Source: Dissulfuribacter thermophilus (GTDB lineage: Bacteria > Desulfobacterota > Dissulfuribacteria > Dissulfuribacterales > Dissulfuribacteraceae). Taken from it: a DNA stretch of 64,000 nucleotides. Location: the NCBI RefSeq assembly GCF_001687335.1, contig NZ_MAGO01000007.1, forward strand, positions 1-64,000, written 5' to 3'. Numbering within the stretch: position 1 is the first letter of the stretch; every line of letters starts with the position of its first letter. Below the pieces are notes generated by a model that did not search any database, had not been told where the DNA came from, and worked only from the letters and a program-made list of their open reading frames with translations. This document shows positions 1-64,000 of the stretch, piece after piece. Made by a program: the position numbers and the translations under genes.

Positions 1-102
1 CTTTTTTTTGAAAGGAGGTGATAGGAGGGGAGAAAACGTGCTGTATCTAGTTGGTATTAATGGTGTTTTTTAGTGGTAAAATGTTTTTACGGAGGGATTT
101 AG
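1..102. other. Leader region before the decaheme cytochrome gene
   Basis: Short stretch with no convincing coding frame. It carries purine-rich runs near its start and a good ribosome binding site (GGAGGG) just before the ATG at 103. Any upstream neighbour lies outside the window. Confidence 0.5.
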
Positions 103-1095
103 ATGGGAAAGAAGATTTTATTACTGATCACCAGCTTGTCTTTGATAGTTGGATGTAGTGAGATGATGAGAAATAGGGCAGCTTATATCAAGCTGCCACC
201 GATACCCCAGGGGGCGTCATATGTAGGGAGTGAGGCCTGTGGAGACTGTCATGAAGATTACATCCAAGAAAGTACCAACGTACACCTGAAAATTGCATCT
301 TTTGAGGTGCCACAGGGTGTAAAAACAGGATGTGAAAGCTGTCATGGTCCGGCTTCTCTACACGTTGAGGGTGAGGGAGATACCGAGAAGATTATCAGAT
401 TCGGTCCCGAAGGACTTGAGCCAGATGAAATCGCAGGGGTGTGTGTAAGCTGTCATCAGGCGGGGACACATTTCAACTGGGCAGGTTCCATTCATGCTGA
501 AAATGAAGTTGCTTGTACTACGTGCCACAAGATTCATGGAAATAAAAACAAGAATTTGTTGGTAGATAAGGAAACGGCACTATGTGCAAAATGCCACCAG
601 GACATTAATGCCAAGACCTATTTTGCCTCTCATCACCCAATAAAAGAGGGGAAGATGGGCTGTTCAGACTGTCACAATCCCCATGGAAGTGCTAGCCCAG
701 AGGCTGGAATGCTTAAGACAGAAGAACGCGTTAATGATCTTTGCCTAAAGTGCCATACACGTTATCAAGGGCCTTTTGTCTTTGAACACGATCCCGTGGT
801 AGAAGATTGTCTAATATGTCATGATCCCCATGGGACTGTAGCCAATAATCTTCTACGTCAGCAGGAACCTTTTATATGCCTCCAGTGTCATGAAGCCCAC
901 TTCCATGCAGCAAGGGCCTCAAACAATGTGGCCACAGTATTCGCACCAGGAGATCCATCAAATGTAATAGCGCCTTCAGATCATGGCTTTACAAAGTCAT
1001 TCATGACCAAATGCACGCAGTGTCATTCAAAGGTGCATGGATCGGATTTACCATCCCAGTCAGTTCCTGGTGCTGGTGCTGCCCTGACACGATAG
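103..1095 (+). CDS. DmsE/MtrA-type decaheme c-type cytochrome, lipoprotein
   Basis: Electron-carrying multiheme cytochrome of the DmsE/MtrA class, expected to sit in or next to an outer-membrane barrel and pass electrons across the outer membrane. Ten CxxCH haem-binding motifs are visible, at about residues 46, 77, 114, 138, 161, 187, 214, 236, 259 and 304, evenly spread over 330 residues as in the family. The N-terminus is a signal peptide ending in a lipobox (IVGC, Cys18), so the mature protein is probably lipid-anchored, unlike classical soluble MtrA. A strong ribosome binding site precedes the ATG. The MtrB/PioB-like barrel gene starts 16 bases after the stop, so the two are almost surely co-transcribed and form one complex. 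The role (metal, mineral or partner-cell electron transfer) cannot be told from sequence. Confidence 0.93.
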   Translation: MGKKILLLITSLSLIVGCSEMMRNRAAYIKLPPIPQGASYVGSEACGDCHEDYIQESTNVHLKIASFEVPQGVKTGCESCHGPASLHVEGEGDTEKIIRFGPEGLEPDEIAGVCVSCHQAGTHFNWAGSIHAENEVACTTCHKIHGNKNKNLLVDKETALCAKCHQDINAKTYFASHHPIKEGKMGCSDCHNPHGSASPEAGMLKTEERVNDLCLKCHTRYQGPFVFEHDPVVEDCLICHDPHGTVANNLLRQQEPFICLQCHEAHFHAARASNNVATVFAPGDPSNVIAPSDHGFTKSFMTKCTQCHSKVHGSDLPSQSVPGAGAALTR

Positions 1096-1111
1096 GTAAG
1101 GAGGTGTGCTG

Positions 1112-3487
1112 ATGAATTTAATTAAGAGGATATTTTCAATTGGTTTGGTGGTTTGCTTTTCTGTGATACTCCAAAATGACCTTGGTATTGCAGAAGAAAA
1201 GGAATACGAGGGGTCAGTTAGTATTGGTGGAATATTTGTGATGGACGACATCGATTCTGATGAGGATGGAGCCAAGGGAACAGAGTATAACAGCGTGCTA
1301 GACAATACAGGATACTGGGATCTTAAAGGTGAATTGGGCTTTGAAAAGGACGGCCTAGCCTTTAAGGGTGAGGCGCATTATCAGTATGTAGATGAGCAGG
1401 AATATGGGGCAATATTAGACCTTAAGAGAATTCTTCGTTTAAAGACAGACTATTCGAGATTCTTACACAGACTGGATCACGATGAACTCGAAAATCTAAA
1501 CGCACATATCTTTTCTAACACAGATCCAGGGCCATCTGCTGGAAAAGGATATTTTGTCGATTTTAATGGTGATGGAACAAATAATAAGAATGAAGAGATC
1601 GTAGGTTCTGCCGCAGTTTATCATACAGACTTAGGGGCAGGGGACGAATATCACATAATGAGAAGTGAGTGGAACAATAATGCGGTACTGCATATCCCTC
1701 AGATTCCAGGCTTAAAACTGTCCTTTTCTCACAGATTTGAAGAACGAAAGGGCTTGGACCAGGCCCGTACCATGAGCAAGTGTTCTGCATGCCACATTGT
1801 CGCCGACAGTAAGAGCATTGACGAAGAAACCAATGATTATATGCCGAAGGTCTCTTTAAATACTGAAAACTTCGCTATTGAGTATTCTTTTCTCCATAGA
1901 GATTTTGATGATAAGAGCGAAGATATGAGTGTTGTGTACAACAACCTTGCAACTACTCACCTGGGTTTTACTAATAGGCTTCAATTCGATGGTCGGGATG
2001 GCCCGCTTCCTTATTCTAAGACCCCTGATTCTCAAAAGGATGCCCACACCTTAAAGGCCAAGTGGAACGTAAACCGCACAAACACTGTGACTGCTGCTTT
2101 AGTCTATTCCCAGAGCACAAATAAGAGTACTGATGGTCCATATGACATTCTGACTGGTAATTTAAATGACGAACTGGAGATGGATAGTACTGCCATCATG
2201 GCGAGGTGGCACAACAGAGTCAGTCGCAAACTTTCTTTCAATGTCTTTGGAAAGTATCAGACCATAGACAATGACGACGCATTTATAGATGTAGTGGACA
2301 GGACAAATGCCGATGGTACAACCCTTGGAGATGGATACTCAAGAAGTGCTTTAGGGGCTGCAGAAGGCCTTCAGACTGGCTTTTGGGATTTTACTAGAAA
2401 GTCTGGGTATGATCTCGATATCACAACCCTTGGTTTTGATGTAGCATGGAGACCTATGCACGGTGTCACTCTCAGAGGAGCCTATGAATTTCACTATGAA
2501 GATCGAGAGAATGCCGAGGAACACAACGTTCCAGACGACACCACGGAGCATACTATTAAGCTCTCGGGTGATTGGCGAGTCATGCATTCTTTGAAGCTTG
2601 GATTTGGTTATAAACTAGAGCTTGTCGATGATCCATATGCCCTTAAATTTGCAGTCTGTGCTCCAGATGGCTCCTATGGCGAATACGGAGGTCCTCCAGG
2701 TTCATTATATGACTATTCGAGATCCTATGACCCTACCATATATAGTAAGCGTGTCGGAACCCGTTCCAACCTGCCTGAGACAGCTCATGAATTTTCATTT
2801 AAGGCCAATTGGATGCCAATTACGGTGTTGAGTACAAACGTTTATGCGAAATACAAGATGGCTGAAAATGATGATGTTGACGGCAATAGCTGGGAACAGG
2901 ACCTTTTTTCCGGTGGAATCAACGTGGTATTGACCCCCAATGAAAAAATATCATTTGTTGCAGGCTATGATTATTTTAATGACAAATACGAATCAATGTA
3001 CTGCATAGCAATATATGATGGGTGAGCAAATATAATTACAACGGACCAGTTTGGTTCCGAGCAGACAGGAATGGATTACAGGACCGAGGCCCACAGCTTT
3101 TCAGTTGTTGCCACTTATAGGCCACTGGCTGTCTTAGGCTTCAATGCTAATTTCAACTATACTACTGGCAGAGGTAATATCACAGACCTTAAATTCGAAA
3201 GTATGTTCCCAACAGGGGATGCAAAGCTAGATTTGGATACCAGTTCAATCAATCCAAATCAGCCATATCTCTATGACGTAGCATATTTGAATGAGATGGC
3301 AGATTATTCGAATTTGGATTTTGAACAGCTCGATTTTACCATGGGAGTCTCTTACAGGATCTCAAATGACATAGGTCTTGGTATCAACTATTATTACACA
3401 GATTTTGAAGACAACGAAGCCTATGTATATGGAGACCAAGATGTAACTGTACAGTCACTCATGGGCTTTGTAACTGTGAGTTTCTAG
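1112..3487 (+). CDS. MtrB/PioB-like outer-membrane beta-barrel with an in-frame TGA (codon 638)
   Basis: Decaheme-associated outer-membrane barrel that would sheath the preceding cytochrome. Signal peptide at the N-terminus; ATG at 1112 is chosen because AAGGAGGT ends 6 bases before it (a GTG at 1106 is also in frame). The frame meets TGA at 3023-3025, but the same frame continues open to 3487 and ends in Phe, the usual last residue of a barrel, so the downstream part is clearly the missing C-terminus. Full length is then 791 residues. A CSACH haem-type motif lies at about residues 224-228, unusual inside a barrel protein. Three readings are possible: selenocysteine (a hairpin follows at 3042-3059), a nonsense mutation, or a sequence error. 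Automatic annotation would give two pieces, 1112-3025 and about 3071-3487. Confidence 0.85.
3042..3059 (+). promoter_or_regulatory. SECIS-like hairpin after the in-frame TGA
   Basis: CGGACC pairs with GGTTCCG, giving six base pairs, one bulged U on the 3' side, and an AGTTT loop with G at its second position. The loop begins 22 bases after the TGA. Bacterial SECIS elements are known to be a short stem-loop about this far downstream, with a G in the first two loop positions. The classical bulged U of E. coli fdhF is on the 5' side, so the match is partial. Inference only. Confidence 0.35.
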
Positions 3488-3508
3488 GAATAGATGATTT
3501 TCCAAAGA

Positions 3509-3541
3509 AACGGGGAGCAGTGGCTCCCCGTTGCTTATTTT
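3509..3541 (+). terminator. Intrinsic terminator after the cytochrome-barrel operon
   Basis: Perfect eight-pair GC-rich stem CGGGGAGC / GCTCCCCG with an AGTG loop (3511-3530), extended by A-T pairs and followed by a T-rich stretch. Confidence 0.88.
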
Positions 3542-3664
3542 TATCTTTTGTCTAACTGTTCTATAGTCTGATTTCACTTCACATTATTGACCTCTTTTTC
3601 TCTTGGTGTTACTAAAACACTTTGTCAATTTGGCAATAAAGTAAATTCGGAGGAGATATAAGAA

Positions 3665-4798
3665 ATGATAGTTATTTTAAAACCCGACATAAAAAGGGAG
3701 GGCCCTGAAGTACAAAAAATAAATGATTTCATAAGTAACTTCCCAAAGGTCAATATTAAACTGATTGAAATAGAGGGTGAGACCAGGACAGTATGTGAGT
3801 TACATCTCATCGGATCTACTCATAATATCCCCCAAGACGTCCTTGAATCCATGCCTGGGGTCGAAAAGGTGGTACGAGTATCTACAAAGTATAGGCAAAT
3901 TGGCCGCCATGACATAGATGTCGTACCCATTGGGTTTGAATATCAGGGATTGAGGTTTGACCAGGATTCTTTCCACATATTTGCTGGTCTGTGCGCAGTG
4001 GATACACCAGAGCATGTGGAAGAGATCTTCAGGACCCTTGCAGAATTGGGTATTGTAACGGCCAGGATGGGGGCATATAAGCCAAGAACAAGTCCTTATG
4101 ACTTTCAGGGACATGGTAGGGATTGTTTACCCTGGCTGTTTGAAATTGCAGGGAAACACGGTATCAAAGTCATTGCCATGGAAGTGCTCAAGGAATCGCA
4201 TATCGATGAAATTTTCGAAGAGTTGGAAAAGGCAGGAAAGCCAACAGGGATTATGCTCCAGATTGGAACCAGAAATGCCCAGAATTTTGAATTATTAAAG
4301 GCGGTCGGTTCTCAAAAGGAATTTCCAGTACTTTACAAAAGAGGCATGGGACTAACTCTGGAGGAGAGTTTAAATGCCTGTGAATATATAGCAAGTGGCG
4401 GGAATAGGAATATTATTTTCTGCCTTCGCGGCGTCAAATCTCACCTAGGCTCACCTCATAGAAATCTTGTGGACTTTGCCCATGTCCCAGTAATCAAGCG
4501 GCTTACCCGTCTTCCTGTCTGTGTTGACCCAAGTCACTCTGTAGGATCGAAGGAAGTAGCCCCAGATGGGCTTCCAGATATCTTTCACGCATCTGCTCAG
4601 GGAGTTATTGCTGGTGCAAACATGATATTGGTAGAGTGTCATCCTGATCCGCAGACTGCCCTGTGTGATGGTCCCCAGGCACTTACCATGGAGGAAATGG
4701 CAAAATTTGTAGAAGATACGAAAATAATACGAGAGGCATATCTCAGGAGAAAAGAGGCATTTTCAAGGTCAAAGATGAAAGAACTAGCTGATAGTTAA
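3665..4798 (+). CDS. aroF: 3-deoxy-7-phosphoheptulonate (DAHP) synthase, AroF type
   Basis: Condenses phosphoenolpyruvate and erythrose 4-phosphate, the first step of the shikimate pathway, in the cytosol. The N-terminal 90 or so residues form the small ferredoxin-like extension of the type I-beta enzymes. The barrel follows, with AGLCAVD near residue 105 (metal-ligand Cys), KPRTSPYDFQG near 139, IGTRNAQNF near 200, DPSHS near 288 and VECHP near the end, all hallmarks of the DAHP/KDO8P synthase family. Length of 377 residues is slightly longer than the usual 335-350. AGGAGATAT precedes the ATG. It stands alone between the cytochrome operon and the porin. No separate chorismate mutase domain is seen. 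Confidence 0.95.
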   Translation: MIVILKPDIKREGPEVQKINDFISNFPKVNIKLIEIEGETRTVCELHLIGSTHNIPQDVLESMPGVEKVVRVSTKYRQIGRHDIDVVPIGFEYQGLRFDQDSFHIFAGLCAVDTPEHVEEIFRTLAELGIVTARMGAYKPRTSPYDFQGHGRDCLPWLFEIAGKHGIKVIAMEVLKESHIDEIFEELEKAGKPTGIMLQIGTRNAQNFELLKAVGSQKEFPVLYKRGMGLTLEESLNACEYIASGGNRNIIFCLRGVKSHLGSPHRNLVDFAHVPVIKRLTRLPVCVDPSHSVGSKEVAPDGLPDIFHASAQGVIAGANMILVECHPDPQTALCDGPQALTMEEMAKFVEDTKIIREAYLRRKEAFSRSKMKELADS

Positions 4799-4957
4799 TG
4801 CATAACAGTGGAACATTTAATATTGCGTATTAGCATGACATGCTTTATATAAGTCAAAAATTTGGGAAAGGGGGTGTATTGACAAAGGTAGTGTATTAAA
4901 CGTTTTTTTGAGGAATCGATTTTGAAAAGTAAAAAATTAAAAGGAGGGTTTACTGTT

Positions 4958-6543
4958 ATGCTAAAAAATGGGAGAGGTTTTTTTAGCCTGATTTTCTTTT
5001 CAATTTTTTCTTTATGTCTTGCAGGTATTTCTTTTGCCGGTCCAGGATCTGTAGAGATACAGACTGTTGGCGACATCACTATCAAGATGGGGGCCCAGGT
5101 AAGGCTCATTCCAACTGCTGAAATCAATAGAGATTTTGGTGTGAGTAAAGACGTTGATGGCGCTGTGGCAACAACAATTTTACCAGGTACTGGTGCCATT
5201 AGTGTAAATACAAGAGGACATCTCACTGAAGGTGCTGGCGATGTAAAAGACAGCTATTTTAGGAATGAGAATAGGCTATTCTTTAATTTTGCTCATGGCC
5301 AGGACTGGGATGTCTACATGGCACTGGAATATGATAGTCTTTGGGCAAGGGAGACTGCAGACCGTACTGACTTTGCTGCTGGAAGGCAGAGCCAACAGTT
5401 CGGTATTGAAAGGCTTTTGGCCACCTTCAATCTTCCAATGATTTACTCAAGACTCCAGGCAGGTTGGGATGCCCGTGGTGTGGATATTAAATACGGCGGA
5501 CTTGTTTACGGCGACGACGATCCAGGTATAGGTATTGTCGGTGCCAAAGACGCCATGAAATGGGCCTTCTGGTACATTAAAAAGGATGAAGATGAGGCTG
5601 GTTACACTCAAGGCACACAAATCCTTTAGGACCTGCAAACGATGCATTGGCATCAGACAGGACATTTATTTATGGCAAATTGGCTTACAACCTTGGTATT
5701 GCAGAGGTTGAAGGCTTCTGGATGTGGGATAAGAACGATCAGGCTGGTAAAAATGTTGACCATCATTTTGTAGGCCTCCAGGGCAATGGTAAAGTCGGTA
5801 TTGCCAAGGTTATGTTGGAAGCCGCCTATGGCTTTGGTGACTATGATACTGCCGCTGGTCAGAACTATGACCTTGGTTCTTGGGCATTCTTTGGTGATGT
5901 CGCCTTTGATCTCCATGATCAGGTAGGAATCAAGAAGTTTGAAGTACATGTTGGCGGTATCTACGCACAGGGTGATGATGACTGGTCCGATAACGACCTA
6001 ACAGGTTGGACCCCAGCCACTGGTATCACAAGATTTACCCCTGCATTTGGTACTGAGCAGAGCATTTCTTTCGATGGTGACAATATGTTTGGTCAGATCC
6101 TCTACAGCATCTTCCCAGCATACTATGGTTCTGGCCTTATAGGTGGTGGTATAAACGGGAAAGCACAGTTCGATAACCCTGGTCTCATCATGATCGGTGG
6201 TGGTGTGAAGGCTGCATGGGATAAGTGGAGCTACAAGGGTAATGTAATGGCCATGTGGTTCGAAGAGGCACAGGCCGTTGAGAATTACTATGCATTGAAG
6301 GGTGTTGCAGGTAATATTAACATTGACGAGTTCATGGGCATTGAGTGGAACAATGAAATTGCATACAAGCTCTACAAGAACGTGACCATCAAGGGTGGAG
6401 CAGCATTCTTGTTCCCAGGCGCTGGCGCCAAGGACATTGCCCAGGCACTTAAGGCATTTGTCCAGGGTGTGAATTTTGAAGATGCAGGAGATTCAGACGA
6501 CGTCTCTATGCGCTTTGCAGCAGAGCTTATCTGGTTCTTCTAA
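4958..6543 (+). pseudogene. Outer-membrane porin, one-base frameshift near 5617-5629
   Basis: Signal peptide (MLKNGRGFFSLIFF onward, cleavage after ISFA) followed by alternating polar/hydrophobic barrel strands and a C-terminal Phe-Phe, typical of a Gram-negative porin. ATG at 4958 is chosen over the TTG at 4922 because AAGGAGGG lies just before it and because the signal peptide then starts correctly. The first frame ends at TAG 5627-5629. The sequence resumes in the next frame, open from about 5593 and read to 6543. One extra A in the AAA run at about 5619-5621 would give continuous protein (…TQNPLGPANDALASD…) of about 528 residues. So this is a fresh frameshift, an indel error, or slippage. 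Both halves look equally well conserved as coding sequence. Substrate unknown. Automatic annotation would give 4922/4958-5629 and 5647-6543. Confidence 0.8.
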
Positions 6544-6572
6544 TCTAGTCAGAATCTGATTTAAATAATCAT

Positions 6573-6604
6573 AAAAGGCCGTCTGTTAAGGCGGCCTTTT
6601 TTAT
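6573..6604 (+). terminator. Intrinsic terminator after the porin
   Basis: AAAAGGCCG pairs with CGGCCTTTT across a short loop and is followed by a run of T. Confidence 0.88.
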
Positions 6605-6649
6605 TAATATCTGCTTGACATTTCAGTCGGAATTGGTCTCCATACAGCT

Positions 6650-7699
6650 ATGAAACATTATATGCTTTTCTCCATTTTTACAGCAGTTCTCTTCCTTTCC
6701 CTGTTTTTGACATGCCTGATAGGGGCTGTATCCATAGCTCCTGGAGAGATATTTAGGGTATTTCTTGCCCAGTTGGGAGTCGTCGATCTAAATTCAATAG
6801 ATCCTTCTATCTTTGCTATTATATGGGACATACGGTTCAGCAGGATACTACTTTCGGCCTTAGTTGGATGTGCCCTTGCCATTTCAGGAGCCGCTTTCCA
6901 GGGCGTATTGATTAACCCATTGGCAGACCCTTTTACAATAGGTGTTGCCTCTGGAGCTGCCTTTGGAGCAACCCTTGCCATCTTCCTGGGAAGCGCTTTT
7001 GGAGAGATTCCAGCATGGGTTCAAGGCCTTGGCATCATCCCGATCTTTGGTTTTTTAGGTGCAATGGTCGCCCTCTTTTTTGTAATAGCCTTTTCAAGGC
7101 TATCAGGGGGGTTGAGAAGAGAGACCATGATTCTTTCAGGTATTGTTGTAGCAACATTTCTTTCTGCCCTAATCTCACTTTTAAAGGCGCTAGATGAAGA
7201 GTCTGTCCAGGCAATAGTATTTTGGATTATGGGCAGTCTCCAAGGCAGGTCATGGGCTCATGTGGGATTTGCAATGCCTTATATAGTCTGTGGCATTGTT
7301 ATGCTTTTTTTTCTTACACGTGAACTGGATATTATGACACTGGGGGATGAACAGGCAAAACAATTAGGTGTAAACGTTGAAAAAATACGATATCTAGTCC
7401 TCATTGGTGCAAGCATCCTTACGGCAGCATGTGTTTCTGTATCAGGGGTTATTGGCTTTGTTGGCCTTGTAATACCACATATGGTACGGCTTGGGCTTGG
7501 TGCGAGGCATACACCCCTTTTTATTGGCTCAGGCCTCCTTGGTGCCATTACCATGATTTGGTCAGATGCCATTTCCAGGTCGATCCTGCCAGGAGGAGAG
7601 GAGATACCAGTAGGGGTAATAACTGCCCTTATAGGTGGGCCAGTATTTTTCCTCATCCTTGTGAAGAGCAAAAAAGAGGACTTGGAGACTGAGCCGTGA
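6650..7699 (+). CDS. FecCD/BtuC-family ABC transporter permease
   Basis: Inner-membrane permease of the iron-siderophore / cobalamin importer family. About ten hydrophobic segments are seen over 349 residues, the usual length. Family hallmarks include RIL(L/S)ALVGCALAISGA near residue 66 with GVLINPLADP just after, and GVIGFVGLVIPHM near residue 270. The next gene, the ATPase, overlaps by four bases (GTGA), so the two are translationally coupled. The nearby cob genes, B12 riboswitch and BtuF-like protein make a corrinoid or related cobalt-tetrapyrrole the most likely cargo, but iron chelates cannot be excluded. No riboswitch precedes this gene, only the porin terminator. Confidence 0.92.
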   Translation: MKHYMLFSIFTAVLFLSLFLTCLIGAVSIAPGEIFRVFLAQLGVVDLNSIDPSIFAIIWDIRFSRILLSALVGCALAISGAAFQGVLINPLADPFTIGVASGAAFGATLAIFLGSAFGEIPAWVQGLGIIPIFGFLGAMVALFFVIAFSRLSGGLRRETMILSGIVVATFLSALISLLKALDEESVQAIVFWIMGSLQGRSWAHVGFAMPYIVCGIVMLFFLTRELDIMTLGDEQAKQLGVNVEKIRYLVLIGASILTAACVSVSGVIGFVGLVIPHMVRLGLGARHTPLFIGSGLLGAITMIWSDAISRSILPGGEEIPVGVITALIGGPVFFLILVKSKKEDLETEP

Positions 7700-8475
7700 A
7701 GGTCTTGAGAATAAGGGAGCTTAGCGCAGGCTATGGCAGCCGAGATGTCCTTGATGAGATTAATATAGATATCCATGCAGGAGAATTTGTGGGTATCCTT
7801 GGTCCAAATGGTTCTGGTAAGACAACTTTATTGAGGACAATTACAGGTTTGATCCCAGTAAAAAGGGGATCAATAGAACTCTTCGGTCAAGATCTGGAGT
7901 CCTTAAATGAAATTGAGACTGCGAAGAGGGTAGCAGTTGTACCCCAGAGAGTAAATATTGAATTCCCAATAGATGGGTTTCATGTGGTTTTGATGGGCAG
8001 ATATCCTCACAGGCAATCAGGATTTCTTAGAGGTTATTCAAAAGAGGACTGCAGGGTAGCTGATGAGGCTATGAAGCGTACAAGGACTACCCATCTAAAA
8101 AAGGCACTGGCCAATAGACTTTCGGGGGGAGAAGCAAAGCTCCTCTCCATAAGTAGGGCCATTGCCCAGAGTCCAGGACTGCTTCTTTTGGATGAGGCCA
8201 CAGCAAACCTCGATCCAATGAGGAAGGTGCACATGTTTCGGCTCTTTGAGTCGATGAACAGAGTTGATGGACTTACCATAATTTGCGTGATGCACGACCT
8301 CAATTTGGCGGCCCTTTTTTGTAGCCGATTCATCTTTCTCAAGCAGGGAAGGGTGGTCTTAGATGGTGGGCCTGAAGAGGTTTTTACCCCTGAAAATTTG
8401 CAAAGTATTTATGATGTTGATGTATCTATCATAAGGCATCCAGTGAAAAAGCGCCCCCAGGTACTCTTTGGATAA
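7696..8475 (+). CDS. BtuD/FecE-family ABC transporter ATP-binding protein
   Basis: Cytosolic ATPase that powers the permease encoded just before it. Walker A GPNGSGKT is at about residues 36-43, the signature motif LSGGE near 142, Walker B LLLLDEAT near 161-168, and the switch His in CVMHDLN. Length of 259 residues is normal. The GTG start overlaps the permease stop by four bases. The substrate-binding partner is probably the BtuF-like protein at 11415-12347, which is separated by the riboswitch, cbiK and a porin gene. Confidence 0.93.
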   Translation: MKVLRIRELSAGYGSRDVLDEINIDIHAGEFVGILGPNGSGKTTLLRTITGLIPVKRGSIELFGQDLESLNEIETAKRVAVVPQRVNIEFPIDGFHVVLMGRYPHRQSGFLRGYSKEDCRVADEAMKRTRTTHLKKALANRLSGGEAKLLSISRAIAQSPGLLLLDEATANLDPMRKVHMFRLFESMNRVDGLTIICVMHDLNLAALFCSRFIFLKQGRVVLDGGPEEVFTPENLQSIYDVDVSIIRHPVKKRPQVLFG

Positions 8476-8504
8476 TCCAATCCCTCTAGCAGGACTACGT
8501 CAAA

Positions 8505-8540
8505 GTGTTGAGTTTTGAGTGTTGAGTTTTGAGTTAAAGG
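8505..8540. repeat. Dispersed TTGAGTTTTGAGT repeat, copy 1
   Basis: Tandem variants of GTGTTGAGTTTTGA. The same text recurs at 9946-10013 and 60911-60951, and in inverted form at 61048-61071. Confidence 0.8.
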
Positions 8541-8640
8541 AAGAAAAACTTGGTAAAGTTCAGTCAACAAGGTGGTCCAATGCCCAGAGGCTATTCTCTG
8601 AAGGACTTGACCAACGATTTTGACAGAGTATTGATCCCTC

Positions 8641-8669
8641 TTGACATAAAAAAGATATAGTAGTACTTT
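8641..8669 (+). promoter_or_regulatory. Possible promoter of the B12 riboswitch transcript
   Basis: Perfect TTGACA at 8641-8646, then a 17-base spacer and TACTTT at 8664-8669, a weak -10 (three of six matches). It lies immediately before the riboswitch, where a promoter is expected. Confidence 0.45.
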
Positions 8670-8674
8670 TTTCA

Positions 8675-8850
8675 AAAAAGTATCACTCTCTGCAACGGGG
8701 AATCCGGTGAAAATCCGGAGCGGGCCCGCCACTGTGAGTGGGGACGAAGGCTTCATGCGCCACTGTCTGATATTTCAGATGGGAAGGCGAAGTCTGTAGG
8801 TTGATCCACGAGCCAGGATACCCGTCAGAGAGGATGCCTTTTGGCTTCGG
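8675..8850 (+). ncRNA. Cobalamin (B12) riboswitch
   Basis: The conserved core of the AdoCbl-type riboswitch is readable: GGGAAtccGGTGaaAAtCCGGaGC, GCCACTGT at 8728-8735, and the B12 box GTAGG…ATCC…AGCCAGGATACC near 8796-8822. It senses cobalamin and shuts off the transcript when the vitamin is plentiful. A terminator hairpin follows at 8902-8926, so control is probably by premature termination. It lies 150 bases before cbiK and faces it. Confidence 0.95.
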
Positions 8851-8901
8851 CGTGGAACCCGAAGAGAAGGCGGAAAAAGCTTATCTGGTCAAGCGGGCTG
8901 G

Positions 8902-8926
8902 CCGGGCTATAGTTCCCGGTTTTTTT
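8902..8926 (+). terminator. Terminator of the riboswitch expression platform
   Basis: CCGGG / CCCGG stem with an eight-base loop followed directly by seven T residues. It sits between the aptamer and cbiK, as expected for a transcription-terminating riboswitch. Confidence 0.8.
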
Positions 8927-8996
8927 GTGTGCCTGTATCCCCGCCTATCTGCTCTTCAACCATGCCGGCCTAAAAAAATAAAAGGAGGTCGGTTTT

Positions 8997-9944
8997 ATGA
9001 AGAAGTTCTTAATCTGTTTCATTTTAGTTGCAGGGTTTTTGGGGGCCCAGTGTAAGTGGGCATTTGCCAGCCAGGGTACATTGCTTCGTTTTTTAAAGCC
9101 AACCTATAAGGAAGGACCTGTCCCAATTGTTCTTGTAGCCTTTGGAACCAGCACAAAGGCCCAGGTAACTTTTGATCACATAGATAGGGAAATAAGAAAG
9201 GCCTTCCCTGGTCATGAGATTAGATGGGCTTTTACCTCAAGCATCATAAGGAAGAAAATGAATAAAAAATACGAGAAGCAAGGTAGTCCTAAGAGACTTA
9301 AAAGCCTTCAACAGGTCCTTTCAGATCTAGAGGCCAATGGCTATAGAAAGGCAGTGGTCCAGTCCCTTCACGTATTTCCAGGTGAGGAATGGATTCACAT
9401 ACTGAATCAGGGGAAAATCGATGGCTTGAGGATCTCTTATGGAGAACCATTATTTGCCACTTGGGAAGATGTAAACAAGATCCTAGACGACATCGTTAAA
9501 GACATCCCAAATCCCAAAGAAGGATGTGCAATACTTGCGGGACACGGGACCCCCAATACCTATTCTTCGCCAGCGACTGCAGTCTATTTGGCATTTGATA
9601 GGCTACTACATACAAGGTTTTCCAATTGCTTTTTGGGAAGCGTTGAAGGTATCCCTGATAAGGAAGATGCAATAAAAAGGGCGACATCCTATCCAAAAGA
9701 CTATGTGAAGATAATTCCCATAATGCTAGTGGCAGGCGATCACGTCATGAATGACATAATGGGGACTGAACCTGGTGAGGATGGGGAGCTGTCCTGGGCC
9801 TTGGAACTAAAAAAGGCTGGGAAAAAGGTGGAGGCACCAACTGTGACAATAAATGGAAAAAAATATTACAAAGGTCTTGGCTTCTATGAGGCCACTACTG
9901 AAGTAATTATAGAACATATCAGACAGGCTATGCGAGACCTTTAA
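8997..9944 (+). CDS. cbiK: Sirohydrochlorin cobaltochelatase CbiK, exported form
   Basis: Inserts Co2+ into sirohydrochlorin, the entry step of the anaerobic cobalamin route. Family motifs include PIVLVAFGTSTKAQ near residue 38, AGHGTPNTYSSPA near 181 with a metal-binding His, and AGDHVMNDIMG near 247 with a second His. The first 25 residues are a signal peptide (MKKFLICFILVAGFLGA), so the protein should be periplasmic, like the exported CbiK known from Desulfovibrio. AAAGGAGG lies just before the ATG. It is the first gene behind the B12 riboswitch. A periplasmic chelatase raises the question of how its product reaches the cytosolic Cbi enzymes. Length of 315 residues is about 25-50 longer than cytosolic CbiK, which the signal peptide explains. 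Confidence 0.93.
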   Translation: MKKFLICFILVAGFLGAQCKWAFASQGTLLRFLKPTYKEGPVPIVLVAFGTSTKAQVTFDHIDREIRKAFPGHEIRWAFTSSIIRKKMNKKYEKQGSPKRLKSLQQVLSDLEANGYRKAVVQSLHVFPGEEWIHILNQGKIDGLRISYGEPLFATWEDVNKILDDIVKDIPNPKEGCAILAGHGTPNTYSSPATAVYLAFDRLLHTRFSNCFLGSVEGIPDKEDAIKRATSYPKDYVKIIPIMLVAGDHVMNDIMGTEPGEDGELSWALELKKAGKKVEAPTVTINGKKYYKGLGFYEATTEVIIEHIRQAMRDL

Positions 9945-9945
9945 A

Positions 9946-10013
9946 AAGTTTTGAGTGTTGAGTTTTGAGTTGAAGGAATGGAATTAAAAAAGTTGTGAGT
10001 GTTGAGTTTTGAT
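9946..10013. repeat. Dispersed TTGAGTTTTGAGT repeat, copies 2 and 3
   Basis: Two units (9948-9979 and 9990-10012) of the same AGTTTTGAGTGTTGAGTTTTGA-like text as at 8505, separated by a short spacer, between cbiK and the porin gene. Confidence 0.8.
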
Positions 10014-10138
10014 CGGCTTTGGCGCTCCTTCTCTTGTTCTCAACCAGGAGCTTGGGAACGAGGTGAAAATGATATTGGCATAGAACATAGAACTAGAACC
10101 ACTGTTTATACAAAGAGGGATTCAAGGGAGGAAAAGTT

Positions 10139-11440
10139 ATGCAAAAAAATATTGGAAAATTGATCATGGGATTCTTTTGGACGATAATGCTGGTATTTGC
10201 TAATCCGGCGACTTCATTTTCGCAAACGTATGAAGAGTTAAAAAAAGAGATAAAATCTTTGGTGGATCAAAATAAAGCCCTTACAGAGCGCTTAAAAAAG
10301 GTGGAAACAGAGCTGAGTGAGCTTAAGGAGGGCCATGAGAAGGGATTAGAAATCGAGCCTCAAGAGGAGGGATCAATTTCTGGATTTTTGACTGATGCTG
10401 AAAAAAGGATCAATTTGAGTGGACTCCTTGAATTTGGCGGAGCCTATAGAGATACATCATATGACAATGGTGAGGATGTGACTGAAAGTGATTTGGTTAT
10501 GACAACAGTTGAGCTAGATTTTTCAGCAAAGCTAAACAAGTGGGTTGATGTAACAGGGGTACTACTCTATGAAGATCCAACCTTTGAAAGTGAGGAGACT
10601 AGTTTTGAGCTGGATTCAGCCTCAGTGGTGTTTGGAGCAGAAGAAGGTTTTCCTTTTACCCTGACCTTAGGGAAGGTCTATGTACCTTTCGGGGCCCTTT
10701 TGACCTATTTCCCAGATGATCCTCTAATTGACTCACCACTTACACTGCTTCTGGGAGAATCAAACGAAAAGACAGCGATCCTTGCCTATACTGATGGGGG
10801 ATTGACTGTATCTGTTTATGCCTACAACGGAGATGTGGAAGAAAAGGGAGAGGGAGAAAATAGATTGGAAAGCTATGGATTTGATGTTCATTTCGAATAT
10901 GGCTTGGATATGGAAGGCCTAAATTTTTATAAAAGGGGTGAAAAATTTAAGCATGATCCAAACAAGTGCATAGATTTCTTAATTGGTGGGTCATACATAT
11001 CCAATCTGGCAGATTCAGACTTTTTGTCAGATGCACTGGGTGATGAGATTGATCATTACGTTGGCGGAATGGATTTTTACGTGCATGCCGAACACCGTGG
11101 ATACTTCATTGCGGCTGAGTTCATGGGGGCTGTGAATCATTTTTCCGCAAATGACCTCAGTTCAGGTAACTCTGGGGCCAAGCCCTATGTTTGGAATATT
11201 GAAACAGGATTTAGCTATAACTGGTGGAAAAATCTTGAAGTGGCATTCAAGATTGCTGGCTCTTTTGATACTGAGGCCCTTGGGCTCCCTGAACGGCGTT
11301 ATGGTATTAACTTGAATCAGGAACTCTTTGAGGGAGTTACACTCTCTTTAGGCTATATACACGATCAATACCATGATATTGATATAGACAAACGTGATGA
11401 AAGAGAACTTTTATATGGCCAGATGGCTGTGGAATTCTAG
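10139..11440 (+). CDS. LbtU-like outer-membrane porin with N-terminal coiled coil
   Basis: Signal peptide (to about residue 29), then a heptad-patterned coiled coil (about residues 31-69, LKKEIKSLVDQNKALTERLK), then a beta-barrel of alternating strands ending in VEF with terminal Phe. This arrangement resembles the LbtU family of TonB-independent siderophore porins. No TonB box or plug domain is seen, so it is not BtuB. GGAGG lies eight bases before the ATG. It sits between cbiK and a BtuF-like binding protein, and that binding-protein frame begins inside its last codons, so a role in uptake of cobalt, corrinoid or metal chelate across the outer membrane is plausible. Family assignment is from overall pattern, not from diagnostic residues. 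Confidence 0.78.
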   Translation: MQKNIGKLIMGFFWTIMLVFANPATSFSQTYEELKKEIKSLVDQNKALTERLKKVETELSELKEGHEKGLEIEPQEEGSISGFLTDAEKRINLSGLLEFGGAYRDTSYDNGEDVTESDLVMTTVELDFSAKLNKWVDVTGVLLYEDPTFESEETSFELDSASVVFGAEEGFPFTLTLGKVYVPFGALLTYFPDDPLIDSPLTLLLGESNEKTAILAYTDGGLTVSVYAYNGDVEEKGEGENRLESYGFDVHFEYGLDMEGLNFYKRGEKFKHDPNKCIDFLIGGSYISNLADSDFLSDALGDEIDHYVGGMDFYVHAEHRGYFIAAEFMGAVNHFSANDLSSGNSGAKPYVWNIETGFSYNWWKNLEVAFKIAGSFDTEALGLPERRYGINLNQELFEGVTLSLGYIHDQYHDIDIDKRDERELLYGQMAVEF

Positions 11441-12347
11441 TCTATTATTTTTATTTGTCTTCTCCTGCCTTGTAAGGACTGCATCCGCCCTTACGATTGT
11501 AGACGATAGGGGAAAGACTATTGAACTCAAGGCCCCAGCAAGGCGTATCATAGCCCTGTATGGGGCCTTTAATGAGATTATTGCAGCCCTTGGAAGAGAG
11601 GAGCTGTTGATTGCCCGTACAAAGGCAGACAGAGACCCTGCCTCGATCCTTAAGCTACCTGAAATAGGGACCCACATGAGACCCAACGTTGAGTTGATTG
11701 TCTCTTTAAAGCCAGATCTCATTCTTCAGAGTACAGGTAGAAGGCTTGCCCTTGAGCCAGTTAGGGCCCTTGAAAACATGGGGTTTAAAGTTGCAGTGTT
11801 TAATCCAAATTCCATAACTGGCCTTTACACTACGATACTTAGGATTGGGATACTTATAGGAGAGGAGAAAAAGGCCAAGGTCTTAGTAGAATCTATGAAA
11901 AATCGTATAGAACATATACAGAGACATCACATGGGGAAGAGGGCTCCACGGGTATTTTTTGAAGTAAGGTACCCCAATCTGCTTGGGGCAGGGGGGAACA
12001 ACATTGTCAACGAAATTATAGAGAAGGCCGGAGGTATTAACTGTTTCTCAGGGGTAAAAAAGAAGTTTGTAAGGCCAGGCCTTGAGTCTGTTCTAAAGTG
12101 TGATCCAGATTTTTACATCATACAAAAAGGCCCTATGAATCGGGCCCCTGGAAATCCTGAGAATAGGCCCAACTTTATGCTCTTAAGGGCGATACGAGAA
12201 GGTCACTGGCTGATGGTGCCTGAAGGCAAATACTCTCGTCCAACACCAAATATAGTTGAGGCCATAGAGGAGCTCTCAAAGGTGTTTATGGAATATGACG
12301 ACCTCAATGGGCAACAGGGTATGACAAGTATGGAGGACTCTAAGTGA
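11415..12347 (+). CDS. BtuF/FepB-type ABC substrate-binding protein
   Basis: Periplasmic substrate-binding protein of the cobalamin/iron-siderophore class. The N-terminus is a signal peptide (MARWLWNSSLLFLFVFSCLV… cleaved after TASA), followed by ALTIVDDRGKTIELKAPARRI, the usual first strand of the family, and VELIVSLKPDLIL near residue 90. ATG 11415 is chosen since it gives a clean signal peptide; ATG 11394 is also in frame. Either way the gene starts inside the end of the porin gene. It should serve the permease/ATPase pair at 6650-8475. The GTG of cbiA overlaps its stop, which ties it to the cob operon and to a corrinoid-type substrate. Confidence 0.88.
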   Translation: MARWLWNSSLLFLFVFSCLVRTASALTIVDDRGKTIELKAPARRIIALYGAFNEIIAALGREELLIARTKADRDPASILKLPEIGTHMRPNVELIVSLKPDLILQSTGRRLALEPVRALENMGFKVAVFNPNSITGLYTTILRIGILIGEEKKAKVLVESMKNRIEHIQRHHMGKRAPRVFFEVRYPNLLGAGGNNIVNEIIEKAGGINCFSGVKKKFVRPGLESVLKCDPDFYIIQKGPMNRAPGNPENRPNFMLLRAIREGHWLMVPEGKYSRPTPNIVEAIEELSKVFMEYDDLNGQQGMTSMEDSK

Positions 12348-13720
12348 AGGCCATTTTGATTGCTGGTACCAAGAGCGGTGTTGGAAAGACGACTATTACT
12401 TTAGGTCTCTTGGGTGCCTTAAAAAGGAGGGGCTTGAAGGTTCAGGCATTCAAGGTGGGGCCGGATTTTATAGATCCAGGACTTCATGCACTATTAACTG
12501 GTATTCCAAGTCACAATCTAGACACCTGGATGCTCTCCAATGAAGAGAACATTAAAATTTTTCATAAATATGCAAATCTTTCAGATATATCCGTATTAGA
12601 AGGTGTGATGGGCCTATTTGACGGTGCCCCAGGAAGTGCTGAACATGGCTCTACAGCTCATCTTGCAAAGATTTTAGAGGTCCCTGTTGTCCTTGTAATA
12701 GATTGTCACGGACTTGCAAGGTCTATCCTGCCTTTAATCAAGGGTTTTCTTGAATACGATAGGGCTGTCCCTATTAAAGGCGTCATCTTAAATAGGGTTG
12801 GAAGTCCCAATCATGAGGCTTTTTTGAGAAGAATCATAGCCTCTGATTTCCCAGAGTTAAATGTCATTGGAGCGATACCTAGAAAAGATGAAATGCTGAT
12901 TCCTTCGCGTCACCTGGGGCTATTTACAGCAGGGGAAATAAAAGATGATATTGGGATTATCAATGAGATAACCGATAGGATCTCAAAAGCAGTAGACCTA
13001 GATACCCTTTTGGAAATTGCATGGAAAGGAGAACGAATACCCTGTGAGCCTTCAGGAAAAACTGTAGGAGTGTTTTCAGCTCCTGAGGTTACAATTGGTG
13101 TCCCGATGGATGAGGCATTCTGTTTTTATTACGAAGAGAACCTAGACGCACTCAGGCGCGCTGGTGCAAAGATAGCGCGCTTTTCACCTTTAAGGGACGA
13201 AAGACTTCCAGAAATAGATGCCATATATATAGGAGGGGGGTATCCAGAGCTATACGCAAAGGAGCTTTCACAAAATACATCTATAATCGGGGAGTTAAGA
13301 AAGAGAGTATTGAATGGGATGCCATGTTATGGGGAATGTGGAGGCATGATGTATCTTTCCAGGGGGATCTACCTTGAAGGCGGGGATTTTTATCCAATGC
13401 TAGGGGTTCTTCCCTTCTCAGTACGAATGCTCCCCTTTTTAAAGTCACTGGGTTACCGAGAGGTGGAATTTTTAAGAGATACAATACTGGGAATCAAGGG
13501 CTTAAGGGCTCGTGGGCATGAATTTCACTACTCCGAAAGGGTGGATGAGTTTTCAATGGAACACTGTGCCTATAGTTCAAAAAATGCCTTGGGCAAGGCA
13601 ATGGGCGACAAGGGTTTTGTTGAAGGAAATATCCTTTCAAGTTATGTTCACCTTCATTTTTTGAGCAATAGAGAGATTGCCAGGAATTTTGTAAATAGGA
13701 TCAAGGAAACAATAGAATGA
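12344..13720 (+). CDS. cbiA: Cobyrinic acid a,c-diamide synthase CbiA
   Basis: ATP- and glutamine-dependent amidation of the a and c side chains of cobyrinate, in the cytosol. N-terminal dethiobiotin-synthetase-like ATPase with P-loop GTKSGVGKTT (residues 8-17). C-terminal class I glutaminase-like domain with YIGGGYPELYAKEL near 290 and GECGGMMYL, whose Cys (about 332) is the expected nucleophile. HFHYSERV-type text near residue 395 also fits the family. 458 residues is the normal length. The GTG start overlaps the binding-protein stop by four bases and the stop overlaps cbiC by four bases, so these genes are coupled. Confidence 0.96.
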   Translation: MKAILIAGTKSGVGKTTITLGLLGALKRRGLKVQAFKVGPDFIDPGLHALLTGIPSHNLDTWMLSNEENIKIFHKYANLSDISVLEGVMGLFDGAPGSAEHGSTAHLAKILEVPVVLVIDCHGLARSILPLIKGFLEYDRAVPIKGVILNRVGSPNHEAFLRRIIASDFPELNVIGAIPRKDEMLIPSRHLGLFTAGEIKDDIGIINEITDRISKAVDLDTLLEIAWKGERIPCEPSGKTVGVFSAPEVTIGVPMDEAFCFYYEENLDALRRAGAKIARFSPLRDERLPEIDAIYIGGGYPELYAKELSQNTSIIGELRKRVLNGMPCYGECGGMMYLSRGIYLEGGDFYPMLGVLPFSVRMLPFLKSLGYREVEFLRDTILGIKGLRARGHEFHYSERVDEFSMEHCAYSSKNALGKAMGDKGFVEGNILSSYVHLHFLSNREIARNFVNRIKETIE

Positions 13721-14376
13721 AGCTTTTAATGGACCCTGCAAAGATAGAGGAAGAGAGCTTTAGAAGGATAGAAGCCCTTTTGCCAGCCTCCATAAAAGGT
13801 CAGTTTTCCCGTGGTGAATGGGAGGTAACTAGGCGCATTATTCACACAACTGGAGATCCTGAATTTTATAGACTCGTGAGATTTTCAAAGGGTGCAGTTG
13901 ATGAGGGAGTAAAGGCATTACTGGAAAAAAAAGGTGTCTATGCAGACACAAGAATGCTCCTTTCAGGTATAAGTACAGGGAGATTGAAAGAGCTCAGTGT
14001 ATCCGCATCTTGTCTGATCAATGACCATGAGGTCGTACGACGTGCGAAGGAATCCTCCATAACTAGGGCCGCTGCTAGTATTGAATTACTGATTGATAGG
14101 CAAAAAGAAGGCATGGATACAGGGATTGTTGCCATTGGTAATGCTCCAACGGCCCTTTTTTATCTCCTCGATGCCATAAAGGAGATATCCTGGAGACCCA
14201 GCCTTATAATTGGGACTCCCGTAGGGTTTGTTGGTGCAGAGGAATCAAAAGAGGCCTTAATGGCATCTGGTGTCCCCTATATAACATGTGTAGGCACAAG
14301 GGGCGGTTCTACAGTTGCAGCGAGCATTGTAAATGCCTTGGCAATAATGGCTCTTAGAAAAAAGACGATAACCTAA
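13717..14376 (+). CDS. cbiC: Cobalt-precorrin-8 methylmutase CbiC
   Basis: Moves the C11 methyl to C12 to give cobyrinic acid. Family features: IIHTTGDP with the catalytic His43, LINDHEVVRRA near residue 100, AIGNAPTALF near 140, PVGFVGAEESKEAL near 168 and GTRGGSTVAA near 190. 219 residues, the usual length. ATGA overlap with cbiA. A palindromic repeat begins at its stop codon, so the transcript may be processed or end here before cbiL. Confidence 0.96.
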   Translation: MKLLMDPAKIEEESFRRIEALLPASIKGQFSRGEWEVTRRIIHTTGDPEFYRLVRFSKGAVDEGVKALLEKKGVYADTRMLLSGISTGRLKELSVSASCLINDHEVVRRAKESSITRAAASIELLIDRQKEGMDTGIVAIGNAPTALFYLLDAIKEISWRPSLIIGTPVGFVGAEESKEALMASGVPYITCVGTRGGSTVAASIVNALAIMALRKKTIT

Positions 14377-14455
14377 ATCCTGCACGGCAAAAGGGGACAA
14401 AAAATGATTTTACCGCCTTGCATATTGGGCAAACTCGCCAATTGTAGGATTTAGG
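14371..14455. repeat. Palindromic intergenic repeat, family A copy 1
   Basis: Bounded by ACCTAAATCCTGCA and its near-perfect inverse TGTAGGATTTAGG. The interior holds CGGCAAAAGGGGAC and TTGGGCAAACTCGCCAATTG, both almost identical to the element at 57559-57695. It begins on the last codon of cbiC. Confidence 0.85.
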
Positions 14456-14487
14456 GACAAATGTAGAAGTTGAGAAAGGTTAGAGTA

Positions 14488-15216
14488 ATGGAAGAGAAAA
14501 GTCTAAGACTAGGCAAGCTTTATGGTATTGGTGTTGGCCCAGGAGACCCAGAACTTATAACTCTCAAGGCCATTAGGATATTAAGAGAGGTGGAATCAAT
14601 ATTTGCGGCATCTTCTAGCTCAAATGAATACAGCATTGCCCTATCCATAGTTGACAAGCACATCGGAGGACGGCCTGTCATAGGGCTGCCTTTTCCTATG
14701 ACCCGTGACAAGGAAGTATTAAAACGCGCTTGGCTAGAAAATGCCCAAAAGGTGCTCGGTTGCCTTAGAGAAGGCAGGGATTGTGCTTTTATTACCTTAG
14801 GAGACCCCCTTACCTATTCGACTTTTTGTCACCTCATGAGGACAGTGAAAGAATTGGAACCAACTGTAGAAGTCGTGACCGTACCAGGAATTACCTCTTA
14901 TCATGCTGCAGCAGCTAAGCTGAATTATCCAATTGCAGAGGGAGACAAGGGGTTTTACGTGGTGTCAGGTGTAAACGGTGGTCGACATATAAAAGAGGCC
15001 CTTATAAAGTCGGATACCGTATTCGTACTTAAGACCTACCGGGAATTTTCTAATATCAAACAGGTACTAGAGGAGCTTCAGCTTCTGGAAGATGCAGTGC
15101 TCGTAAAGAAGATAGGGATGGAAGATGAAGAGATTAAGAGGGGCGTAGAGGATCTTTCAGAAGATGCAAAATTACCTTACCTCACTCTCCTTGTGGTTAA
15201 AAACAGTAGTGCTTAG
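14488..15216 (+). CDS. cbiL: Cobalt-precorrin-2 C20-methyltransferase CbiL
   Basis: SAM-dependent methylation at C20 of the cobalt-precorrin ring. Tetrapyrrole methylase fold with GIGVGPGDPELITLKA at the N-terminus, LGDPLTYSTFCHL near residue 99 and VPGITSYHAAAAKLN near 131, all typical of CbiL/CobI. ATG 14488 is chosen because GAAAGG precedes it; a TTG at 14470 is possible. 242 residues, normal length. It lies between two repeat elements (14371-14455 and 15320-15574). Confidence 0.94.
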   Translation: MEEKSLRLGKLYGIGVGPGDPELITLKAIRILREVESIFAASSSSNEYSIALSIVDKHIGGRPVIGLPFPMTRDKEVLKRAWLENAQKVLGCLREGRDCAFITLGDPLTYSTFCHLMRTVKELEPTVEVVTVPGITSYHAAAAKLNYPIAEGDKGFYVVSGVNGGRHIKEALIKSDTVFVLKTYREFSNIKQVLEELQLLEDAVLVKKIGMEDEEIKRGVEDLSEDAKLPYLTLLVVKNSSA

Positions 15217-15319
15217 GCCCTAGACGCCTATTTTTCTCACCTCATTAGCTGCCATCTAGGATTTGCATTGTAGGAATTAGATGGTATTGGTTAGAGGGCT
15301 GCCTGGGGCTTTCGTTTAT

Positions 15320-15574
15320 CCCAGATTATGCACTTCAAATGCCTGAGAAAAGGATTTTTCCTGAATAATTCAATAGTTATCTGCATCTTTTTAGTTAGTG
15401 CCTTCATCCAAAAGGTGAAGCTTTATCAGTCAATAAAATCTCAGGCATTTGAAGCCGCAAGGGGCTCGCAATTTTACCGAATCTGCTGCGTTGTCGGGCA
15501 CTTGAAGTACCTAAGTACGTCTGCATACCCTCCGCCTTGCATTTTCGGCAAACTTGCGAGCTGCATAATCTGGG
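15320..15574. repeat. Large nested inverted-repeat element, family B copy 1
   Basis: Fills most of the 404-base gap between cbiL and cbiD. Outer arms CCCAGATTATGCA (15320-15332) and TGCATAATCTGGG (15562-15574) are perfect inverses. Inner arms CTTCAAATGCCTGAGA (15333-15348) and TCTCAGGCATTTGAAG (15439-15454) are also perfect. A third pair, GCTCGCAATTTTACCGAA / TTCGGCAAACTTGCGAGC, is imperfect. The right half holds CTGCGTTGTCG…GCCTTGCAT, shared with 57706-57800. No real gene is seen here. Confidence 0.85.
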
Positions 15575-15621
15575 TTTATTTTCAGGCCAGTCCCATACCA
15601 GTATAACAGGTATAACAGCTC

Positions 15622-16716
15622 ATGAAGAAAGTAAAATTACGGTGGGGTTACACTACAGGTACATGTGCTGCTGCTGCTACAAAGGCCGCACTGTTGAAGC
15701 TCATTACAGGAGGGGTGCATGAGAAAGTGGATGTCTCCCTTCCTGGGGGAAAATCACTTCAAATCAAGATAGAGAGAACTGAGTGCTTAAAAAAGAGTGT
15801 GATAGCAACAGTAATCAAAGATGGAGGTGATGACCCGGACTGTACCCATGGGGCTGAGATTCAGTCCAGGGTTACCCTCGTTGACGACGCTAAAAAGGAG
15901 GTAGTTCTTACAGGAGGACAAGGGGTTGGTCTTATAACAAAGCCAGGCCTGGTACTTCCACCTGGAGAGCCCGCCATAAACCCAGTCCCAAGGCAGATGA
16001 TAAGACAAGCTATTAATGAGGCATTAGTGAATACGGGCAACGATGTCCTGGCCAGTTCAGTCCATGTGGAGATAATAGTCCCGAGGGGAGAAGAACTTTC
16101 AAAAGAGACTCTAAATCCCAGGCTGGGCATCATTGGCGGTATCTCGATATTGGGTACAACAGGGCTTGTAAAGCCTTTTTCCCACGGTGCCTATCGTGCA
16201 ACCATCTACACAGCACTTAAGGTTGCCCAGGCAAGTGGCATAAAACAGATATTTCTAGTTACAGGATCAACTACTGACAAATTTTCTAGGCAGTTAAATC
16301 CATCGGCCCCAGAGGTTGCGTTTTGTCAAATGGGAGATTACGTGAAATTCTCCATGGAGTGGGCCTCAAAATTGGATTTTATAAGGATTTGTGTCTATGC
16401 TTTTTGGGGCAAGACCATAAAGATGGCTCAAGGACTTGGTCAGACCCATGCATCGATTGGCGCAGTTGATTTCGATCTTTTAGCACGATTGACTCAAAAT
16501 GTTACCAATGATGCGAAAATAATTTCGTCGATCAAAACTGCTAACACAGCACGTCTGGCCCTTGAGCTCTTAAAGGAAAATGGGCTCAGATCAGTTATAA
16601 GAGAGGTAGCAGTACTTGCCCTAAAGAATCTAAAGTCTTACACGATTAAGAATATCCCTGTTTGCTTCAACCTTTTAGATTATGATGGAACTGTTTTAGA
16701 AAGGATTGAGCATTGA
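15622..16716 (+). CDS. cbiD: Cobalt-precorrin-5B C1-methyltransferase CbiD
   Basis: SAM-dependent methylation at C1 in the anaerobic pathway; CbiD is specific to the early-cobalt route, so it confirms that type here. Family hallmarks: RWGYTTGTCAAAATKAA at residues 7-23, VTLTGG-type loop (VVLTGGQGVGLITKPGL near 95) and GGISILGTTGLVKPFS near 172. 364 residues, normal. No strong ribosome binding site is visible right before the ATG. It follows the large repeat element, so it may need its own promoter or read-through. Confidence 0.96.
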   Translation: MKKVKLRWGYTTGTCAAAATKAALLKLITGGVHEKVDVSLPGGKSLQIKIERTECLKKSVIATVIKDGGDDPDCTHGAEIQSRVTLVDDAKKEVVLTGGQGVGLITKPGLVLPPGEPAINPVPRQMIRQAINEALVNTGNDVLASSVHVEIIVPRGEELSKETLNPRLGIIGGISILGTTGLVKPFSHGAYRATIYTALKVAQASGIKQIFLVTGSTTDKFSRQLNPSAPEVAFCQMGDYVKFSMEWASKLDFIRICVYAFWGKTIKMAQGLGQTHASIGAVDFDLLARLTQNVTNDAKIISSIKTANTARLALELLKENGLRSVIREVAVLALKNLKSYTIKNIPVCFNLLDYDGTVLERIEH

Positions 16717-16919
16717 AGTTATTTGGTAGTTGATAATCTATTATAGAGGGGTAGCTCTAGATGTCTAGATTTCATGCCTTTTCCCGATAGGGGAAAATGA
16801 ACTAACTAATCAGATGAAGGTATTAACCCCGTCTAAATTTCCTTTTAAGGTAGATACGGTGAATTGTTATTGGAGAGAGTTTAATAACTATTTTAGAGCA
16901 AATTCAATTAGTAAATGAT
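16717..16919. other. Gap between cbiD and cbiET
   Basis: AT-rich, no coding frame. A small palindrome TTTTCCCGATAGGGGAAAA lies near 16779-16797. No clear ribosome binding site precedes the ATG of cbiET. Confidence 0.4.
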
Positions 16920-18146
16920 ATGAGTAATGCTTTTCCCGTTTACATTATTGGAACAGGTGCTGGCAGAGCTCACCTCACGGATGAGGCCAGAGACATAATC
17001 TTAAAGTCTGATGTGGTATTTGGTAGTGAAAGACTTTCAAGGATATTTGGAGATCTTGTAGAAGATTTTCGTACCTTAAAGTTCCCTCTATCCAAAGCTG
17101 TAGAAGAGATCAATGATTTGAGCAAAAAGAAAAAAGTAGTTGTATTGGTTTCAGGGGATCCACTTTACTACAGTATAGGGAAATACGTCCTAAAGGTCCT
17201 TGGCAAAGACAGATGCGTAATTCACTCCAATGTCACGATAGCCCAAGTTGCCTTTGCACGGCTTAGGCTCCCTTGGGACGATGCCTTTGTTTTAAGCCTC
17301 CATGGCAGGGGGTTAGAGGCGTTGGAGCAGGCCATTTTAAAATACAAAAAGATCGGTATCTATACTGATCCAGAGAACAATCCTGCAAAGATTGCCGAAT
17401 TTTTACTAGATAAGGGGATTGAGTGTGGAGCCTTGTACGTACTCGAGGGAATTGGCGATGTGTGTGAGCGGATTCAAAGGTTTGACCTGTCTCAGGCCAG
17501 GAGAGAGAGGTTCCGGGACCCAAATTTTGTGGTGCTCCTTTTAAGGGGAGGAGAAGAAAAAGGGGGGGTACCCTGGTTTGGTATGCCTGAGTCCGCCTTT
17601 AGCCATAACAATATCCCCATCACAAAGAGGGAAGTGAGGGCAATTGTTCTATCAAGGCTTGAACTCGTGGACCCCAGGCTTCTAATGTGGGATATTGGCG
17701 CAGGGTCTGGGGCTGTATCTATTGAGGCTTCTCGATTTCTTCCCTCTGGTAAGATTTATGCAGTGGAAAAGGACCCAGATAGGATAAACTCAATCCAGGA
17801 CAATTTGAGGCGCTATGATGTCAGAAACGTAGAGCTCATAGAGGGGCTCGCCCCCAGTTGTCTAACCCAATTGCCTCCTCCAGATAGGGTTTTTATAGGA
17901 GGAGGGGGTAAGTATTTGAATTCAATTCTAAATTTTTCTATAGATGCCATGAAGGAACAGGCCATAATAGTAGTAAATTGCGTGATGTTGAGTTCTTTGG
18001 GAACCGCATGTTCTGTCATGGAATCTAAGGGGCTTCGGTATGAGGTGGTAGAGATTCAGGTGAGCCGTTCCAGAAATATTGGCGATGGGTTTTATCTCAA
18101 GGCCCAAAACCCTGTCTGGTTAGTTGTTGGTGAGAAAAAGGAGTGA
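16920..18146 (+). CDS. cbiET: Bifunctional cobalt-precorrin-7 C5-methyltransferase / precorrin-6B C15-methyltransferase (decarboxylating), CbiET
   Basis: Fusion of CbiE and CbiT, equal to CobL of the aerobic route. Residues 1 to about 205 are the tetrapyrrole methylase CbiE (YIIGTGAGRAHLT start, VVLVSGDPLYYSIGKYV near 74). About 215 to 408 are the Rossmann-type methyltransferase CbiT, with SAM motif WDIGAGSGAVSIE near residue 257 and PDRVFIGGGG near 320. 408 residues fits a full fusion. The next gene, cbiF, starts eight bases after its stop. Confidence 0.95.
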   Translation: MSNAFPVYIIGTGAGRAHLTDEARDIILKSDVVFGSERLSRIFGDLVEDFRTLKFPLSKAVEEINDLSKKKKVVVLVSGDPLYYSIGKYVLKVLGKDRCVIHSNVTIAQVAFARLRLPWDDAFVLSLHGRGLEALEQAILKYKKIGIYTDPENNPAKIAEFLLDKGIECGALYVLEGIGDVCERIQRFDLSQARRERFRDPNFVVLLLRGGEEKGGVPWFGMPESAFSHNNIPITKREVRAIVLSRLELVDPRLLMWDIGAGSGAVSIEASRFLPSGKIYAVEKDPDRINSIQDNLRRYDVRNVELIEGLAPSCLTQLPPPDRVFIGGGGKYLNSILNFSIDAMKEQAIIVVNCVMLSSLGTACSVMESKGLRYEVVEIQVSRSRNIGDGFYLKAQNPVWLVVGEKKE

Positions 18147-18153
18147 GTTAAAT

Positions 18154-18921
18154 ATGAATAAAGTCTATTTTGTTGGAGCCGGCCCAGGAGATCCAAAGCT
18201 CATTACTGTCCGTGGAAAAGAACTTGTTGAAACTGCAGACCTTATCCTTTATGCAGGCTCACTTGTGCCAAAAGAGATGCTCGTTTGGGCCAAGCCCGAG
18301 GCAGTTCTCCAGGATACATCAGGCATGACCCTTGAAGAGATCATTGACTCAATAAAAAAGGGATGGGAACGCAATAAACTCGTTGTGCGTCTCCATACAG
18401 GGGAACCGTCCCTCTACGGGGCAACTTATGAGCAATTCAATGCACTAGATGAGCTCAATATACCATATGAAGTAGTACCAGGAGTGACAGCTGCATTTTT
18501 GTGCGCTTCCCGCCTTAAGAAAGAACTAACAGTGCCTGAAAAGACCCAGACCGTAATATTTACAAGGGTCAAGGGCAGGACCCCTGTGCCGGAAAACGAA
18601 GACCTTGAGGTGCTGTCAAAAATAGGGGCCAGCATGGCCATTTATTTGAGTGTCTCCAAGATAAGTGAAGTGGCTAAGACGCTTTCGCAACATTATGGCC
18701 CTGAGGCCCCAATTGTTGTTGGATATAGGCTTGGCTGGCCAGGTGAAATAGTAATTGAGGGGACAGTCAAAGACATCGGTGAAAAAGTTAGAAAAGCTGG
18801 CATCTCCAAACATGCTATCATTCTTGTAGGGCCTTGTCTTGAAAAGGAATCTGCTTCTTCCACCAGGTCGAGGTTATATTCAAAAGATTTTTCTCATGGA
18901 TATAGAAAGTCAGGATCTTAA
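18154..18921 (+). CDS. cbiF: Cobalt-precorrin-4 C11-methyltransferase CbiF
   Basis: SAM-dependent C11 methylation. Starts VYFVGAGPGDPKLITVRG as in nearly all CbiF/CobM, then LILYAGSLVPKEML, VRLHTGEPSLYGA near 90 and VVPGVTAAFLCASRL near 111. ATG 18154 is chosen over TTG 18124, which lies inside cbiET, because AAAGGAG precedes it by about ten bases and because the family start matches. 255 residues, normal. Confidence 0.96.
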   Translation: MNKVYFVGAGPGDPKLITVRGKELVETADLILYAGSLVPKEMLVWAKPEAVLQDTSGMTLEEIIDSIKKGWERNKLVVRLHTGEPSLYGATYEQFNALDELNIPYEVVPGVTAAFLCASRLKKELTVPEKTQTVIFTRVKGRTPVPENEDLEVLSKIGASMAIYLSVSKISEVAKTLSQHYGPEAPIVVGYRLGWPGEIVIEGTVKDIGEKVRKAGISKHAIILVGPCLEKESASSTRSRLYSKDFSHGYRKSGS

Positions 18922-18968
18922 CCGTCGTATGCATTCATTTGGCACTTACAATCCATAAGAGGGATGGA

Positions 18969-20162
18969 ATGCAGTATTACGTATGTGCAGTTACTCCCAG
19001 AGGGGCCCTGCTTGGGGCAAAGATTGCCAGGGCACTGAATGGAAGGCTCTTTTTAAAAGAGGGAGTTCAGGTAAGTCTTGATTGGGATACGTCATATTTT
19101 AGTTCACTCAAGAGCTTTATGGCAAAGGCTTTTAGAGAAGCAGACGCTATTGTATGCATCATGGCTTGTGGCATAGTTGTGAGGACAATTTCCAGGTATT
19201 TGACATCAAAACAAAAGGATCCTGGCGTAGTTGTTGTGGACGAGACAGGGAGATTTTCAATCAGTCTTGTATCTGGACACTTAGGCGGTGCAAATGAGCT
19301 TGCTGCCATAGTGGCGGACAGCATTGGCGCAGTGCCAGTGATTACAACTGCGACAGATGTAAATGGGCTTCCTGCTTTTGATGATATTGCTAGAAAAAAG
19401 GATTTAGTAATTGAGGATTTTGGTGCCTTAAAGGCCATACATATGGCCCTTTTAAGGGGTGAGCAGGTTATTGTGGTGGATGAGGTCGGGGTGCTAAAAC
19501 ATGAGTTAACGAGTTGGGATCAGGGGATTATCCAGTATGTTTGTGGAGTTGGAAATTTTGAACGGATATGCCCAAATGACATTGGCCATGATAGGGGCAA
19601 TGTGACCAGCTTTTTAAAGACCGATAGTGAGGCGCAGATAAAAGAGACCATGGGCAATGATCTGGAGTTACATGGTAAAAAAGATGGAGTCCCCCGCGAG
19701 AGTTTGCATGAAAATCTTGTATATGTTGGCATAAAAAAAAAGGATTTCACCGTCAAAAATCTCCTTCGAATGTATCCTAGAGCTAGATTATTTATTGGAG
19801 TGGGTTGTAATAGGGGGACTTCTAAAGAAGAAATAGTTGAATCAATTGAAACTGTAATAGGACAATACAATCTTTTCCCTGGAAGTGTAAAAGCTATATG
19901 CTCTATAGATAAAAAGGTCGATGAAAATGGCCTTATAGAGGCAGCTGATAAATTGAGACTTCCAATCGAATTTTTTTCAAAAGAAGAACTCTCTCAAGTT
20001 CATGTCCCCAATCCTTCCAGCGCCCCCCTCAAGGCAGTAGGGACAAGTAGCGTTGCAGAGGCCGCAGCCCTTCTCGGCGCTGGAAAGGGTGGAAGGCTTC
20101 TGGTGGAAAAGAAAAAATTTAAGAACGTGACAATCGCTGTTGCATTAAAATCTTTTGACTGA
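18969..20162 (+). CDS. cbiG: Cobalt-precorrin-5A hydrolase CbiG
   Basis: Opens the delta-lactone ring of cobalt-precorrin-5A with loss of acetaldehyde. N-terminal domain with CIMACGIVVRTISRYL and SLVSGHLGGANELA (about residues 60-115), then PVITTATDVNGLPAFD; C-terminal CobE-like domain with LFIGVGCNRGTSKEEI near 280 and VGTSSVAEAAAL near the end. ATG 18969 chosen because AGAGGG lies five bases before it; a TTG at 18939 gives ten more residues with no family support. Full-length at 397 residues. Confidence 0.94.
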   Translation: MQYYVCAVTPRGALLGAKIARALNGRLFLKEGVQVSLDWDTSYFSSLKSFMAKAFREADAIVCIMACGIVVRTISRYLTSKQKDPGVVVVDETGRFSISLVSGHLGGANELAAIVADSIGAVPVITTATDVNGLPAFDDIARKKDLVIEDFGALKAIHMALLRGEQVIVVDEVGVLKHELTSWDQGIIQYVCGVGNFERICPNDIGHDRGNVTSFLKTDSEAQIKETMGNDLELHGKKDGVPRESLHENLVYVGIKKKDFTVKNLLRMYPRARLFIGVGCNRGTSKEEIVESIETVIGQYNLFPGSVKAICSIDKKVDENGLIEAADKLRLPIEFFSKEELSQVHVPNPSSAPLKAVGTSSVAEAAALLGAGKGGRLLVEKKKFKNVTIAVALKSFD

Positions 20163-20385
20163 ATTGCTAAACTACAGTTTCAAAAAATGACAATTTCCTC
20201 TCAAGTCTCCTGTTAACATGGGGAAAGGTGCGGAAATAACCCTTAATTTTGGACTAAATTTGCTACTTGCTAGTTTTCTTCTTAACCAATACAGCCAATC
20301 CGTGTAATAATATTTGTAGACGCTGTCCAGGCCAGGTGAATTTGTCCATGAGCAAGAGGAAATAAAGATTAAATACCTTTGGATT

Positions 20386-20964
20386 TTGATTTTTATAGGC
20401 TTTTTTGTATGGTCGGGAATCAATCCTAAAGACCAATTTATTTGGTTTTTAGAGGCAAGTCCTGCTGCTATTGCCGCGATCATATTGGCGTTTACATACA
20501 GATCTTTTAGGCTCACCCCACTGGCGTATACTCTGATATTGATTCATTGCATAATTTTGATGATTGGAGGTCATTTTACTTATTCAGAAGTACCTCTATT
20601 CGACTATTTAAAGGAGCCATTGGGTTTTTCTAGGAACAATTACGATAAATTGGGGCATTTTGTCCAGGGCTTCGTTCCAGCATTGGTAGCACGAGAGATC
20701 ATTCTGAGAAAGAATTTGATAAGGGGGCGCCGTTGGCAGGCATTTTTTATAATCTCTTTTTGCCTAGCTGTGAGTGCATTATATGAGATAATTGAATGGT
20801 TGGTAGTTCTTGGAACAGAAGATAATGCTGGTGCCTTCTTGGGTGCGCAAGGTTACATATGGGATGCTCAATCTGATATGGCGTGGGCCCTATTAGGGGC
20901 AGTGACCAGTTTAATTACTTTAAGTAGGCTCCATGATCGGCAACTTGCTGATCTTTCAAAATGA
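20386..20964 (+). CDS. DUF2238 (YjdF-like) inner-membrane protein, start codon uncertain
   Basis: Small integral membrane protein with about six hydrophobic segments. The text FVWSGINPKDQFIWFLE and YDKLGHFVQGFVPALVARE…ALYEIIEWL is typical of the YjdF/DUF2238 family, whose function is not known. No ATG or GTG is available: the frame is open back to a stop at 20314 and the only usual start is TTG 20386, which cuts into the first membrane segment. ATA 20362 or ATT 20368 lie just behind AGAGGAA and would give the expected longer N-terminus. It is set between cbiG and cbiH, so a link to corrinoids is possible but not shown. Confidence 0.8.
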   Translation: MIFIGFFVWSGINPKDQFIWFLEASPAAIAAIILAFTYRSFRLTPLAYTLILIHCIILMIGGHFTYSEVPLFDYLKEPLGFSRNNYDKLGHFVQGFVPALVAREIILRKNLIRGRRWQAFFIISFCLAVSALYEIIEWLVVLGTEDNAGAFLGAQGYIWDAQSDMAWALLGAVTSLITLSRLHDRQLADLSK

Positions 20965-21121
20965 TACTGTCCGCCTTTTCAAATTAGGCCCTTTTCATTG
21001 AATGTTCAGAGGGCTACAATGAACCCCATTTGAAGCCTATGAGCCTGGGCCTATTGCTATTGGCTACAGGGGATAAAGGCTATAAATATTATAAAAAAGT
21101 GTAACTAGTTCGAGTAAGGCT

Positions 21122-21883
21122 ATGGGATATATATATTGCGTTGGAATTGGACCTGGGGCCACCTCTCACCTTACAAAAGAGGCCATAGATGCACTCATTG
21201 CCTCAAGCGTCATAGTGGGCTACAAGACATATGTTGATCTCATTAGCCCTATAATCGGAGAAAGGCAAGTGATTGCAACTGGCATGATGAAAGAGGTGGA
21301 AAGGGCCAAGATTGCAGTGGAGTTGGCCCAGGATGGAAAAGTCGTGGCAGTTGTATCAAGCGGGGATTCTGGCATTTATGGCATGGCAGGACTTGTGATA
21401 GAGGTGATCAATGAACTTGGGATCGAGTTGGGCCAAGACAAAATTGGGCTAAGGGTCATACCAGGCATACCTGCTTTTGTTGCCGCAGCATCGCTGTTGG
21501 GGGCTCCTCTAGTTCACGACTTCTGTGCTATTTCTCTTAGTGATCTACTTACGCCGTGGAAGGTGATAGAAAAGAGGCTACGTTCGGCAGGTGAAGGAGA
21601 CTTTGTGGTGGCGCTCTATAATCCACGTAGCAAGAAAAGGGATTGGCAGTTACAGAGTGCCCTTGCGATACTTGGAGAATATAGGGATGAAAAGACACCT
21701 GTAGGCCTTGTTAAGAGGGCTATGAGGCAAGGAGAAACCGTTGAAATTTGTCACCTTTCAAACGTGCCCATAGAAGAGGTGGACATGGAGTCGATTTTGA
21801 TTGTAGGGAATTCCAATACATTTGAGGTTGGGCCATTTATGGTGACTCCCAGGGGGTATTTTGATAAGTATGAAATCCTTTAG
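21122..21883 (+). CDS. cbiH: Cobalt-precorrin-3 C17-methyltransferase CbiH
   Basis: Ring-contracting SAM-dependent methylation at C17. Starts YCVGIGPGATSHLTKEA, then VVSSGDSGIYGMAGL near residue 78, VIPGIPAFVAAASLLGAPL near 116, FVVALYNPRSKKRDWQL near 161 and SILIVGNSNT near 223, all CbiH/CobJ hallmarks. 253 residues is the core enzyme without extra C-terminal domains. The next frame overlaps it by 14 bases. Confidence 0.96.
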   Translation: MGYIYCVGIGPGATSHLTKEAIDALIASSVIVGYKTYVDLISPIIGERQVIATGMMKEVERAKIAVELAQDGKVVAVVSSGDSGIYGMAGLVIEVINELGIELGQDKIGLRVIPGIPAFVAAASLLGAPLVHDFCAISLSDLLTPWKVIEKRLRSAGEGDFVVALYNPRSKKRDWQLQSALAILGEYRDEKTPVGLVKRAMRQGETVEICHLSNVPIEEVDMESILIVGNSNTFEVGPFMVTPRGYFDKYEIL

Positions 21884-22391
21884 GGATGTGTTATTGATCG
21901 GACAAGATCACCCCATTGAGGAAAAGATCAGGTGTGCGAAAGGCATTTATGAAGAGCTAAGTTTGTCCCTTAGTGAAGCTCCAGACATAGTTAACTTACT
22001 CCGTCAGTACGATGAGGCCATTGAGGCAACCTGGAATAGGATGAACGATGTTGGGGTTACCAGGATTTGTACGGTGTGTGCCACACAGGATGGGGGAAGC
22101 TGCTGTGGCAGTGGGATTGAGAAAAGGTTTGATGTAACGCTATTAATAATCAACCTCATGATGGGGGTGAGTCTCCCGGAAAGGCCATGGGACGATACTG
22201 GGTGTTGGTTCCTTGGCCCTAGAGGGTGTACAATAAGGGCAAGGCACACTATCTGCGTAAATTATATCTGTAAGAGGTTAAATGCCTCTATTGCCCAATC
22301 AGATCTCCATACCCTTCAGGAGGCTATTGCCCGTGAGGTCGAACTTGGTTTTTTCCTAGAAGAGAAAATTAAAAGGATGCTCATGTCATGA
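21870..22391 (+). CDS. Cys-rich protein of unknown function, YkgJ-like spacing
   Basis: Not recognised with certainty. 173 residues from ATG 21870 (a TTG at 21861 is in frame). The middle holds a cysteine-rich block: CTVCATQDGGSCCGSG, then GCWFLGPRGCTIRARHTIC and NYICKRL. The order C-x2-C, CC, GC-x7-GC, C is like the YkgJ type of Zn/Fe-S-binding clusters (one undisputed member lies at 26577-27485), so a metal or Fe-S centre is likely. No Rossmann or tetrapyrrole methylase motif is present, so it is not a disguised CbiJ. It overlaps cbiH by 14 bases and the deaminase-family gene by four, so it is co-translated with the end of the cob operon. Confidence 0.75.
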   Translation: MKSFRDVLLIGQDHPIEEKIRCAKGIYEELSLSLSEAPDIVNLLRQYDEAIEATWNRMNDVGVTRICTVCATQDGGSCCGSGIEKRFDVTLLIINLMMGVSLPERPWDDTGCWFLGPRGCTIRARHTICVNYICKRLNASIAQSDLHTLQEAIAREVELGFFLEEKIKRMLMS

Positions 22392-22957
22392 TTCATTCAA
22401 CTGATATTCCAATGATGGAGAGGGCCATTATTTTAGGTCGAAAGGCCCTTGAGGCAGGGGAATTCCCAGTTGGATGCGTGATTACTAGCGGATCAATGGT
22501 AATTGGAGAGGGGAGCAGAGTCGGTTCCAGGGGGGAGGCAGCAAATGAACTTGAGCATGCTGAGATAATGGCCATTAGGACTTGTTATGAAAAGATTGGT
22601 ACATGGCCAGGAAAGCTTGGTCCACTCACCTGTTATACGACCCTTGAGCCATGTCTAATGTGTCTTGGGGCACTTTTGATAAACGGCGTAAAACGCGTAG
22701 TCTTTGGGTACGAGGACGTGATGGGAGGAGCCTGTGGCATTGATCTCACAAAGAGGATTACATGGAAATCACATGAAGTCCCATGTGAAGGCCTGATAAT
22801 GGATTACATTTATAAAGACCAAGAGATAGAATTTGTGGGTGGAGTACTACGGGACCAGTGCCTTGAGCTTTTTGAGGAATTCTACAAGAAACCAGAATCA
22901 AAATACTTAGACGGTACGCTTCTTAAAGAATATACTCTTTATCATGCAAGAAAGTAG
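22388..22957 (+). CDS. Nucleoside deaminase family protein (TadA/guanine-deaminase-like)
   Basis: Zinc-dependent deaminase of the CDA superfamily, cytosolic. Zinc ligands and catalytic Glu are clear: HAEIMAI near residue 57 and TLEPCLMCLGALL near 85. The N-terminal MERAIILGRKALEAGEFPVGCVI is typical of TadA-like proteins. At 189 residues it is longer than TadA, with a C-terminal tail (QCLELFEEFYKK) more like guanine-deaminase-related members. Substrate therefore uncertain: tRNA adenosine, guanine or another amino-purine. The start overlaps the Cys-rich gene by four bases. Confidence 0.85.
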   Translation: MIHSTDIPMMERAIILGRKALEAGEFPVGCVITSGSMVIGEGSRVGSRGEAANELEHAEIMAIRTCYEKIGTWPGKLGPLTCYTTLEPCLMCLGALLINGVKRVVFGYEDVMGGACGIDLTKRITWKSHEVPCEGLIMDYIYKDQEIEFVGGVLRDQCLELFEEFYKKPESKYLDGTLLKEYTLYHARK

Positions 22958-23005
22958 ATTAGGAATCTGGCATCCTGTGATCTATTATCAATATAGGAGG
23001 GGCAA

Positions 23006-24103
23006 TTGAAATCACAAACTGGCCTAAAGGTCCGGACTGTTCAGTTTAAACCCAATTCCAGGAACCTATTCTTCCACATCCTGACCCAGTGCAATCTACG
23101 CTGTAAACATTGTTACATCAATCAAGATGCCCAGGGAAAAGAGATATTAGATAGTGAAACTATATTTAATTGGTTAAAGATATTTGCAAATAGAGCTGTA
23201 AGTTTTGAAGAAATACCTTTAGAAGGGAATTTTAGATTTAAGGGGAAATTTAGGTTACCCCATGAACACGTTGCCGAACAGACTAACGTGATCTTTCTAG
23301 GAGGTGAACCTACTCTTAATCCCGCCTTGCCTGAGGCAATCAGGTATGCACGTGACCTAGGTTTTAGATCTATTACAGTGGATACAAACGGTTATCTGTT
23401 CCATGATTTTCTCAATAAGGTGACCCCTGGACTCGTGGATAATATTTGTTTCAGTCTTGATGGTAGCACTCCTCAAACTAATGATCCCATAAGGGGCCAT
23501 GGGGCATTTGAACGGTGTACTCAGGGGATCAGAGAGGCCATTTCAGGCGGCTTTAATGTCAGCGTGATATTTACTGTAAGCATGTTAAACATCCATGACC
23601 TTGCAAGGATGCCACACCTTTTGCAGGAACTAGGAGTGGAGAATTTCTTTATCCAGGTAGTGGGGATAAGGGGGCGGCCAGCAAAAGAAGGAGACTATGG
23701 CCTTCAAGTTGGAAGGACTCTTTGGGAAGAAGTGGTACCAAAAGTTGCAAAGGAGGCTGCTTCCCTTGGGATTACAGTTACCTATCCTAAGGTCTATTTA
23801 GGTAAGAACGAAGATTTTTCATGTGCTGGTGTCGACGGCGAAAACTATTTTGTGTTTCCAAATGGTAGGGTATACATCTGTCCACTCTGTGAGGATCTTG
23901 CTGTTCATTCATTTGAAATCAAGGACAATGTGCTGAAACTTCGTCCCCCTATTACGGAGTTAGACCTCATTGCCCTAAATATCCCTGAGGGGTGCGTGAT
24001 GAATAAAATACTTCATCCAGAGAATATCCCCTATGGAGAATCTGGTGAAGTATTGGCAAAGGTCGCCTGCTGTATGCTCAAGGAAGAGGTGAGGCCAGGA
24101 TGA
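23006..24103 (+). CDS. Radical SAM protein with C-terminal Cys-rich (SPASM-like) region
   Basis: Radical SAM enzyme: LTQCNLRCKHCY gives the canonical CxxxCxxC with Cys29, Cys33 and Cys36. FLGGEPTLNP near residue 97 is the GGEP SAM-binding motif. Further Cys occur near residues 273, 291 and 294 (YICPLC) and 331 and at the very end (ACCM), resembling a SPASM-type auxiliary cluster domain. Substrate unknown. It starts with TTG at 23006 behind a perfect AGGAGGGG. It follows the deaminase-family gene by 48 bases and could be in one transcript with it. Its last 26 bases overlap the end of the convergent binding-protein gene. Confidence 0.88.
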   Translation: MKSQTGLKVRTVQFKPNSRNLFFHILTQCNLRCKHCYINQDAQGKEILDSETIFNWLKIFANRAVSFEEIPLEGNFRFKGKFRLPHEHVAEQTNVIFLGGEPTLNPALPEAIRYARDLGFRSITVDTNGYLFHDFLNKVTPGLVDNICFSLDGSTPQTNDPIRGHGAFERCTQGIREAISGGFNVSVIFTVSMLNIHDLARMPHLLQELGVENFFIQVVGIRGRPAKEGDYGLQVGRTLWEEVVPKVAKEAASLGITVTYPKVYLGKNEDFSCAGVDGENYFVFPNGRVYICPLCEDLAVHSFEIKDNVLKLRPPITELDLIALNIPEGCVMNKILHPENIPYGESGEVLAKVACCMLKEEVRPG

Positions 24104-25088
24104 GGTTTAAATCTACATCGCTTTTAATCAGCCCCTGATGTTTCATTATCAATAATGTGTTTTTCCAGGCCTCCCCATTTATTTCACCAACTTTGCCCGA
24201 AGGGCTGAGGACTATTTTGCGGGTTTCCTCTATCTGTCTTCTCAAAATTTCTTCTGGGGTGTCAGAGGCATATTTTTTTAGTACTTTAACGGCCTCATCT
24301 TCATTCTTTGGATCTAAGGCCTCAATCCACCCAGTTAGGACGGCATTTTTAAATTTTTCTACTATATCCTTTTGGGTCTTGAACATCTTTTCAGATGTCA
24401 CAAGGCAATTTGCCACGAAAGAAATTCCAAACGAATGAGGGTCAACGAATTTAGGAGTCTGGTCTTGAGCGAAAATTTTTTTAGACAAAAAAACACCCTG
24501 GGTATTTCTGTATACAGGCCAAAGATCGACTTCCCCCCTCCAAAATGGCGCATAATCATAATGGACCGCATAAAGCGTGAGATCTTTTTCAGTGAACCCA
24601 TACTTTGCCATGATTGCCCTCATAATGGTTTCATCATTTCCTCCAAACGTTACACCAATTGTCTTACCTTTTAGGTCGAGCGCTCTGTTGACTTTAGTTT
24701 TCTCAGAAATATAGATCCACTGAAGCGGGTTTTTCTGGAACAACTGGGCAATGACAACTGGCCTCGCTCCTTTTGAAGCGGCCCTTATGATCTGGTCAGA
24801 GGAGGCAACTGCAAAATGTGCCCTTCCAAGTTCGATTTCTGTGAGGGCATCGGTTTCAGCCCCTCCTTCCTTTAATTCCACATTTAGCCCAAATTTTTTA
24901 AATATGCCCTTTTCCTGCGCCCAGAGCTCCCCTAGGGTGCTTGCATTGAATAGCCACTTAAGGCGATATGTGTAGTGGGCCTGGGTTACCTGGGACTTAT
25001 TCTCTTCTTTTCTGCTACATCCCAGGTTGGAAATCACAGAGGCAACTACGAGAAATAATACTATCCAATAATACGTTTTTTTAACCAT
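24078..25088 (-). CDS. NMT1/SsuA-type ABC transporter substrate-binding protein
   Basis: Periplasmic binding protein of the nitrate/sulfonate/HMP-pyrimidine group. N-terminal signal (VKKTYYWIVLFLVVASVIS) with an atypical lipobox NLGC, so possibly a lipoprotein. The KWLFNASTLGELWAQEKGIFKKFGLNV stretch near residue 44 and LDLKGKTIGVTFGGNDETI near 138 are typical of the ThiY/NMT1 family. 336 residues. Its start overlaps the permease stop by 28 bases, so it is the last gene of a three-gene importer operon. Substrate cannot be set from sequence: HMP, riboflavin, sulfonate or another small ring compound are all possible. Confidence 0.86.
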   Translation of the reverse strand: MVKKTYYWIVLFLVVASVISNLGCSRKEENKSQVTQAHYTYRLKWLFNASTLGELWAQEKGIFKKFGLNVELKEGGAETDALTEIELGRAHFAVASSDQIIRAASKGARPVVIAQLFQKNPLQWIYISEKTKVNRALDLKGKTIGVTFGGNDETIMRAIMAKYGFTEKDLTLYAVHYDYAPFWRGEVDLWPVYRNTQGVFLSKKIFAQDQTPKFVDPHSFGISFVANCLVTSEKMFKTQKDIVEKFKNAVLTGWIEALDPKNEDEAVKVLKKYASDTPEEILRRQIEETRKIVLSPSGKVGEINGEAWKNTLLIMKHQGLIKSDVDLNLILASPLP

Positions 25089-25810
25089 TTTCCCATCCCT
25101 TCAAGTGTTGCAAGATAACACGACGACACAAGTCCTATCAAAAATAGTGCGATTATTATCCTGGCGAGATTACTTTGGTATAGGGCCTTTCTAATGGAGT
25201 ATCCAATTCCATTTGTAGCAGCCAAAAATTCTGCCACAATGGTCCCTACCATTGCCATTGTTCCACTGCCGACCACTACAGTGACAACCTTTTCCAGATT
25301 CTCAATGGTCCTTATCTTTAACATAAGCCCTCTTTTGAGCCTGCCAGTGATCTTGAAGAAGTGTTCTACCTCGGGAACAGGTACAGAAAATATACCAATA
25401 AAGCTTAAAAGTAGTGGGAAGTAGCAAATGAGCCCTGCTATGATGATTCGGGAAGCCAGGCCATCTCCAAAAAATAGGAAGATAATTGGGCTTACAGCTA
25501 CTACAGGATAGGCCTGGAGATTATAAGAAGCAGTCTTTGCTAAGGACCCTGCCCATGACTTTAGCGACGCAAGGCTTGCAACGATTATGGCAAGCAACGT
25601 GGCAAAAGCATGCCCAATTACAGCCACTACAAAGGTATTTAGGGTGGCAAAAAGGTATGGACGAAATATGTTTTTCGCCTCTTCTAAAAGTTCTTGAAAA
25701 GAAGGAATAACGTAGTCTGAGACATTAAACGAGTATTTGATGCCCAAGAGTAGGAACAAAAAGATTGCAAATATGATTACGAATTGTGTGAGTCGTTCTA
25801 AGGCCTGCAT
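25061..25810 (-). CDS. SsuC/TauC-type ABC transporter permease
   Basis: Inner-membrane permease with about six hydrophobic segments in 249 residues. The cytoplasmic coupling loop with the EAA-like motif is represented by GTMAMVGTIVAEFLAATNGIGYSI near residue 185. Lies between the ATPase gene (three bases apart) and the binding-protein gene (overlapping), forming a complete importer. Confidence 0.87.
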   Translation of the reverse strand: MQALERLTQFVIIFAIFLFLLLGIKYSFNVSDYVIPSFQELLEEAKNIFRPYLFATLNTFVVAVIGHAFATLLAIIVASLASLKSWAGSLAKTASYNLQAYPVVAVSPIIFLFFGDGLASRIIIAGLICYFPLLLSFIGIFSVPVPEVEHFFKITGRLKRGLMLKIRTIENLEKVVTVVVGSGTMAMVGTIVAEFLAATNGIGYSIRKALYQSNLARIIIALFLIGLVSSCYLATLEGMGKWLKKRIIG

Positions 25811-25813
25811 GAT

Positions 25814-26518
25814 TCAAGTCGCAATCTCAAGTACCTCAATCCCCTTTTCCTTTATTGTTGACTGTGGATAAGGACAACAGGGTGTTTCATCAAGCCCTTT
25901 AATTTTAAAAAGTTTTTTAATAGAGGAATTGGTAGGCCGTTTGAGAATGAATATCTGTTTAGAAAACCTCGCTACCTCAATTACATGATGGCTTATGTAG
26001 AGTATTGTACGATTGGAGAATTCTTTTTTGATAAATTGAAGTATCTTTTCTCTTGTGGGTTCATCTACATTGGAAAGTGCTTCATCGATTATCAGACAAT
26101 CAAAATTTTGAGTAAGGTATCGTGCGATGTTCACCCTGTTTTTTTGGCCCTGGGAGAGATCCTTAAAGCGGGTGTTCAGGTCAACACTTTCGAGACCTAT
26201 TTTTTTGAATTTTTCAAGTAGATGTTGATTGTCTTTAACCGACACCTTTTGGAGGTGTTGGTATACGGATTCCCAGTTTGGGAACCTCTCTTCGCTGTGA
26301 GAATATAGAATAGGGCCGCTTGCCGGTTCCTTTTTTACAAGGCCTCTAGAGGGTTTTAAAATCCCTGCTAGTATCTTGCCAAGCGTAGATTTACCTGCTC
26401 CAGAGAGCCCAAACAAGGAGAAAAAGCCTGGTCCTTTTATAGTAAAGGATAAGTTTTCAAAAAGGAGCCATTCCTCTTTGGGATAACCAAATGTTATACC
26501 AGAGGCGCTGAGAATCAT
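25814..26518 (-). CDS. ABC transporter ATP-binding protein
   Basis: ATPase of the NMT1/SsuA-type importer. Walker A FGLSGAGKSTLGK near residue 37, signature LSQGQKNRVNIARYL near 122, Walker B CLIIDEALSNVD near 143 and switch His in ISHHV. 234 residues, normal. First gene of the minus-strand operon; it reads toward the permease and binding protein. The signature is LSQGQ rather than the consensus LSGGQ. Confidence 0.88.
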   Translation of the reverse strand: MILSASGITFGYPKEEWLLFENLSFTIKGPGFFSLFGLSGAGKSTLGKILAGILKPSRGLVKKEPASGPILYSHSEERFPNWESVYQHLQKVSVKDNQHLLEKFKKIGLESVDLNTRFKDLSQGQKNRVNIARYLTQNFDCLIIDEALSNVDEPTREKILQFIKKEFSNRTILYISHHVIEVARFSKQIFILKRPTNSSIKKLFKIKGLDETPCCPYPQSTIKEKGIEVLEIAT

Positions 26519-26576
26519 GGTGGCTTAGGCATTCGTATTAAATCTCTTACCGTCCATGGTCAGCAGCTTGCCATTT

Positions 26577-27485
26577 TTACTTTCTGCCTTTCATTAATTT
26601 CTCCAAACGCCTTTGTTTTTTCTTGCGTCTTTTAATAATTTGTTTGACAGTTTTATCAAGGATGTCTTTTCTCAGCTGTATTATTTCAGAGTCTGCTCCA
26701 AATACTGCTGTCTTCAGGTATTCAAAGCCAAACTGCATGAGTTCTACGTCGTCCTCTAAAATCTTCTTCAATACGTCTTCTTTTACGATATAGGTATCTA
26801 AGAATCTGCTTTCAAAAACAAATTTCCTGAAGCGCTCCATATTGGTAGTGGCCATGTAAAAAAGTTCTCTGGCCCTTGGTGGCATTTCTGTTTCTTCGCC
26901 AAAGGAACGTTTCCTCAAAATGAGTTCAAGCCAGCCCCTGTTCATGGAATCATAAAGATCTGCTTCCTGGTCGGCACGCCATGAATCAACTGTCCATGTG
27001 GCTGGCTCCTCAAAGCCTTTACAATGAGCTTCTTTTACAACGAAGAAGAATTCCTCTTCTTCTCCAGCATGCTTTTCCTGCTGTCTCAGGCTTGCTATCC
27101 CTATTGGGTAATATCTGCAGGAAACGGGTCTGTCAGTATAAATCTGGCAGCCCTCAGGGGTTACAAAAGGACACTGTCCGTCTCGTTCTTCCATCATTTT
27201 GAGGCGTGCCACCGGAATACCGGTAATTCCCAGGAGCTCAGGTTCAGTATAGAGCCTGAGGAATAGGTCTGAGGTAAGTCCAAGTCTAGTCTTCATTCTA
27301 ATGATATCGTAAGGTGTGAGGATTATGTTCATGTTTCTGCAACACTTTGTGAAACACGATACCCCTGGATGACACTTGAACTGAAACTCGCTGTCTCTCT
27401 CAAGTCTTACTGGCTGAATAGCGCTTCCTGGTTTATTCTTTTTAAGAGCCTGATCTACCCTTTTTTCCAAGTCTTTTAAGGCCAT
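26577..27485 (-). CDS. YkgJ family cysteine-cluster protein
   Basis: Metal-binding protein of the YkgJ (zinc/iron-chelating, 'flagellin N-methylase'-named) family. The cluster is clear: FKCHPGVSCFTKCC near residues 34-47, then CPFVTPEGCQIYTDRPVSCRYYP near 104-126. The remaining 170 residues are charged and end in a very basic tail (KRRKKKQRRLEKLMKGRK). Biochemical role is unknown in this family. 302 residues. Separate from the ABC operon by about 58 bases on the same strand. Confidence 0.88.
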   Translation of the reverse strand: MALKDLEKRVDQALKKNKPGSAIQPVRLERDSEFQFKCHPGVSCFTKCCRNMNIILTPYDIIRMKTRLGLTSDLFLRLYTEPELLGITGIPVARLKMMEERDGQCPFVTPEGCQIYTDRPVSCRYYPIGIASLRQQEKHAGEEEEFFFVVKEAHCKGFEEPATWTVDSWRADQEADLYDSMNRGWLELILRKRSFGEETEMPPRARELFYMATTNMERFRKFVFESRFLDTYIVKEDVLKKILEDDVELMQFGFEYLKTAVFGADSEIIQLRKDILDKTVKQIIKRRKKKQRRLEKLMKGRK

Positions 27486-27802
27486 CTGTCACCTTCCAAT
27501 AAAAAAGTAAATTTATTTTCTAATTGAATATCGAAATTCTTAATAAGCTTGTGTCAAATGCTTACAAAGTCAAGAAATCATGACATTGAAGCAATTCATC
27601 ACTGCATTGCCTGAGGCTTACCACCGAGTAAGCAAAGGAAGTATAATTTATAAAATCCGTTCCTGGAAGATTGCTGAAGACTTTTCCTAAATAGTAGCAT
27701 CTGCCTTGCATCCCAAGAGCACAATCAGTGTTTTTGGCTGAGATTGGGGCGAGACATTGGCAATTGCAGCCCATTTGAGCGGTTACATTTAATATGGTTT
27801 GG
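27486..27802. other. Gap between the YkgJ-type gene and mobA
   Basis: Contains one minus-strand frame of about 100 codons (27562-27870) with several Cys (MGCNCQC, CALGMQGRC) that overlaps the end of mobA. It lacks a ribosome binding site and a recognisable family, so it is not called as a gene. Nothing else was found. Confidence 0.3.
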
Positions 27803-28462
27803 TCAGGAATTCGATATTCGTTCTTCATTGTCTGAGACGCATTTATCATATAATTGAGTAGCTTTTTCAAGGTCTAATTTAGTATTAATATTTAGTACTG
27901 AAAGTTCTGTAAAGAAATTTTGTGGAAGTTCGTCCAATCTAACAATAGTATGTGGCACAGATTCTACCAGTCCTTTTAAAGAAAGATTTCCTGATAAAAT
28001 TCTTTTTTCTACAATGGAGACTAGTTCTTTTTTATATATAGCATGAAGGGGTTCAAGCCCTTTTTGGCTGAGGGGGACAACTACTGGTGCGCTTGAGCGA
28101 ATAGATCTCATGTGCGCCACTAGCTTATCGCTCAAAAAGGGCATATCGCAGGCAATCAAAAAAACCCTATCAGATCTAGCATTTAGCAGAGAGGCATGAA
28201 GTCCAGCTAATGGGCCTTTCCCCGGATAAATATCCTTAATTACTTTCACACCGAAGGACTTATAGGGGGCGGCATCCCTTGCAACAATGAATAGCTCTTC
28301 AGTATTCTTGTGAAGAATATCTATAATCTTTTTAATTATTGGGATTCCATGAATAGGAAAAAGTGCTTTATTTTCTCCAAATCTGGAACTCTTTCCTCCT
28401 GCGAGTATGGCACCTGTCATGAACTCACAATACGTCAATTTTTCCCTCTTGACAATTTCCAT
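27803..28462 (-). CDS. mobA: Molybdenum cofactor guanylyltransferase MobA
   Basis: Transfers GMP from GTP to molybdopterin to give the bis-MGD cofactor used by DMSO-reductase-family enzymes. TGAILAGGKSSRFGENKAL near residue 16 is the nucleotide-binding signature; PGKGPLAGLHASL near 82 and ACDMPFL near 105 carry the metal-binding Asp. C-terminal NINTKLDLEKA is typical. The family start would be ATG 28420 (MTGAIL); ATG 28462 is better placed behind AAGGG and is kept, giving 219 residues. Alone and divergent from aprBA. Confidence 0.93.
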   Translation of the reverse strand: MEIVKREKLTYCEFMTGAILAGGKSSRFGENKALFPIHGIPIIKKIIDILHKNTEELFIVARDAAPYKSFGVKVIKDIYPGKGPLAGLHASLLNARSDRVFLIACDMPFLSDKLVAHMRSIRSSAPVVVPLSQKGLEPLHAIYKKELVSIVEKRILSGNLSLKGLVESVPHTIVRLDELPQNFFTELSVLNINTKLDLEKATQLYDKCVSDNEERISNS

Positions 28463-28702
28463 CGCCCTTAATATAAACTATGCCACTGAGTGGTGATTCA
28501 GTTTTGGGGTTAAATAGTCAAATAGTATTAAGATTCACTATTGAACAGTCCTTTAGGGCTCAGGAATCGGACCAAATGAATAAGAGAATAGAGAACTATA
28601 TTTTATCAGCCTATATAATTCGCTCTATGAGGACCAAGCACAATGGTCGTTGGCCATTGTGCTTTTTTTGTCAATAAATAAAAATAATAGGAGGTATGTA
28701 AG
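28463..28702. promoter_or_regulatory. Divergent mobA/aprB intergenic region
   Basis: 240 bases that must hold the promoters of both aprBA and mobA. No clean -35/-10 pair stands out. The last part holds a terminator-like hairpin (28636-28669) and then AGGAGGT before the aprB ATG. Confidence 0.4.
28636..28669 (+). terminator. Terminator-like hairpin in the aprB leader
   Basis: AAGCACAATGG pairs perfectly with CCATTGTGCTT over a TCGTTGG loop and is followed by seven T. It lies only about 20 bases before the aprB ribosome binding site with no gene upstream on this strand, so it could act as an attenuator, or a transcript stabiliser. Confidence 0.75.
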
Positions 28703-29149
28703 ATGCCAAGCTTTGTCAACCCGGAAAAGTGTGACGGTTGCAAAGGCGGGGAGAAGACAGCATGTATGTACATCTGCCCCAATGACCTCATGGTCCTTAA
28801 TCCGGATGCTATGAGGGCCTACAACCAGGAACCAGACCAGTGCTGGGAGTGCTACAGTTGTGTTAAGATCTGTCCTCAGGGTGCTATTGAGGTGCGTCAT
28901 TATGCAGATATCGCCCCAATGGGTGGTTACGTGCAGCCAATGCGTGGTACTGACTCCATCATGTGGACAGTTAAGTTCCGTAATGGCAACATGAAGCGCT
29001 TTAAATTCCCCATCAGGACCACTCCAGAAGGTTCAATCAAACCCTATGATGGCAAGCCAAGTCCTGGTGCAGATCAGCTCGACAATGAGCTTCTTTTCAC
29101 TGAGACAGAAGGTGGCAGGGCAACCTGCAAGCCCTCAGACTTTTCCTAA
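28703..29149 (+). CDS. aprB: Adenylylsulfate (APS) reductase, beta subunit
   Basis: Iron-sulfur subunit of dissimilatory APS reductase; passes electrons to the flavin of AprA in the cytosol. Two [4Fe-4S] clusters are visible: Cys10, 13, 21, 25 (CDGCKGGEKTACMYIC) and Cys47, 50, 53, 57 (CWECYSCVKIC). The C-terminal tail that wraps AprA is present. 148 residues, normal. AGGAGGT precedes the ATG. The aprA gene starts 63 bases later with its own ribosome binding site. Confidence 0.97.
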   Translation: MPSFVNPEKCDGCKGGEKTACMYICPNDLMVLNPDAMRAYNQEPDQCWECYSCVKICPQGAIEVRHYADIAPMGGYVQPMRGTDSIMWTVKFRNGNMKRFKFPIRTTPEGSIKPYDGKPSPGADQLDNELLFTETEGGRATCKPSDFS

Positions 29150-29212
29150 GTCGTGACGAGGGATGTGGCTATAACGAACTAAATAAAATTTTTAAAATAA
29201 GGAGGATTTAAA

Positions 29213-31201
29213 ATGGCACTTCCTAATAAACCAACTTGGGAGCTTTTGGCAGAGCCTGATCTTTCCAAGGTTCCTGTAGAGGAGCATGAATATGATGCCC
29301 TCCTCGTTGGCGGTGGTATGGCTTGCTGCGGCGCAGCATGGGAAATTGGAAAGTGGTTGCCCGATGGTGCAACCTGTGCTCTCGTAGACAAGGCTGCTCT
29401 TGAGCGTTCAGGTGCAGTTGCACAGGGTCTTTCAGCTATCAATACATATATTGGTGAGAATACTCCAGCAGACTACGTCCGCATGGTCAGGAATGACCTT
29501 ATGGGTGTTGTCCGTGAGGACCTTATCTTTGACCTTGGACGTCACGTCGACGATTCAGTCCATCACTTTGAGGAGTGGGGACTTCCAATCTGGAAGAAGA
29601 AGGGTTCTGAAGGAAAGAAGCTTACTGAGGGCGGCGAGCCAGTCCGTACCGGTAAGTGGCAGATTATGATCAACGGTGAATCCTACAAGTGCATCGTTGC
29701 AGAGGCAGCCAAGGCAGCACTTGAGGAAAAGGGTTATGATCTCTTTGAGCGTATTTTCATCGTCAAGCTCCTCCTTGATGCCAACAAGCCCAACACCATC
29801 GCTGGTGCTGTTGGCTTCAGCGTACGTGAGAACAAAGTGCACATCTTTAAGGCAAAGGCAATACTTGTTGCCTGCGGTGGTGCAGTCAACATCTTCCGCC
29901 CACGTTCAACCGACGAAGGTAAGGGTCGTGCATGGTACCCAGTATGGAACGCAGGTTCCACCTACACCATGTGTATGCAGGTCGGTGCCGAGATGACCAT
30001 GATGGAGAACCGCTTCACCCCATCCCGCTTCAAGGATGGTTATGGTCCTGTTGGTGCATGGTTCCTCCTCTTCAAGGCAACCGTGACCAACGGTTATGGT
30101 GAGCACTATCTCAAGAGTGATGCATGTAAGGCAGAGCTTGAGAAGTATGCTCCATATGGAACTGCTCCGATTATCCCAACATGTCTCCGTAACCATCTCA
30201 TGCTCTTTGAGATGAAAGAAGGCCGCGGCCCAATCTATATGGACACTGCAGCAGCACTCAATGCCTTCCTCGAGGAGAAGAGGGCAGAGGGTATGGATGA
30301 GAAGTCCCTCAAGAGATACTGGAAAGAGCTCGAGAGCGAGGCATGGGAAGACTTCCTTGACATGTCAGTTGGTCAGGCAGGTCTCTGGGCCTCAATGAAT
30401 ATCGAGCCTGAGAAGGTTGGTTCTGAGATTATGCCAACAGAGCCATACATGCTTGGTTCACACTCTGGTTGCTGTGGTATCTGGGTCAGCGGTCCAAATG
30501 AGGACTGGGTACCAGATGACTACAAGTGGGGATACAACCGTATGACCACAGTAAATGGTCTCTTCACCGCTGGTGACGGTGTCGGTGCATCAGGCCATAA
30601 GTTCTCCTCAGGTTCACACGCTGAGGGTCGTATTGCTGCAAAGGCTATGGCCCGCTACATCCGTGACAACAAAGATTTCACCCCAACTATAAAGCAGAGC
30701 GCTGATGAGTTGAAGGCTGAAATCTACAAACCTGTAACCGTCTACTATGAGAACTATCAGAAGACCACCCATGAAATGGTCAACCCCAACTACATCAAGC
30801 CACGTCATATGATGGAACGCTTGATGAAGTACACTGACGAATACGGTGCAGGTTGGTCACCATACTATATGACCAACGCAAAACTTCTTGATATTGCAAT
30901 GCAGCATCTCCAGTGGCTCCGTGAAGACTCTGAGAAGATGGCTGCTGGTGGTCTCCATGAGCTCCTCCGCGCATGGGAGAACCTCCACAGGATCTGGTGT
31001 GTTGAGGACCACCTCCGCCACATCCAGTTCCGCGAAGAGAGCCGTTATCCTGGATTCTATTATCGCGGTGACTTCCCAGAAGCCGACTCCAAGACCTTCG
31101 AGGAAGGCGGATGGAAGTGCTTCGTAAACTCCAAGTACAATCCTGAGACCGGTGAATGGGAAGTTATGAAGAAGCCATGCCATCAGATCATTCCTGACTA
31201 A
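29213..31201 (+). CDS. aprA: Adenylylsulfate (APS) reductase, alpha subunit
   Basis: FAD subunit that converts APS to sulfite and AMP, or the reverse during sulfur disproportionation. FAD-binding text YDALLVGGGMACCGAAWE near residue 28, TRGAGGA-type loop and the ENRFTPSRFKDGYGPVGAWF stretch near 262, SGSHAEGRIAAKAMARYI near 465 and C-terminal RYPGFYYRGDFP near 607 are as in known AprA. 662 residues, normal. Codon choice is strongly C-ending compared with flanking genes, as expected for a very highly expressed gene. A terminator follows at 31239-31275, before qmoA. Confidence 0.98.
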   Translation: MALPNKPTWELLAEPDLSKVPVEEHEYDALLVGGGMACCGAAWEIGKWLPDGATCALVDKAALERSGAVAQGLSAINTYIGENTPADYVRMVRNDLMGVVREDLIFDLGRHVDDSVHHFEEWGLPIWKKKGSEGKKLTEGGEPVRTGKWQIMINGESYKCIVAEAAKAALEEKGYDLFERIFIVKLLLDANKPNTIAGAVGFSVRENKVHIFKAKAILVACGGAVNIFRPRSTDEGKGRAWYPVWNAGSTYTMCMQVGAEMTMMENRFTPSRFKDGYGPVGAWFLLFKATVTNGYGEHYLKSDACKAELEKYAPYGTAPIIPTCLRNHLMLFEMKEGRGPIYMDTAAALNAFLEEKRAEGMDEKSLKRYWKELESEAWEDFLDMSVGQAGLWASMNIEPEKVGSEIMPTEPYMLGSHSGCCGIWVSGPNEDWVPDDYKWGYNRMTTVNGLFTAGDGVGASGHKFSSGSHAEGRIAAKAMARYIRDNKDFTPTIKQSADELKAEIYKPVTVYYENYQKTTHEMVNPNYIKPRHMMERLMKYTDEYGAGWSPYYMTNAKLLDIAMQHLQWLREDSEKMAAGGLHELLRAWENLHRIWCVEDHLRHIQFREESRYPGFYYRGDFPEADSKTFEEGGWKCFVNSKYNPETGEWEVMKKPCHQIIPD

Positions 31202-31238
31202 TATTTGGGAGTGATGGTGTGGGCTTGAATTAGGCTGT

Positions 31239-31275
31239 AATCCAGGCACTGCATAGCAGCGGTGCCTGGATTTTT
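31239..31275 (+). terminator. Intrinsic terminator between aprA and qmoA
   Basis: TCCAGGCAC / GTGCCTGGA stem (31241-31249 with 31262-31270) followed by TTTTT. It would cut down read-through from aprBA into qmoABC. Confidence 0.85.
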
Positions 31276-31276
31276 G

Positions 31277-31282
31277 TATAAT
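31277..31282 (+). promoter_or_regulatory. Possible -10 box of a qmoABC promoter
   Basis: Perfect TATAAT right after the aprA terminator, about 100 bases before the qmoA ATG. No good -35 is seen at the right distance, so the call is weak. Confidence 0.4.
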
Positions 31283-31296
31283 GAAAAGATATATAT

Positions 31297-31352
31297 AGGT
31301 GTAGGTGTAGGTGTAGGTGTAGGTAAAGCTTGCAAATACACCTACACTTACA
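31297..31352 (+). repeat. Hexamer tandem repeat and inverted copy in the qmoA leader
   Basis: AGGTGT occurs four times in a row plus AGGT (31297-31324). After a 13-base spacer comes ACACCTACAC (31339-31348), the inverse of GTGTAGGTGT. The RNA can fold into a ten-pair hairpin in more than one register. It ends about 27 bases before the qmoA ATG. Confidence 0.85.
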
Positions 31353-31378
31353 TCAAAAATGAAAAAAGGAGCGGGCTT

Positions 31379-32626
31379 ATGAGTGATAAGATTCTGGTTA
31401 TTGGTGGCGGCTTTTCGGGGCTTACGGCCGCATGCGAGGCCGCCGAAATGGGTTATGAAGTAGCAATTGTTGAAAGAGAAGATTATTTAGGAGGTCGAGT
31501 GGCTCAGCTTAACAAGTATTTTCCTAAGCTGTGTCCACCTACCTGCGGATTGGAGATCAATTTTAAAAGGATTCGCACAAATCCTAGAATAACATTTTAC
31601 ACACGCTCAGAGGTGGAGTCCGTGTCTGGTGGACCTGGGGCTTATAATGTAAAGATCAAAGTTAACCCAAAGTATACCACACCTCAGTGTATGAACTGTA
31701 AGCCAGGCGAGGCAGCTGCAACGACAGAGGTACCAAACGAATTCAATTTTGGGATGGATACTAGGAAGGGAATTTATCTTCCTCACCCTATGGCCTTCCC
31801 AAACCAGTGTGTAATGGATCCCGCTGTAGCACAGTCTGATGAGGGCAAAGCCATTGAGGCAGCTATGCCTGCCGGCCACATCGACCTTGGCCAACAGCCC
31901 GAGACAATAGATCTGAATGTGGGCGCCATCATCATAGCAACTGGGTGGGATCCCTACGATGCAACAAAGATGGACAATCTCGGATTCGGAAAGTATGAAA
32001 ATATAATCACCAACATGATGATGGAGCGTATGGCATCTCCATCAGGACCAACCGGTGGAAAGATCCTTAGGCCTTCAGATAAAGAGGCTCCTAAGAGTAT
32101 TGGATTCGTACAGTGTGCAGGTTCCCGCGATGAAAATCACCTGCCCTACTGTTCATTCATATGCTGCATGGCCACATTAAAGCAGATCACCTATATAAGA
32201 GAACAATACCCAGATACGGATGTTTATGTCTTTTATATAGATATTCGTGCAGCAGGTAGGAAATATGAGAATTTCTATGCCAAGGTAAAGGCAGACGAAA
32301 AGGTGAAATTTATCAAAGGAAAGGTTGCCGAAGTACGCGAGGGATCAAGCCCGGGAAGTGTGATACTGGTTGCAGAAGATACTATCGGGGGCGGAAAAGT
32401 AGAGCAAGAAGTCGACCTTGCAGTATTGGCAACTGGAATGCAGCCAACAGGTGCCAAGGTAAAGATACCTGGTATTCAATATGATGAAGATGGTTTTGTG
32501 GTGCAACAAGAAGGCATCATCCCCTGTGGATGTGCTAAGAGGCCAGCAGACGTTGTATCATCGGCCCAGAGTGCCACAGCCGCAGCATTAAAGGCAGTTC
32601 AGACCATTGTTAGGAGGGCAGGATAA
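31379..32626 (+). CDS. qmoA: Quinone-interacting membrane-bound oxidoreductase subunit QmoA
   Basis: HdrA-like FAD flavoprotein of the Qmo complex, which links AprBA to menaquinone. KILVIGGGFSGLTAACEAAE at the N-terminus binds FAD; EDYLGGRVAQLNKYFPKLCPP and CGLEINFKRI near residues 37-65 are typical of QmoA. ATG 31379 behind AAAGGAG is chosen; the frame is open further upstream only because it reads through the leader repeat. 415 residues. Its stop and the qmoB start overlap by one base (TAATG). Confidence 0.97.
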   Translation: MSDKILVIGGGFSGLTAACEAAEMGYEVAIVEREDYLGGRVAQLNKYFPKLCPPTCGLEINFKRIRTNPRITFYTRSEVESVSGGPGAYNVKIKVNPKYTTPQCMNCKPGEAAATTEVPNEFNFGMDTRKGIYLPHPMAFPNQCVMDPAVAQSDEGKAIEAAMPAGHIDLGQQPETIDLNVGAIIIATGWDPYDATKMDNLGFGKYENIITNMMMERMASPSGPTGGKILRPSDKEAPKSIGFVQCAGSRDENHLPYCSFICCMATLKQITYIREQYPDTDVYVFYIDIRAAGRKYENFYAKVKADEKVKFIKGKVAEVREGSSPGSVILVAEDTIGGGKVEQEVDLAVLATGMQPTGAKVKIPGIQYDEDGFVVQQEGIIPCGCAKRPADVVSSAQSATAAALKAVQTIVRRAG

Positions 32627-34947
32627 TGTCAAAAAAGATCGGAGTATATATATACACAGGAGATGGAATCAAGGAGGCCATTGATGTAGACAAGCTTGTA
32701 GAGCTTGCTACAGGAGAACTGGGCGCCACAGTGGCCAAGACCCATGAGAATCTGTACTCACCAGATGGCGTTGCAATGGTGAAGCAGGACGTGGAGTCTG
32801 AAGGCCTTAATGCCATAGTGATTGCTGGTGTATCCCCAAGACATGAATTTAAAGAATTTGATTTTCCAGGGGTTTACCTTGAAAAGCTTGGCCTTAGAGA
32901 GTTAGTGGCCTGGAGTCATCAAATTTCAGAAGATGACGAGAATGCTGATGCCAAAAAGGAACATGTACAGGAACTGGCAGAGGATTACATTCGCATGGCT
33001 GTTACCAAGGTTCAGAAGGCAGAAATGCCAGAGCCTGATAAGATGGAGCAGCCAAGCGACCGCATCCTAGTAATTGGTGGTGGTGTAACAGGTATGACAG
33101 CAGCACTAGAGGCTGCCGAAGCTGGTTATAAGGTAACAATAGTAGAAAGAGAACCTGAACTAGGTGGTTTTGCTGCTAAATTGAGAAAACAGCTTCCTCT
33201 TGGCCCTGATTATTCTCAATTGGTACCTCCTCTTGTTCAGGATCTTATCTCTAAAGTACAGTCCAATGATAATATTGAAGTGAAGACCTCAACTGAGGTT
33301 GCACGTATTGCAAATGTCCCAGGTGATTACCGAGTGTCATTTAAAGAGGCAGGAACAAAGAGCGAGTGGGATGCACCTGTGCCCCTTACAGATGAAGAAA
33401 AACTTGATGAAAACGGTAACGAGCTTCCGGCTGAAGAATTAAAGAAGAAATACGAAGAAAAGAATGAAGGACGAAAAGAATATACGGAAGTAGATCCAAA
33501 TGCTGAGGTCTACGGAGCAGTTATAGTTGCATCTGGATGGAAGCCATACGTGCCGGCAGAAGGTGAATTTGAACATCTGGCATGGGGCAATCCAAATGTA
33601 GTTACTAACTGCCAGTTTGAAGAACTTGCAAAGGCTGGGAAGGTCAAGAGGCCCTCTGACGGAAAAGAAGTAAAGGCTGTTGCCTTCATTCAGAGTCCAG
33701 GTGGTAAAGACGACGATGCTGACTTTCCATATGCTTCTGCAGTAACAAGTCTCGTTTCATTAAAACAGGCAAAATACGTTAGAGAGGATCAGCCTGAAGA
33801 AGGTAAGGCCTACATCTTTTATCAGCACATGAGGACACCTGGTCAATACGAATATTTCTATAAGGGACTCCAGGACGATCCAGGCATCTTCCTTGCCAAA
33901 GGCTCAGTTACAGAGGTAAAGGACAATGGCCAGGGTGGCCTTACAGTTAATGTAGAAAATACTCTTCTTGGCGATTCAATTAGCGTAGATGTGGATATGG
34001 TTGTCCTTGCTACGGGAATGGTACCAACCACAAGGGATGAAGCAGTTGTAAACCTGGCATACAGACAGGGACCTGCCTTTAGGGATCTGGATCTTTTTGG
34101 AGGATATTGTGATTCTAACTTCATCTGCTTCCCCTATGAGACAAGACGTACCGGAATCTATGCCGCAGGTGGTGTACACAGGTCCATGACCATTAAGGAG
34201 GCAATGGAAGATGCAGCTGGGGCAGCATTAAAGGCAGTACAGTGTATTAAGGCTGCCCAGGAAGGTCATGCTGTCCATCCAAGAACTTGGGATTATGATT
34301 ATCCAAGCTTCTACTTCCAGCGTTGTACCCAGTGTAAGCGTTGTACTGAGGAGTGTCCATTTGGCGCACTGGACGACGATGAAAAGGGAACACCCAAGCC
34401 GAATCCAACAAGGTGTAGGCGTTGCGGGACCTGTATGGGTGCATGCCCAGAGAGGATCATTGGATTCAAGGATTACAACATCGATGTTGTGGGATCTATG
34501 ATTAAGGCCATTGAGGTCCCAGATGATGACGATGAAAAACTCCGCATGATAGTCTTTGCCTGTGAGAACGATGCGTATCCATGCCTTGATATGGCTGCAT
34601 CCAAGGGCTACTGGTGGTCTCCATTGGTGAGGATAATACCAGTGAGATGCCTTGGTTCCGTAAACGTGGCCTGGATTAAGGATGCCATGTCAAGTGGTAT
34701 GGACGGAGCACTGCTGCTGGGATGTCGTTTTGGAGATGACTATCAGTGTCACTTTGTAAAGGGAAGTGAGCTTGCAAACCGTCGTATGGAAAACGTTGCT
34801 GAAACACTGAACTCCCTTGGTATGGAACCTGAGAGAGTAAAGCTTGCACAAGTCGCCATTGACGAGTACGATAAGGTACCTGAAATCATCAACAATTTTG
34901 TTGATGAAATAATGGAAATGGGACCAAACCCATTCAAAGGCTGGTAG
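32626..34947 (+). CDS. qmoB: Quinone-interacting membrane-bound oxidoreductase subunit QmoB
   Basis: Large HdrA/MvhD-type subunit of Qmo. Order seen: N-terminal small domain (1 to about 125), FAD domain starting ILVIGGGVTGMTAALEAAE near 146, two [4Fe-4S] ferredoxin motifs CTQCKRCTEECP (about 567) and CRRCGTCMGACP (about 598), and a C-terminal MvhD-like domain with RCLGSVNVAWIKDAMSSGMD near 678 and LGCRFGDDYQC near 703. 773 residues, normal. The Cys in the MvhD part are all encoded as Cys, with no TGA. Confidence 0.97.
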   Translation: MSKKIGVYIYTGDGIKEAIDVDKLVELATGELGATVAKTHENLYSPDGVAMVKQDVESEGLNAIVIAGVSPRHEFKEFDFPGVYLEKLGLRELVAWSHQISEDDENADAKKEHVQELAEDYIRMAVTKVQKAEMPEPDKMEQPSDRILVIGGGVTGMTAALEAAEAGYKVTIVEREPELGGFAAKLRKQLPLGPDYSQLVPPLVQDLISKVQSNDNIEVKTSTEVARIANVPGDYRVSFKEAGTKSEWDAPVPLTDEEKLDENGNELPAEELKKKYEEKNEGRKEYTEVDPNAEVYGAVIVASGWKPYVPAEGEFEHLAWGNPNVVTNCQFEELAKAGKVKRPSDGKEVKAVAFIQSPGGKDDDADFPYASAVTSLVSLKQAKYVREDQPEEGKAYIFYQHMRTPGQYEYFYKGLQDDPGIFLAKGSVTEVKDNGQGGLTVNVENTLLGDSISVDVDMVVLATGMVPTTRDEAVVNLAYRQGPAFRDLDLFGGYCDSNFICFPYETRRTGIYAAGGVHRSMTIKEAMEDAAGAALKAVQCIKAAQEGHAVHPRTWDYDYPSFYFQRCTQCKRCTEECPFGALDDDEKGTPKPNPTRCRRCGTCMGACPERIIGFKDYNIDVVGSMIKAIEVPDDDDEKLRMIVFACENDAYPCLDMAASKGYWWSPLVRIIPVRCLGSVNVAWIKDAMSSGMDGALLLGCRFGDDYQCHFVKGSELANRRMENVAETLNSLGMEPERVKLAQVAIDEYDKVPEIINNFVDEIMEMGPNPFKGW

Positions 34948-34960
34948 TAGGAGGGAAAAA

Positions 34961-36195
34961 ATGGCCGACCAAAAAAAGTGCAGCCGGATCTCGGGTTCGT
35001 ACAGGGGGTTATGGATGCCGGTGGCGACACCGTTAACAGGTGCTACCAATGTGCTACCTGTTCGGTGGTGTGCCCTCTCTCTACAAATGAGAGCCCTTTC
35101 CCGAGAAAGGAAATGCTATGGGCACAGTGGGGGCTTGCTTCTAGGGTAGCAGGCGATGCAGACGTGTGGCTCTGTCATCAGTGCGGAGACTGCACTAAGT
35201 ACTGTCCGAGGGGAGCAAGACCAGGAGACGTCCTTGGGGCAATTAGGGCAAATGCCATAAAGTATTATGCTACTCCCAAGGCACTAGCTGACATGCTAAG
35301 TAGCCCAGGAGGGATGTGGGGTGCAGTAGTAGCTGCAGCTGTATTGTGGCTTATTGTGGCTGCAATCTGGTCCCAAGTAACAGGCGAGGCCTTTCCATTT
35401 CCAGAGGGGCATATCGAGTTTCATAAATTCCTGAGTGTGATTCCCATTGACGCTGTGGTTCTGCCTGTTGTGGCCTTTGTGGTGTTTGCAAGCTACAAGG
35501 GAATAGTGTCCTTTTGGAATGACATCAGTGAAGGTGCTGGATTGCCAAAGTCCTTTAACGGTACATATCCAGCTCCACCTATAGGGATACTGGTATCAAA
35601 CTACCTAATCCCATCAGTAAAAGAGATACTGAGTCATGAAAGGTTTAAAAAGTGTGGCCAGACTGCCGAGAGAACAAAAGGCCACCAGTGGGTATTGATA
35701 GCCTTCATCATATTATTTATCGTCACTACTATCGTGATGATTTATGCAGACGTCCTCGGCGGACTACTGGGAATAGAGGGGTTCCATACGCCGTTGGCCC
35801 TATGGAATCCTGTAAAAATTGCTGCAAATATCGGCGCCTTCTTGCTCATAGCAGGTATATGGATGATAAAGTCCATGAGGGATCAGAAGACCAAGGAAGG
35901 CGTGCTAAAGAGCTCTGCTCAGGACTGGAATCTGATCTGGTTGATATTTGCAGTAGGTATAACAGGGCTTGGGTCAGAGGTGTTCAGGCTGGTTCACCTT
36001 AAATTCCTGGCCTATCCAGTCTACATAGCTCATTTGGCCTGCGTCCTTATCCTGTTCCTTTCATTGCCTTACACTAAGTTTGCTCACCTCATTTATAGGA
36101 CCACTGCCTATGTGCACCAGAGGTGGGCAGAGGATGTGAAGGCAGGAAGAGCAGGCTTTGGCTTGGAAAAGCCTGTAGGAACCGATGAACACTAG
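34961..36195 (+). CDS. qmoC: Quinone-interacting membrane-bound oxidoreductase subunit QmoC, start across an A7 run
   Basis: HdrC/HdrE-like subunit with two [4Fe-4S] motifs, CYQCATCSVVCP and CHQCGDCTKYCPRG, then about six membrane helices that carry b haem and reach the quinone. The body frame runs from GTG 34978 to 36195 (405 residues). The natural N-terminus (MADQ…VQPDLGFV) is encoded from ATG 34961, which has GGAGGG at ideal distance, but it is one base out of frame: after CAA the text is A-AAA-AAG-TGC. A -1 shift at this slippery heptamer, or an eighth A, would join ATG to the body. GTG 34978 itself lies 22 bases from the ribosome binding site, too far. So this is either programmed frameshifting, transcript slippage, or a missing A in the sequence. 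Confidence 0.93.
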
Positions 36196-36221
36196 AAATA
36201 GATCATGACCTAGTTTTAATC

Positions 36222-36251
36222 AAAGGCGTCCACTGGACGCCTTTTTTTTTA
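36222..36251 (+). terminator. Intrinsic terminator after qmoABC
   Basis: AAAGGCGTCCA / TGGACGCCTTT stem followed by a long T run. Confidence 0.92.
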
Positions 36252-36294
36252 AATCTCCTTTCTAGGGGAATTGACGAGTTGGTTGGGGAAAATA

Positions 36295-36323
36295 TTGATT
36301 TATTGACATTGATTATATATAAT
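36295..36323 (+). promoter_or_regulatory. Promoter of the tRNA-tuf operon
   Basis: TTGATT at 36295-36300, a 17-base spacer and perfect TATAAT at 36318-36323, followed by a GC-rich GCCGCG near the likely start, as in stringently controlled stable-RNA promoters. TTGACA at 36303 is too close to this -10 to be its partner. Confidence 0.7.
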
Positions 36324-36344
36324 GCCGCGTAATTTCTCTTAACG

Positions 36345-36360
36345 TAGCTCTTTGACAAAT
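36345..36360 (+). promoter_or_regulatory. boxA-like antitermination element
   Basis: TAGCTCTTTGACAAAT closely matches the boxA (GCTCTTTAACA) known from rRNA leaders. It lies about 20 bases after the promoter and 80 before the first tRNA. TTGACA inside it could also be a -35 with a weak TAAAAG 16 bases on. Confidence 0.55.
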
Positions 36361-36439
36361 CAGGTAATTGTGGTAAAAGATTATAAAAAAAGTCTTGCGT
36401 TTTGAAAAAACATAGCTATTATATCAGCCTTAGTTCCGG

Positions 36440-36515
36440 GCTGGCGTAGCTCAATTGGTAGAGCAGCTGATTTGTAATCAGCAGGTTGGGGGTTCAAGTC
36501 CCTTCGCCAGCTCCA
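36440..36515 (+). tRNA. tRNA-Thr (anticodon TGT)
   Basis: Full cloverleaf: acceptor GCTGGCG / CGCCAGC, D-loop AGCTCAATTGGTAGAGC, anticodon loop TTTGTAA, T-loop GGTTCAAGTCC, encoded CCA end. Confidence 0.97.
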
Positions 36516-36525
36516 CCAGAAATGT

Positions 36526-36610
36526 GGAGAGGTTCCCGAGCGGCCAAAGGGGGCAGACTGTAAATCTGCTGGCGAAGCCTTCGGAGGTTCGAATCCTCCC
36601 CTCTCCACCA
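36526..36610 (+). tRNA. tRNA-Tyr (anticodon GTA)
   Basis: Class II tRNA with long variable arm. Acceptor GGAGAGG / CCTCTCC, anticodon loop CTGTAAA, T-loop GGTTCGAATCC, encoded CCA end. Confidence 0.97.
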
Positions 36611-36626
36611 CAATCGCGAAACTAGA

Positions 36627-36703
36627 GCGGGAATAGCTCAATTGGCTAGAGCATCAGCCTTCCAAGCTGAGGGTTGCGGGTTCGAGTCCCGTTTCCCGCT
36701 CCA
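36627..36703 (+). tRNA. tRNA-Gly (anticodon TCC)
   Basis: Acceptor GCGGGAA / TTCCCGC, anticodon loop TTCCAAG, T-loop GGTTCGAGTCC, encoded CCA end. Confidence 0.97.
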
Positions 36704-36710
36704 TTATATT

Positions 36711-36786
<76 letters not shown>

Positions 36787-36813
36787 TAAAAATTCTTTTG
36801 GGGAGCAAAGACT

Positions 36814-38004
36814 ATGAGTAAGCAGAAGTTTGAGCGTACTAAGCCACACGTAAATGTAGGTACCATCGGGCATATCGACCATGGTAAAACTACTCTTACA
36901 GCGGCGATAACAAGATATTTGGCAGAGAAGGGTGCTGCAGAGTTTATACCCTTTGATGAAATAGATAAGGCCCCTGAGGAAAGGGAAAGAGGAATTACTA
37001 TTGCTACAGCACACGTTGAGTATGAGACTGATAAGCGTCACTATGCCCACGTGGATTGTCCGGGTCACGCAGACTATATCAAAAATATGATCACTGGTGC
37101 CGCACAGATGGACGGTGCCATATTGGTCGTGGGTGCAGATGACGGTCCAATGCCTCAGACCAGGGAGCACATCCTCCTTGCAAGGCAGGTTGGAGTCCCT
37201 GCTATCGTAGTGTTTTTGAATAAGTGCGATATGGTGGATGATGAAGAGCTTATTGAGCTCGTTGAGCTTGAGCTGAGGGAGCTTCTTTCTAAGTATGAAT
37301 TCCCAGGAGACGAAATCCCAATAATCAAGGGTAGCGCACTAGAGGCATTGAACAATCCAAACGATCCAGAGAAGACCAAGTGTATCCAGGAGCTTTTGGA
37401 TGCGCTTGATAGCTATATCCCAGAGCCTGAGCGCGACGTAGACAAGCCATTCTTGATGCCGATTGAGGACGTATTCAGCATCAGTGGACGTGGAACAGTT
37501 GTCACTGGTAGGGTAGAGCGCGGCGTAATAAAGGTTGGTGAAGAGGTAGAGATAGTAGGGCTTCGTCCGACCCAGAAGACAGTCTGTACTGGACTTGAGA
37601 TGTTCCGTAAGCTTCTGGATGAGGGTCGCGCAGGAGACAACATTGGAGTCCTTCTCCGCGGTGTAAAGAGGGACGAGGTAGAGCGTGGTCAGGTAGTGGC
37701 AAAGCCTGGCAGTATCACACCTCATACCAAGTTTGAGGCTGAGGTATACGTACTCACCAAGGAAGAAGGTGGGCGTCATACTCCATTTTTCGCAGGGTAT
37801 CGTCCTCAGTTCTACTTCAGGACAACAGATGTTACCGGTGTGGTTCAGTTGCCTGAGGGAGTTGAGATGGTGATGCCCGGTGACAACGTGAAGTTCACAG
37901 TGGAGCTTATACAGCCAATAGCAATGGAGGAAGGGCTACGCTTTGCAGTGCGCGAAGGTGGAAGGACCGTTGGTGCTGGCGTAGTTACCAAGATATTGGA
38001 GTAG
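36814..38004 (+). CDS. tuf: Elongation factor Tu
   Basis: GTPase that brings aminoacyl-tRNA to the ribosome. [10 protein letters not shown] near residue 18, DCPGHADY near 80 and NKCD near 135 are the G1, G3 and G4 motifs; [16 protein letters not shown] is switch I. The G1 motif reads GHIDHGK, where many bacteria have GHVDHGK. 396 residues, normal. It is in the classic tRNA4-tuf-rpmG-tRNA-Trp-secE-nusG order. Confidence 0.99.
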
Positions 38005-38008
38005 GGCT

Positions 38009-38164
38009 ATGAGAGATAAGATCGCTCTCCAATGTACAGAATGTAAAAGGAAGAATTATACCACTACTAAAAACAAGAGGACTACGCCTGATAAGCTGCA
38101 GCTGAAGAAATACTGTCCATTCGACAGGAGGCATACGCTCCATAAAGAGACAAAAATTAAATAG
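38009..38164 (+). CDS. rpmG: 50S ribosomal protein L33
   Basis: 51-residue ribosomal protein starting [20 protein letters not shown] and ending [10 protein letters not shown]. The Zn-type CTEC plus a later single Cys (YCPFD, instead of CxxC) leaves an incomplete zinc ribbon: Cys9, Cys12 and one more Cys. Position between tuf and tRNA-Trp is the usual one. It starts five bases after the tuf stop. Confidence 0.95.
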
Positions 38165-38175
38165 ATATTAGTAGC

Positions 38176-38251
38176 AGGCCAGTAGCTCTAATGGTAGAGC
38201 ACCGGACTCCAAATCCGGGTGTTGGGGGTTCGAGTCCCTCCTGGCCTGCCA
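38176..38251 (+). tRNA. tRNA-Trp (anticodon CCA)
   Basis: Acceptor AGGCCAG / CTGGCCT, anticodon loop TCCAAAT, T-loop GGTTCGAGTCC, encoded CCA after G. Between rpmG and secE, as in many bacteria. Confidence 0.97.
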
Positions 38252-38287
38252 GTTGCGTTTAATCCTATACACGGAGATGTGATTACA

Positions 38288-38551
38288 GTGGCTAAGAAAA
38301 AGGCACAGAGAAAGGATAGAGTCGAAGGCGCCGAAGCAGCTGGCGCAGTAAAGGCCCAGGGTGCCTCATGGATAAACGATTTTGTGCGGTATCTGAAGGA
38401 AGTTCGTGTCGAATTCGATAAAATAACATGGGCTAATAAGAAAGAAACTGTGGGAATTACTGTAGCAGTACTGGCAATTACATTCTTTTTTGCAGCCTAT
38501 CTAGGCCTGGTAGATTTTGGTCTTACTCAAGTATTAAATCTCCTGTATTAA
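38288..38551 (+). CDS. secE: Protein translocase subunit SecE
   Basis: Essential small subunit of the SecYEG channel. C-terminal half has FVRYLKEVRVEFDKITWANKK, the conserved cytosolic helix, then one membrane helix. The GTG at 38288 is chosen (GGAGAT ten bases before); the frame is open back into the tRNA only by chance. 87 residues with an Ala/Lys-rich N-terminus. Confidence 0.95.
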   Translation: MAKKKAQRKDRVEGAEAAGAVKAQGASWINDFVRYLKEVRVEFDKITWANKKETVGITVAVLAITFFFAAYLGLVDFGLTQVLNLLY

Positions 38552-38579
38552 ACTTATATTGGGATAATAAAAGACCGCA

Positions 38580-39113
38580 ATGGCACATAAATGGTATATA
38601 GTACATACATATTCTGGCTTTGAGCAGCGAGTAAAGGCTGCTCTTCAAGAGCGTATACGTCAATATGGGCTTCAGGACAAGTTTAGCGAGATAATAGTGC
38701 CAACTGAGAAGGTCATCGAGGTAGTCGGTGGTCAGAAGCGCACGGCTTCGCGAAAGGTCTTTCCTGGGTACATCCTGGTAAAGATGGAGCTTAATAACGA
38801 GACCTGGCACCTGGTGCAAAATACTCCGAGAGTTACGGGATTTGTCGGTGGTAAGAATACGCCAGTCCCGTTACCTGACGACGAAGCAGAAAAGATCGTC
38901 AAGCAGATGGAGGAGCGCAGTCAGAAACCTGTGCCTAAATATCATTTTGAGAAGGGGGACCACGTAATCGTCACTGAAGGGCCTTTTGCCAATTTTCATG
39001 GAGTTGTGGATGAGGTGAGACCAGAGAAGGGGAAGGTCCGAGTGATGGTGTCAATATTTGGTAGGGCAACACCTGTAGAGTTAGAGTTTGCCCACGTTCA
39101 AAAAGCAGGATAG
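38580..39113 (+). CDS. nusG: Transcription termination/antitermination factor NusG
   Basis: Binds RNA polymerase and couples it to ribosomes or Rho. MAHKWYIVHTYSGFEQRVKA start, KVFPGYILVKMELN near residue 60 and a C-terminal KOW domain (GDHVIVTEGPFANFHGVVDE near 124). 177 residues, normal length with no insert. Confidence 0.98.
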   Translation: MAHKWYIVHTYSGFEQRVKAALQERIRQYGLQDKFSEIIVPTEKVIEVVGGQKRTASRKVFPGYILVKMELNNETWHLVQNTPRVTGFVGGKNTPVPLPDDEAEKIVKQMEERSQKPVPKYHFEKGDHVIVTEGPFANFHGVVDEVRPEKGKVRVMVSIFGRATPVELEFAHVQKAG

Positions 39114-39128
39114 AAGAGGTACTGAAAA

Positions 39129-39554
39129 ATGGCGAAAAAGGTAGTTGGAAACATAAAACTTCAGATTCCAGCAGGTCAAGCCAATCCATCTCCACCTGTT
39201 GGCCCAGCATTGGGTCAGCACGGTGTCAATATTATGGAATTCTGTAAGGCATTTAATGCCAAGACACAGGACCAGGCAGGAATGATAATTCCTGTGGTAA
39301 TTACTGTTTATGCTGATAGGTCCTTTAGCTTTGTACTTAAGACTCCACCTGCATCCGTACTCCTAAAAAAGGCAGCAGGTATTGAAAAGGGTTCTGGTGT
39401 GCCCAATAGGGATAAGGTAGGTAAGGTCACACTCGAGCAGGTTGAGGAGATTGCAAAGATTAAGATGCCAGATCTTACTGCAGCAACACTTGAAGCTGCT
39501 ATAAAGACGATAAAGGGAACAGCCAGGAGTATGGGAATCGAAGTAGTGGAATAA
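39129..39554 (+). CDS. rplK: 50S ribosomal protein L11
   Basis: Part of the GTPase-associated centre. [20 protein letters not shown] and KAFNAKTQ are the standard N-terminal text; C-terminal [11 protein letters not shown] binds 23S rRNA. 141 residues. Confidence 0.99.
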
Positions 39555-39567
39555 AGGAGTTTTGATC

Positions 39568-40275
39568 ATGCCAAAGCGTGGAAAGAAATATAGAAAAGTC
39601 AAGGAACTAATCGATTCGGCCAAAAGGTATACCTTAGACGAGGCAGTGGATCTTGTTTTAAAGACGCATTATGCCAACTTTGACGAAAGCGTAGATGCAG
39701 CTGTAGTCCTAGGCGTGGACCCCAGAAAGGCAGATCAGAATATAAGAGGCTCTGTTGTTCTGCCACATGGTACAGGTAGGGAAGTAAAGGTCCTTGTCTT
39801 TGCAAAGGGAGAAAAGGTCAAAGAAGCAGAAGAGGCTGGTGCTGATTACGTTGGTGGAGAGGAGTTAGCTGAAAAGATTCAGAAAGAGGGGTGGCTTGAT
39901 TTTGACAGAGTAGTTGCCACTCCTGACATGATGGGCGTTGTAGGAAAGCTTGGAAAAATACTTGGGCCTAGGGGGCTAATGCCTAATGCCAAGACAGGTA
40001 CTGTGACATTCGACGTAGCAAAGGCTGTTAAAGATATTAAGGCAGGAAAGGTCGACTTTAGGGTAGACAAGGCCGGAGTTTTGCACGTTCCAATAGGACG
40101 GGTCTCTTTTGGAAAGGACAAGATCAAAGAGAATTTTTCAACATTAGCTGAAACAGTACTCAGATTAAAACCGTCCTCTGCAAAGGGAGCTTACGTAAAA
40201 AGTGTAACCCTATCCACAACAATGGGCCCAGGTGTAAAGGTCGATACTGGAGAATTCAGGCAAGTCGCAGCATAG
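39568..40275 (+). CDS. rplA: 50S ribosomal protein L1
   Basis: L1-stalk protein and, in many bacteria, repressor of its own m[23 protein letters not shown] start, [20 protein letters not shown] near residue 130. ATG 39568 with AAGGAG eight bases before; a TTG at 39562 is less likely. 235 residues. Confidence 0.99.
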
Positions 40276-40290
40276 ACCCTGCTGCTCAAT

Positions 40291-40370
40291 GTCAAAGACA
40301 GTAGGTACACCGCGGTGTTTAAAGGAGGAATAGACCTCCACCTACCGAGGCGTGAGCCTCTGCCTTTGGC
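40291..40370 (+). ncRNA. Ribosomal protein L10 leader
   Basis: Autoregulatory leader bound by L10-(L12)n. Stems visible: GTAGGT (40301) with ACCTAC (40340), a hairpin ACACCGCGGTGT (40307-40318), GGAGG with CCTCC (40324/40335), GAGGCGTGAGCCTC (40347-40360), and an outer CAAAG…CTTTG pair. This branched form right before rplJ is typical. Confidence 0.85.
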
Positions 40371-40411
40371 AAAGAAATACAGGCCATATAGGCAGAAAGG
40401 GGGGATAAAGA

Positions 40412-40936
40412 TTGGCACTCACTAGAAAAGAAAAAGAAGAAGTGGTGAAGGCGCTCCATGAAAAATTCGAGAGCGCTCAGAGCGTTATTCTCACCAAATT
40501 TTCCAAGATGACCGTATCTCAGTCATCAGAACTCAGGAAGAAGATGCGTGATCTGGGTGGCGAATTTAAGGTCTCTAAGAATACTCTCTTTAAGATTGCT
40601 GCGCGCGATACCCAGGTCGAGGTAATTTCTGACAAATTCGTTGGGCAAAATGCAGTTGTTATTGCATATGATGATCCCGTGGCAGTAGCAAAGGCACTGT
40701 TGGATTTTGCAAAGGACAATGAGGTAATCACTATAGAAGGCGGCGTATTAAACGGTAAGGTTATAGATGCCAAAGGTGTTGAAGCACTATCTAAGCTGCC
40801 CACTAAAGAGGTACTTCTTGCTCAACTTCTATCTGTCCTACTTGGGCCACAGCGCGGCCTTGTTCAGGTGCTTGCAGGGGTGCCACGGAAATTCCTGTAT
40901 GCCCTTAATGCAATAAAAGATCAAAAGTCTGAATAA
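40412..40936 (+). CDS. rplJ: 50S ribosomal protein L10
   Basis: Base of the L7/L12 stalk. [20 protein letters not shown] start, [19 protein letters not shown] near residue 42. It starts with TTG at 40412, behind a GGGGGG run; TTG is supported by the family N-terminus and by the lack of ATG nearby. 174 residues. Confidence 0.97.
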
Positions 40937-40961
40937 AAAGATTATCACAGGAGGATATATC

Positions 40962-41351
40962 ATGGCTATCACAAAGGAAGATGTAATTGAATTTATTTCA
41001 AATATGACGGTTCTTGAGCTTTCAGAGCTCGTAAAGGAACTTGAGGATAAGTTTGGCGTAAGTGCAGCTGCTCCAGTTGCTGTGGCAGCTGCTGGTGCCG
41101 CAGCCGCTGGTGGTGAGGCACAGGAAGCTCAAGAGGAAAAGACCGAATTTGACGTTATCCTTACAGATGTCGGTAGCAGCAAGATTCAGGTCATCAAAGA
41201 GGTCCGTGCAGTTACAGGTCTTGGTCTCAAAGATGCCAAAGAGCTCGTCGAGAGCGCACCCAAACCAATTAAGGAAGGCGTCTCTAAGGAAGAGGCAGAA
41301 AAGATTAAAGAGCAGATTGAAAAGGCCGGTGCAAAGGTTGAGATCAAATAG
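40962..41351 (+). CDS. rplL: 50S ribosomal protein L7/L12
   Basis: Stalk protein that recruits translation GTPases. N-terminal dimer domain, Ala-rich hinge ([17 protein letters not shown]), C-terminal [20 protein letters not shown] near 79. 129 residues. AGGAGG before ATG. Confidence 0.99.
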
Positions 41352-41383
41352 CACAGGCATTTTTTTCTAAAAGGCAGATTTCT

Positions 41384-41413
41384 AGGGGCAGGGGAGTCTA
41401 TCCCTCTGCCTCT
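41384..41413 (+). other. Hairpin between rplL and rpoB
   Basis: AGGGGCAGGGG pairs with CCCTCTGCCTCT (two G-U pairs), loop of about eight. No T run follows, so it is more likely a partial attenuator or RNase III-type processing site, as known between rplL and rpoB in E. coli, than a full terminator. Confidence 0.55.
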
Positions 41414-41496
41414 AAAATTTATGGAAATTCGAAGATCGAAATCCTAAACCTTAAATCATACCGAATTAAGCCCCTATTTTAGGCGGAGGTAATTTC

Positions 41497-44400
41497 ATGG
41501 CTCCACCAAGAAAAAGATTTGGAAGAGTACGTCCTATTTTGGACGTTCCTTTTCTTATTGAAGTTCAAAAACAGTCTTATGAAAAGTTTTTACAAAAGGA
41601 TATTGCCCCTGGGGCAAGAGAAAATATTGGACTCCAGGCCGCTTTTCAAAGTGTATTTCCCATTACAGACTTTACAGGGACTTCATCCCTAGAATTTGTG
41701 GAATATACAATTGGAGAGCCCAAGTATTCTATTGAAGAATGTATCGCCAGGGGTGTTACTTATGAGGCCCCAATGAGGATAGTAGTTAGACTCCTCAGCT
41801 ATGATATTGACCAGGAAAGCGGCGCTCAGAGCATTAGAGACATCAAGGAACAAGAAATTTATTTCGGTACAATTCCACTTATGACCCCAACAGGGACCTT
41901 TATAGTGAACGGGACCGAGAGAGTCGTGGTCAACCAGTTGCAGAGGAGTCCAGGCGTCTTCTTTGCTCATGACCAGGGGAAAACTCATTCCAGTGGAAAG
42001 GTCCTCTATTCAGCAAGAGTCATTCCAGTTAGGGGCTCATGGTTAGACTTTGAATTTGATCCCAAAGACATATTGCATGTGAGAATTGATAGAAGAAGGA
42101 AGATACCAGCGACTATTCTTCTCAAGGCAATTGGATATTCAGAGGAAGACATACTAAATGCCTTTTATAATCGTGATATCTATTATCTAGAAGGGGATCT
42201 CTGTTATCGTAAAGTCAATGATACCTTACTTTCTCAGAGGGCAAGTCTTGATGTATTAGATCCAGAGACTGGGGAGGTACTTCTCAAGAAGAACAGACGT
42301 TTTTCCAAGAGTGCACTTCGCAAGTTTGCTGAAAAGGGTATTGAGCGTGTTCCAGTGGACCCATCGGAACTCATTGGAAAGGTATGTTCCAAGGATATTG
42401 TTGATCCAAATACTGGGGAAGTCATAGTACAAAGGAATCAGGAACTTACAGAGGAGATTGTCGCAAACTTAAAGGATGCTGGAATAAAAGAAGTAGAGGT
42501 CCTCTTTATCGATGGAATTAAGGTAAGTTCTTCTATCCGAGACACTCTTCTTCTCGATAAAACTACAAATAGGGAAGAAGCATTACTAGAGATATATAGG
42601 CGTCTAAGGCCCAGCAGTCCTCTTGTGTTTGAGGCTGCAGAGAAGTTCTTTCAGTCACTATTCTTCAATCCAGATACATATGACTTATCTGAAGTCGGAC
42701 GCTACAAGATAAATCAGCGTCTAGGCCTGGATATTCCGCTAACTCAACGGGTACTTACACCCGAAGATATATTAGAGACAGTAAAGGAACTGGTCCATCT
42801 TAAAGATACCCAGGGAGAAGTGGATGATATTGATCACCTAGGCAATAGGAGAGTGAGATCAGTTGGTGAGCTGGTAGAAAATCAGTACAGAATTGGTCTC
42901 GTTCGTATGGAGAGGACCATTAAAGAAAGAATGGCCATCCAAGAGACAGAGACTATTATGCCCAACGATCTCATAAATCCAAAGCCAGTTACCTCCGCTT
43001 TAAAAGAGTTCTTCGGTTCAAGCCAGCTTTCTCAGTTCATGGATCAGACCAATCCTCTTTCAGAGATAACGCATAAAAGGCGTCTGTCCGCACTGGGGCC
43101 AGGCGGTTTGTCCAGAGAAAGGGCTGGTTTTGAGGTAAGAGACGTTCATCCCACACACTACGGTCGAATTTGTCCCATTGAGACACCTGAAGGTCCAAAT
43201 ATTGGTCTTATTGTCTCCTTGAGTGCCTATTCTCGCATAAATGCCTATGGCTTCATCGAGACTCCCTATAGAAAGGTAAGAGACCGTAAGATTACTGATG
43301 AAGTTGTATATCTAACTGCCTTTGAAGAAGAAAAGGAGACCATTGCTCCAGCCACAGTAAGAGTGGATGAGGAAGGACGCATTTTAGACGACACTGTGGG
43401 TGTAAGAAGAAAAGGAGAGTTTTTGATCGTACCGGCTGAAGAGATTACAGCTGTAGATATTGCACCTAATCAGCTTGTGAGTATCTCATCTGGACTCATT
43501 CCTTTTCTTGAAAATGACGATGCAAACAGGGCTCTAATGGGCTCTAACATGCAACGTCAGGCAGTGCCTTTACTTCAGACTGAGGCCCCTATCGTAGGGA
43601 CAGGGATTGAGCGAGTTGTGGCAAGGGACTCAGGAGTTGCAGTTCTCGCCAAAAGAGATGGCGTAGTAGAAAACGTGGACAGTACAAGGGTCGTGGTCTG
43701 TTATGACGAGGTTCCAGAAAAAGGGCTAACGAGTGAAGTTGTAATCTATAAGTTAAAGAAATTCCAAAAGTCCAATCAGACTACAGTTATTAATCAGAAG
43801 CCATTGGTTAAACCTGGTCAACGCATAAAGAAGGGCCAGGTGATAATTGATGGACCAGCAACTCGAAATGGTGAGTTGGCCCTAGGCAAGAACGTGGTTG
43901 TGGCGTTCATGCCCTGGCAGGGATACAACTTCGAGGACGCCATTATCGTCAGTGAGAGGATCGTAAAGGAAGATATCTATACCTCCATTCACGTAGAGGA
44001 GTTTGAGGTAGAGGCTCGAGATACTAAGCTTGGAAGAGAAGAGATTACGAGAGATATCCCCAATGTAGGTGAAGAGGCCCTTAAGGACCTTGATGAAAGT
44101 GGAATAGTGCGAATTGGTGCAGAAGTAAAGGCAGGGGATATCCTTGTTGGCAAGGTTACACCTAAGGGTGAAACCCAGTTGTCGCCTGAAGAAAAACTAC
44201 TCAGGGCAATCTTTGGTGAAAAGGCTGGCGATGTGAAGGATACCTCTTTGAGGGTCCCACCTGGTATTGAGGGAGTGGTGATTGATGCCAAGGTCTTCTG
44301 TAGAAAGGGCGTTGAAAAGGATGCCAGGGCTCAAGCCATAGAAGATCAGGAGATTGCTCAACTCTTAAAGGACCAAGAGGATGAGATATCGATATTGAGG

Positions 44401-45573
44401 AATATTGTGACCTCCAAGCTCGCAAAACATTTGGAGGGCTTGAGGCCAGCAATTTCTGTGAAAGATAGGTCCGGTAAGATACTTCTAAAGGCAGGAGAAG
44501 AGATTACCAGAGATAAAGTTGAGAATATTAAACTTCAGAGACTAAAAGACCTCATCCTCGAAGGCAGAAAAGAGCCAGATCCAATGGTTCAAGATCTGAT
44601 CACATGGTTTGAGTCTGAGGTCGAGCGCGTAAGAAAGCAATACGAAGAAAAGATCGAGCGTCTTAAAAAGGGCGACGAACTACCTCCTGGAGTAGTCAAG
44701 GTCGTAAAGGTGTATGTGGCCATGAAGAGAAAACTCCAGGTAGGGGATAAAATGGCAGGTCGCCATGGTAACAAAGGTGTTGTATCAAAAATCGTTCCAA
44801 TTGAAGACATGCCCTATTTTGAGGACGGAACTCCTATAGACATCATATTGAATCCCCTTGGAGTGCCGTCTCGTATGAATGTCGGACAGATTCTTGAAGT
44901 CCATCTTGGGTGGGCAGCAAAGAATTTGGGAGCGCAGCTCGATGAATTACTCAAGAAGAATGCAATGAATGAGATTAGAAAGAAGCTCAGTGTCATCTAT
45001 TCAAAGGAAGAGATGGATGAGTATTTTAACAATCTCTCAGACAGTGAGTTGGTTGAGGTAGTAAAGGGCCTTGCAAAAGGCCTACCTGTGGCCACACCTG
45101 TTTTTGACGGGGCAGATGAGCAGGAGATAAGAAGGCTCCTAGTGGAAGCGGGACAGTCTGAGCTTGGAGAGGTTAAACTATACAGTGGACTTACAGGCGA
45201 ACCCTTTGCAGAGCCAGTTACTGTAGGTGTAATGTATATGCTCAAGCTGCATCACCTTGTAGATGAAAAGATTCATGCCCGTTCCACTGGTCCATATTCC
45301 TTAGTAACTCAGCAGCCCCTTGGTGGTAAGGCCCAGTTCGGTGGTCAGCGTCTGGGTGAGATGGAAGTCTGGGCCCTCGAAGCATATGGCGCAGCATACT
45401 CCCTCCAAGAATTCCTTACAGTCAAATCGGATGATGTTGCTGGTAGAAGTAGGATGTACGAGAAGATCGTCAAAGGCAATAATTTCCTAGAGGCAGGTCT
45501 TCCAGAGTCATTTAACGTCCTTGTAAAAGAGCTTCAGGGGCTCTGCTTAGATATAGAGCTTTTGGAAGAATAA
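41497..45573 (+). CDS. rpoB: DNA-directed RNA polymerase subunit beta
   Basis: Catalytic beta subunit. The rifampicin-pocket text [20 protein letters not shown] and [20 protein letters not shown] near residues 505-545 is wild type at the common resistance positions. [15 protein letters not shown] near 803 and [16 protein letters not shown] near 1083 are conserved catalytic-region motifs. 1358 residues, normal for the group. AGGCGGAGGT lies before the ATG. Confidence 0.99.
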
Positions 45574-45584
45574 GGGAGAATATT

Positions 45585-48500
45585 ATGGAAAATGTCTTTT
45601 CCTTCTTTATGAAACCCAAAGATCCTTTGAGCTTTAAAGCTGTTAGGATTGGGATTGCATCTCCTGAAAAGATACTGCAGTGGTCTCACGGTGAGGTCAA
45701 GCAGCCTGAGACCATAAACTATAGGACCTTTAAGCCAGAGAGAGATGGTCTTTTTTGCGCCAAGATCTTTGGCCCGGTCAAGGATTATGAGTGCCTGTGC
45801 GGAAAGTATAAACGCATGAAGCACAGGGGTGTTATATGCGAAAAGTGTGGAGTTGAAGTTATACAATCAAAGGTAAGAAGGGAGCGTATGGGGCATATTA
45901 CCCTAGCTGCTCCTGTTGCCCATATATGGTATCTGAAGAGCCTTCCGAGCAAGATCGGGTCTCTCTTAGACCTCAGCATGAAGGAGTTAGAAAGGGTTCT
46001 ATACTTCGAATCCCACATTGTCATCGCATCTGAAATGCCTGAGATACCAGTAGGGACCCTTATGAGCGATGAGGCCTACCAGAAAAACCTCGAGCAATTT
46101 GGTCCTAAATTCGAGGTTGGAATGGGGGCTGAGGCCATAAGATACCTCTTGAGCCAGTTGGATCTCGATAAATTGTCTCAGGAACTCAGGCAAGAGATGC
46201 TAGAGACCCGTTCAGAGGCCAAGAGGAAAAAGTTAGGCAAAAGGCTTCGTATAGTAGAGGCCTTCCGGGATTCTGGAAATAAGCCAGAGTGGATGATATT
46301 AAACGTAATTCCGGTACTACCTCCGGATCTCAGGCCTCTCGTTCCTCTTGATGGGGGGCGGTTTGCTACATCCGATCTAAACGATCTTTATAGGCGTGTC
46401 ATCAACAGAAACAACAGGTTAAAACGCCTAAAGGATCTAGACGCCCCAGATATCATCATCAGAAATGAGAAGAGGATGCTCCAGGAGGCAGTTGATGTCC
46501 TCTTTGACAATGGAAGAAGGGGGCGAGTCGTAACTGGTCCGAACAAGAGGCCTCTTAAGAGTCTCTCAGACATGATCAAAGGGAAGCAGGGAAGATTCCG
46601 TCAGAACCTGCTTGGTAAGCGCGTTGACTACTCAGGCCGTTCTGTCATTGTTGTAGGACCTGAATTAAAGCTCCATGAGTGCGGTCTTCCCAAGAGGATG
46701 GCTTTGGAGCTCTTTAAGCCGTTTATATACAACAAACTTGAGGAGAAGGGGCTAGTTACCACTATTAAGAGCGCTAAAAAGCTTGTGGAAAAAGAGGTCC
46801 CAGAGGTGTGGGATGCTCTAGACGAAGTTGTACGTGAATATCCAGTTCTACTCAATCGCGCCCCCACCCTTCACAGGCTTGGAATTCAGGCATTTGAGCC
46901 AGTGTTAATAGAAGGGAAGGCCATTCAGCTCCATCCATTGGTCTGCGTCGCCTACAATGCAGACTTCGACGGAGACCAGATGGCTGTCCACGTGCCCCTT
47001 TCTGTGGAAGCACAGACCGAGGCAAGGGTGCTTATGATGAGCACCAACAATGTGCTTTCACCTGCCCATGGCGAACCGATCATCGTGGCGACCCAGGATA
47101 TCGTCCTTGGCATATACTATATGACAAGGGACAGGATTAATGTCCCTGGAGAGGGCAAGGTCTTTGCCAACAGAGACGAAGTAATTATGGCCTGGGCTAC
47201 AGGGGCCGTTCATCTTCAGGCAAAGATCAAGGCAAGAATTGACGGGAAAGTTTGGGATACCACAGTCGGTAGAGTGATTCTCTCTGATTTTCTCCCAGAA
47301 GAGGTCCCATTCGAGGCTGTAAATAAGACAATGCGGAAGAAGGATATCGCTAAGCTCATTGATATCAGCTTCAGGAAGGCAGGGGCCAAAAAGACTGTAA
47401 TTCTTGCAGATAGGTTAAAAAACCTTGGATATCGCTTTGCAACTCATGCTGGTATCTCCATTGGAATTAACCACATGGTGATCCCAGTTAACAAGGAAGA
47501 GATCCTTGAGAAGGCCCAGAAAGAGGTCACTGAGGTCTATAAACAGTACGCAGAGGGTCTCATCACTGCTGGTGAGCGCTACAATAAGGTCGTCGACATC
47601 TGGACCAGGGCAACTGATGAGGTTGCCAAGCAGATGATGGACGAGATCTCCGTTGAATATCACAGGACCCCAGATGGTAAACTGGTTGAGACTCCGAGTT
47701 TTAACCCCATATTCATCATGGCAGATTCAGGGGCAAGGGGTTCAAAGGATCAGATACGTCAGCTTGCTGGTATGCGCGGCCTTATGGCAAAGCCATCTGG
47801 CGAGATCATCGAGACCCCAATTAAGAGTAATTTCAGGGAAGGTCTTGATGTGCTTGAATACTTTATCTCGACTCACGGAGCCCGAAAAGGACTTGCAGAC
47901 ACAGCCCTCAAGACAGCAAACTCTGGTTATCTCACTAGAAGGCTTGTTGACGTATCACAAGATTCCACAATAACAATGGAAGACTGTGGTACTATTGACG
48001 GCATTGAGATGGAACACCTGATTGAAGGTGGAGAGATTATCCAGCCTCTCGGAGAGAGGATTTTGGGTAGGGTTGCCCTTTTGGATATCATCGACCCTGT
48101 TACTGGAGAAGTCCTTGTAAAGGCCAATGAAGAGATAACAGAAGATGGCGTAAAGCGTATTGAAGAGGCCGGTATTACAAAGGTAGAAATACGTTCTCCG
48201 CTTACGTGTAGGGCTCCGTTTGGAATATGCGCCAAGTGCTACGGCCGCGACCTGTCAAGGGGTAAGATGGTTGCCCTTGGTGAGGCAGTTGGAATCATTG
48301 CTGCTGAGTCAGTGGGTGAGCCTGGTACCCAGCTTACCATGAGGACCTTCCACATTGGTGGTACTGCAAGTGGTAAGGTAGAGCAGGCAGAGATCAGGTG
48401 TCGAGGCAAGGGGGTTGTAAAGTTTGAGCGTCTGAATACGGTTAGAAATCCCCATGGACGCCTCGTGGTCATAAATAGAAATGGAGAGATAGTAATTGTT

Positions 48501-49667
48501 GCACCCGATGGTCGCGAGCGTGAACGCTATCCAGTTATATATGGTGCAGAACTCCTTGTTGAAGAAGGTACTGAGGTTGAACCAGGTCAGAAACTCGCAG
48601 AATGGGATCCATTCACCATTCCAATTCTCACCGAGGTGGCTGGAAGGGTAAAATTTGGTGATGTCATCGAAGGTGAGACCATGCAGGAGAAGGTGGACCC
48701 TGTCACAGGTAAGGCCAGCAGGGTCATTATCCAGTACAAGGCCACTGAATATAGGCCTAGAATCTCCATCAAAGACGAGAGAGGAAGGACACTGAAACTT
48801 CCCTCAGGCCGAGGTGAAGCCCGTTATATACTTCCAATAGGCGCAATTATTGGTGTTAATGAGGGAGATTACGTAGAAGCAGGTGTGGCCCTTGCAAAGA
48901 TTCCAAGGGAGACCACCAAGACCAAAGATATTACTGGTGGTCTTCCAAGGGTTGCAGAGCTCTTTGAGGTTAGAAAGCCGAAGGAATACGCAATCATCAC
49001 AGAGATTGATGGCGTAGTCTCTTTTGGTAAGGATCTCAAGGGGAAACGCCGTGTTATCATTACACCTGAATATGGTGAACCTAAAGAATATCTCATCCCC
49101 AGGGGTAAACACATAAATGTCCATGAAGGCGACTATGTGCGGGCAGGGGAACCCTTGATGGACGGTGTAATCAATCCCCATGACCTGTTGAGAGTAAAAG
49201 GACTTAAAGCCCTTGCCCGTTACCTCGTGGATGAAATCCAGCAGGTCTATAGGCTCCAGGGAGTCAAGATCAATGACAAGCACTTTGAAGTCATTGTTCG
49301 CCAGATGGTCAAGAAGGTAAAGATCACAAGCGTTGGTGATAGTTCCTTCATGCTCGGTGAACAGGTGGAACGCCAGCGTTTTGAAGAGGAAAACGAAAGG
49401 CTCCTCCAAGAGGGCAAACAACCTGCTACGGCTGAACCATTACTGTTGGGTATTACAAGGGCCTCTCTCACTACCGACAGTTTTATATCTGCTGCCTCGT
49501 TCCAGGAGACTACCAAGGTCTTGACCGAGGCATCTATTGCTGGAAAGGTGGATTACCTTAGAGGTCTCAAGGAAAACGTCATTATGGGAAGACTTATCCC
49601 AGCTGGTACAGGGCGGGTCTTTTACGATATGCAGGAGAAGAAGCGTCGTGCCAAAAGAAAAGCATAA
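45585..49667 (+). CDS. rpoC: DNA-directed RNA polymerase subunit beta'
   Basis: Catalytic subunit with [15 protein letters not shown] near residue 463, where the three Asp hold the active-site Mg. N-terminal zinc ribbon [20 protein letters not shown] near 70 and C-terminal zinc site [17 protein letters not shown] near 876 are complete. 1360 residues. Starts 11 bases after rpoB. Its last codons overlap the next methyltransferase gene. Confidence 0.99.
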
Positions 49668-50367
49668 AAAGAGACCTGCTGAGGTCCAAATACCTCAGCG
49701 GGTCGCATCAATATACGCAAGGCTTAAAAACCGTTATTCTGCAGGCTTTGAACCAATAGAGGTCAGGGGGGTCACCTTTAATATCCTGGCCCCCCAGGAC
49801 CTTGAGCCATTTGTGGCTGGAAAGGACATTTTTAAAGAGGCTTCAGAGTTTCCTTTCTGGGTAAAGATTTGGGAGGCATCTGTTATCCTTGCCCATTTCA
49901 TGGCCTCTTTGCCACCTGTCCCTGGCCAAAAGATCCTAGAACTGGGTGCAGGCCTTGGGGTGACTGGGCTTGTAGCATCACATTTTGGCCATAATGTATT
50001 ACTTACCGACTACGAAGACGAAGTGATGGATTTCCCAAGGATTTCCGCCGCAGTGAATGATTGTAAGACCTGTTCATTTGACACTCTCGATTGGTTAGAT
50101 CCAAAAGACCTTGGCAAATTCGATGTGATTATTGGTTCAGAGATCTTATTTCACCAAAAATTCTTCGATCCTCTTCTTTCAATCTTTGATAAGTACCTGA
50201 AACCTGAAGGCATAATTTACATGGCTCACGATTCTAGGAGACAGAGTCTCGGAGCATTTTTACCATTATGTGAGAAGAATTTTTCTGTTGGGGTAAAAAA
50301 GATAGATATGAAAAGCAATGATGAGAATTTTTCTATCATCCTCACACGTCTGGCGAGAAAGGGCTAA
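49648..50367 (+). CDS. SAM-dependent methyltransferase (ETFB-lysine / PrmA-like)
   Basis: Cytosolic class I methyltransferase. [19 protein letters not shown] near residue 97 is the SAM-binding loop, [10 protein letters not shown] follows as motif II, and [19 protein letters not shown] near 155 resembles the D-x-x-x-x-x-D/S-x-x-Y/F text of the Methyltransf_16 / ETFB lysine methyltransferase group. GTG 49648 is chosen with AGGAGAAG before it; it overlaps rpoC by 20 bases. The frame is open further upstream inside rpoC, with no meaning. Exact substrate unknown; 239 residues. Confidence 0.82.
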
Positions 50368-50885
50368 AGTGAGTCAATAATTTTTTTGACGGAATTTGAT
50401 AGGTAAGAAATCAGTCTTGTGCCCTCTTTTACAAGGCCTATGCCCCAGAATGCATCATGGCCACGCAATATGTGGAAACCGTCTCTTAGCTTTACGTCGA
50501 GGCTAATTTCCCCGAGACTAGCTAGGTCTTTTAGTTGATTCAAATGCAGGTTCAGCACATTTTGGGTGGCAAAGATTCCAAAGTTTTGGACGAATTCAGT
50601 GGTGGGTTTTAAATGCCTTCCAAGTATCCTCACAGCTGGAAGGCCTGCATTTTGGATCTTTAAGTCCTTGATGAGCCCTATTTTTTCATTGCCTCTGAGA
50701 ATGTAATATGTCCTAGAGGTTTTAAAGAATAGATAGGGGATGAATATGGCGGGGGCCATGCCAAAGGATTTTTCAAGATAGTCAAGGATCTCTTTTTTTT
50801 CATCTTGGTTTAAATATTTTGGCCACGAAGAATCCCACTGACTGGATTTGATGTGGATAAAAGCGTCTTGTGTTTGCGCAGTCAT
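50364..50885 (-). CDS. PUA-like companion of the RNA methyltransferase
   Basis: 173-residue protein encoded right behind, and overlapping by 86 bases, the NOL1/NOP2-type methyltransferase. YLNQDEKKEILDYLEKSFGM near residue 24 and FILRG/YYILRGN, VRILGRHLKPTTEF near 90 are like the extra C-terminal RNA-binding (PUA-like) part carried by RsmF-type enzymes, so this seems to be that part as its own chain. The two are in different frames. Family call is by resemblance only. It converges on the ETFB-type gene with a four-base overlap. Confidence 0.6.
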   Translation of the reverse strand: MTAQTQDAFIHIKSSQWDSSWPKYLNQDEKKEILDYLEKSFGMAPAIFIPYLFFKTSRTYYILRGNEKIGLIKDLKIQNAGLPAVRILGRHLKPTTEFVQNFGIFATQNVLNLHLNQLKDLASLGEISLDVKLRDGFHILRGHDAFWGIGLVKEGTRLISYLSNSVKKIIDSL

Positions 50886-51708
50886 TGTGAAAGCTCCTGT
50901 CCTTAAATTCTGTCAAACCGGGTCCTGAAGAAACGGGAGGGTTCCAAGAAAGTACCTTTGCCTTCCTCTTTTTTAAGAGATAAGTCACCACGTCTTCGTT
51001 TTCCAATGGATTTAATGTACACGTTGAATAGACAAGTATGCCACCTGGTTTGAGAGTATCGTAGGCCCTGACTATGAGGCCTTTTTGAATAGCAGGAAGG
51101 TTAGTTTTTCCTTTGGCCTTAAAGAGGATGTTACCGCTCGAATCTAACCTGTATTTACCCTCTCCAGAACAGGGGGCGTCGAGAAGGACCTTGTCGAATT
51201 TGGGATGAGGAGGAAATTGCTCGCCACTTATGGATGTAACTACTATAGAGGTTATGCCCAAACGTTTGATATTGGATGTTAGGGATGATAGCCTTCCCAG
51301 ATTTCTATCGTTTGCTACGATGAGGGCTGTGTCTCCTGTAAGTTGAGCTATGTAAGTTGTTTTGCCTCCAGGGGCTGCACACATGTCAAGGATAAGCTCT
51401 TTGGGCCTGGGAGCCAAACACATCACTGGAAGGGCAGAGGAAAGGGCCTGGGGATAGAATAGGCCCAATTTATAGGAAAAAGCATGTCCTAATCCCTTTT
51501 CCCATTGAGCTCTATAAAAGAAAGGTACTTTTTCAATGGGTTTTATAAAAATACCTTCTTTTTCTATTGCCTTTACAATGAGGTGTTCAGGGGTCTTAAG
51601 GGTATTGACGCGTATATATGGCGGCAGCGGGCTTCTTAAGCTTTCAATTAAGACCTTTTTTTCAGGTATAAAATCGTAGTCTGGAAAGGGATCTACTATG
51701 TTAGGCAT
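50800..51708 (-). CDS. NOL1/NOP2/Sun (RsmB/RsmF)-type RNA cytosine-C5 methyltransferase
   Basis: Methylates a cytosine in rRNA or tRNA. LILDMCAAPGGKTTYIAQL near residue 110 is the SAM motif; LLDAPCSGEGKYR near 176 and VYSTCTLNPLENEDVV near 227 carry the two catalytic Cys. N-terminal PPYIRVNTLK is the usual lead-in. No NusB domain, so it is not RsmB proper. 302 residues. Its start overlaps the TetR-gene stop by eight bases. Confidence 0.92.
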   Translation of the reverse strand: MPNIVDPFPDYDFIPEKKVLIESLRSPLPPYIRVNTLKTPEHLIVKAIEKEGIFIKPIEKVPFFYRAQWEKGLGHAFSYKLGLFYPQALSSALPVMCLAPRPKELILDMCAAPGGKTTYIAQLTGDTALIVANDRNLGRLSSLTSNIKRLGITSIVVTSISGEQFPPHPKFDKVLLDAPCSGEGKYRLDSSGNILFKAKGKTNLPAIQKGLIVRAYDTLKPGGILVYSTCTLNPLENEDVVTYLLKKRKAKVLSWNPPVSSGPGLTEFKDRSFHNDCANTRRFYPHQIQSVGFFVAKIFKPR

Positions 51709-52294
51709 CCTCTTTGGCTACAATCCCTTCGAGGAAGAATTTACTAATTTGACGAGCCGCAGTGTTGACGCTGTACTTTTTTTTGCTGGAAAGTACCCAG
51801 AACCTGCTCATTTCATCAAGGGCCCCAAAAAATGCCCTTTTGAAAATGCCTGGCATCACATCAGAGCGGAATATCCCTTGGGCCTGGCCCTGTTTTACTA
51901 TTTGCGAGATAATGTTGAGGTATTCTGCAAACTTCTTGTTTCTATATTCTTTCATAAATTTACTACTTTGCCTCAACTCCACCTGGATTACCTCAGCTAG
52001 GTCCCTATTTTCTTCTACCAGACTAAGATGTATCTGGGCAAAGCGAAAGAGTTTTTCCCTTGGATCTTCAATCCTGGCCATTTCTTGCTTTACCTTGGCA
52101 ATAATTTTGCCAATTTCTTCTTCGAAAATAGTTATGAGGATGTCGTACTTGTTGTTGAAATATAGGTAAATCGTACCATCTGCTACATTGGCCTCTTTAG
52201 CAATCTCGGCGATTTTTGAGTTGTAGAAGCCATTTTGTGCAAAAACCCTTATGGCAGCCTGGACGATCTTTTCGTGCTTATCAGCAATCTTCAT
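51701..52294 (-). CDS. TetR/AcrR-family regulator, FadR(YsiA)-like
   Basis: DNA-binding repressor: N-terminal helix-turn-helix (IVQAAIRVFAQNGF, IAKEANVADGTIYLYFNNK; residues 10-50) and an all-helical ligand domain. The text resembles the acyl-CoA-responsive FadR/YsiA group of TetR proteins. An operator of the FadR type lies 62 bases upstream (52356-52373), supporting autoregulation. 197 residues. Cotranscribed with the RNA methyltransferase behind it, an unusual partner; fatty-acid genes are not in the window. Confidence 0.87.
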   Translation of the reverse strand: MKIADKHEKIVQAAIRVFAQNGFYNSKIAEIAKEANVADGTIYLYFNNKYDILITIFEEEIGKIIAKVKQEMARIEDPREKLFRFAQIHLSLVEENRDLAEVIQVELRQSSKFMKEYRNKKFAEYLNIISQIVKQGQAQGIFRSDVMPGIFKRAFFGALDEMSRFWVLSSKKKYSVNTAARQISKFFLEGIVAKEDA

Positions 52295-52355
52295 ACTTTG
52301 GATCTGTCCTTTCCCTAAAAAGGGTGATGATAGAAAATATTTCAGTTTAACTATA

Positions 52356-52373
52356 TGAATGTATATTCATTCA
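52356..52373. promoter_or_regulatory. Predicted FadR/YsiA-type operator
   Basis: TGAATG-TATATT-CATTCA, an interrupted palindrome that fits the TGAATGAnTAnTCATTCA consensus known for Bacillus FadR, located just before the TetR gene. Confidence 0.6.
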
Positions 52374-52688
52374 CTACCGTGGTTGTCAAGAGAATTTGTT
52401 AAATTGCGTTTTAATATCCTTTTTTATTGCCTTTAACAGGCCCTCTTGTTATAAACACAGTGGGTAAGCGCTCACGGGGTACTCCATTTATTTTGTTGCC
52501 AGGAGATTACCCTTTTTGTCCCGTATATGGGCCAATTTCGAGAGCTTACAGATGGGGACTTGCACAAATCGAGCATAGCTTAACCCTAGAAGCGCTTACA
52601 ACAAACGATATGCAAGACCCTGTAACTGCTTATATCTCTGGAAATTGTAGTTGATAGGCTGTATTTTTTCCAGGGATTAGTTAAAATC
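52374..52688. other. Gap before corA
   Basis: No supported gene. A plus-strand frame of 75 codons (52427-52654) has no ribosome binding site, family or coding-like composition. The left end should hold the promoter of the TetR gene. Confidence 0.4.
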
Positions 52689-52718
52689 GTGGCGAGTTTT
52701 TTGAATGGAGGGGCCTTT

Positions 52719-53654
52719 GTGCTTCAAATACTCAAACAAAATGGAAGAGTAATCGAACAGTGTGAAGACCTTGATGAGGGCTGCTGGATCAATTTAGTTG
52801 CTCCCACTGAGGAGGAGTTAAAAGAGGTGCAAAACAGGCTCCCAGTCCTCCCTGAATTTTTGAGTTATCCTCTGGACGAAGAGGAGACGTCTAGGATTGA
52901 AAGAGAGGAAGATCAGGTACTGATTATCATTAAGATCCCAGATCCTCGCCATGAAGGGGATTTCGTAAGGTATGAGACAATCCCTCTAGGGATCATATTG
53001 ATTGAGGGGATCATAATAACTGTCTGCCTTAAGGAAACAGTACTCCTGGATGACCTTTTTTCTGGTAGGAGTGCCCTAAGCGGCCTATTATGTGATCCTG
53101 CAAGATTCATTTTTCATATCTTTTTGAAGGCGGCAGCCCTTTTTTTGAGACATCTGCGAATGATAGACAGATTAACCAGTGAATACGAAAAAGAACTTCA
53201 CAGGTCCCTTAGGAACCAGGAACTCGTAAAACTCCTGAATCTAGAAAAGAGCTTGGTCTATTTTAATACCAGTCTTAGGGCAAATGACCTTGTTATGGCA
53301 AGGCTTCAAAGTGGCAGGTATATACCCATCACCGAAGAGAATGAGGATATCCTTGAGGACGCTTTGATTGAGAATCAGCAGGCCATTGAGATGGCAAAGA
53401 TATATAGTGACATCTTAAGTGGCATGATGGACGCCTATGCCTCGGTTATTTCAAACAATCTCAATATTGTCATGAAATTTCTCACCTCTGTGACAATTAT
53501 TTTGAGTTTACCAACCCTGGTGGCCAGTGTTTACGGCATGAATGTTGCCTTACCGTTCCAGGATTCTCCCCATGCCTTTGCGATAATAATGGGTTTTTCA
53601 CTTGTGCTTTCAGGGCTCGTTGTTTTTATTTTCATTAGGAAAAAGATGCTTTAG
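52719..53654 (+). CDS. corA: CorA-family divalent metal ion transporter
   Basis: Mg2+/Co2+ channel-like transporter. Long charged N-terminal cytosolic domain with helices, then two C-terminal membrane helices with the diagnostic YGMN at about 272-275 after the first helix. GTG 52719 is chosen since GGAGGGG lies six bases before it; GTG 52689 is weaker. 311 residues, normal. Co2+ as cargo would fit the large cobalamin cluster, but Mg2+ is the default. Confidence 0.92.
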   Translation: MLQILKQNGRVIEQCEDLDEGCWINLVAPTEEELKEVQNRLPVLPEFLSYPLDEEETSRIEREEDQVLIIIKIPDPRHEGDFVRYETIPLGIILIEGIIITVCLKETVLLDDLFSGRSALSGLLCDPARFIFHIFLKAAALFLRHLRMIDRLTSEYEKELHRSLRNQELVKLLNLEKSLVYFNTSLRANDLVMARLQSGRYIPITEENEDILEDALIENQQAIEMAKIYSDILSGMMDAYASVISNNLNIVMKFLTSVTIILSLPTLVASVYGMNVALPFQDSPHAFAIIMGFSLVLSGLVVFIFIRKKML

Positions 53655-53670
53655 GGTTTTAATCGGTAAA

Positions 53671-55431
53671 ATGGGGCATAGGGGGCAACAACAAGTTTTA
53701 AAAGATAAAACTTCAAAAGACCCAGAAAAAGATGCCTGGATAGCCAATTTTTATACTGAAAATCACCTTGCATGGGAACTTTTTTCAGAAGTTGCAAGCC
53801 CTGAACAATTAAAATTTATGGTCTATTTGGGAGATGAAGTATACTATTATCCCTGTTCAGACGAGGTCTTTTCAGCAATAATGGAAAAGAAGGGAAAAGA
53901 TCTTCTCCCCGTCCTTTATTTCAAGGTCTGGGAGGAGATTGAACCACTCATAGAAAAGGCCATAGATGACAGCTACAAGAAGAAATTCCTATTGAATCTA
54001 TTGAGGATCAAGTTTAGACATGAGACTGCTACACAAGTGGTCCTCCCATCGCGACTTGAGAAGCGACTTTTACAGATATTTACACGGGTTGCATCTGTAG
54101 AACGTCCACTTGCCATAGAAAAAGAGAAAAAAAATCAGAACTGTAAAAGGGCAATTTCTTCAAAGGCATTTATTGAGGCACTAAACGATCCGTCTCCCAT
54201 CAAAGATTTGGAGTGTTCGTCTCTTGATAGACTCCAAGAAGAGATAATTTTTTTGAAGCTTAAGAGGCTCCTATCCCTTACTTCTCATCCGGAAATATGG
54301 GAGGAAGAAAGGGAATTTTCAAAAGAAGAATTCTTACAGATGATGAATGGTTCAATTACAGGAGATGGCCTAGAGTGGTTCATGTCTGTTGCAAGTAGGT
54401 GGTTAGGCAGAGATCGCCGGCACTATGTCCTATGGACTGGGCTTTCGGCTGGGCAGTGCATCATAGACCTTGAGATAATCCGTCTCCTTATTCACATGGG
54501 CATCAAGATAATCATTGCCACTAAAAATGCCTTTTATTTTGACGCAATTACCATGGATGATGCCCTTGAAGACCAGGTGTTATTGGAATATTTCAAAAAT
54601 GCTCTCTACATAACAAACCATCAGATTTCAAAGAAGGAGCTTATCGAAAAGTTAAAGAGTGATTACATGTTGTTTATAATTTCCGATGGCACCCAGGAGC
54701 GTTTTAATCCGCTTCTTACGTCAGTCACTTTTGCAAGGGCCTTTAAGGAGTCAGATGTTGTGGTCTGCAGAAGTCCAAGGGACATGGAATGTATTCACGA
54801 TTCTCACTTTCAATTTACTCGTGACGTATTAAGCATTGTGGCCCAAGAGGATGGAGTGGTATCTATGAATTTAAGGCCTCACCATCCCAATGCAGTACGT
54901 TTCTCAGAAAGAGATCTAGCAGAAAAGGCAGAGGCTCTCATTTATCACTTAAAGATGCAAAAGAGGCGGGGCAAGACCATAATGTTTTACAGTGCCATTG
55001 TAGGAAGTATTCCAAATCAGATGGAGACTGCAAAGGAAGTCCTCAAGGTATTTGTGGATTATCTTAGAAGTAAACAAGAGGATGTGCTTGTTATTAATCC
55101 GGCAGAGCATTTTGAACCTGGTATGGATGCAGATGACATAATGTATATGTGGGAGATTGTACAGCGAAGTGGCCTGATTGATATCTGGCGATTTCAGACA
55201 GTGGAAGATATAGAAAAGGCCTTTGAACTCATGGGAAAAAAGGTCCCGCCAGAGTGGGTGGGAAAGGATGCAACATATAGTACTGGTTGTACTAAGGAAA
55301 TGCAAATTGCCATTGAGGTCCAGAAAGAACACCCGGAGATGCAGATAATTGGTCCTCCGTGGCAAAAATTCCTGAGAAGAAAGGAATATGGAGTTGGAAA
55401 ACTTTATGACAGGGTATTGGATGAAAAATGA
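53671..55431 (+). CDS. Large protein with a degenerate DUF89/ARMT1-like domain
   Basis: 586 residues, function unknown. The middle part (about 225-385) can be matched by eye to the DUF89/ARMT1 fold: YVLWTGLSAGQCIIDLEIIR in the place of the usual DNAGE-x-x-x-D strand, IIIATKNAFYFDAITMDDAL in the place of VKGxPxxNDATxxDA, and SDGTQERFNPLLTSVTFARA leading to ESDVVVCRSPRDME. The metal-binding Asp/Asn of the first and second motifs are changed, so activity may be lost or altered. The C-terminal 180 residues are not recognised. ATG 53671 is taken; the frame also opens upstream inside corA. It is coupled to phoH by a four-base overlap. Confidence 0.7.
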   Translation: MGHRGQQQVLKDKTSKDPEKDAWIANFYTENHLAWELFSEVASPEQLKFMVYLGDEVYYYPCSDEVFSAIMEKKGKDLLPVLYFKVWEEIEPLIEKAIDDSYKKKFLLNLLRIKFRHETATQVVLPSRLEKRLLQIFTRVASVERPLAIEKEKKNQNCKRAISSKAFIEALNDPSPIKDLECSSLDRLQEEIIFLKLKRLLSLTSHPEIWEEEREFSKEEFLQMMNGSITGDGLEWFMSVASRWLGRDRRHYVLWTGLSAGQCIIDLEIIRLLIHMGIKIIIATKNAFYFDAITMDDALEDQVLLEYFKNALYITNHQISKKELIEKLKSDYMLFIISDGTQERFNPLLTSVTFARAFKESDVVVCRSPRDMECIHDSHFQFTRDVLSIVAQEDGVVSMNLRPHHPNAVRFSERDLAEKAEALIYHLKMQKRRGKTIMFYSAIVGSIPNQMETAKEVLKVFVDYLRSKQEDVLVINPAEHFEPGMDADDIMYMWEIVQRSGLIDIWRFQTVEDIEKAFELMGKKVPPEWVGKDATYSTGCTKEMQIAIEVQKEHPEMQIIGPPWQKFLRRKEYGVGKLYDRVLDEK

Positions 55432-56396
55432 TGGAACAATCTGAAGAAAAGATCCTTTTAGAGTCAAATGAAGTTGCCCAGGGCGTAATTGGTGAACATG
55501 GGGCAAATCTCAAGGCAATTGAAGATGGTTTAAAGATAGAATGCCATTTGTTTGGAAATGAGTTGACCCTTTCAGGGGATCAAATTGGAGTAGAGCTTGC
55601 CAAAAAGCTCATCAACCAACTAGAAAAATTGGTCAAAGAGGGTATGCAACCCTATGAGGCAGATGTTAAGCAGGCCATTCGCATCTTAAAAGAGGATCCG
55701 AAAAGGAATTTGAAAAAGGTCTTTTTGGATAGCCTATCCATAAAGAGTGGCAGGCGCACAATTTATCCCAAAAATCTTTCTCAGAAGCTCTATATAGATG
55801 CAATCAGACAAAACGACATTGTATTCGGAATAGGCCCTGCTGGTACAGGAAAGACATATCTTGCTATGGCAATGGCCATATCTGCAATTTTAAAGGGAGA
55901 GGTGCAGAGGATCATACTAACGAGGCCGGCGGTTGAGGCAGGTGAGCGCTTGGGATTTCTTCCAGGTGACCTTGCAGAAAAGGTCAATCCCTATCTTCGT
56001 CCCCTCTACGATGCTCTATATGATATGCTACCTTTTGATAAAATCACGAGACTCACAGAGCATGGAGCCATAGAGGTGGCACCTCTTGCATTTATGAGGG
56101 GGAGGACTCTCAACGAGGCCTTTATTATCCTAGACGAGGCCCAAAATACTACAAGTGAACAGATGAAAATGTTCCTAACCCGCCTAGGTTATAGTTCAAA
56201 GGCCGTGATTACAGGCGATGTTACCCAGATCGACCTTCCCCATAAGGAGCAATCTGGCCTCTTACAGGCCATGAGGATCCTTGATGGAATAGACGGGATC
56301 CAGATAATCAACTTCTCAAAATTTGACGTTGTGAGGCATAAACTCGTAATGGAGATCATACGTGCCTATGAACGTTTGGAAAAAGGAGATGGGTGA
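55428..56396 (+). CDS. PhoH-family ATPase
   Basis: Predicted RNA-linked ATPase. N-terminal KH-like part ([16 protein letters not shown] near residue 21), P-loop [17 protein letters not shown] near 134, Walker [22 protein letters not shown] near 230. In many bacteria phoH precedes ybeY, as here, and both act in rRNA/RNA handling. 322 residues, normal. Starts by overlapping the previous stop (ATGA). Confidence 0.94.
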
Positions 56397-56398
56397 TA

Positions 56399-57559
56399 AT
56401 GCCTGTTTTGGTTTCTTTTAAGGGCCTTGCTCCACATCCAGGAATGAGGATTTTCATAGAAAGGCTAGGACAAAGGCTTCTGAGGAAAAGTGGACTAATA
56501 GATCGAGAATTAAGCGTTCTCTTAGTGAGTGACCCCGTAATAGAAGAGATCAATGCCCAGTGGTTTGGCCGCAAGTCTCCTACTAACTGTATATCTTTCC
56601 CACAAGAAGGTGGCCCTCTATCCCTTCTTGGAGATATAGTTATAAGCATTGATACAGCACGAAAAGAGGCTGAAGCATCTGGCAGACGCCTTTCAAACCG
56701 CCTTATGGAGTTATTGGTTCATGGTTTTTCTCATCTTTTGGGATATGATCACGAGCTTGGGCCTATTCAGGAAAGGGAACAACTGGAGCATGAGAGGGGT
56801 CTCATTAATGCACTATTAAAGGAGGCGATTATGGCGGAACTGTGTGTAAACGTAGATCATGTTGCAACAATAAGACAGGCAAGAGGCGGAGACGAACCTG
56901 ATCCCGTTGTTGCAGCAAATATTGTTGAGCTGGCAGGTGCAGACGGAGTAGTTGTGCACCTTAGAGAGGATAGACGTCATATCCAGGATAGAGATCTTAG
57001 GCTGATAAGGCAGATCGTCTCTACGCGTCTCACCCTAGAGATGGCCGCTACAGAAGAAATGCTCAGAATCGCGGAAGAGGTAAGGCCAGATGTTGTTACT
57101 CTAGTGCCTGAAAGGAGAGAGGAAATTACCACAGAAGGTGGTCTTGATGTGGTGGGACTTGAAGACAAGATAAGAACCGCGGTGCAGAGATTAAATGATG
57201 CCGGCATTCCAGTAACTCTTTTCGTAGATCCAGAAGAGGCACAGATAGAGGCGACCTCAAGGGTAGGGGCGCAAGCTATTGAGATACACACTGGAAGATA
57301 TGCCGAGGCAAAGACCGAAGAGGAAATAGATAGAGAGTTTGAATCAATAGTACGTTCTGCACGTATAGGTGCAGATCTAGGACTAAAGGTAAATGTGGGC
57401 CATGGCCTAAACTACAAGAATGTGGTGCGCCTAACTGCTATCCCAGAGATTGAAGAGTTTAGCATTGGACACTCCATAATTTCAAGGGCTGTTATGGTAG
57501 GGCTTGAAAGGGCAGTCAGGGATATGATTGCCCTCATTAAGCAGGGATTTTTAGTGTGA
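56399..57559 (+). CDS. ybeY-pdxJ: YbeY endoribonuclease fused in frame to PdxJ (pyridoxine 5'-phosphate synthase)
   Basis: One open frame of about 386 residues. Residues 1-144 are YbeY, a zinc metallo-endoribonuclease for 16S rRNA 3'-end processing: [11 protein letters not shown]-type text near 62 and [11 protein letters not shown] at about 108-118 with three zinc His. Residues from 145 are a complete Pdx[53 protein letters not shown] and [11 protein letters not shown], which makes PNP from amino-acetone phosphate and DXP. There is no stop between them. But AAAGGAGG stands five bases before the ATG of PdxJ (56831), so PdxJ can also be made alone (56831-57559, 242 residues, the usual length). 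ATG 56399 is chosen; GTG 56393 also possible. Confidence 0.93.
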
Positions 57560-57695
57560 CCTAAATCCTGCACGGCAAAAGAGGACAAAAATGAATTTTG
57601 AACGATTATATAAGGGATTATCTAATATTTGGTTTTTCCTTTTCGCCTCTCACGCCTCGAATCTTGGGCAAACTCGCCAATTGCAGGATTTAGGT
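57559..57695. repeat. Palindromic intergenic repeat, family A copy 2
   Basis: Perfect 14-base terminal inverted repeats ACCTAAATCCTGCA (57559-57572) and TGCAGGATTTAGGT (57682-57695). The inner CGGCAAAAGAGGAC and TTGGGCAAACTCGCCAATTG match the copy at 14371-14455, with about 50 extra bases in the middle. It starts on the stop codon of pdxJ. Confidence 0.88.
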
Positions 57696-57705
57696 GTGAT
57701 AGTAA

Positions 57706-57800
57706 AAAGTTGCATGACGCAGCATCTACTGCGTTGTCGAGGGATCTATGTACAGGAAGTACGCCTTCGCCCTCGCCGCCTTGCATCTACAGCATCCTGC
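57706..57800. repeat. Intergenic repeat, family B copy 2 (partial)
   Basis: Shares CTGCGTTGTCG, paired GTAC…GTAC and CCGCCTTGCAT with the right half of the element at 15320-15574. Confidence 0.65.
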
Positions 57801-57979
57801 AAGCGTTTACCGGACGGGGATTCCTGGCAATTAAGCCGAAAAGCCTCCTGTGATGGGTTCCGATGGCCGGTGGTTGCATATCTTTTGTTTGCGTCAGCCA
57901 ACAGATCCTCACAGGTGGTGACAGACAAGTGTCCTAGCATCGGCGTATCCCGTTTATGGTTAGGTATGACGGTAGGAAG
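57801..57979. other. GC-richer non-coding stretch before acpS
   Basis: No supported gene; the base make-up is clearly more GC-rich than the neighbours. A frame of 130 codons (57591-57983) runs through it and both repeats, but has no family or ribosome binding site. Confidence 0.45.
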
Positions 57980-58360
57980 ATGATTGTTGGAATAGGCGTT
58001 GACCTTGTTGAGATTGGCAGGATAACAAAGGCCTACGAAAGATGGGGCAGACGTTTTTTGAAAAGGGTGTATGCTGACGTGGAGATTGAAAAAATGCCTT
58101 CTTCAACAGTACGGAGATGGGAGTATCTTGCCAGCCGTTTTTCTGCAAAAGAGGCCTTTTTAAAGGCCCTGGGAACAGGGATAGCTCATGGGCTAGGGCT
58201 TAAGGACGTGTGGGTGGTGAATGAGCCCTCAGGACGCCCTAGGCTTAGTTACTCTGAAGATGTAGGGAACATCCTTGAGGCTCAAGGCATCAAGGTAGCA
58301 CATATAAGTATTAGTCATGAAAAGACCATGGCAATTTCAATTGTGGTCCTTGAGAGTTGA
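57980..58360 (+). CDS. acpS: Holo-[acyl-carrier-protein] synthase
   Basis: Attaches 4'-phosphopantetheine to ACP. MIVGIGVDLVEIGRI start with the Mg-binding Asp8 and FSAKEAFLKALGTG near residue 57 with the conserved Glu. C-terminal ISISHEKTMAISIVVLE. 126 residues, the standard length from ATG 57980; AGGAAG is directly before it. In the usual pdxJ-acpS order, though parted here by two repeat elements. Confidence 0.96.
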   Translation: MIVGIGVDLVEIGRITKAYERWGRRFLKRVYADVEIEKMPSSTVRRWEYLASRFSAKEAFLKALGTGIAHGLGLKDVWVVNEPSGRPRLSYSEDVGNILEAQGIKVAHISISHEKTMAISIVVLES

Positions 58361-58428
58361 CAAGTCCTATTTATTAGGGCTAAAAGGAGTTAAGATACGC
58401 TTATATTCGTTCAGGGAGGACATTTTTT

Positions 58429-60858
58429 ATGAGTGAGAAGCCATTCATTTTGTGGTTTGACCAGATTGGAATCGAAGATGTCCCCCTTGTGGGGGGAAAG
58501 AATGCATCTTTGGGGGAAATGTACCAACACCTTACTTCAAAGGGTGTACAGGTGCCAAATGGTTTTGCTATCACGGCAGAAGCATATAAGCACCTTTTAA
58601 AAGAGGCTGGGGTGGAAGCTGCCATTAGAGATGCGCTTGATGGCCTTGATACCCATAATATTCAGGATCTGAAAAAGAGGGGTAAAAAGGTAAGAGACAT
58701 CATCTTGAAGGCAGATTTCCCATCGGATCTGGAAGAGGCCATCCTAGACGCCTATAAGAAGATGGAAGAGATTTACGGGAAAGACGTGGACGTGGCAGTC
58801 CGTTCTTCTGCTACTGCAGAGGACTTACCAGATGCATCTTTTGCAGGGCAGCAGGAGACTTATCTAAATATAAGAGGTGGAGATAGCCTCATTAAGGCCT
58901 GTCAAAAATGTTTTGCAAGTCTATTTACTGACAGGGCCATTTCATACAGACAGGACAAGGGGTTTGGTCACTTTGATGTCTACCTCTCCATAGCGGTTCA
59001 GAAGATGATTAGAAGTGACAGCGCGAGCTCTGGCGTCATGTTCACCATGGATACAGAGAGCGGATTTGATAAGGTAGTATTCATTACTGGAGCATGGGGG
59101 CTTGGTGAAAACGTCGTCCAGGGAGTAGTGAATCCAGATGAGTTTTATGTGTTTAAGCCGACCTTAAAAGAAGGTTTCAGACCTGTTATCTCCAAAAAGC
59201 TTGGTCCGAAACAAAAAAAGATGGTCTATACAGACAATCCAAAATCTCCTGTAAAGAACAAGGCCACCACTAAGAAGGAGAGAAACACATATGTCCTCTC
59301 GGACGATGAGATTTTAACCCTTGCAAAGTGGGCCTGTATCATTGAAGAGCACTATAAAAAGCCCATGGATATCGAGTGGGCCAAGGACGGTGATGGAGAG
59401 ACTGTTGGGACAGGTGGGCTCTTCATAGTCCAGGCAAGACCTGAGACAGTCCATTCACAAAAGGATTCACAGAGTTTTGAGACCTACGTGCTCAAAGAAA
59501 CTGGAAATGTCCTTGCCACTGGTAATGCTGTTGGCTCCAAAATTGGCCAGGGTAAAGCCAAGGTCATTAATGACGTCAAAGACATCACAAAATTCAAGAA
59601 AGGCGAGGTCCTAGTCACTGACATGACTGACCCTGACTGGGAGCCAATAATGAAGATCGCCTCAGCAATCGTTACCAATCGCGGTGGAAGGACCTGTCAT
59701 GCTGCCATTGTCTCTAGGGAACTTGGAATCCCCTGTATTGTTGGGACTGAAGATGGGACGGAGAAGATCAAAGACGGCCAGAATGTAACGGTCTCTTGTG
59801 CTGACGGTGAAGAAGGTAAGGTCTATGAAGGTCTTTTGGATTTTGAAGTACAGCGTCTCGACCTTAAGGATATTCCAAAGACCAAGACCAAGATCATGAT
59901 GAATGTGGGTATCCCAGAGCAGGCCTTTACCCAGTGTCAGATACCAAATGACGGCGTAGGTCTCGCAAGGCTAGAGTTTATAATTAACTCCCACATAGGC
60001 ATCCATCCACTTGCCCTTCTCAACTATGACGAGCTAAAGAAAAAGGCTAGACGCGATAAGCAGATAAAGGAGATCGTTAAGGCAATAGATGAAAAGACTC
60101 CTCATTATGAAGACAAGGCCGAGTTCTTTGTAGATACTCTGGCCCAAGGAGTTGCCCGTATAGCTGCTGGTTTTTATCCCAATGATGTCATAGTTAGGCT
60201 AAGTGATTTTAAATCAAATGAATATGCAAATCTCATAGGTGGTCAAATATACGAGCCTGAAGAGCACAACCCCATGATAGGTTGGCGTGGGGCATCAAGG
60301 TATTATAGTCCAAACTTTGAACCTGCATTTGCGCTTGAGTGCCAGGCCCTGAAGAGGGTGAGAGACGAAATGGGGCTTTCAAATGTAAAGGTAATGATCC
60401 CCTTCTGCAGGACTGTTGAAGAGGGTAAAAAGGTCATTGGAGTAATGGAAAAGTATGGCCTCAAGCAGGGTGAAAATGGTCTTGAGGTCTACGTAATGTG
60501 CGAGATTCCAAGTAACGTGGTGCTTGCAGACGAATTTGCAAAGGTGTTTGATGGATTCTCCATTGGTTCAAATGACCTTACTCAGCTCACCCTTGGTTTG
60601 GATAGGGATTCAGAGCTCGTAAGCCATATCTATGACGAGAGGAATGAGGCTGTAAAGCGCCTGGTACGCCAGGTAATCGATGTTGCCAAAAAGACCAAGC
60701 GCAAGATTGGAATCTGCGGCCAGGCACCAAGTGATTTCCCAGACTTTGCGGAGTTCCTCGTAGAATGCGGTATAGATTCCATGAGTCTTACCCCTGATAC
60801 AGCGGTGAAGACAAGACTCCTTGTAGCAGAGAAGGAAAAGGCCTTGGGTATCAAATAA
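58429..60858 (+). CDS. ppsA: Phosphoenolpyruvate synthase (pyruvate, water dikinase)
   Basis: Makes PEP from pyruvate and ATP, giving AMP and Pi; key to gluconeogenesis in an autotroph or acetate/C1 user. N-terminal ATP-grasp domain (LVGGKNASLGEMY, VRSSATAEDLPDASFAGQQE near 123), swivelling domain with GGRTCHAAIVSREL, where His424 is phosphorylated, and C-terminal TIM barrel with LARLEFII and CGQAPSDFPDF, whose Cys763 is the likely acid. 809 residues. AGGGAGGA before the ATG. Confidence 0.97.
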   Translation: MSEKPFILWFDQIGIEDVPLVGGKNASLGEMYQHLTSKGVQVPNGFAITAEAYKHLLKEAGVEAAIRDALDGLDTHNIQDLKKRGKKVRDIILKADFPSDLEEAILDAYKKMEEIYGKDVDVAVRSSATAEDLPDASFAGQQETYLNIRGGDSLIKACQKCFASLFTDRAISYRQDKGFGHFDVYLSIAVQKMIRSDSASSGVMFTMDTESGFDKVVFITGAWGLGENVVQGVVNPDEFYVFKPTLKEGFRPVISKKLGPKQKKMVYTDNPKSPVKNKATTKKERNTYVLSDDEILTLAKWACIIEEHYKKPMDIEWAKDGDGETVGTGGLFIVQARPETVHSQKDSQSFETYVLKETGNVLATGNAVGSKIGQGKAKVINDVKDITKFKKGEVLVTDMTDPDWEPIMKIASAIVTNRGGRTCHAAIVSRELGIPCIVGTEDGTEKIKDGQNVTVSCADGEEGKVYEGLLDFEVQRLDLKDIPKTKTKIMMNVGIPEQAFTQCQIPNDGVGLARLEFIINSHIGIHPLALLNYDELKKKARRDKQIKEIVKAIDEKTPHYEDKAEFFVDTLAQGVARIAAGFYPNDVIVRLSDFKSNEYANLIGGQIYEPEEHNPMIGWRGASRYYSPNFEPAFALECQALKRVRDEMGLSNVKVMIPFCRTVEEGKKVIGVMEKYGLKQGENGLEVYVMCEIPSNVVLADEFAKVFDGFSIGSNDLTQLTLGLDRDSELVSHIYDERNEAVKRLVRQVIDVAKKTKRKIGICGQAPSDFPDFAEFLVECGIDSMSLTPDTAVKTRLLVAEKEKALGIK

Positions 60859-60881
60859 CATTCAGGCAGATTAGAACTGAT

Positions 60882-60911
60882 AAAAAAGGCGGGGATCCCC
60901 CGCCTTTTTTT
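60882..60911 (+). terminator. Intrinsic terminator after ppsA
   Basis: AAAAAAGGCGGGG / CCCCGCCTTTTTT stem with an ATC loop; T run on the plus strand and A run on the other, so it may work both ways. Confidence 0.92.
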
Positions 60912-61071
60912 AGTTTTGAGTTTTAAGTTTTGAGTGTTGAGTTGAAGGAACAAATCAGTATATTATCCATTATCCACGAAAATTACCCTGTGAGCGGATA
61001 CAAAATGTCTCTTCCCGGGATCGGGGGCGTTGAACCCAGAACCTGGAACTTTCAACTCAAAACCCAAAACT
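60911..61071. repeat. Dispersed TTGAGTTTTGAGT repeat, copy 4, with inverted partner
   Basis: AGTTTTGAGTTTTAAGTTTTG… at 60911-60951 and the inverse CTTTCAACTCAAAACCCAAA at about 61048-61067 flank a 95-base non-coding middle. Confidence 0.75.
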
Positions 61072-61134
61072 TCTATTTTCCTCCTTGTGCCGTTTGGTTG
61101 ACAGGCATGTAGGCAAAATGTAACTTCGTCTGCC

Positions 61135-62868
61135 ATGAAGTCACTGATTTTAGACAGACACTGGGAGTTTAGGGCGCCTTCCAAAACGGCCAGGCGTCTG
61201 TCAGAAAGATTAGAGATCCCCATTGCTATAGCAGGATACCTAGAGGACTGCGGCATTTGCACAGAAGAGGCTGCACGAGTTCATCTGGAGCCGGAGCTAA
61301 GGGCAATGACTGCCCCTTGGCTTATGAAGGACATGGAAAAGGCGGTAACTCGTATAGTAGATGCTGTCGTGCGTCGTGAACTCATTGGTATTTTTGGTGA
61401 TTACGATGCAGATGGTGTTACCTCTACCGCAATAATCTCCCTTTTCTTTCGTACTATAGGCCAGCCACATGTTATTTATATCCCACATCGAGAAAATGAT
61501 GGTTACGGGTTGAATGAGGCTGGGATAAGGTACCTCCACTCCAAGGGCGCAACGCTCATGGTCACTGTCGATTGTGGAATAACGGGTGCCACAGAAGTTG
61601 AATTTGCCCAATCTCTTGGACTAGATGTAATCGTCACAGATCATCATGAGCCAGGAGACGAAATTCCCAGTTGTGTAGCTGTGCTTAATCCAAAACGTCA
61701 AGATTGTTCCTATCCATTTGAGGGGTTAGCTGGGGTGGGAGTTGCTTTCAATCTGATAGTAGCTCTACGTGCTGCATTGAGAGAAAGGGGATTTTTTCGT
61801 TCTATCCCTGAACCCAATCTAAAGGAGTTTTTAGATCTGGTGACCATTGGGACCATTGGAGATATTGTCCCTCTTGTCTATGAAAACAGGATCTTCACAA
61901 GGACAGGACTCAATGTAATTCGTAACTCAAGACGGCCTGGAATTCAGGCCCTGCTCTCTGAATGTACTGTAAAGGGAGATGTTGGAGTGAGTGAGGTGGC
62001 CTTTAGGCTGGTTCCAAGGATCAATGCAGCAGGTCGAATGGACCATGCTAAGACCGCCCTGAATCTAATGCTTACGGAGGATCATACAGAGGCCCAAAAT
62101 CTCGCCTCCATTTTGAGCCGTTACAATTCTGAACGTCAGCGAATTGAAGCACGTATCTTCAAAGAGGCCCTTGAGCTTGCAGAGCATGAAATAGATTCCC
62201 CCATAATAATCCTGGTAAACCCTGGATGGAAAAAAGGAGTAATAGGAATTGTGGCCTCAAAACTTATGGATAGATTAAAGCGCCCGGTGATTTTACTGAC
62301 TGAGGAACCAGATGGTTCCTTAGAGGGGTCAGGAAGGAGCACATCTCAATTTGACCTCTATGCTATACTGAAATCATGCGAAGAATATTTAGAAGGGTTT
62401 GGAGGCCATCGTGCTGCAGCTGGGTTGAGGTTGAGGGCGGAAAATTTTGAGGCCTTTAAGGAGGCTACAATCTCTACAGTAAAAAGTATGGAAGTTTCTA
62501 GGACACCAGGACTAAAAATTCATTTTGATATGTCAGTAGAATCTTTAGGAGACCCAGGCCTTAAAGATGTCTTATCTAAATTAGAGCCGTTTGGCCCTGG
62601 ATGTGAGCCCCCGGTTTTAAGACTTCAGAATTTTCTGGTAAAGAATATGAATATCGTAGGAAGAAACCACTTAAAGTTACTACTTGTCCCAAAAGATTCA
62701 TTATATGTTCGTCCAGTGGAGGTCCTGGGGTGGGGCATGGGAGAATTACAGGAGCTTCCGTGGGGAAAACTAGAATTAGCTTGTACCCCATTTTTCAATA
62801 ACTGGAACGGGCAAAGAACCCTCCAACTCAAACTAATGGATGCCCGCTACCATCGTCATGAAGCTTAA
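61135..62868 (+). CDS. recJ: Single-stranded-DNA-specific exonuclease RecJ
   Basis: 5'-3' ssDNA exonuclease in recombination and mismatch/base-excision repair. DHH phosphoesterase motifs GDYDADGVTST near residue 88, VDCGITG near 145 and VTDHHEPGD near 167; DHHA1 domain with GSGRSTSQFDLYAIL near 400 and FGGHRAAAGL near 422; C-terminal OB fold. 577 residues, normal. Overlaps smc by 11 bases. Confidence 0.96.
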   Translation: MKSLILDRHWEFRAPSKTARRLSERLEIPIAIAGYLEDCGICTEEAARVHLEPELRAMTAPWLMKDMEKAVTRIVDAVVRRELIGIFGDYDADGVTSTAIISLFFRTIGQPHVIYIPHRENDGYGLNEAGIRYLHSKGATLMVTVDCGITGATEVEFAQSLGLDVIVTDHHEPGDEIPSCVAVLNPKRQDCSYPFEGLAGVGVAFNLIVALRAALRERGFFRSIPEPNLKEFLDLVTIGTIGDIVPLVYENRIFTRTGLNVIRNSRRPGIQALLSECTVKGDVGVSEVAFRLVPRINAAGRMDHAKTALNLMLTEDHTEAQNLASILSRYNSERQRIEARIFKEALELAEHEIDSPIIILVNPGWKKGVIGIVASKLMDRLKRPVILLTEEPDGSLEGSGRSTSQFDLYAILKSCEEYLEGFGGHRAAAGLRLRAENFEAFKEATISTVKSMEVSRTPGLKIHFDMSVESLGDPGLKDVLSKLEPFGPGCEPPVLRLQNFLVKNMNIVGRNHLKLLLVPKDSLYVRPVEVLGWGMGELQELPWGKLELACTPFFNNWNGQRTLQLKLMDARYHRHEA

Positions 62869-64000
62869 ACGCCTTGTTATAAGAGGATTCAAATCTTTTC
62901 CCGACAGGACCATTCTCTCCTTCCCAAGTCAAGGGGTGTCTGCCATTGTTGGCCCAAATGGTTGTGGTAAGTCCAATATACTTGATGCAATCCGTTGGGT
63001 CCTTGGCGAGCAGAGTCCTAAAATGTTAAGGGCAAGGTCCATGGACGAGGTCATCTACAGTGGACCTAATGGAAGGGGAGTGGGATATGCTGAAGTGAAA
63101 ATGGTCCTTGAGGAAGTAGGTGGTAAAAAGTCTGTTGAGATTGCCCGAAGACTCTACAAATCTGGTGAAACCAACTATCTACTTGATGGACGACCTGTAA
63201 GGTTAAAAGACATTCAATACCTGTTCATGGATACTGGCTCTGGTACCCGTGCCTATGCCCTTGTAGACCAGGGGCAGGTCTCTCGTTTTGTAGAAATGGG
63301 GCCAGAGGAGAGAAAGACCCTGATAGAAGAGGCGGCAGGCATTTCAAAGTACAAACAAAAGAGGCGAGAGACAGAAGTCCGCTTGAAAAAGACCTTGGAA
63401 AACATTGAGCGCCTAAACGACATTTTAACTGAGGTCAAGCGAGAGAGGAAAGAGGCAAAACGTGATGCAGAAGTAGCCTTGAAATATCAGGCGCTTAAAG
63501 CTGATTATCATAAGGTGAAAAAGGCAATATTGGGCTCAACCTATAAAAAATATATTGAAAAAAAGGAAGAAATTGAAGTTAAACTCAAGGATATACGCCT
63601 AAAGGTTCTAGCCCTGGATTCAGATCTTGGAAGGATTCATTCAAGCCTCTCTCGGCTCGAAGATGAGGTATTTACACTAGAGGAACGGTACAATGAAAGA
63701 AGTGAGGAGGAAAAGAGGCTTTCCCAGCAGTTAAGAGAACACAAACTGAAAACAGAACAAAGAGAGGAACACTTAAGGCGGCTTACAGATGATCTTCGTG
63801 AAAGGGAATTGAGAATAAAAGACATTTCTCATCGGACAAAGGGGCTTATTTCCAAAAAAGAGAGTTTAAAAGAAAGGATTCATCTCAAGAACGATCAAAT
63901 ACGCCTATTAGAGGGAAAAATAAATGAACTTGTAGCGGCTAAACGCGATGTAGAGGCCCTTGTATTAGAAATAAAGGAGGAGCTTGAGAGTTTAAAAGAC
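62858..64000 (+). CDS. smc: Chromosome partition protein SMC, N-terminal part
   Basis: ATPase of chromosome condensation; cut by the window end, 381 codons seen and no stop. [18 protein letters not shown] start, P-loop [20 protein letters not shown] near residue 31, [18 protein letters not shown] near 138 and [13 protein letters not shown] near 160, then a long coiled coil rich in Glu, Lys, Arg and Leu. Codon frame is open without a break. It starts inside the last recJ codons; no strong ribosome binding site is visible. Confidence 0.97.

Follow-up and report, generated by a model that had tools for sequence, protein, structure and literature searches.

Genes and features at the locus

The window, by which we mean the whole 64-kb stretch of DNA analysed, carries near its start a decaheme cytochrome gene directly followed by a gene for an outer-membrane beta-barrel that contains an in-frame TGA. 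The features are as follows:

103–1095, + strand: GSU2203-family decaheme c-type cytochrome (DmsE/MtrA-like), the partner gene; NF041028 481.8 bits, TIGR03508 253.5 bits, 10 CXXCH
1112–3487, + strand: GSU2204-family MtrB/PioB-like outer-membrane barrel, 791 residues and then TAG if the TGA is read through as selenocysteine; PF11854, NF041027 531.5 bits, 26 strands in an AlphaFold2 model, Z 27.2 against MtrB (6r2q_B)
1781–1795, + strand: CXXCH haem-binding motif CSACH, residues 224–228, in the barrel itself, predicted to be extracellular at the beta7/beta8 hairpin tip; kept in 63–64 aligned sequences, invariant in A3
2657–2659, + strand: Cys516 codon, in the predicted extracellular loop beta17/18; Cys in 40 aligned sequences
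3002–3004, + strand: Cys631 codon; Cys in 44 of about 65 aligned sequences
3023–3025, + strand: UGA, probable selenocysteine codon for residue 638; same column in homologues TGA 55, Cys 2, Gly 1, context always TGAG
3042–3059, + strand: probable SECIS hairpin, CGGACC-AGTTT-GGTTCCG with a bulged U; geometry and synonymous-site selection (50 of 54 homologues)

The barrel frame begins at ATG 1112 (GTG 1106 being a longer, mechanical start), has its sole internal TGA at codon 638, and continues for 153 more sense codons to the C-terminus ...FVTVSF and the stop TAG at 3485–3487. The original prediction, that the frame halted at TGA 3023 runs on to a C-terminus ending in Phe, with a Cys seven codons ahead of the TGA, was accurate to the base, the Cys being residue 631. 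It had also described the product as an MtrB/PioB-like barrel, and this assignment is borne out by a PF11854 score of 59.3 bits (gathering score 23), by the NF041027 score and by MtrB as the best match in the PDB. When judged by eye, none of the remaining TGA-interrupted frames of the window was selenoprotein-like. Further along, a porin-like protein (4922–6543) is split into two ORFs of 235 and 298 aa in different frames, which points to a shift of frame around 5630, through an error or through decay.

The NF041027 model, named "GSU2204 family CXXCH-containing (seleno)protein" (GSU2204_Se_pt_1), has a curated cut-off of 350 bits and matches residues 26–637 of the barrel. Its last position is the residue just ahead of the UGA, so that it covers the pre-Sec part only. 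Membership of the GSU2204 family is indicated by the score above cut-off, the CSACH motif, and the UGA at the family column with a conserved frame beyond it. Membership of the MtrB/PioB family is indicated by the Pfam score, the modelled 26-strand fold and the adjacent MtrA-like decaheme gene, which lies directly upstream of the barrel at all homologous loci with sufficient flanking sequence. We found no second multihaem gene (an ORF with at least 3 CXXCH) in the 64-kb window or in flanks of up to 5 kb at 15 related loci.

Conservation of codon 638 and of the frame beyond it

With the read-through protein as query, we searched 60 relatives in all six frames and recovered one in-frame TGA each in nearly all full-length homologues, at the identical column and within the motif YCIAIYDGU[A/G]N. 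Widening the search to 395 genomes and the GTDB contig collection yielded 69 non-redundant sequences or fragments, among them more distant barrels without a YCIAIYDGU-type motif. The column is TGA in 55 of these, which share about 23–76% identity; it is Cys in two paralogues (L090 and L104) and Gly in one sequence (L045). The base after the TGA is G in every case, and TGG was never found at this column among the homologues. An alignment at codon 638 had been put forward as a check on selenocysteine, and its outcome leaves that reading unrefuted.

Sequence conservation does not fall off past the TGA. Identity after as against before the TGA is 80% and 75% for L018, and 76% and 70% for L019; in the four homologues compared it is slightly higher past the TGA than ahead of it. 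In the two nearest homologues, most codon differences downstream of the TGA are synonymous. Taken together, these patterns indicate that the downstream frame is translated.

Other residues near this site are less constant. Where both columns are covered, Cys516 never occurs without Cys631, and 12 Sec homologues lack both, which argues against a fixed Sec–Cys couple as a general property of the family. In L045 (genome G022), Gly replaces Sec although the genome has tRNA-Sec, and Cys631, Cys516 and the CXXCH motif are all retained; Sec is thus not indispensable. The Cys-type paralogue L104 (L104:336-2799) carries an extra in-frame TGA at codon 574. We rejected this codon as a second Sec site, as its position is not conserved and the TGA is present in no homologue; it is probably an error or a nonsense mutation.

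The SECIS hairpin and the selenocysteine machinery

Bacterial SECIS elements are hairpins downstream of the UGA with a G within the first two loop positions and the loop about 16–37 nt away. The window gene has such a hairpin, made up of CGGACC (3042–3047), the loop AGTTT (3048–3052) and GGTTCCG (3053–3059) with one bulged U, the stem starting 16 bases and the loop 22 bases after the TGA. The sequence of this hairpin and both spacings had been given correctly in the original prediction. Taken singly, the window hairpin is modestly above chance (shuffle z −1.3 to −1.9) and marginal in a synonymous-shuffle test (p = 0.066), so the case for a SECIS stands on the family and not on the single hairpin. 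Within the family, we compared the region from +18 to +37 with synonymous recodings that leave the peptide unchanged. It surpassed 95% of them in stability in 50 of the 54 distinct sequences (mean z −3.36), and across the 54 homologues the hairpin is clearly under selection. An Rfam scan of positions 2700–3500 gave matches only under gathering scores.

The source genome (2.52 Mb, 27 contigs, 99.97% complete) encodes tRNA-Sec with anticodon UCA, SelA, a SelB with a detected SelB-wing_3 domain, and SelD, whose own gene has a UGA near its start. The search for Sec genes proposed at the outset therefore found selA, selB and the tRNA, with selD in addition. At a strict threshold, tRNA-Sec was detected in 38 of 47 homologue-bearing genomes and not detected in the other nine, perhaps because of draft assembly or the strict filters.

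A second UGA-reading system in the same genome

Cys recoding of UGA by a selC*-type tRNA has reportedly been treated by Vargas-Rodriguez in 2018, to go by the title of that work as cited in PMC8762117. Alongside its normal tRNA-Sec, the genome holds a selC*/selB* pair on contig 11 (G000:C11:19880-21882; L002, L010, L114), a known kind of pair that recodes UGA as Cys. The acceptor stem of this tRNA-Cys(GCA) is 8 bp long, and position 73 is U. Against the tRNA-Sec model the tRNA reaches 58.8 bits, above the cut-off, and it lies directly upstream of a second SelB (SelB*). Ahead of it is a gene that we read from sequence as a formate dehydrogenase with a Cys active site. In SelB* no SelB-wing_3 domain was detectable, whereas the normal SelB has one, which makes recognition of the barrel SECIS by SelB* uncertain. 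A second tRNA of the selC* type occurs in only a handful of the 47 homologue-bearing genomes (E ≤ 1e-9).

Decoding of the in-frame UGA

We conclude that TGA 3023 is a selenocysteine codon, with a probability of about 0.9 or higher. This interpretation, which had been made from the single sequence, is now supported by the TGA column in 55 homologues, selection on the hairpin, the conserved downstream frame, and the presence of tRNA-Sec, SelA, SelB and SelD. A nonsense mutation or sequencing error, such as TGG to TGA, was the competing explanation offered with it, and has in its favour just the in-frame TGA taken alone. The homologues refute it: many genomes assembled independently of one another share the identical TGA, which excludes a base-call error, TGG is never seen, and the frame beyond is conserved, so that we give this explanation practically no weight. 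A true stop at the UGA, with a functional protein of 637 residues and perhaps some regulated read-through, is also very improbable. ORF callers do end at the UGA, as does the span of NF041027, but a real terminus here would cost the barrel strands beta22 to beta26, and it is at odds with purifying selection downstream of the UGA and with selection on the hairpin. Less remote, though still improbable, is that the selC*-type tRNA-Cys(GCA) and SelB* read the UGA as Cys, either entirely or when selenium is scarce. The position of this tRNA ahead of SelB*, its score against the tRNA-Sec model, the precedent for such pairs (PMC7609411) and the Cys at this column in two paralogues all accord with Cys insertion, and the presence of the pair means that Cys could be inserted at UGA in the cell. 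Given the few genomes with the second tRNA as against 38 with tRNA-Sec, and the missing wing_3 signal in SelB*, we regard Cys as a minor product or one made only under certain conditions; occasional Cys insertion at the barrel UGA is possible.

Predicted structure and topology of the read-through protein

An AlphaFold2 model built on 58 sequences (pLDDT 80, pTM 0.77) has 26 strands and is continuous through the UGA; truncation there would remove the last five, beta22 to beta26. Its best PDB match, 6r2q_B, aligns over 584 residues at an rmsd of 3.4 (model range 20–791). In the model, even-to-odd strand turns are short (2–6 residues) and odd-to-even loops are mostly long. We read the long loops as extracellular and both ends as periplasmic, which places the CXXCH motif (beta7/8), Cys516 (beta17/18) and Cys631/Sec638 (beta21/22) all on the predicted extracellular side. 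The best-kept histidines in the alignment are His119 (62/62) and His228 (63/63), and the invariant His119 is a candidate second haem ligand. About 14 strands of the barrel separate the haem strands 7/8 from the Sec strands 21/22, so that any direct contact between haem and Sec would be conjectural.

A proposed outer end of an electron conduit

In the explanation that we favour, tRNA-Sec(UCA), SelA, SelD and SelB decode UGA 3023 as Sec, guided by the SECIS hairpin that starts 16 bases past the codon, and the product is a GSU2204-family barrel, MtrB-like and complete with all 26 strands. The GSU2203-family decaheme cytochrome would fill this barrel as MtrA fills MtrB and, to judge from the two families, the pair would form a trans-outer-membrane electron conduit. 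On the extracellular side would lie Sec638, Cys631, Cys516 and a covalent haem on Cys224, Cys227 and His228, with His119 as its candidate second ligand. The barrel haem may be reduced by the last haem of the decaheme cytochrome. The selenol, frequently together with Cys631, may act at the surface as a redox centre or as a ligand, passing electrons to an outer acceptor or binding that acceptor. Surface selenol and barrel haem could in this way stand in for a separate surface cytochrome.

We propose this outer end because the decaheme gene lies upstream and there is no further multihaem gene in the flanks or the window. The full proposal, in which the barrel is the outer terminus of the conduit, its extracellular haem and surface selenol (Sec638, in many cases alongside Cys631 and Cys516) take the place of an MtrC-type cytochrome, the acceptor is for example a metal oxide, elemental sulfur or polysulfide, and tRNA-Cys recoding is a possible Cys fallback, is speculative and as a whole rather doubtful. 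A redox role for the selenol, taken by itself, is a tentative suggestion that could well turn out otherwise. The chief competitor, a serious one if still short of an even chance, is that Sec638 is real but not redox-active in electron export, being instead a metal, chalcogen or substrate ligand, or part of a structural selenosulfide with Cys631. Retention of Sec in 12 sequences without Cys631 and Cys516, and its single replacement by Gly, are consistent with such a role. Against it, the location in a haem conduit favours redox chemistry, and Sec is seldom retained for purely structural purposes.

Novelty and relation to known systems

The original prediction held that a selenocysteine in an outer-membrane electron conduit would be new. 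This does not stand, as the family is already in NCBIfam as NF041027, and a one-Sec selenoprotein "MtrB/PioB family outer membrane beta-barrel protein" is tabulated in two reviews (PMC9312934, 2022; PMC13188914, 2026). The selenoprotein barrel is a real finding, but mostly not new in kind, since the GSU2204 selenoprotein family has been catalogued. Family-wide evidence supports Sec inside an outer-membrane electron conduit, and we add, as a prediction, its location on the surface of a barrel that carries a haem as well. The interest lies in this predicted surface site and in the function of the family, for we found no studies of GSU2204 function in the literature searched. GSU2203 and GSU2204 of Geobacter increase by a factor of about 1.5 to 2.7 when hematite or magnetite is present (PMC4070692).

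Several known systems bear comparison. The contig 11 pair has the layout of the selC*/selB* pairs reviewed for deltaproteobacteria (PMC7609411), a tRNA-Cys(GCA) with a SelB-like gene downstream, but it is unlinked to the barrel gene and its action on the barrel UGA is only putative. The upstream cytochrome belongs with the GSU2203/OmcK and DmsE-type decaheme cytochromes (NF041028, TIGR03508), and differs from DmsE-type systems in that we identified no neighbouring gene for a DmsAB-type terminal reductase. The barrel resembles MtrB of Shewanella (6R2Q chain B) and PioB in its modelled 26-strand barrel, decaheme partner gene and fold match. Unlike MtrCAB, the locus has no MtrC-type outer-surface cytochrome gene alongside, within the window and the flanks of related loci, and in contrast to MtrB/PioB the barrel has a CXXCH haem site of its own and Sec. 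With the GSU2204 family (NF041027) nothing essential differs, and the barrel is one more member.
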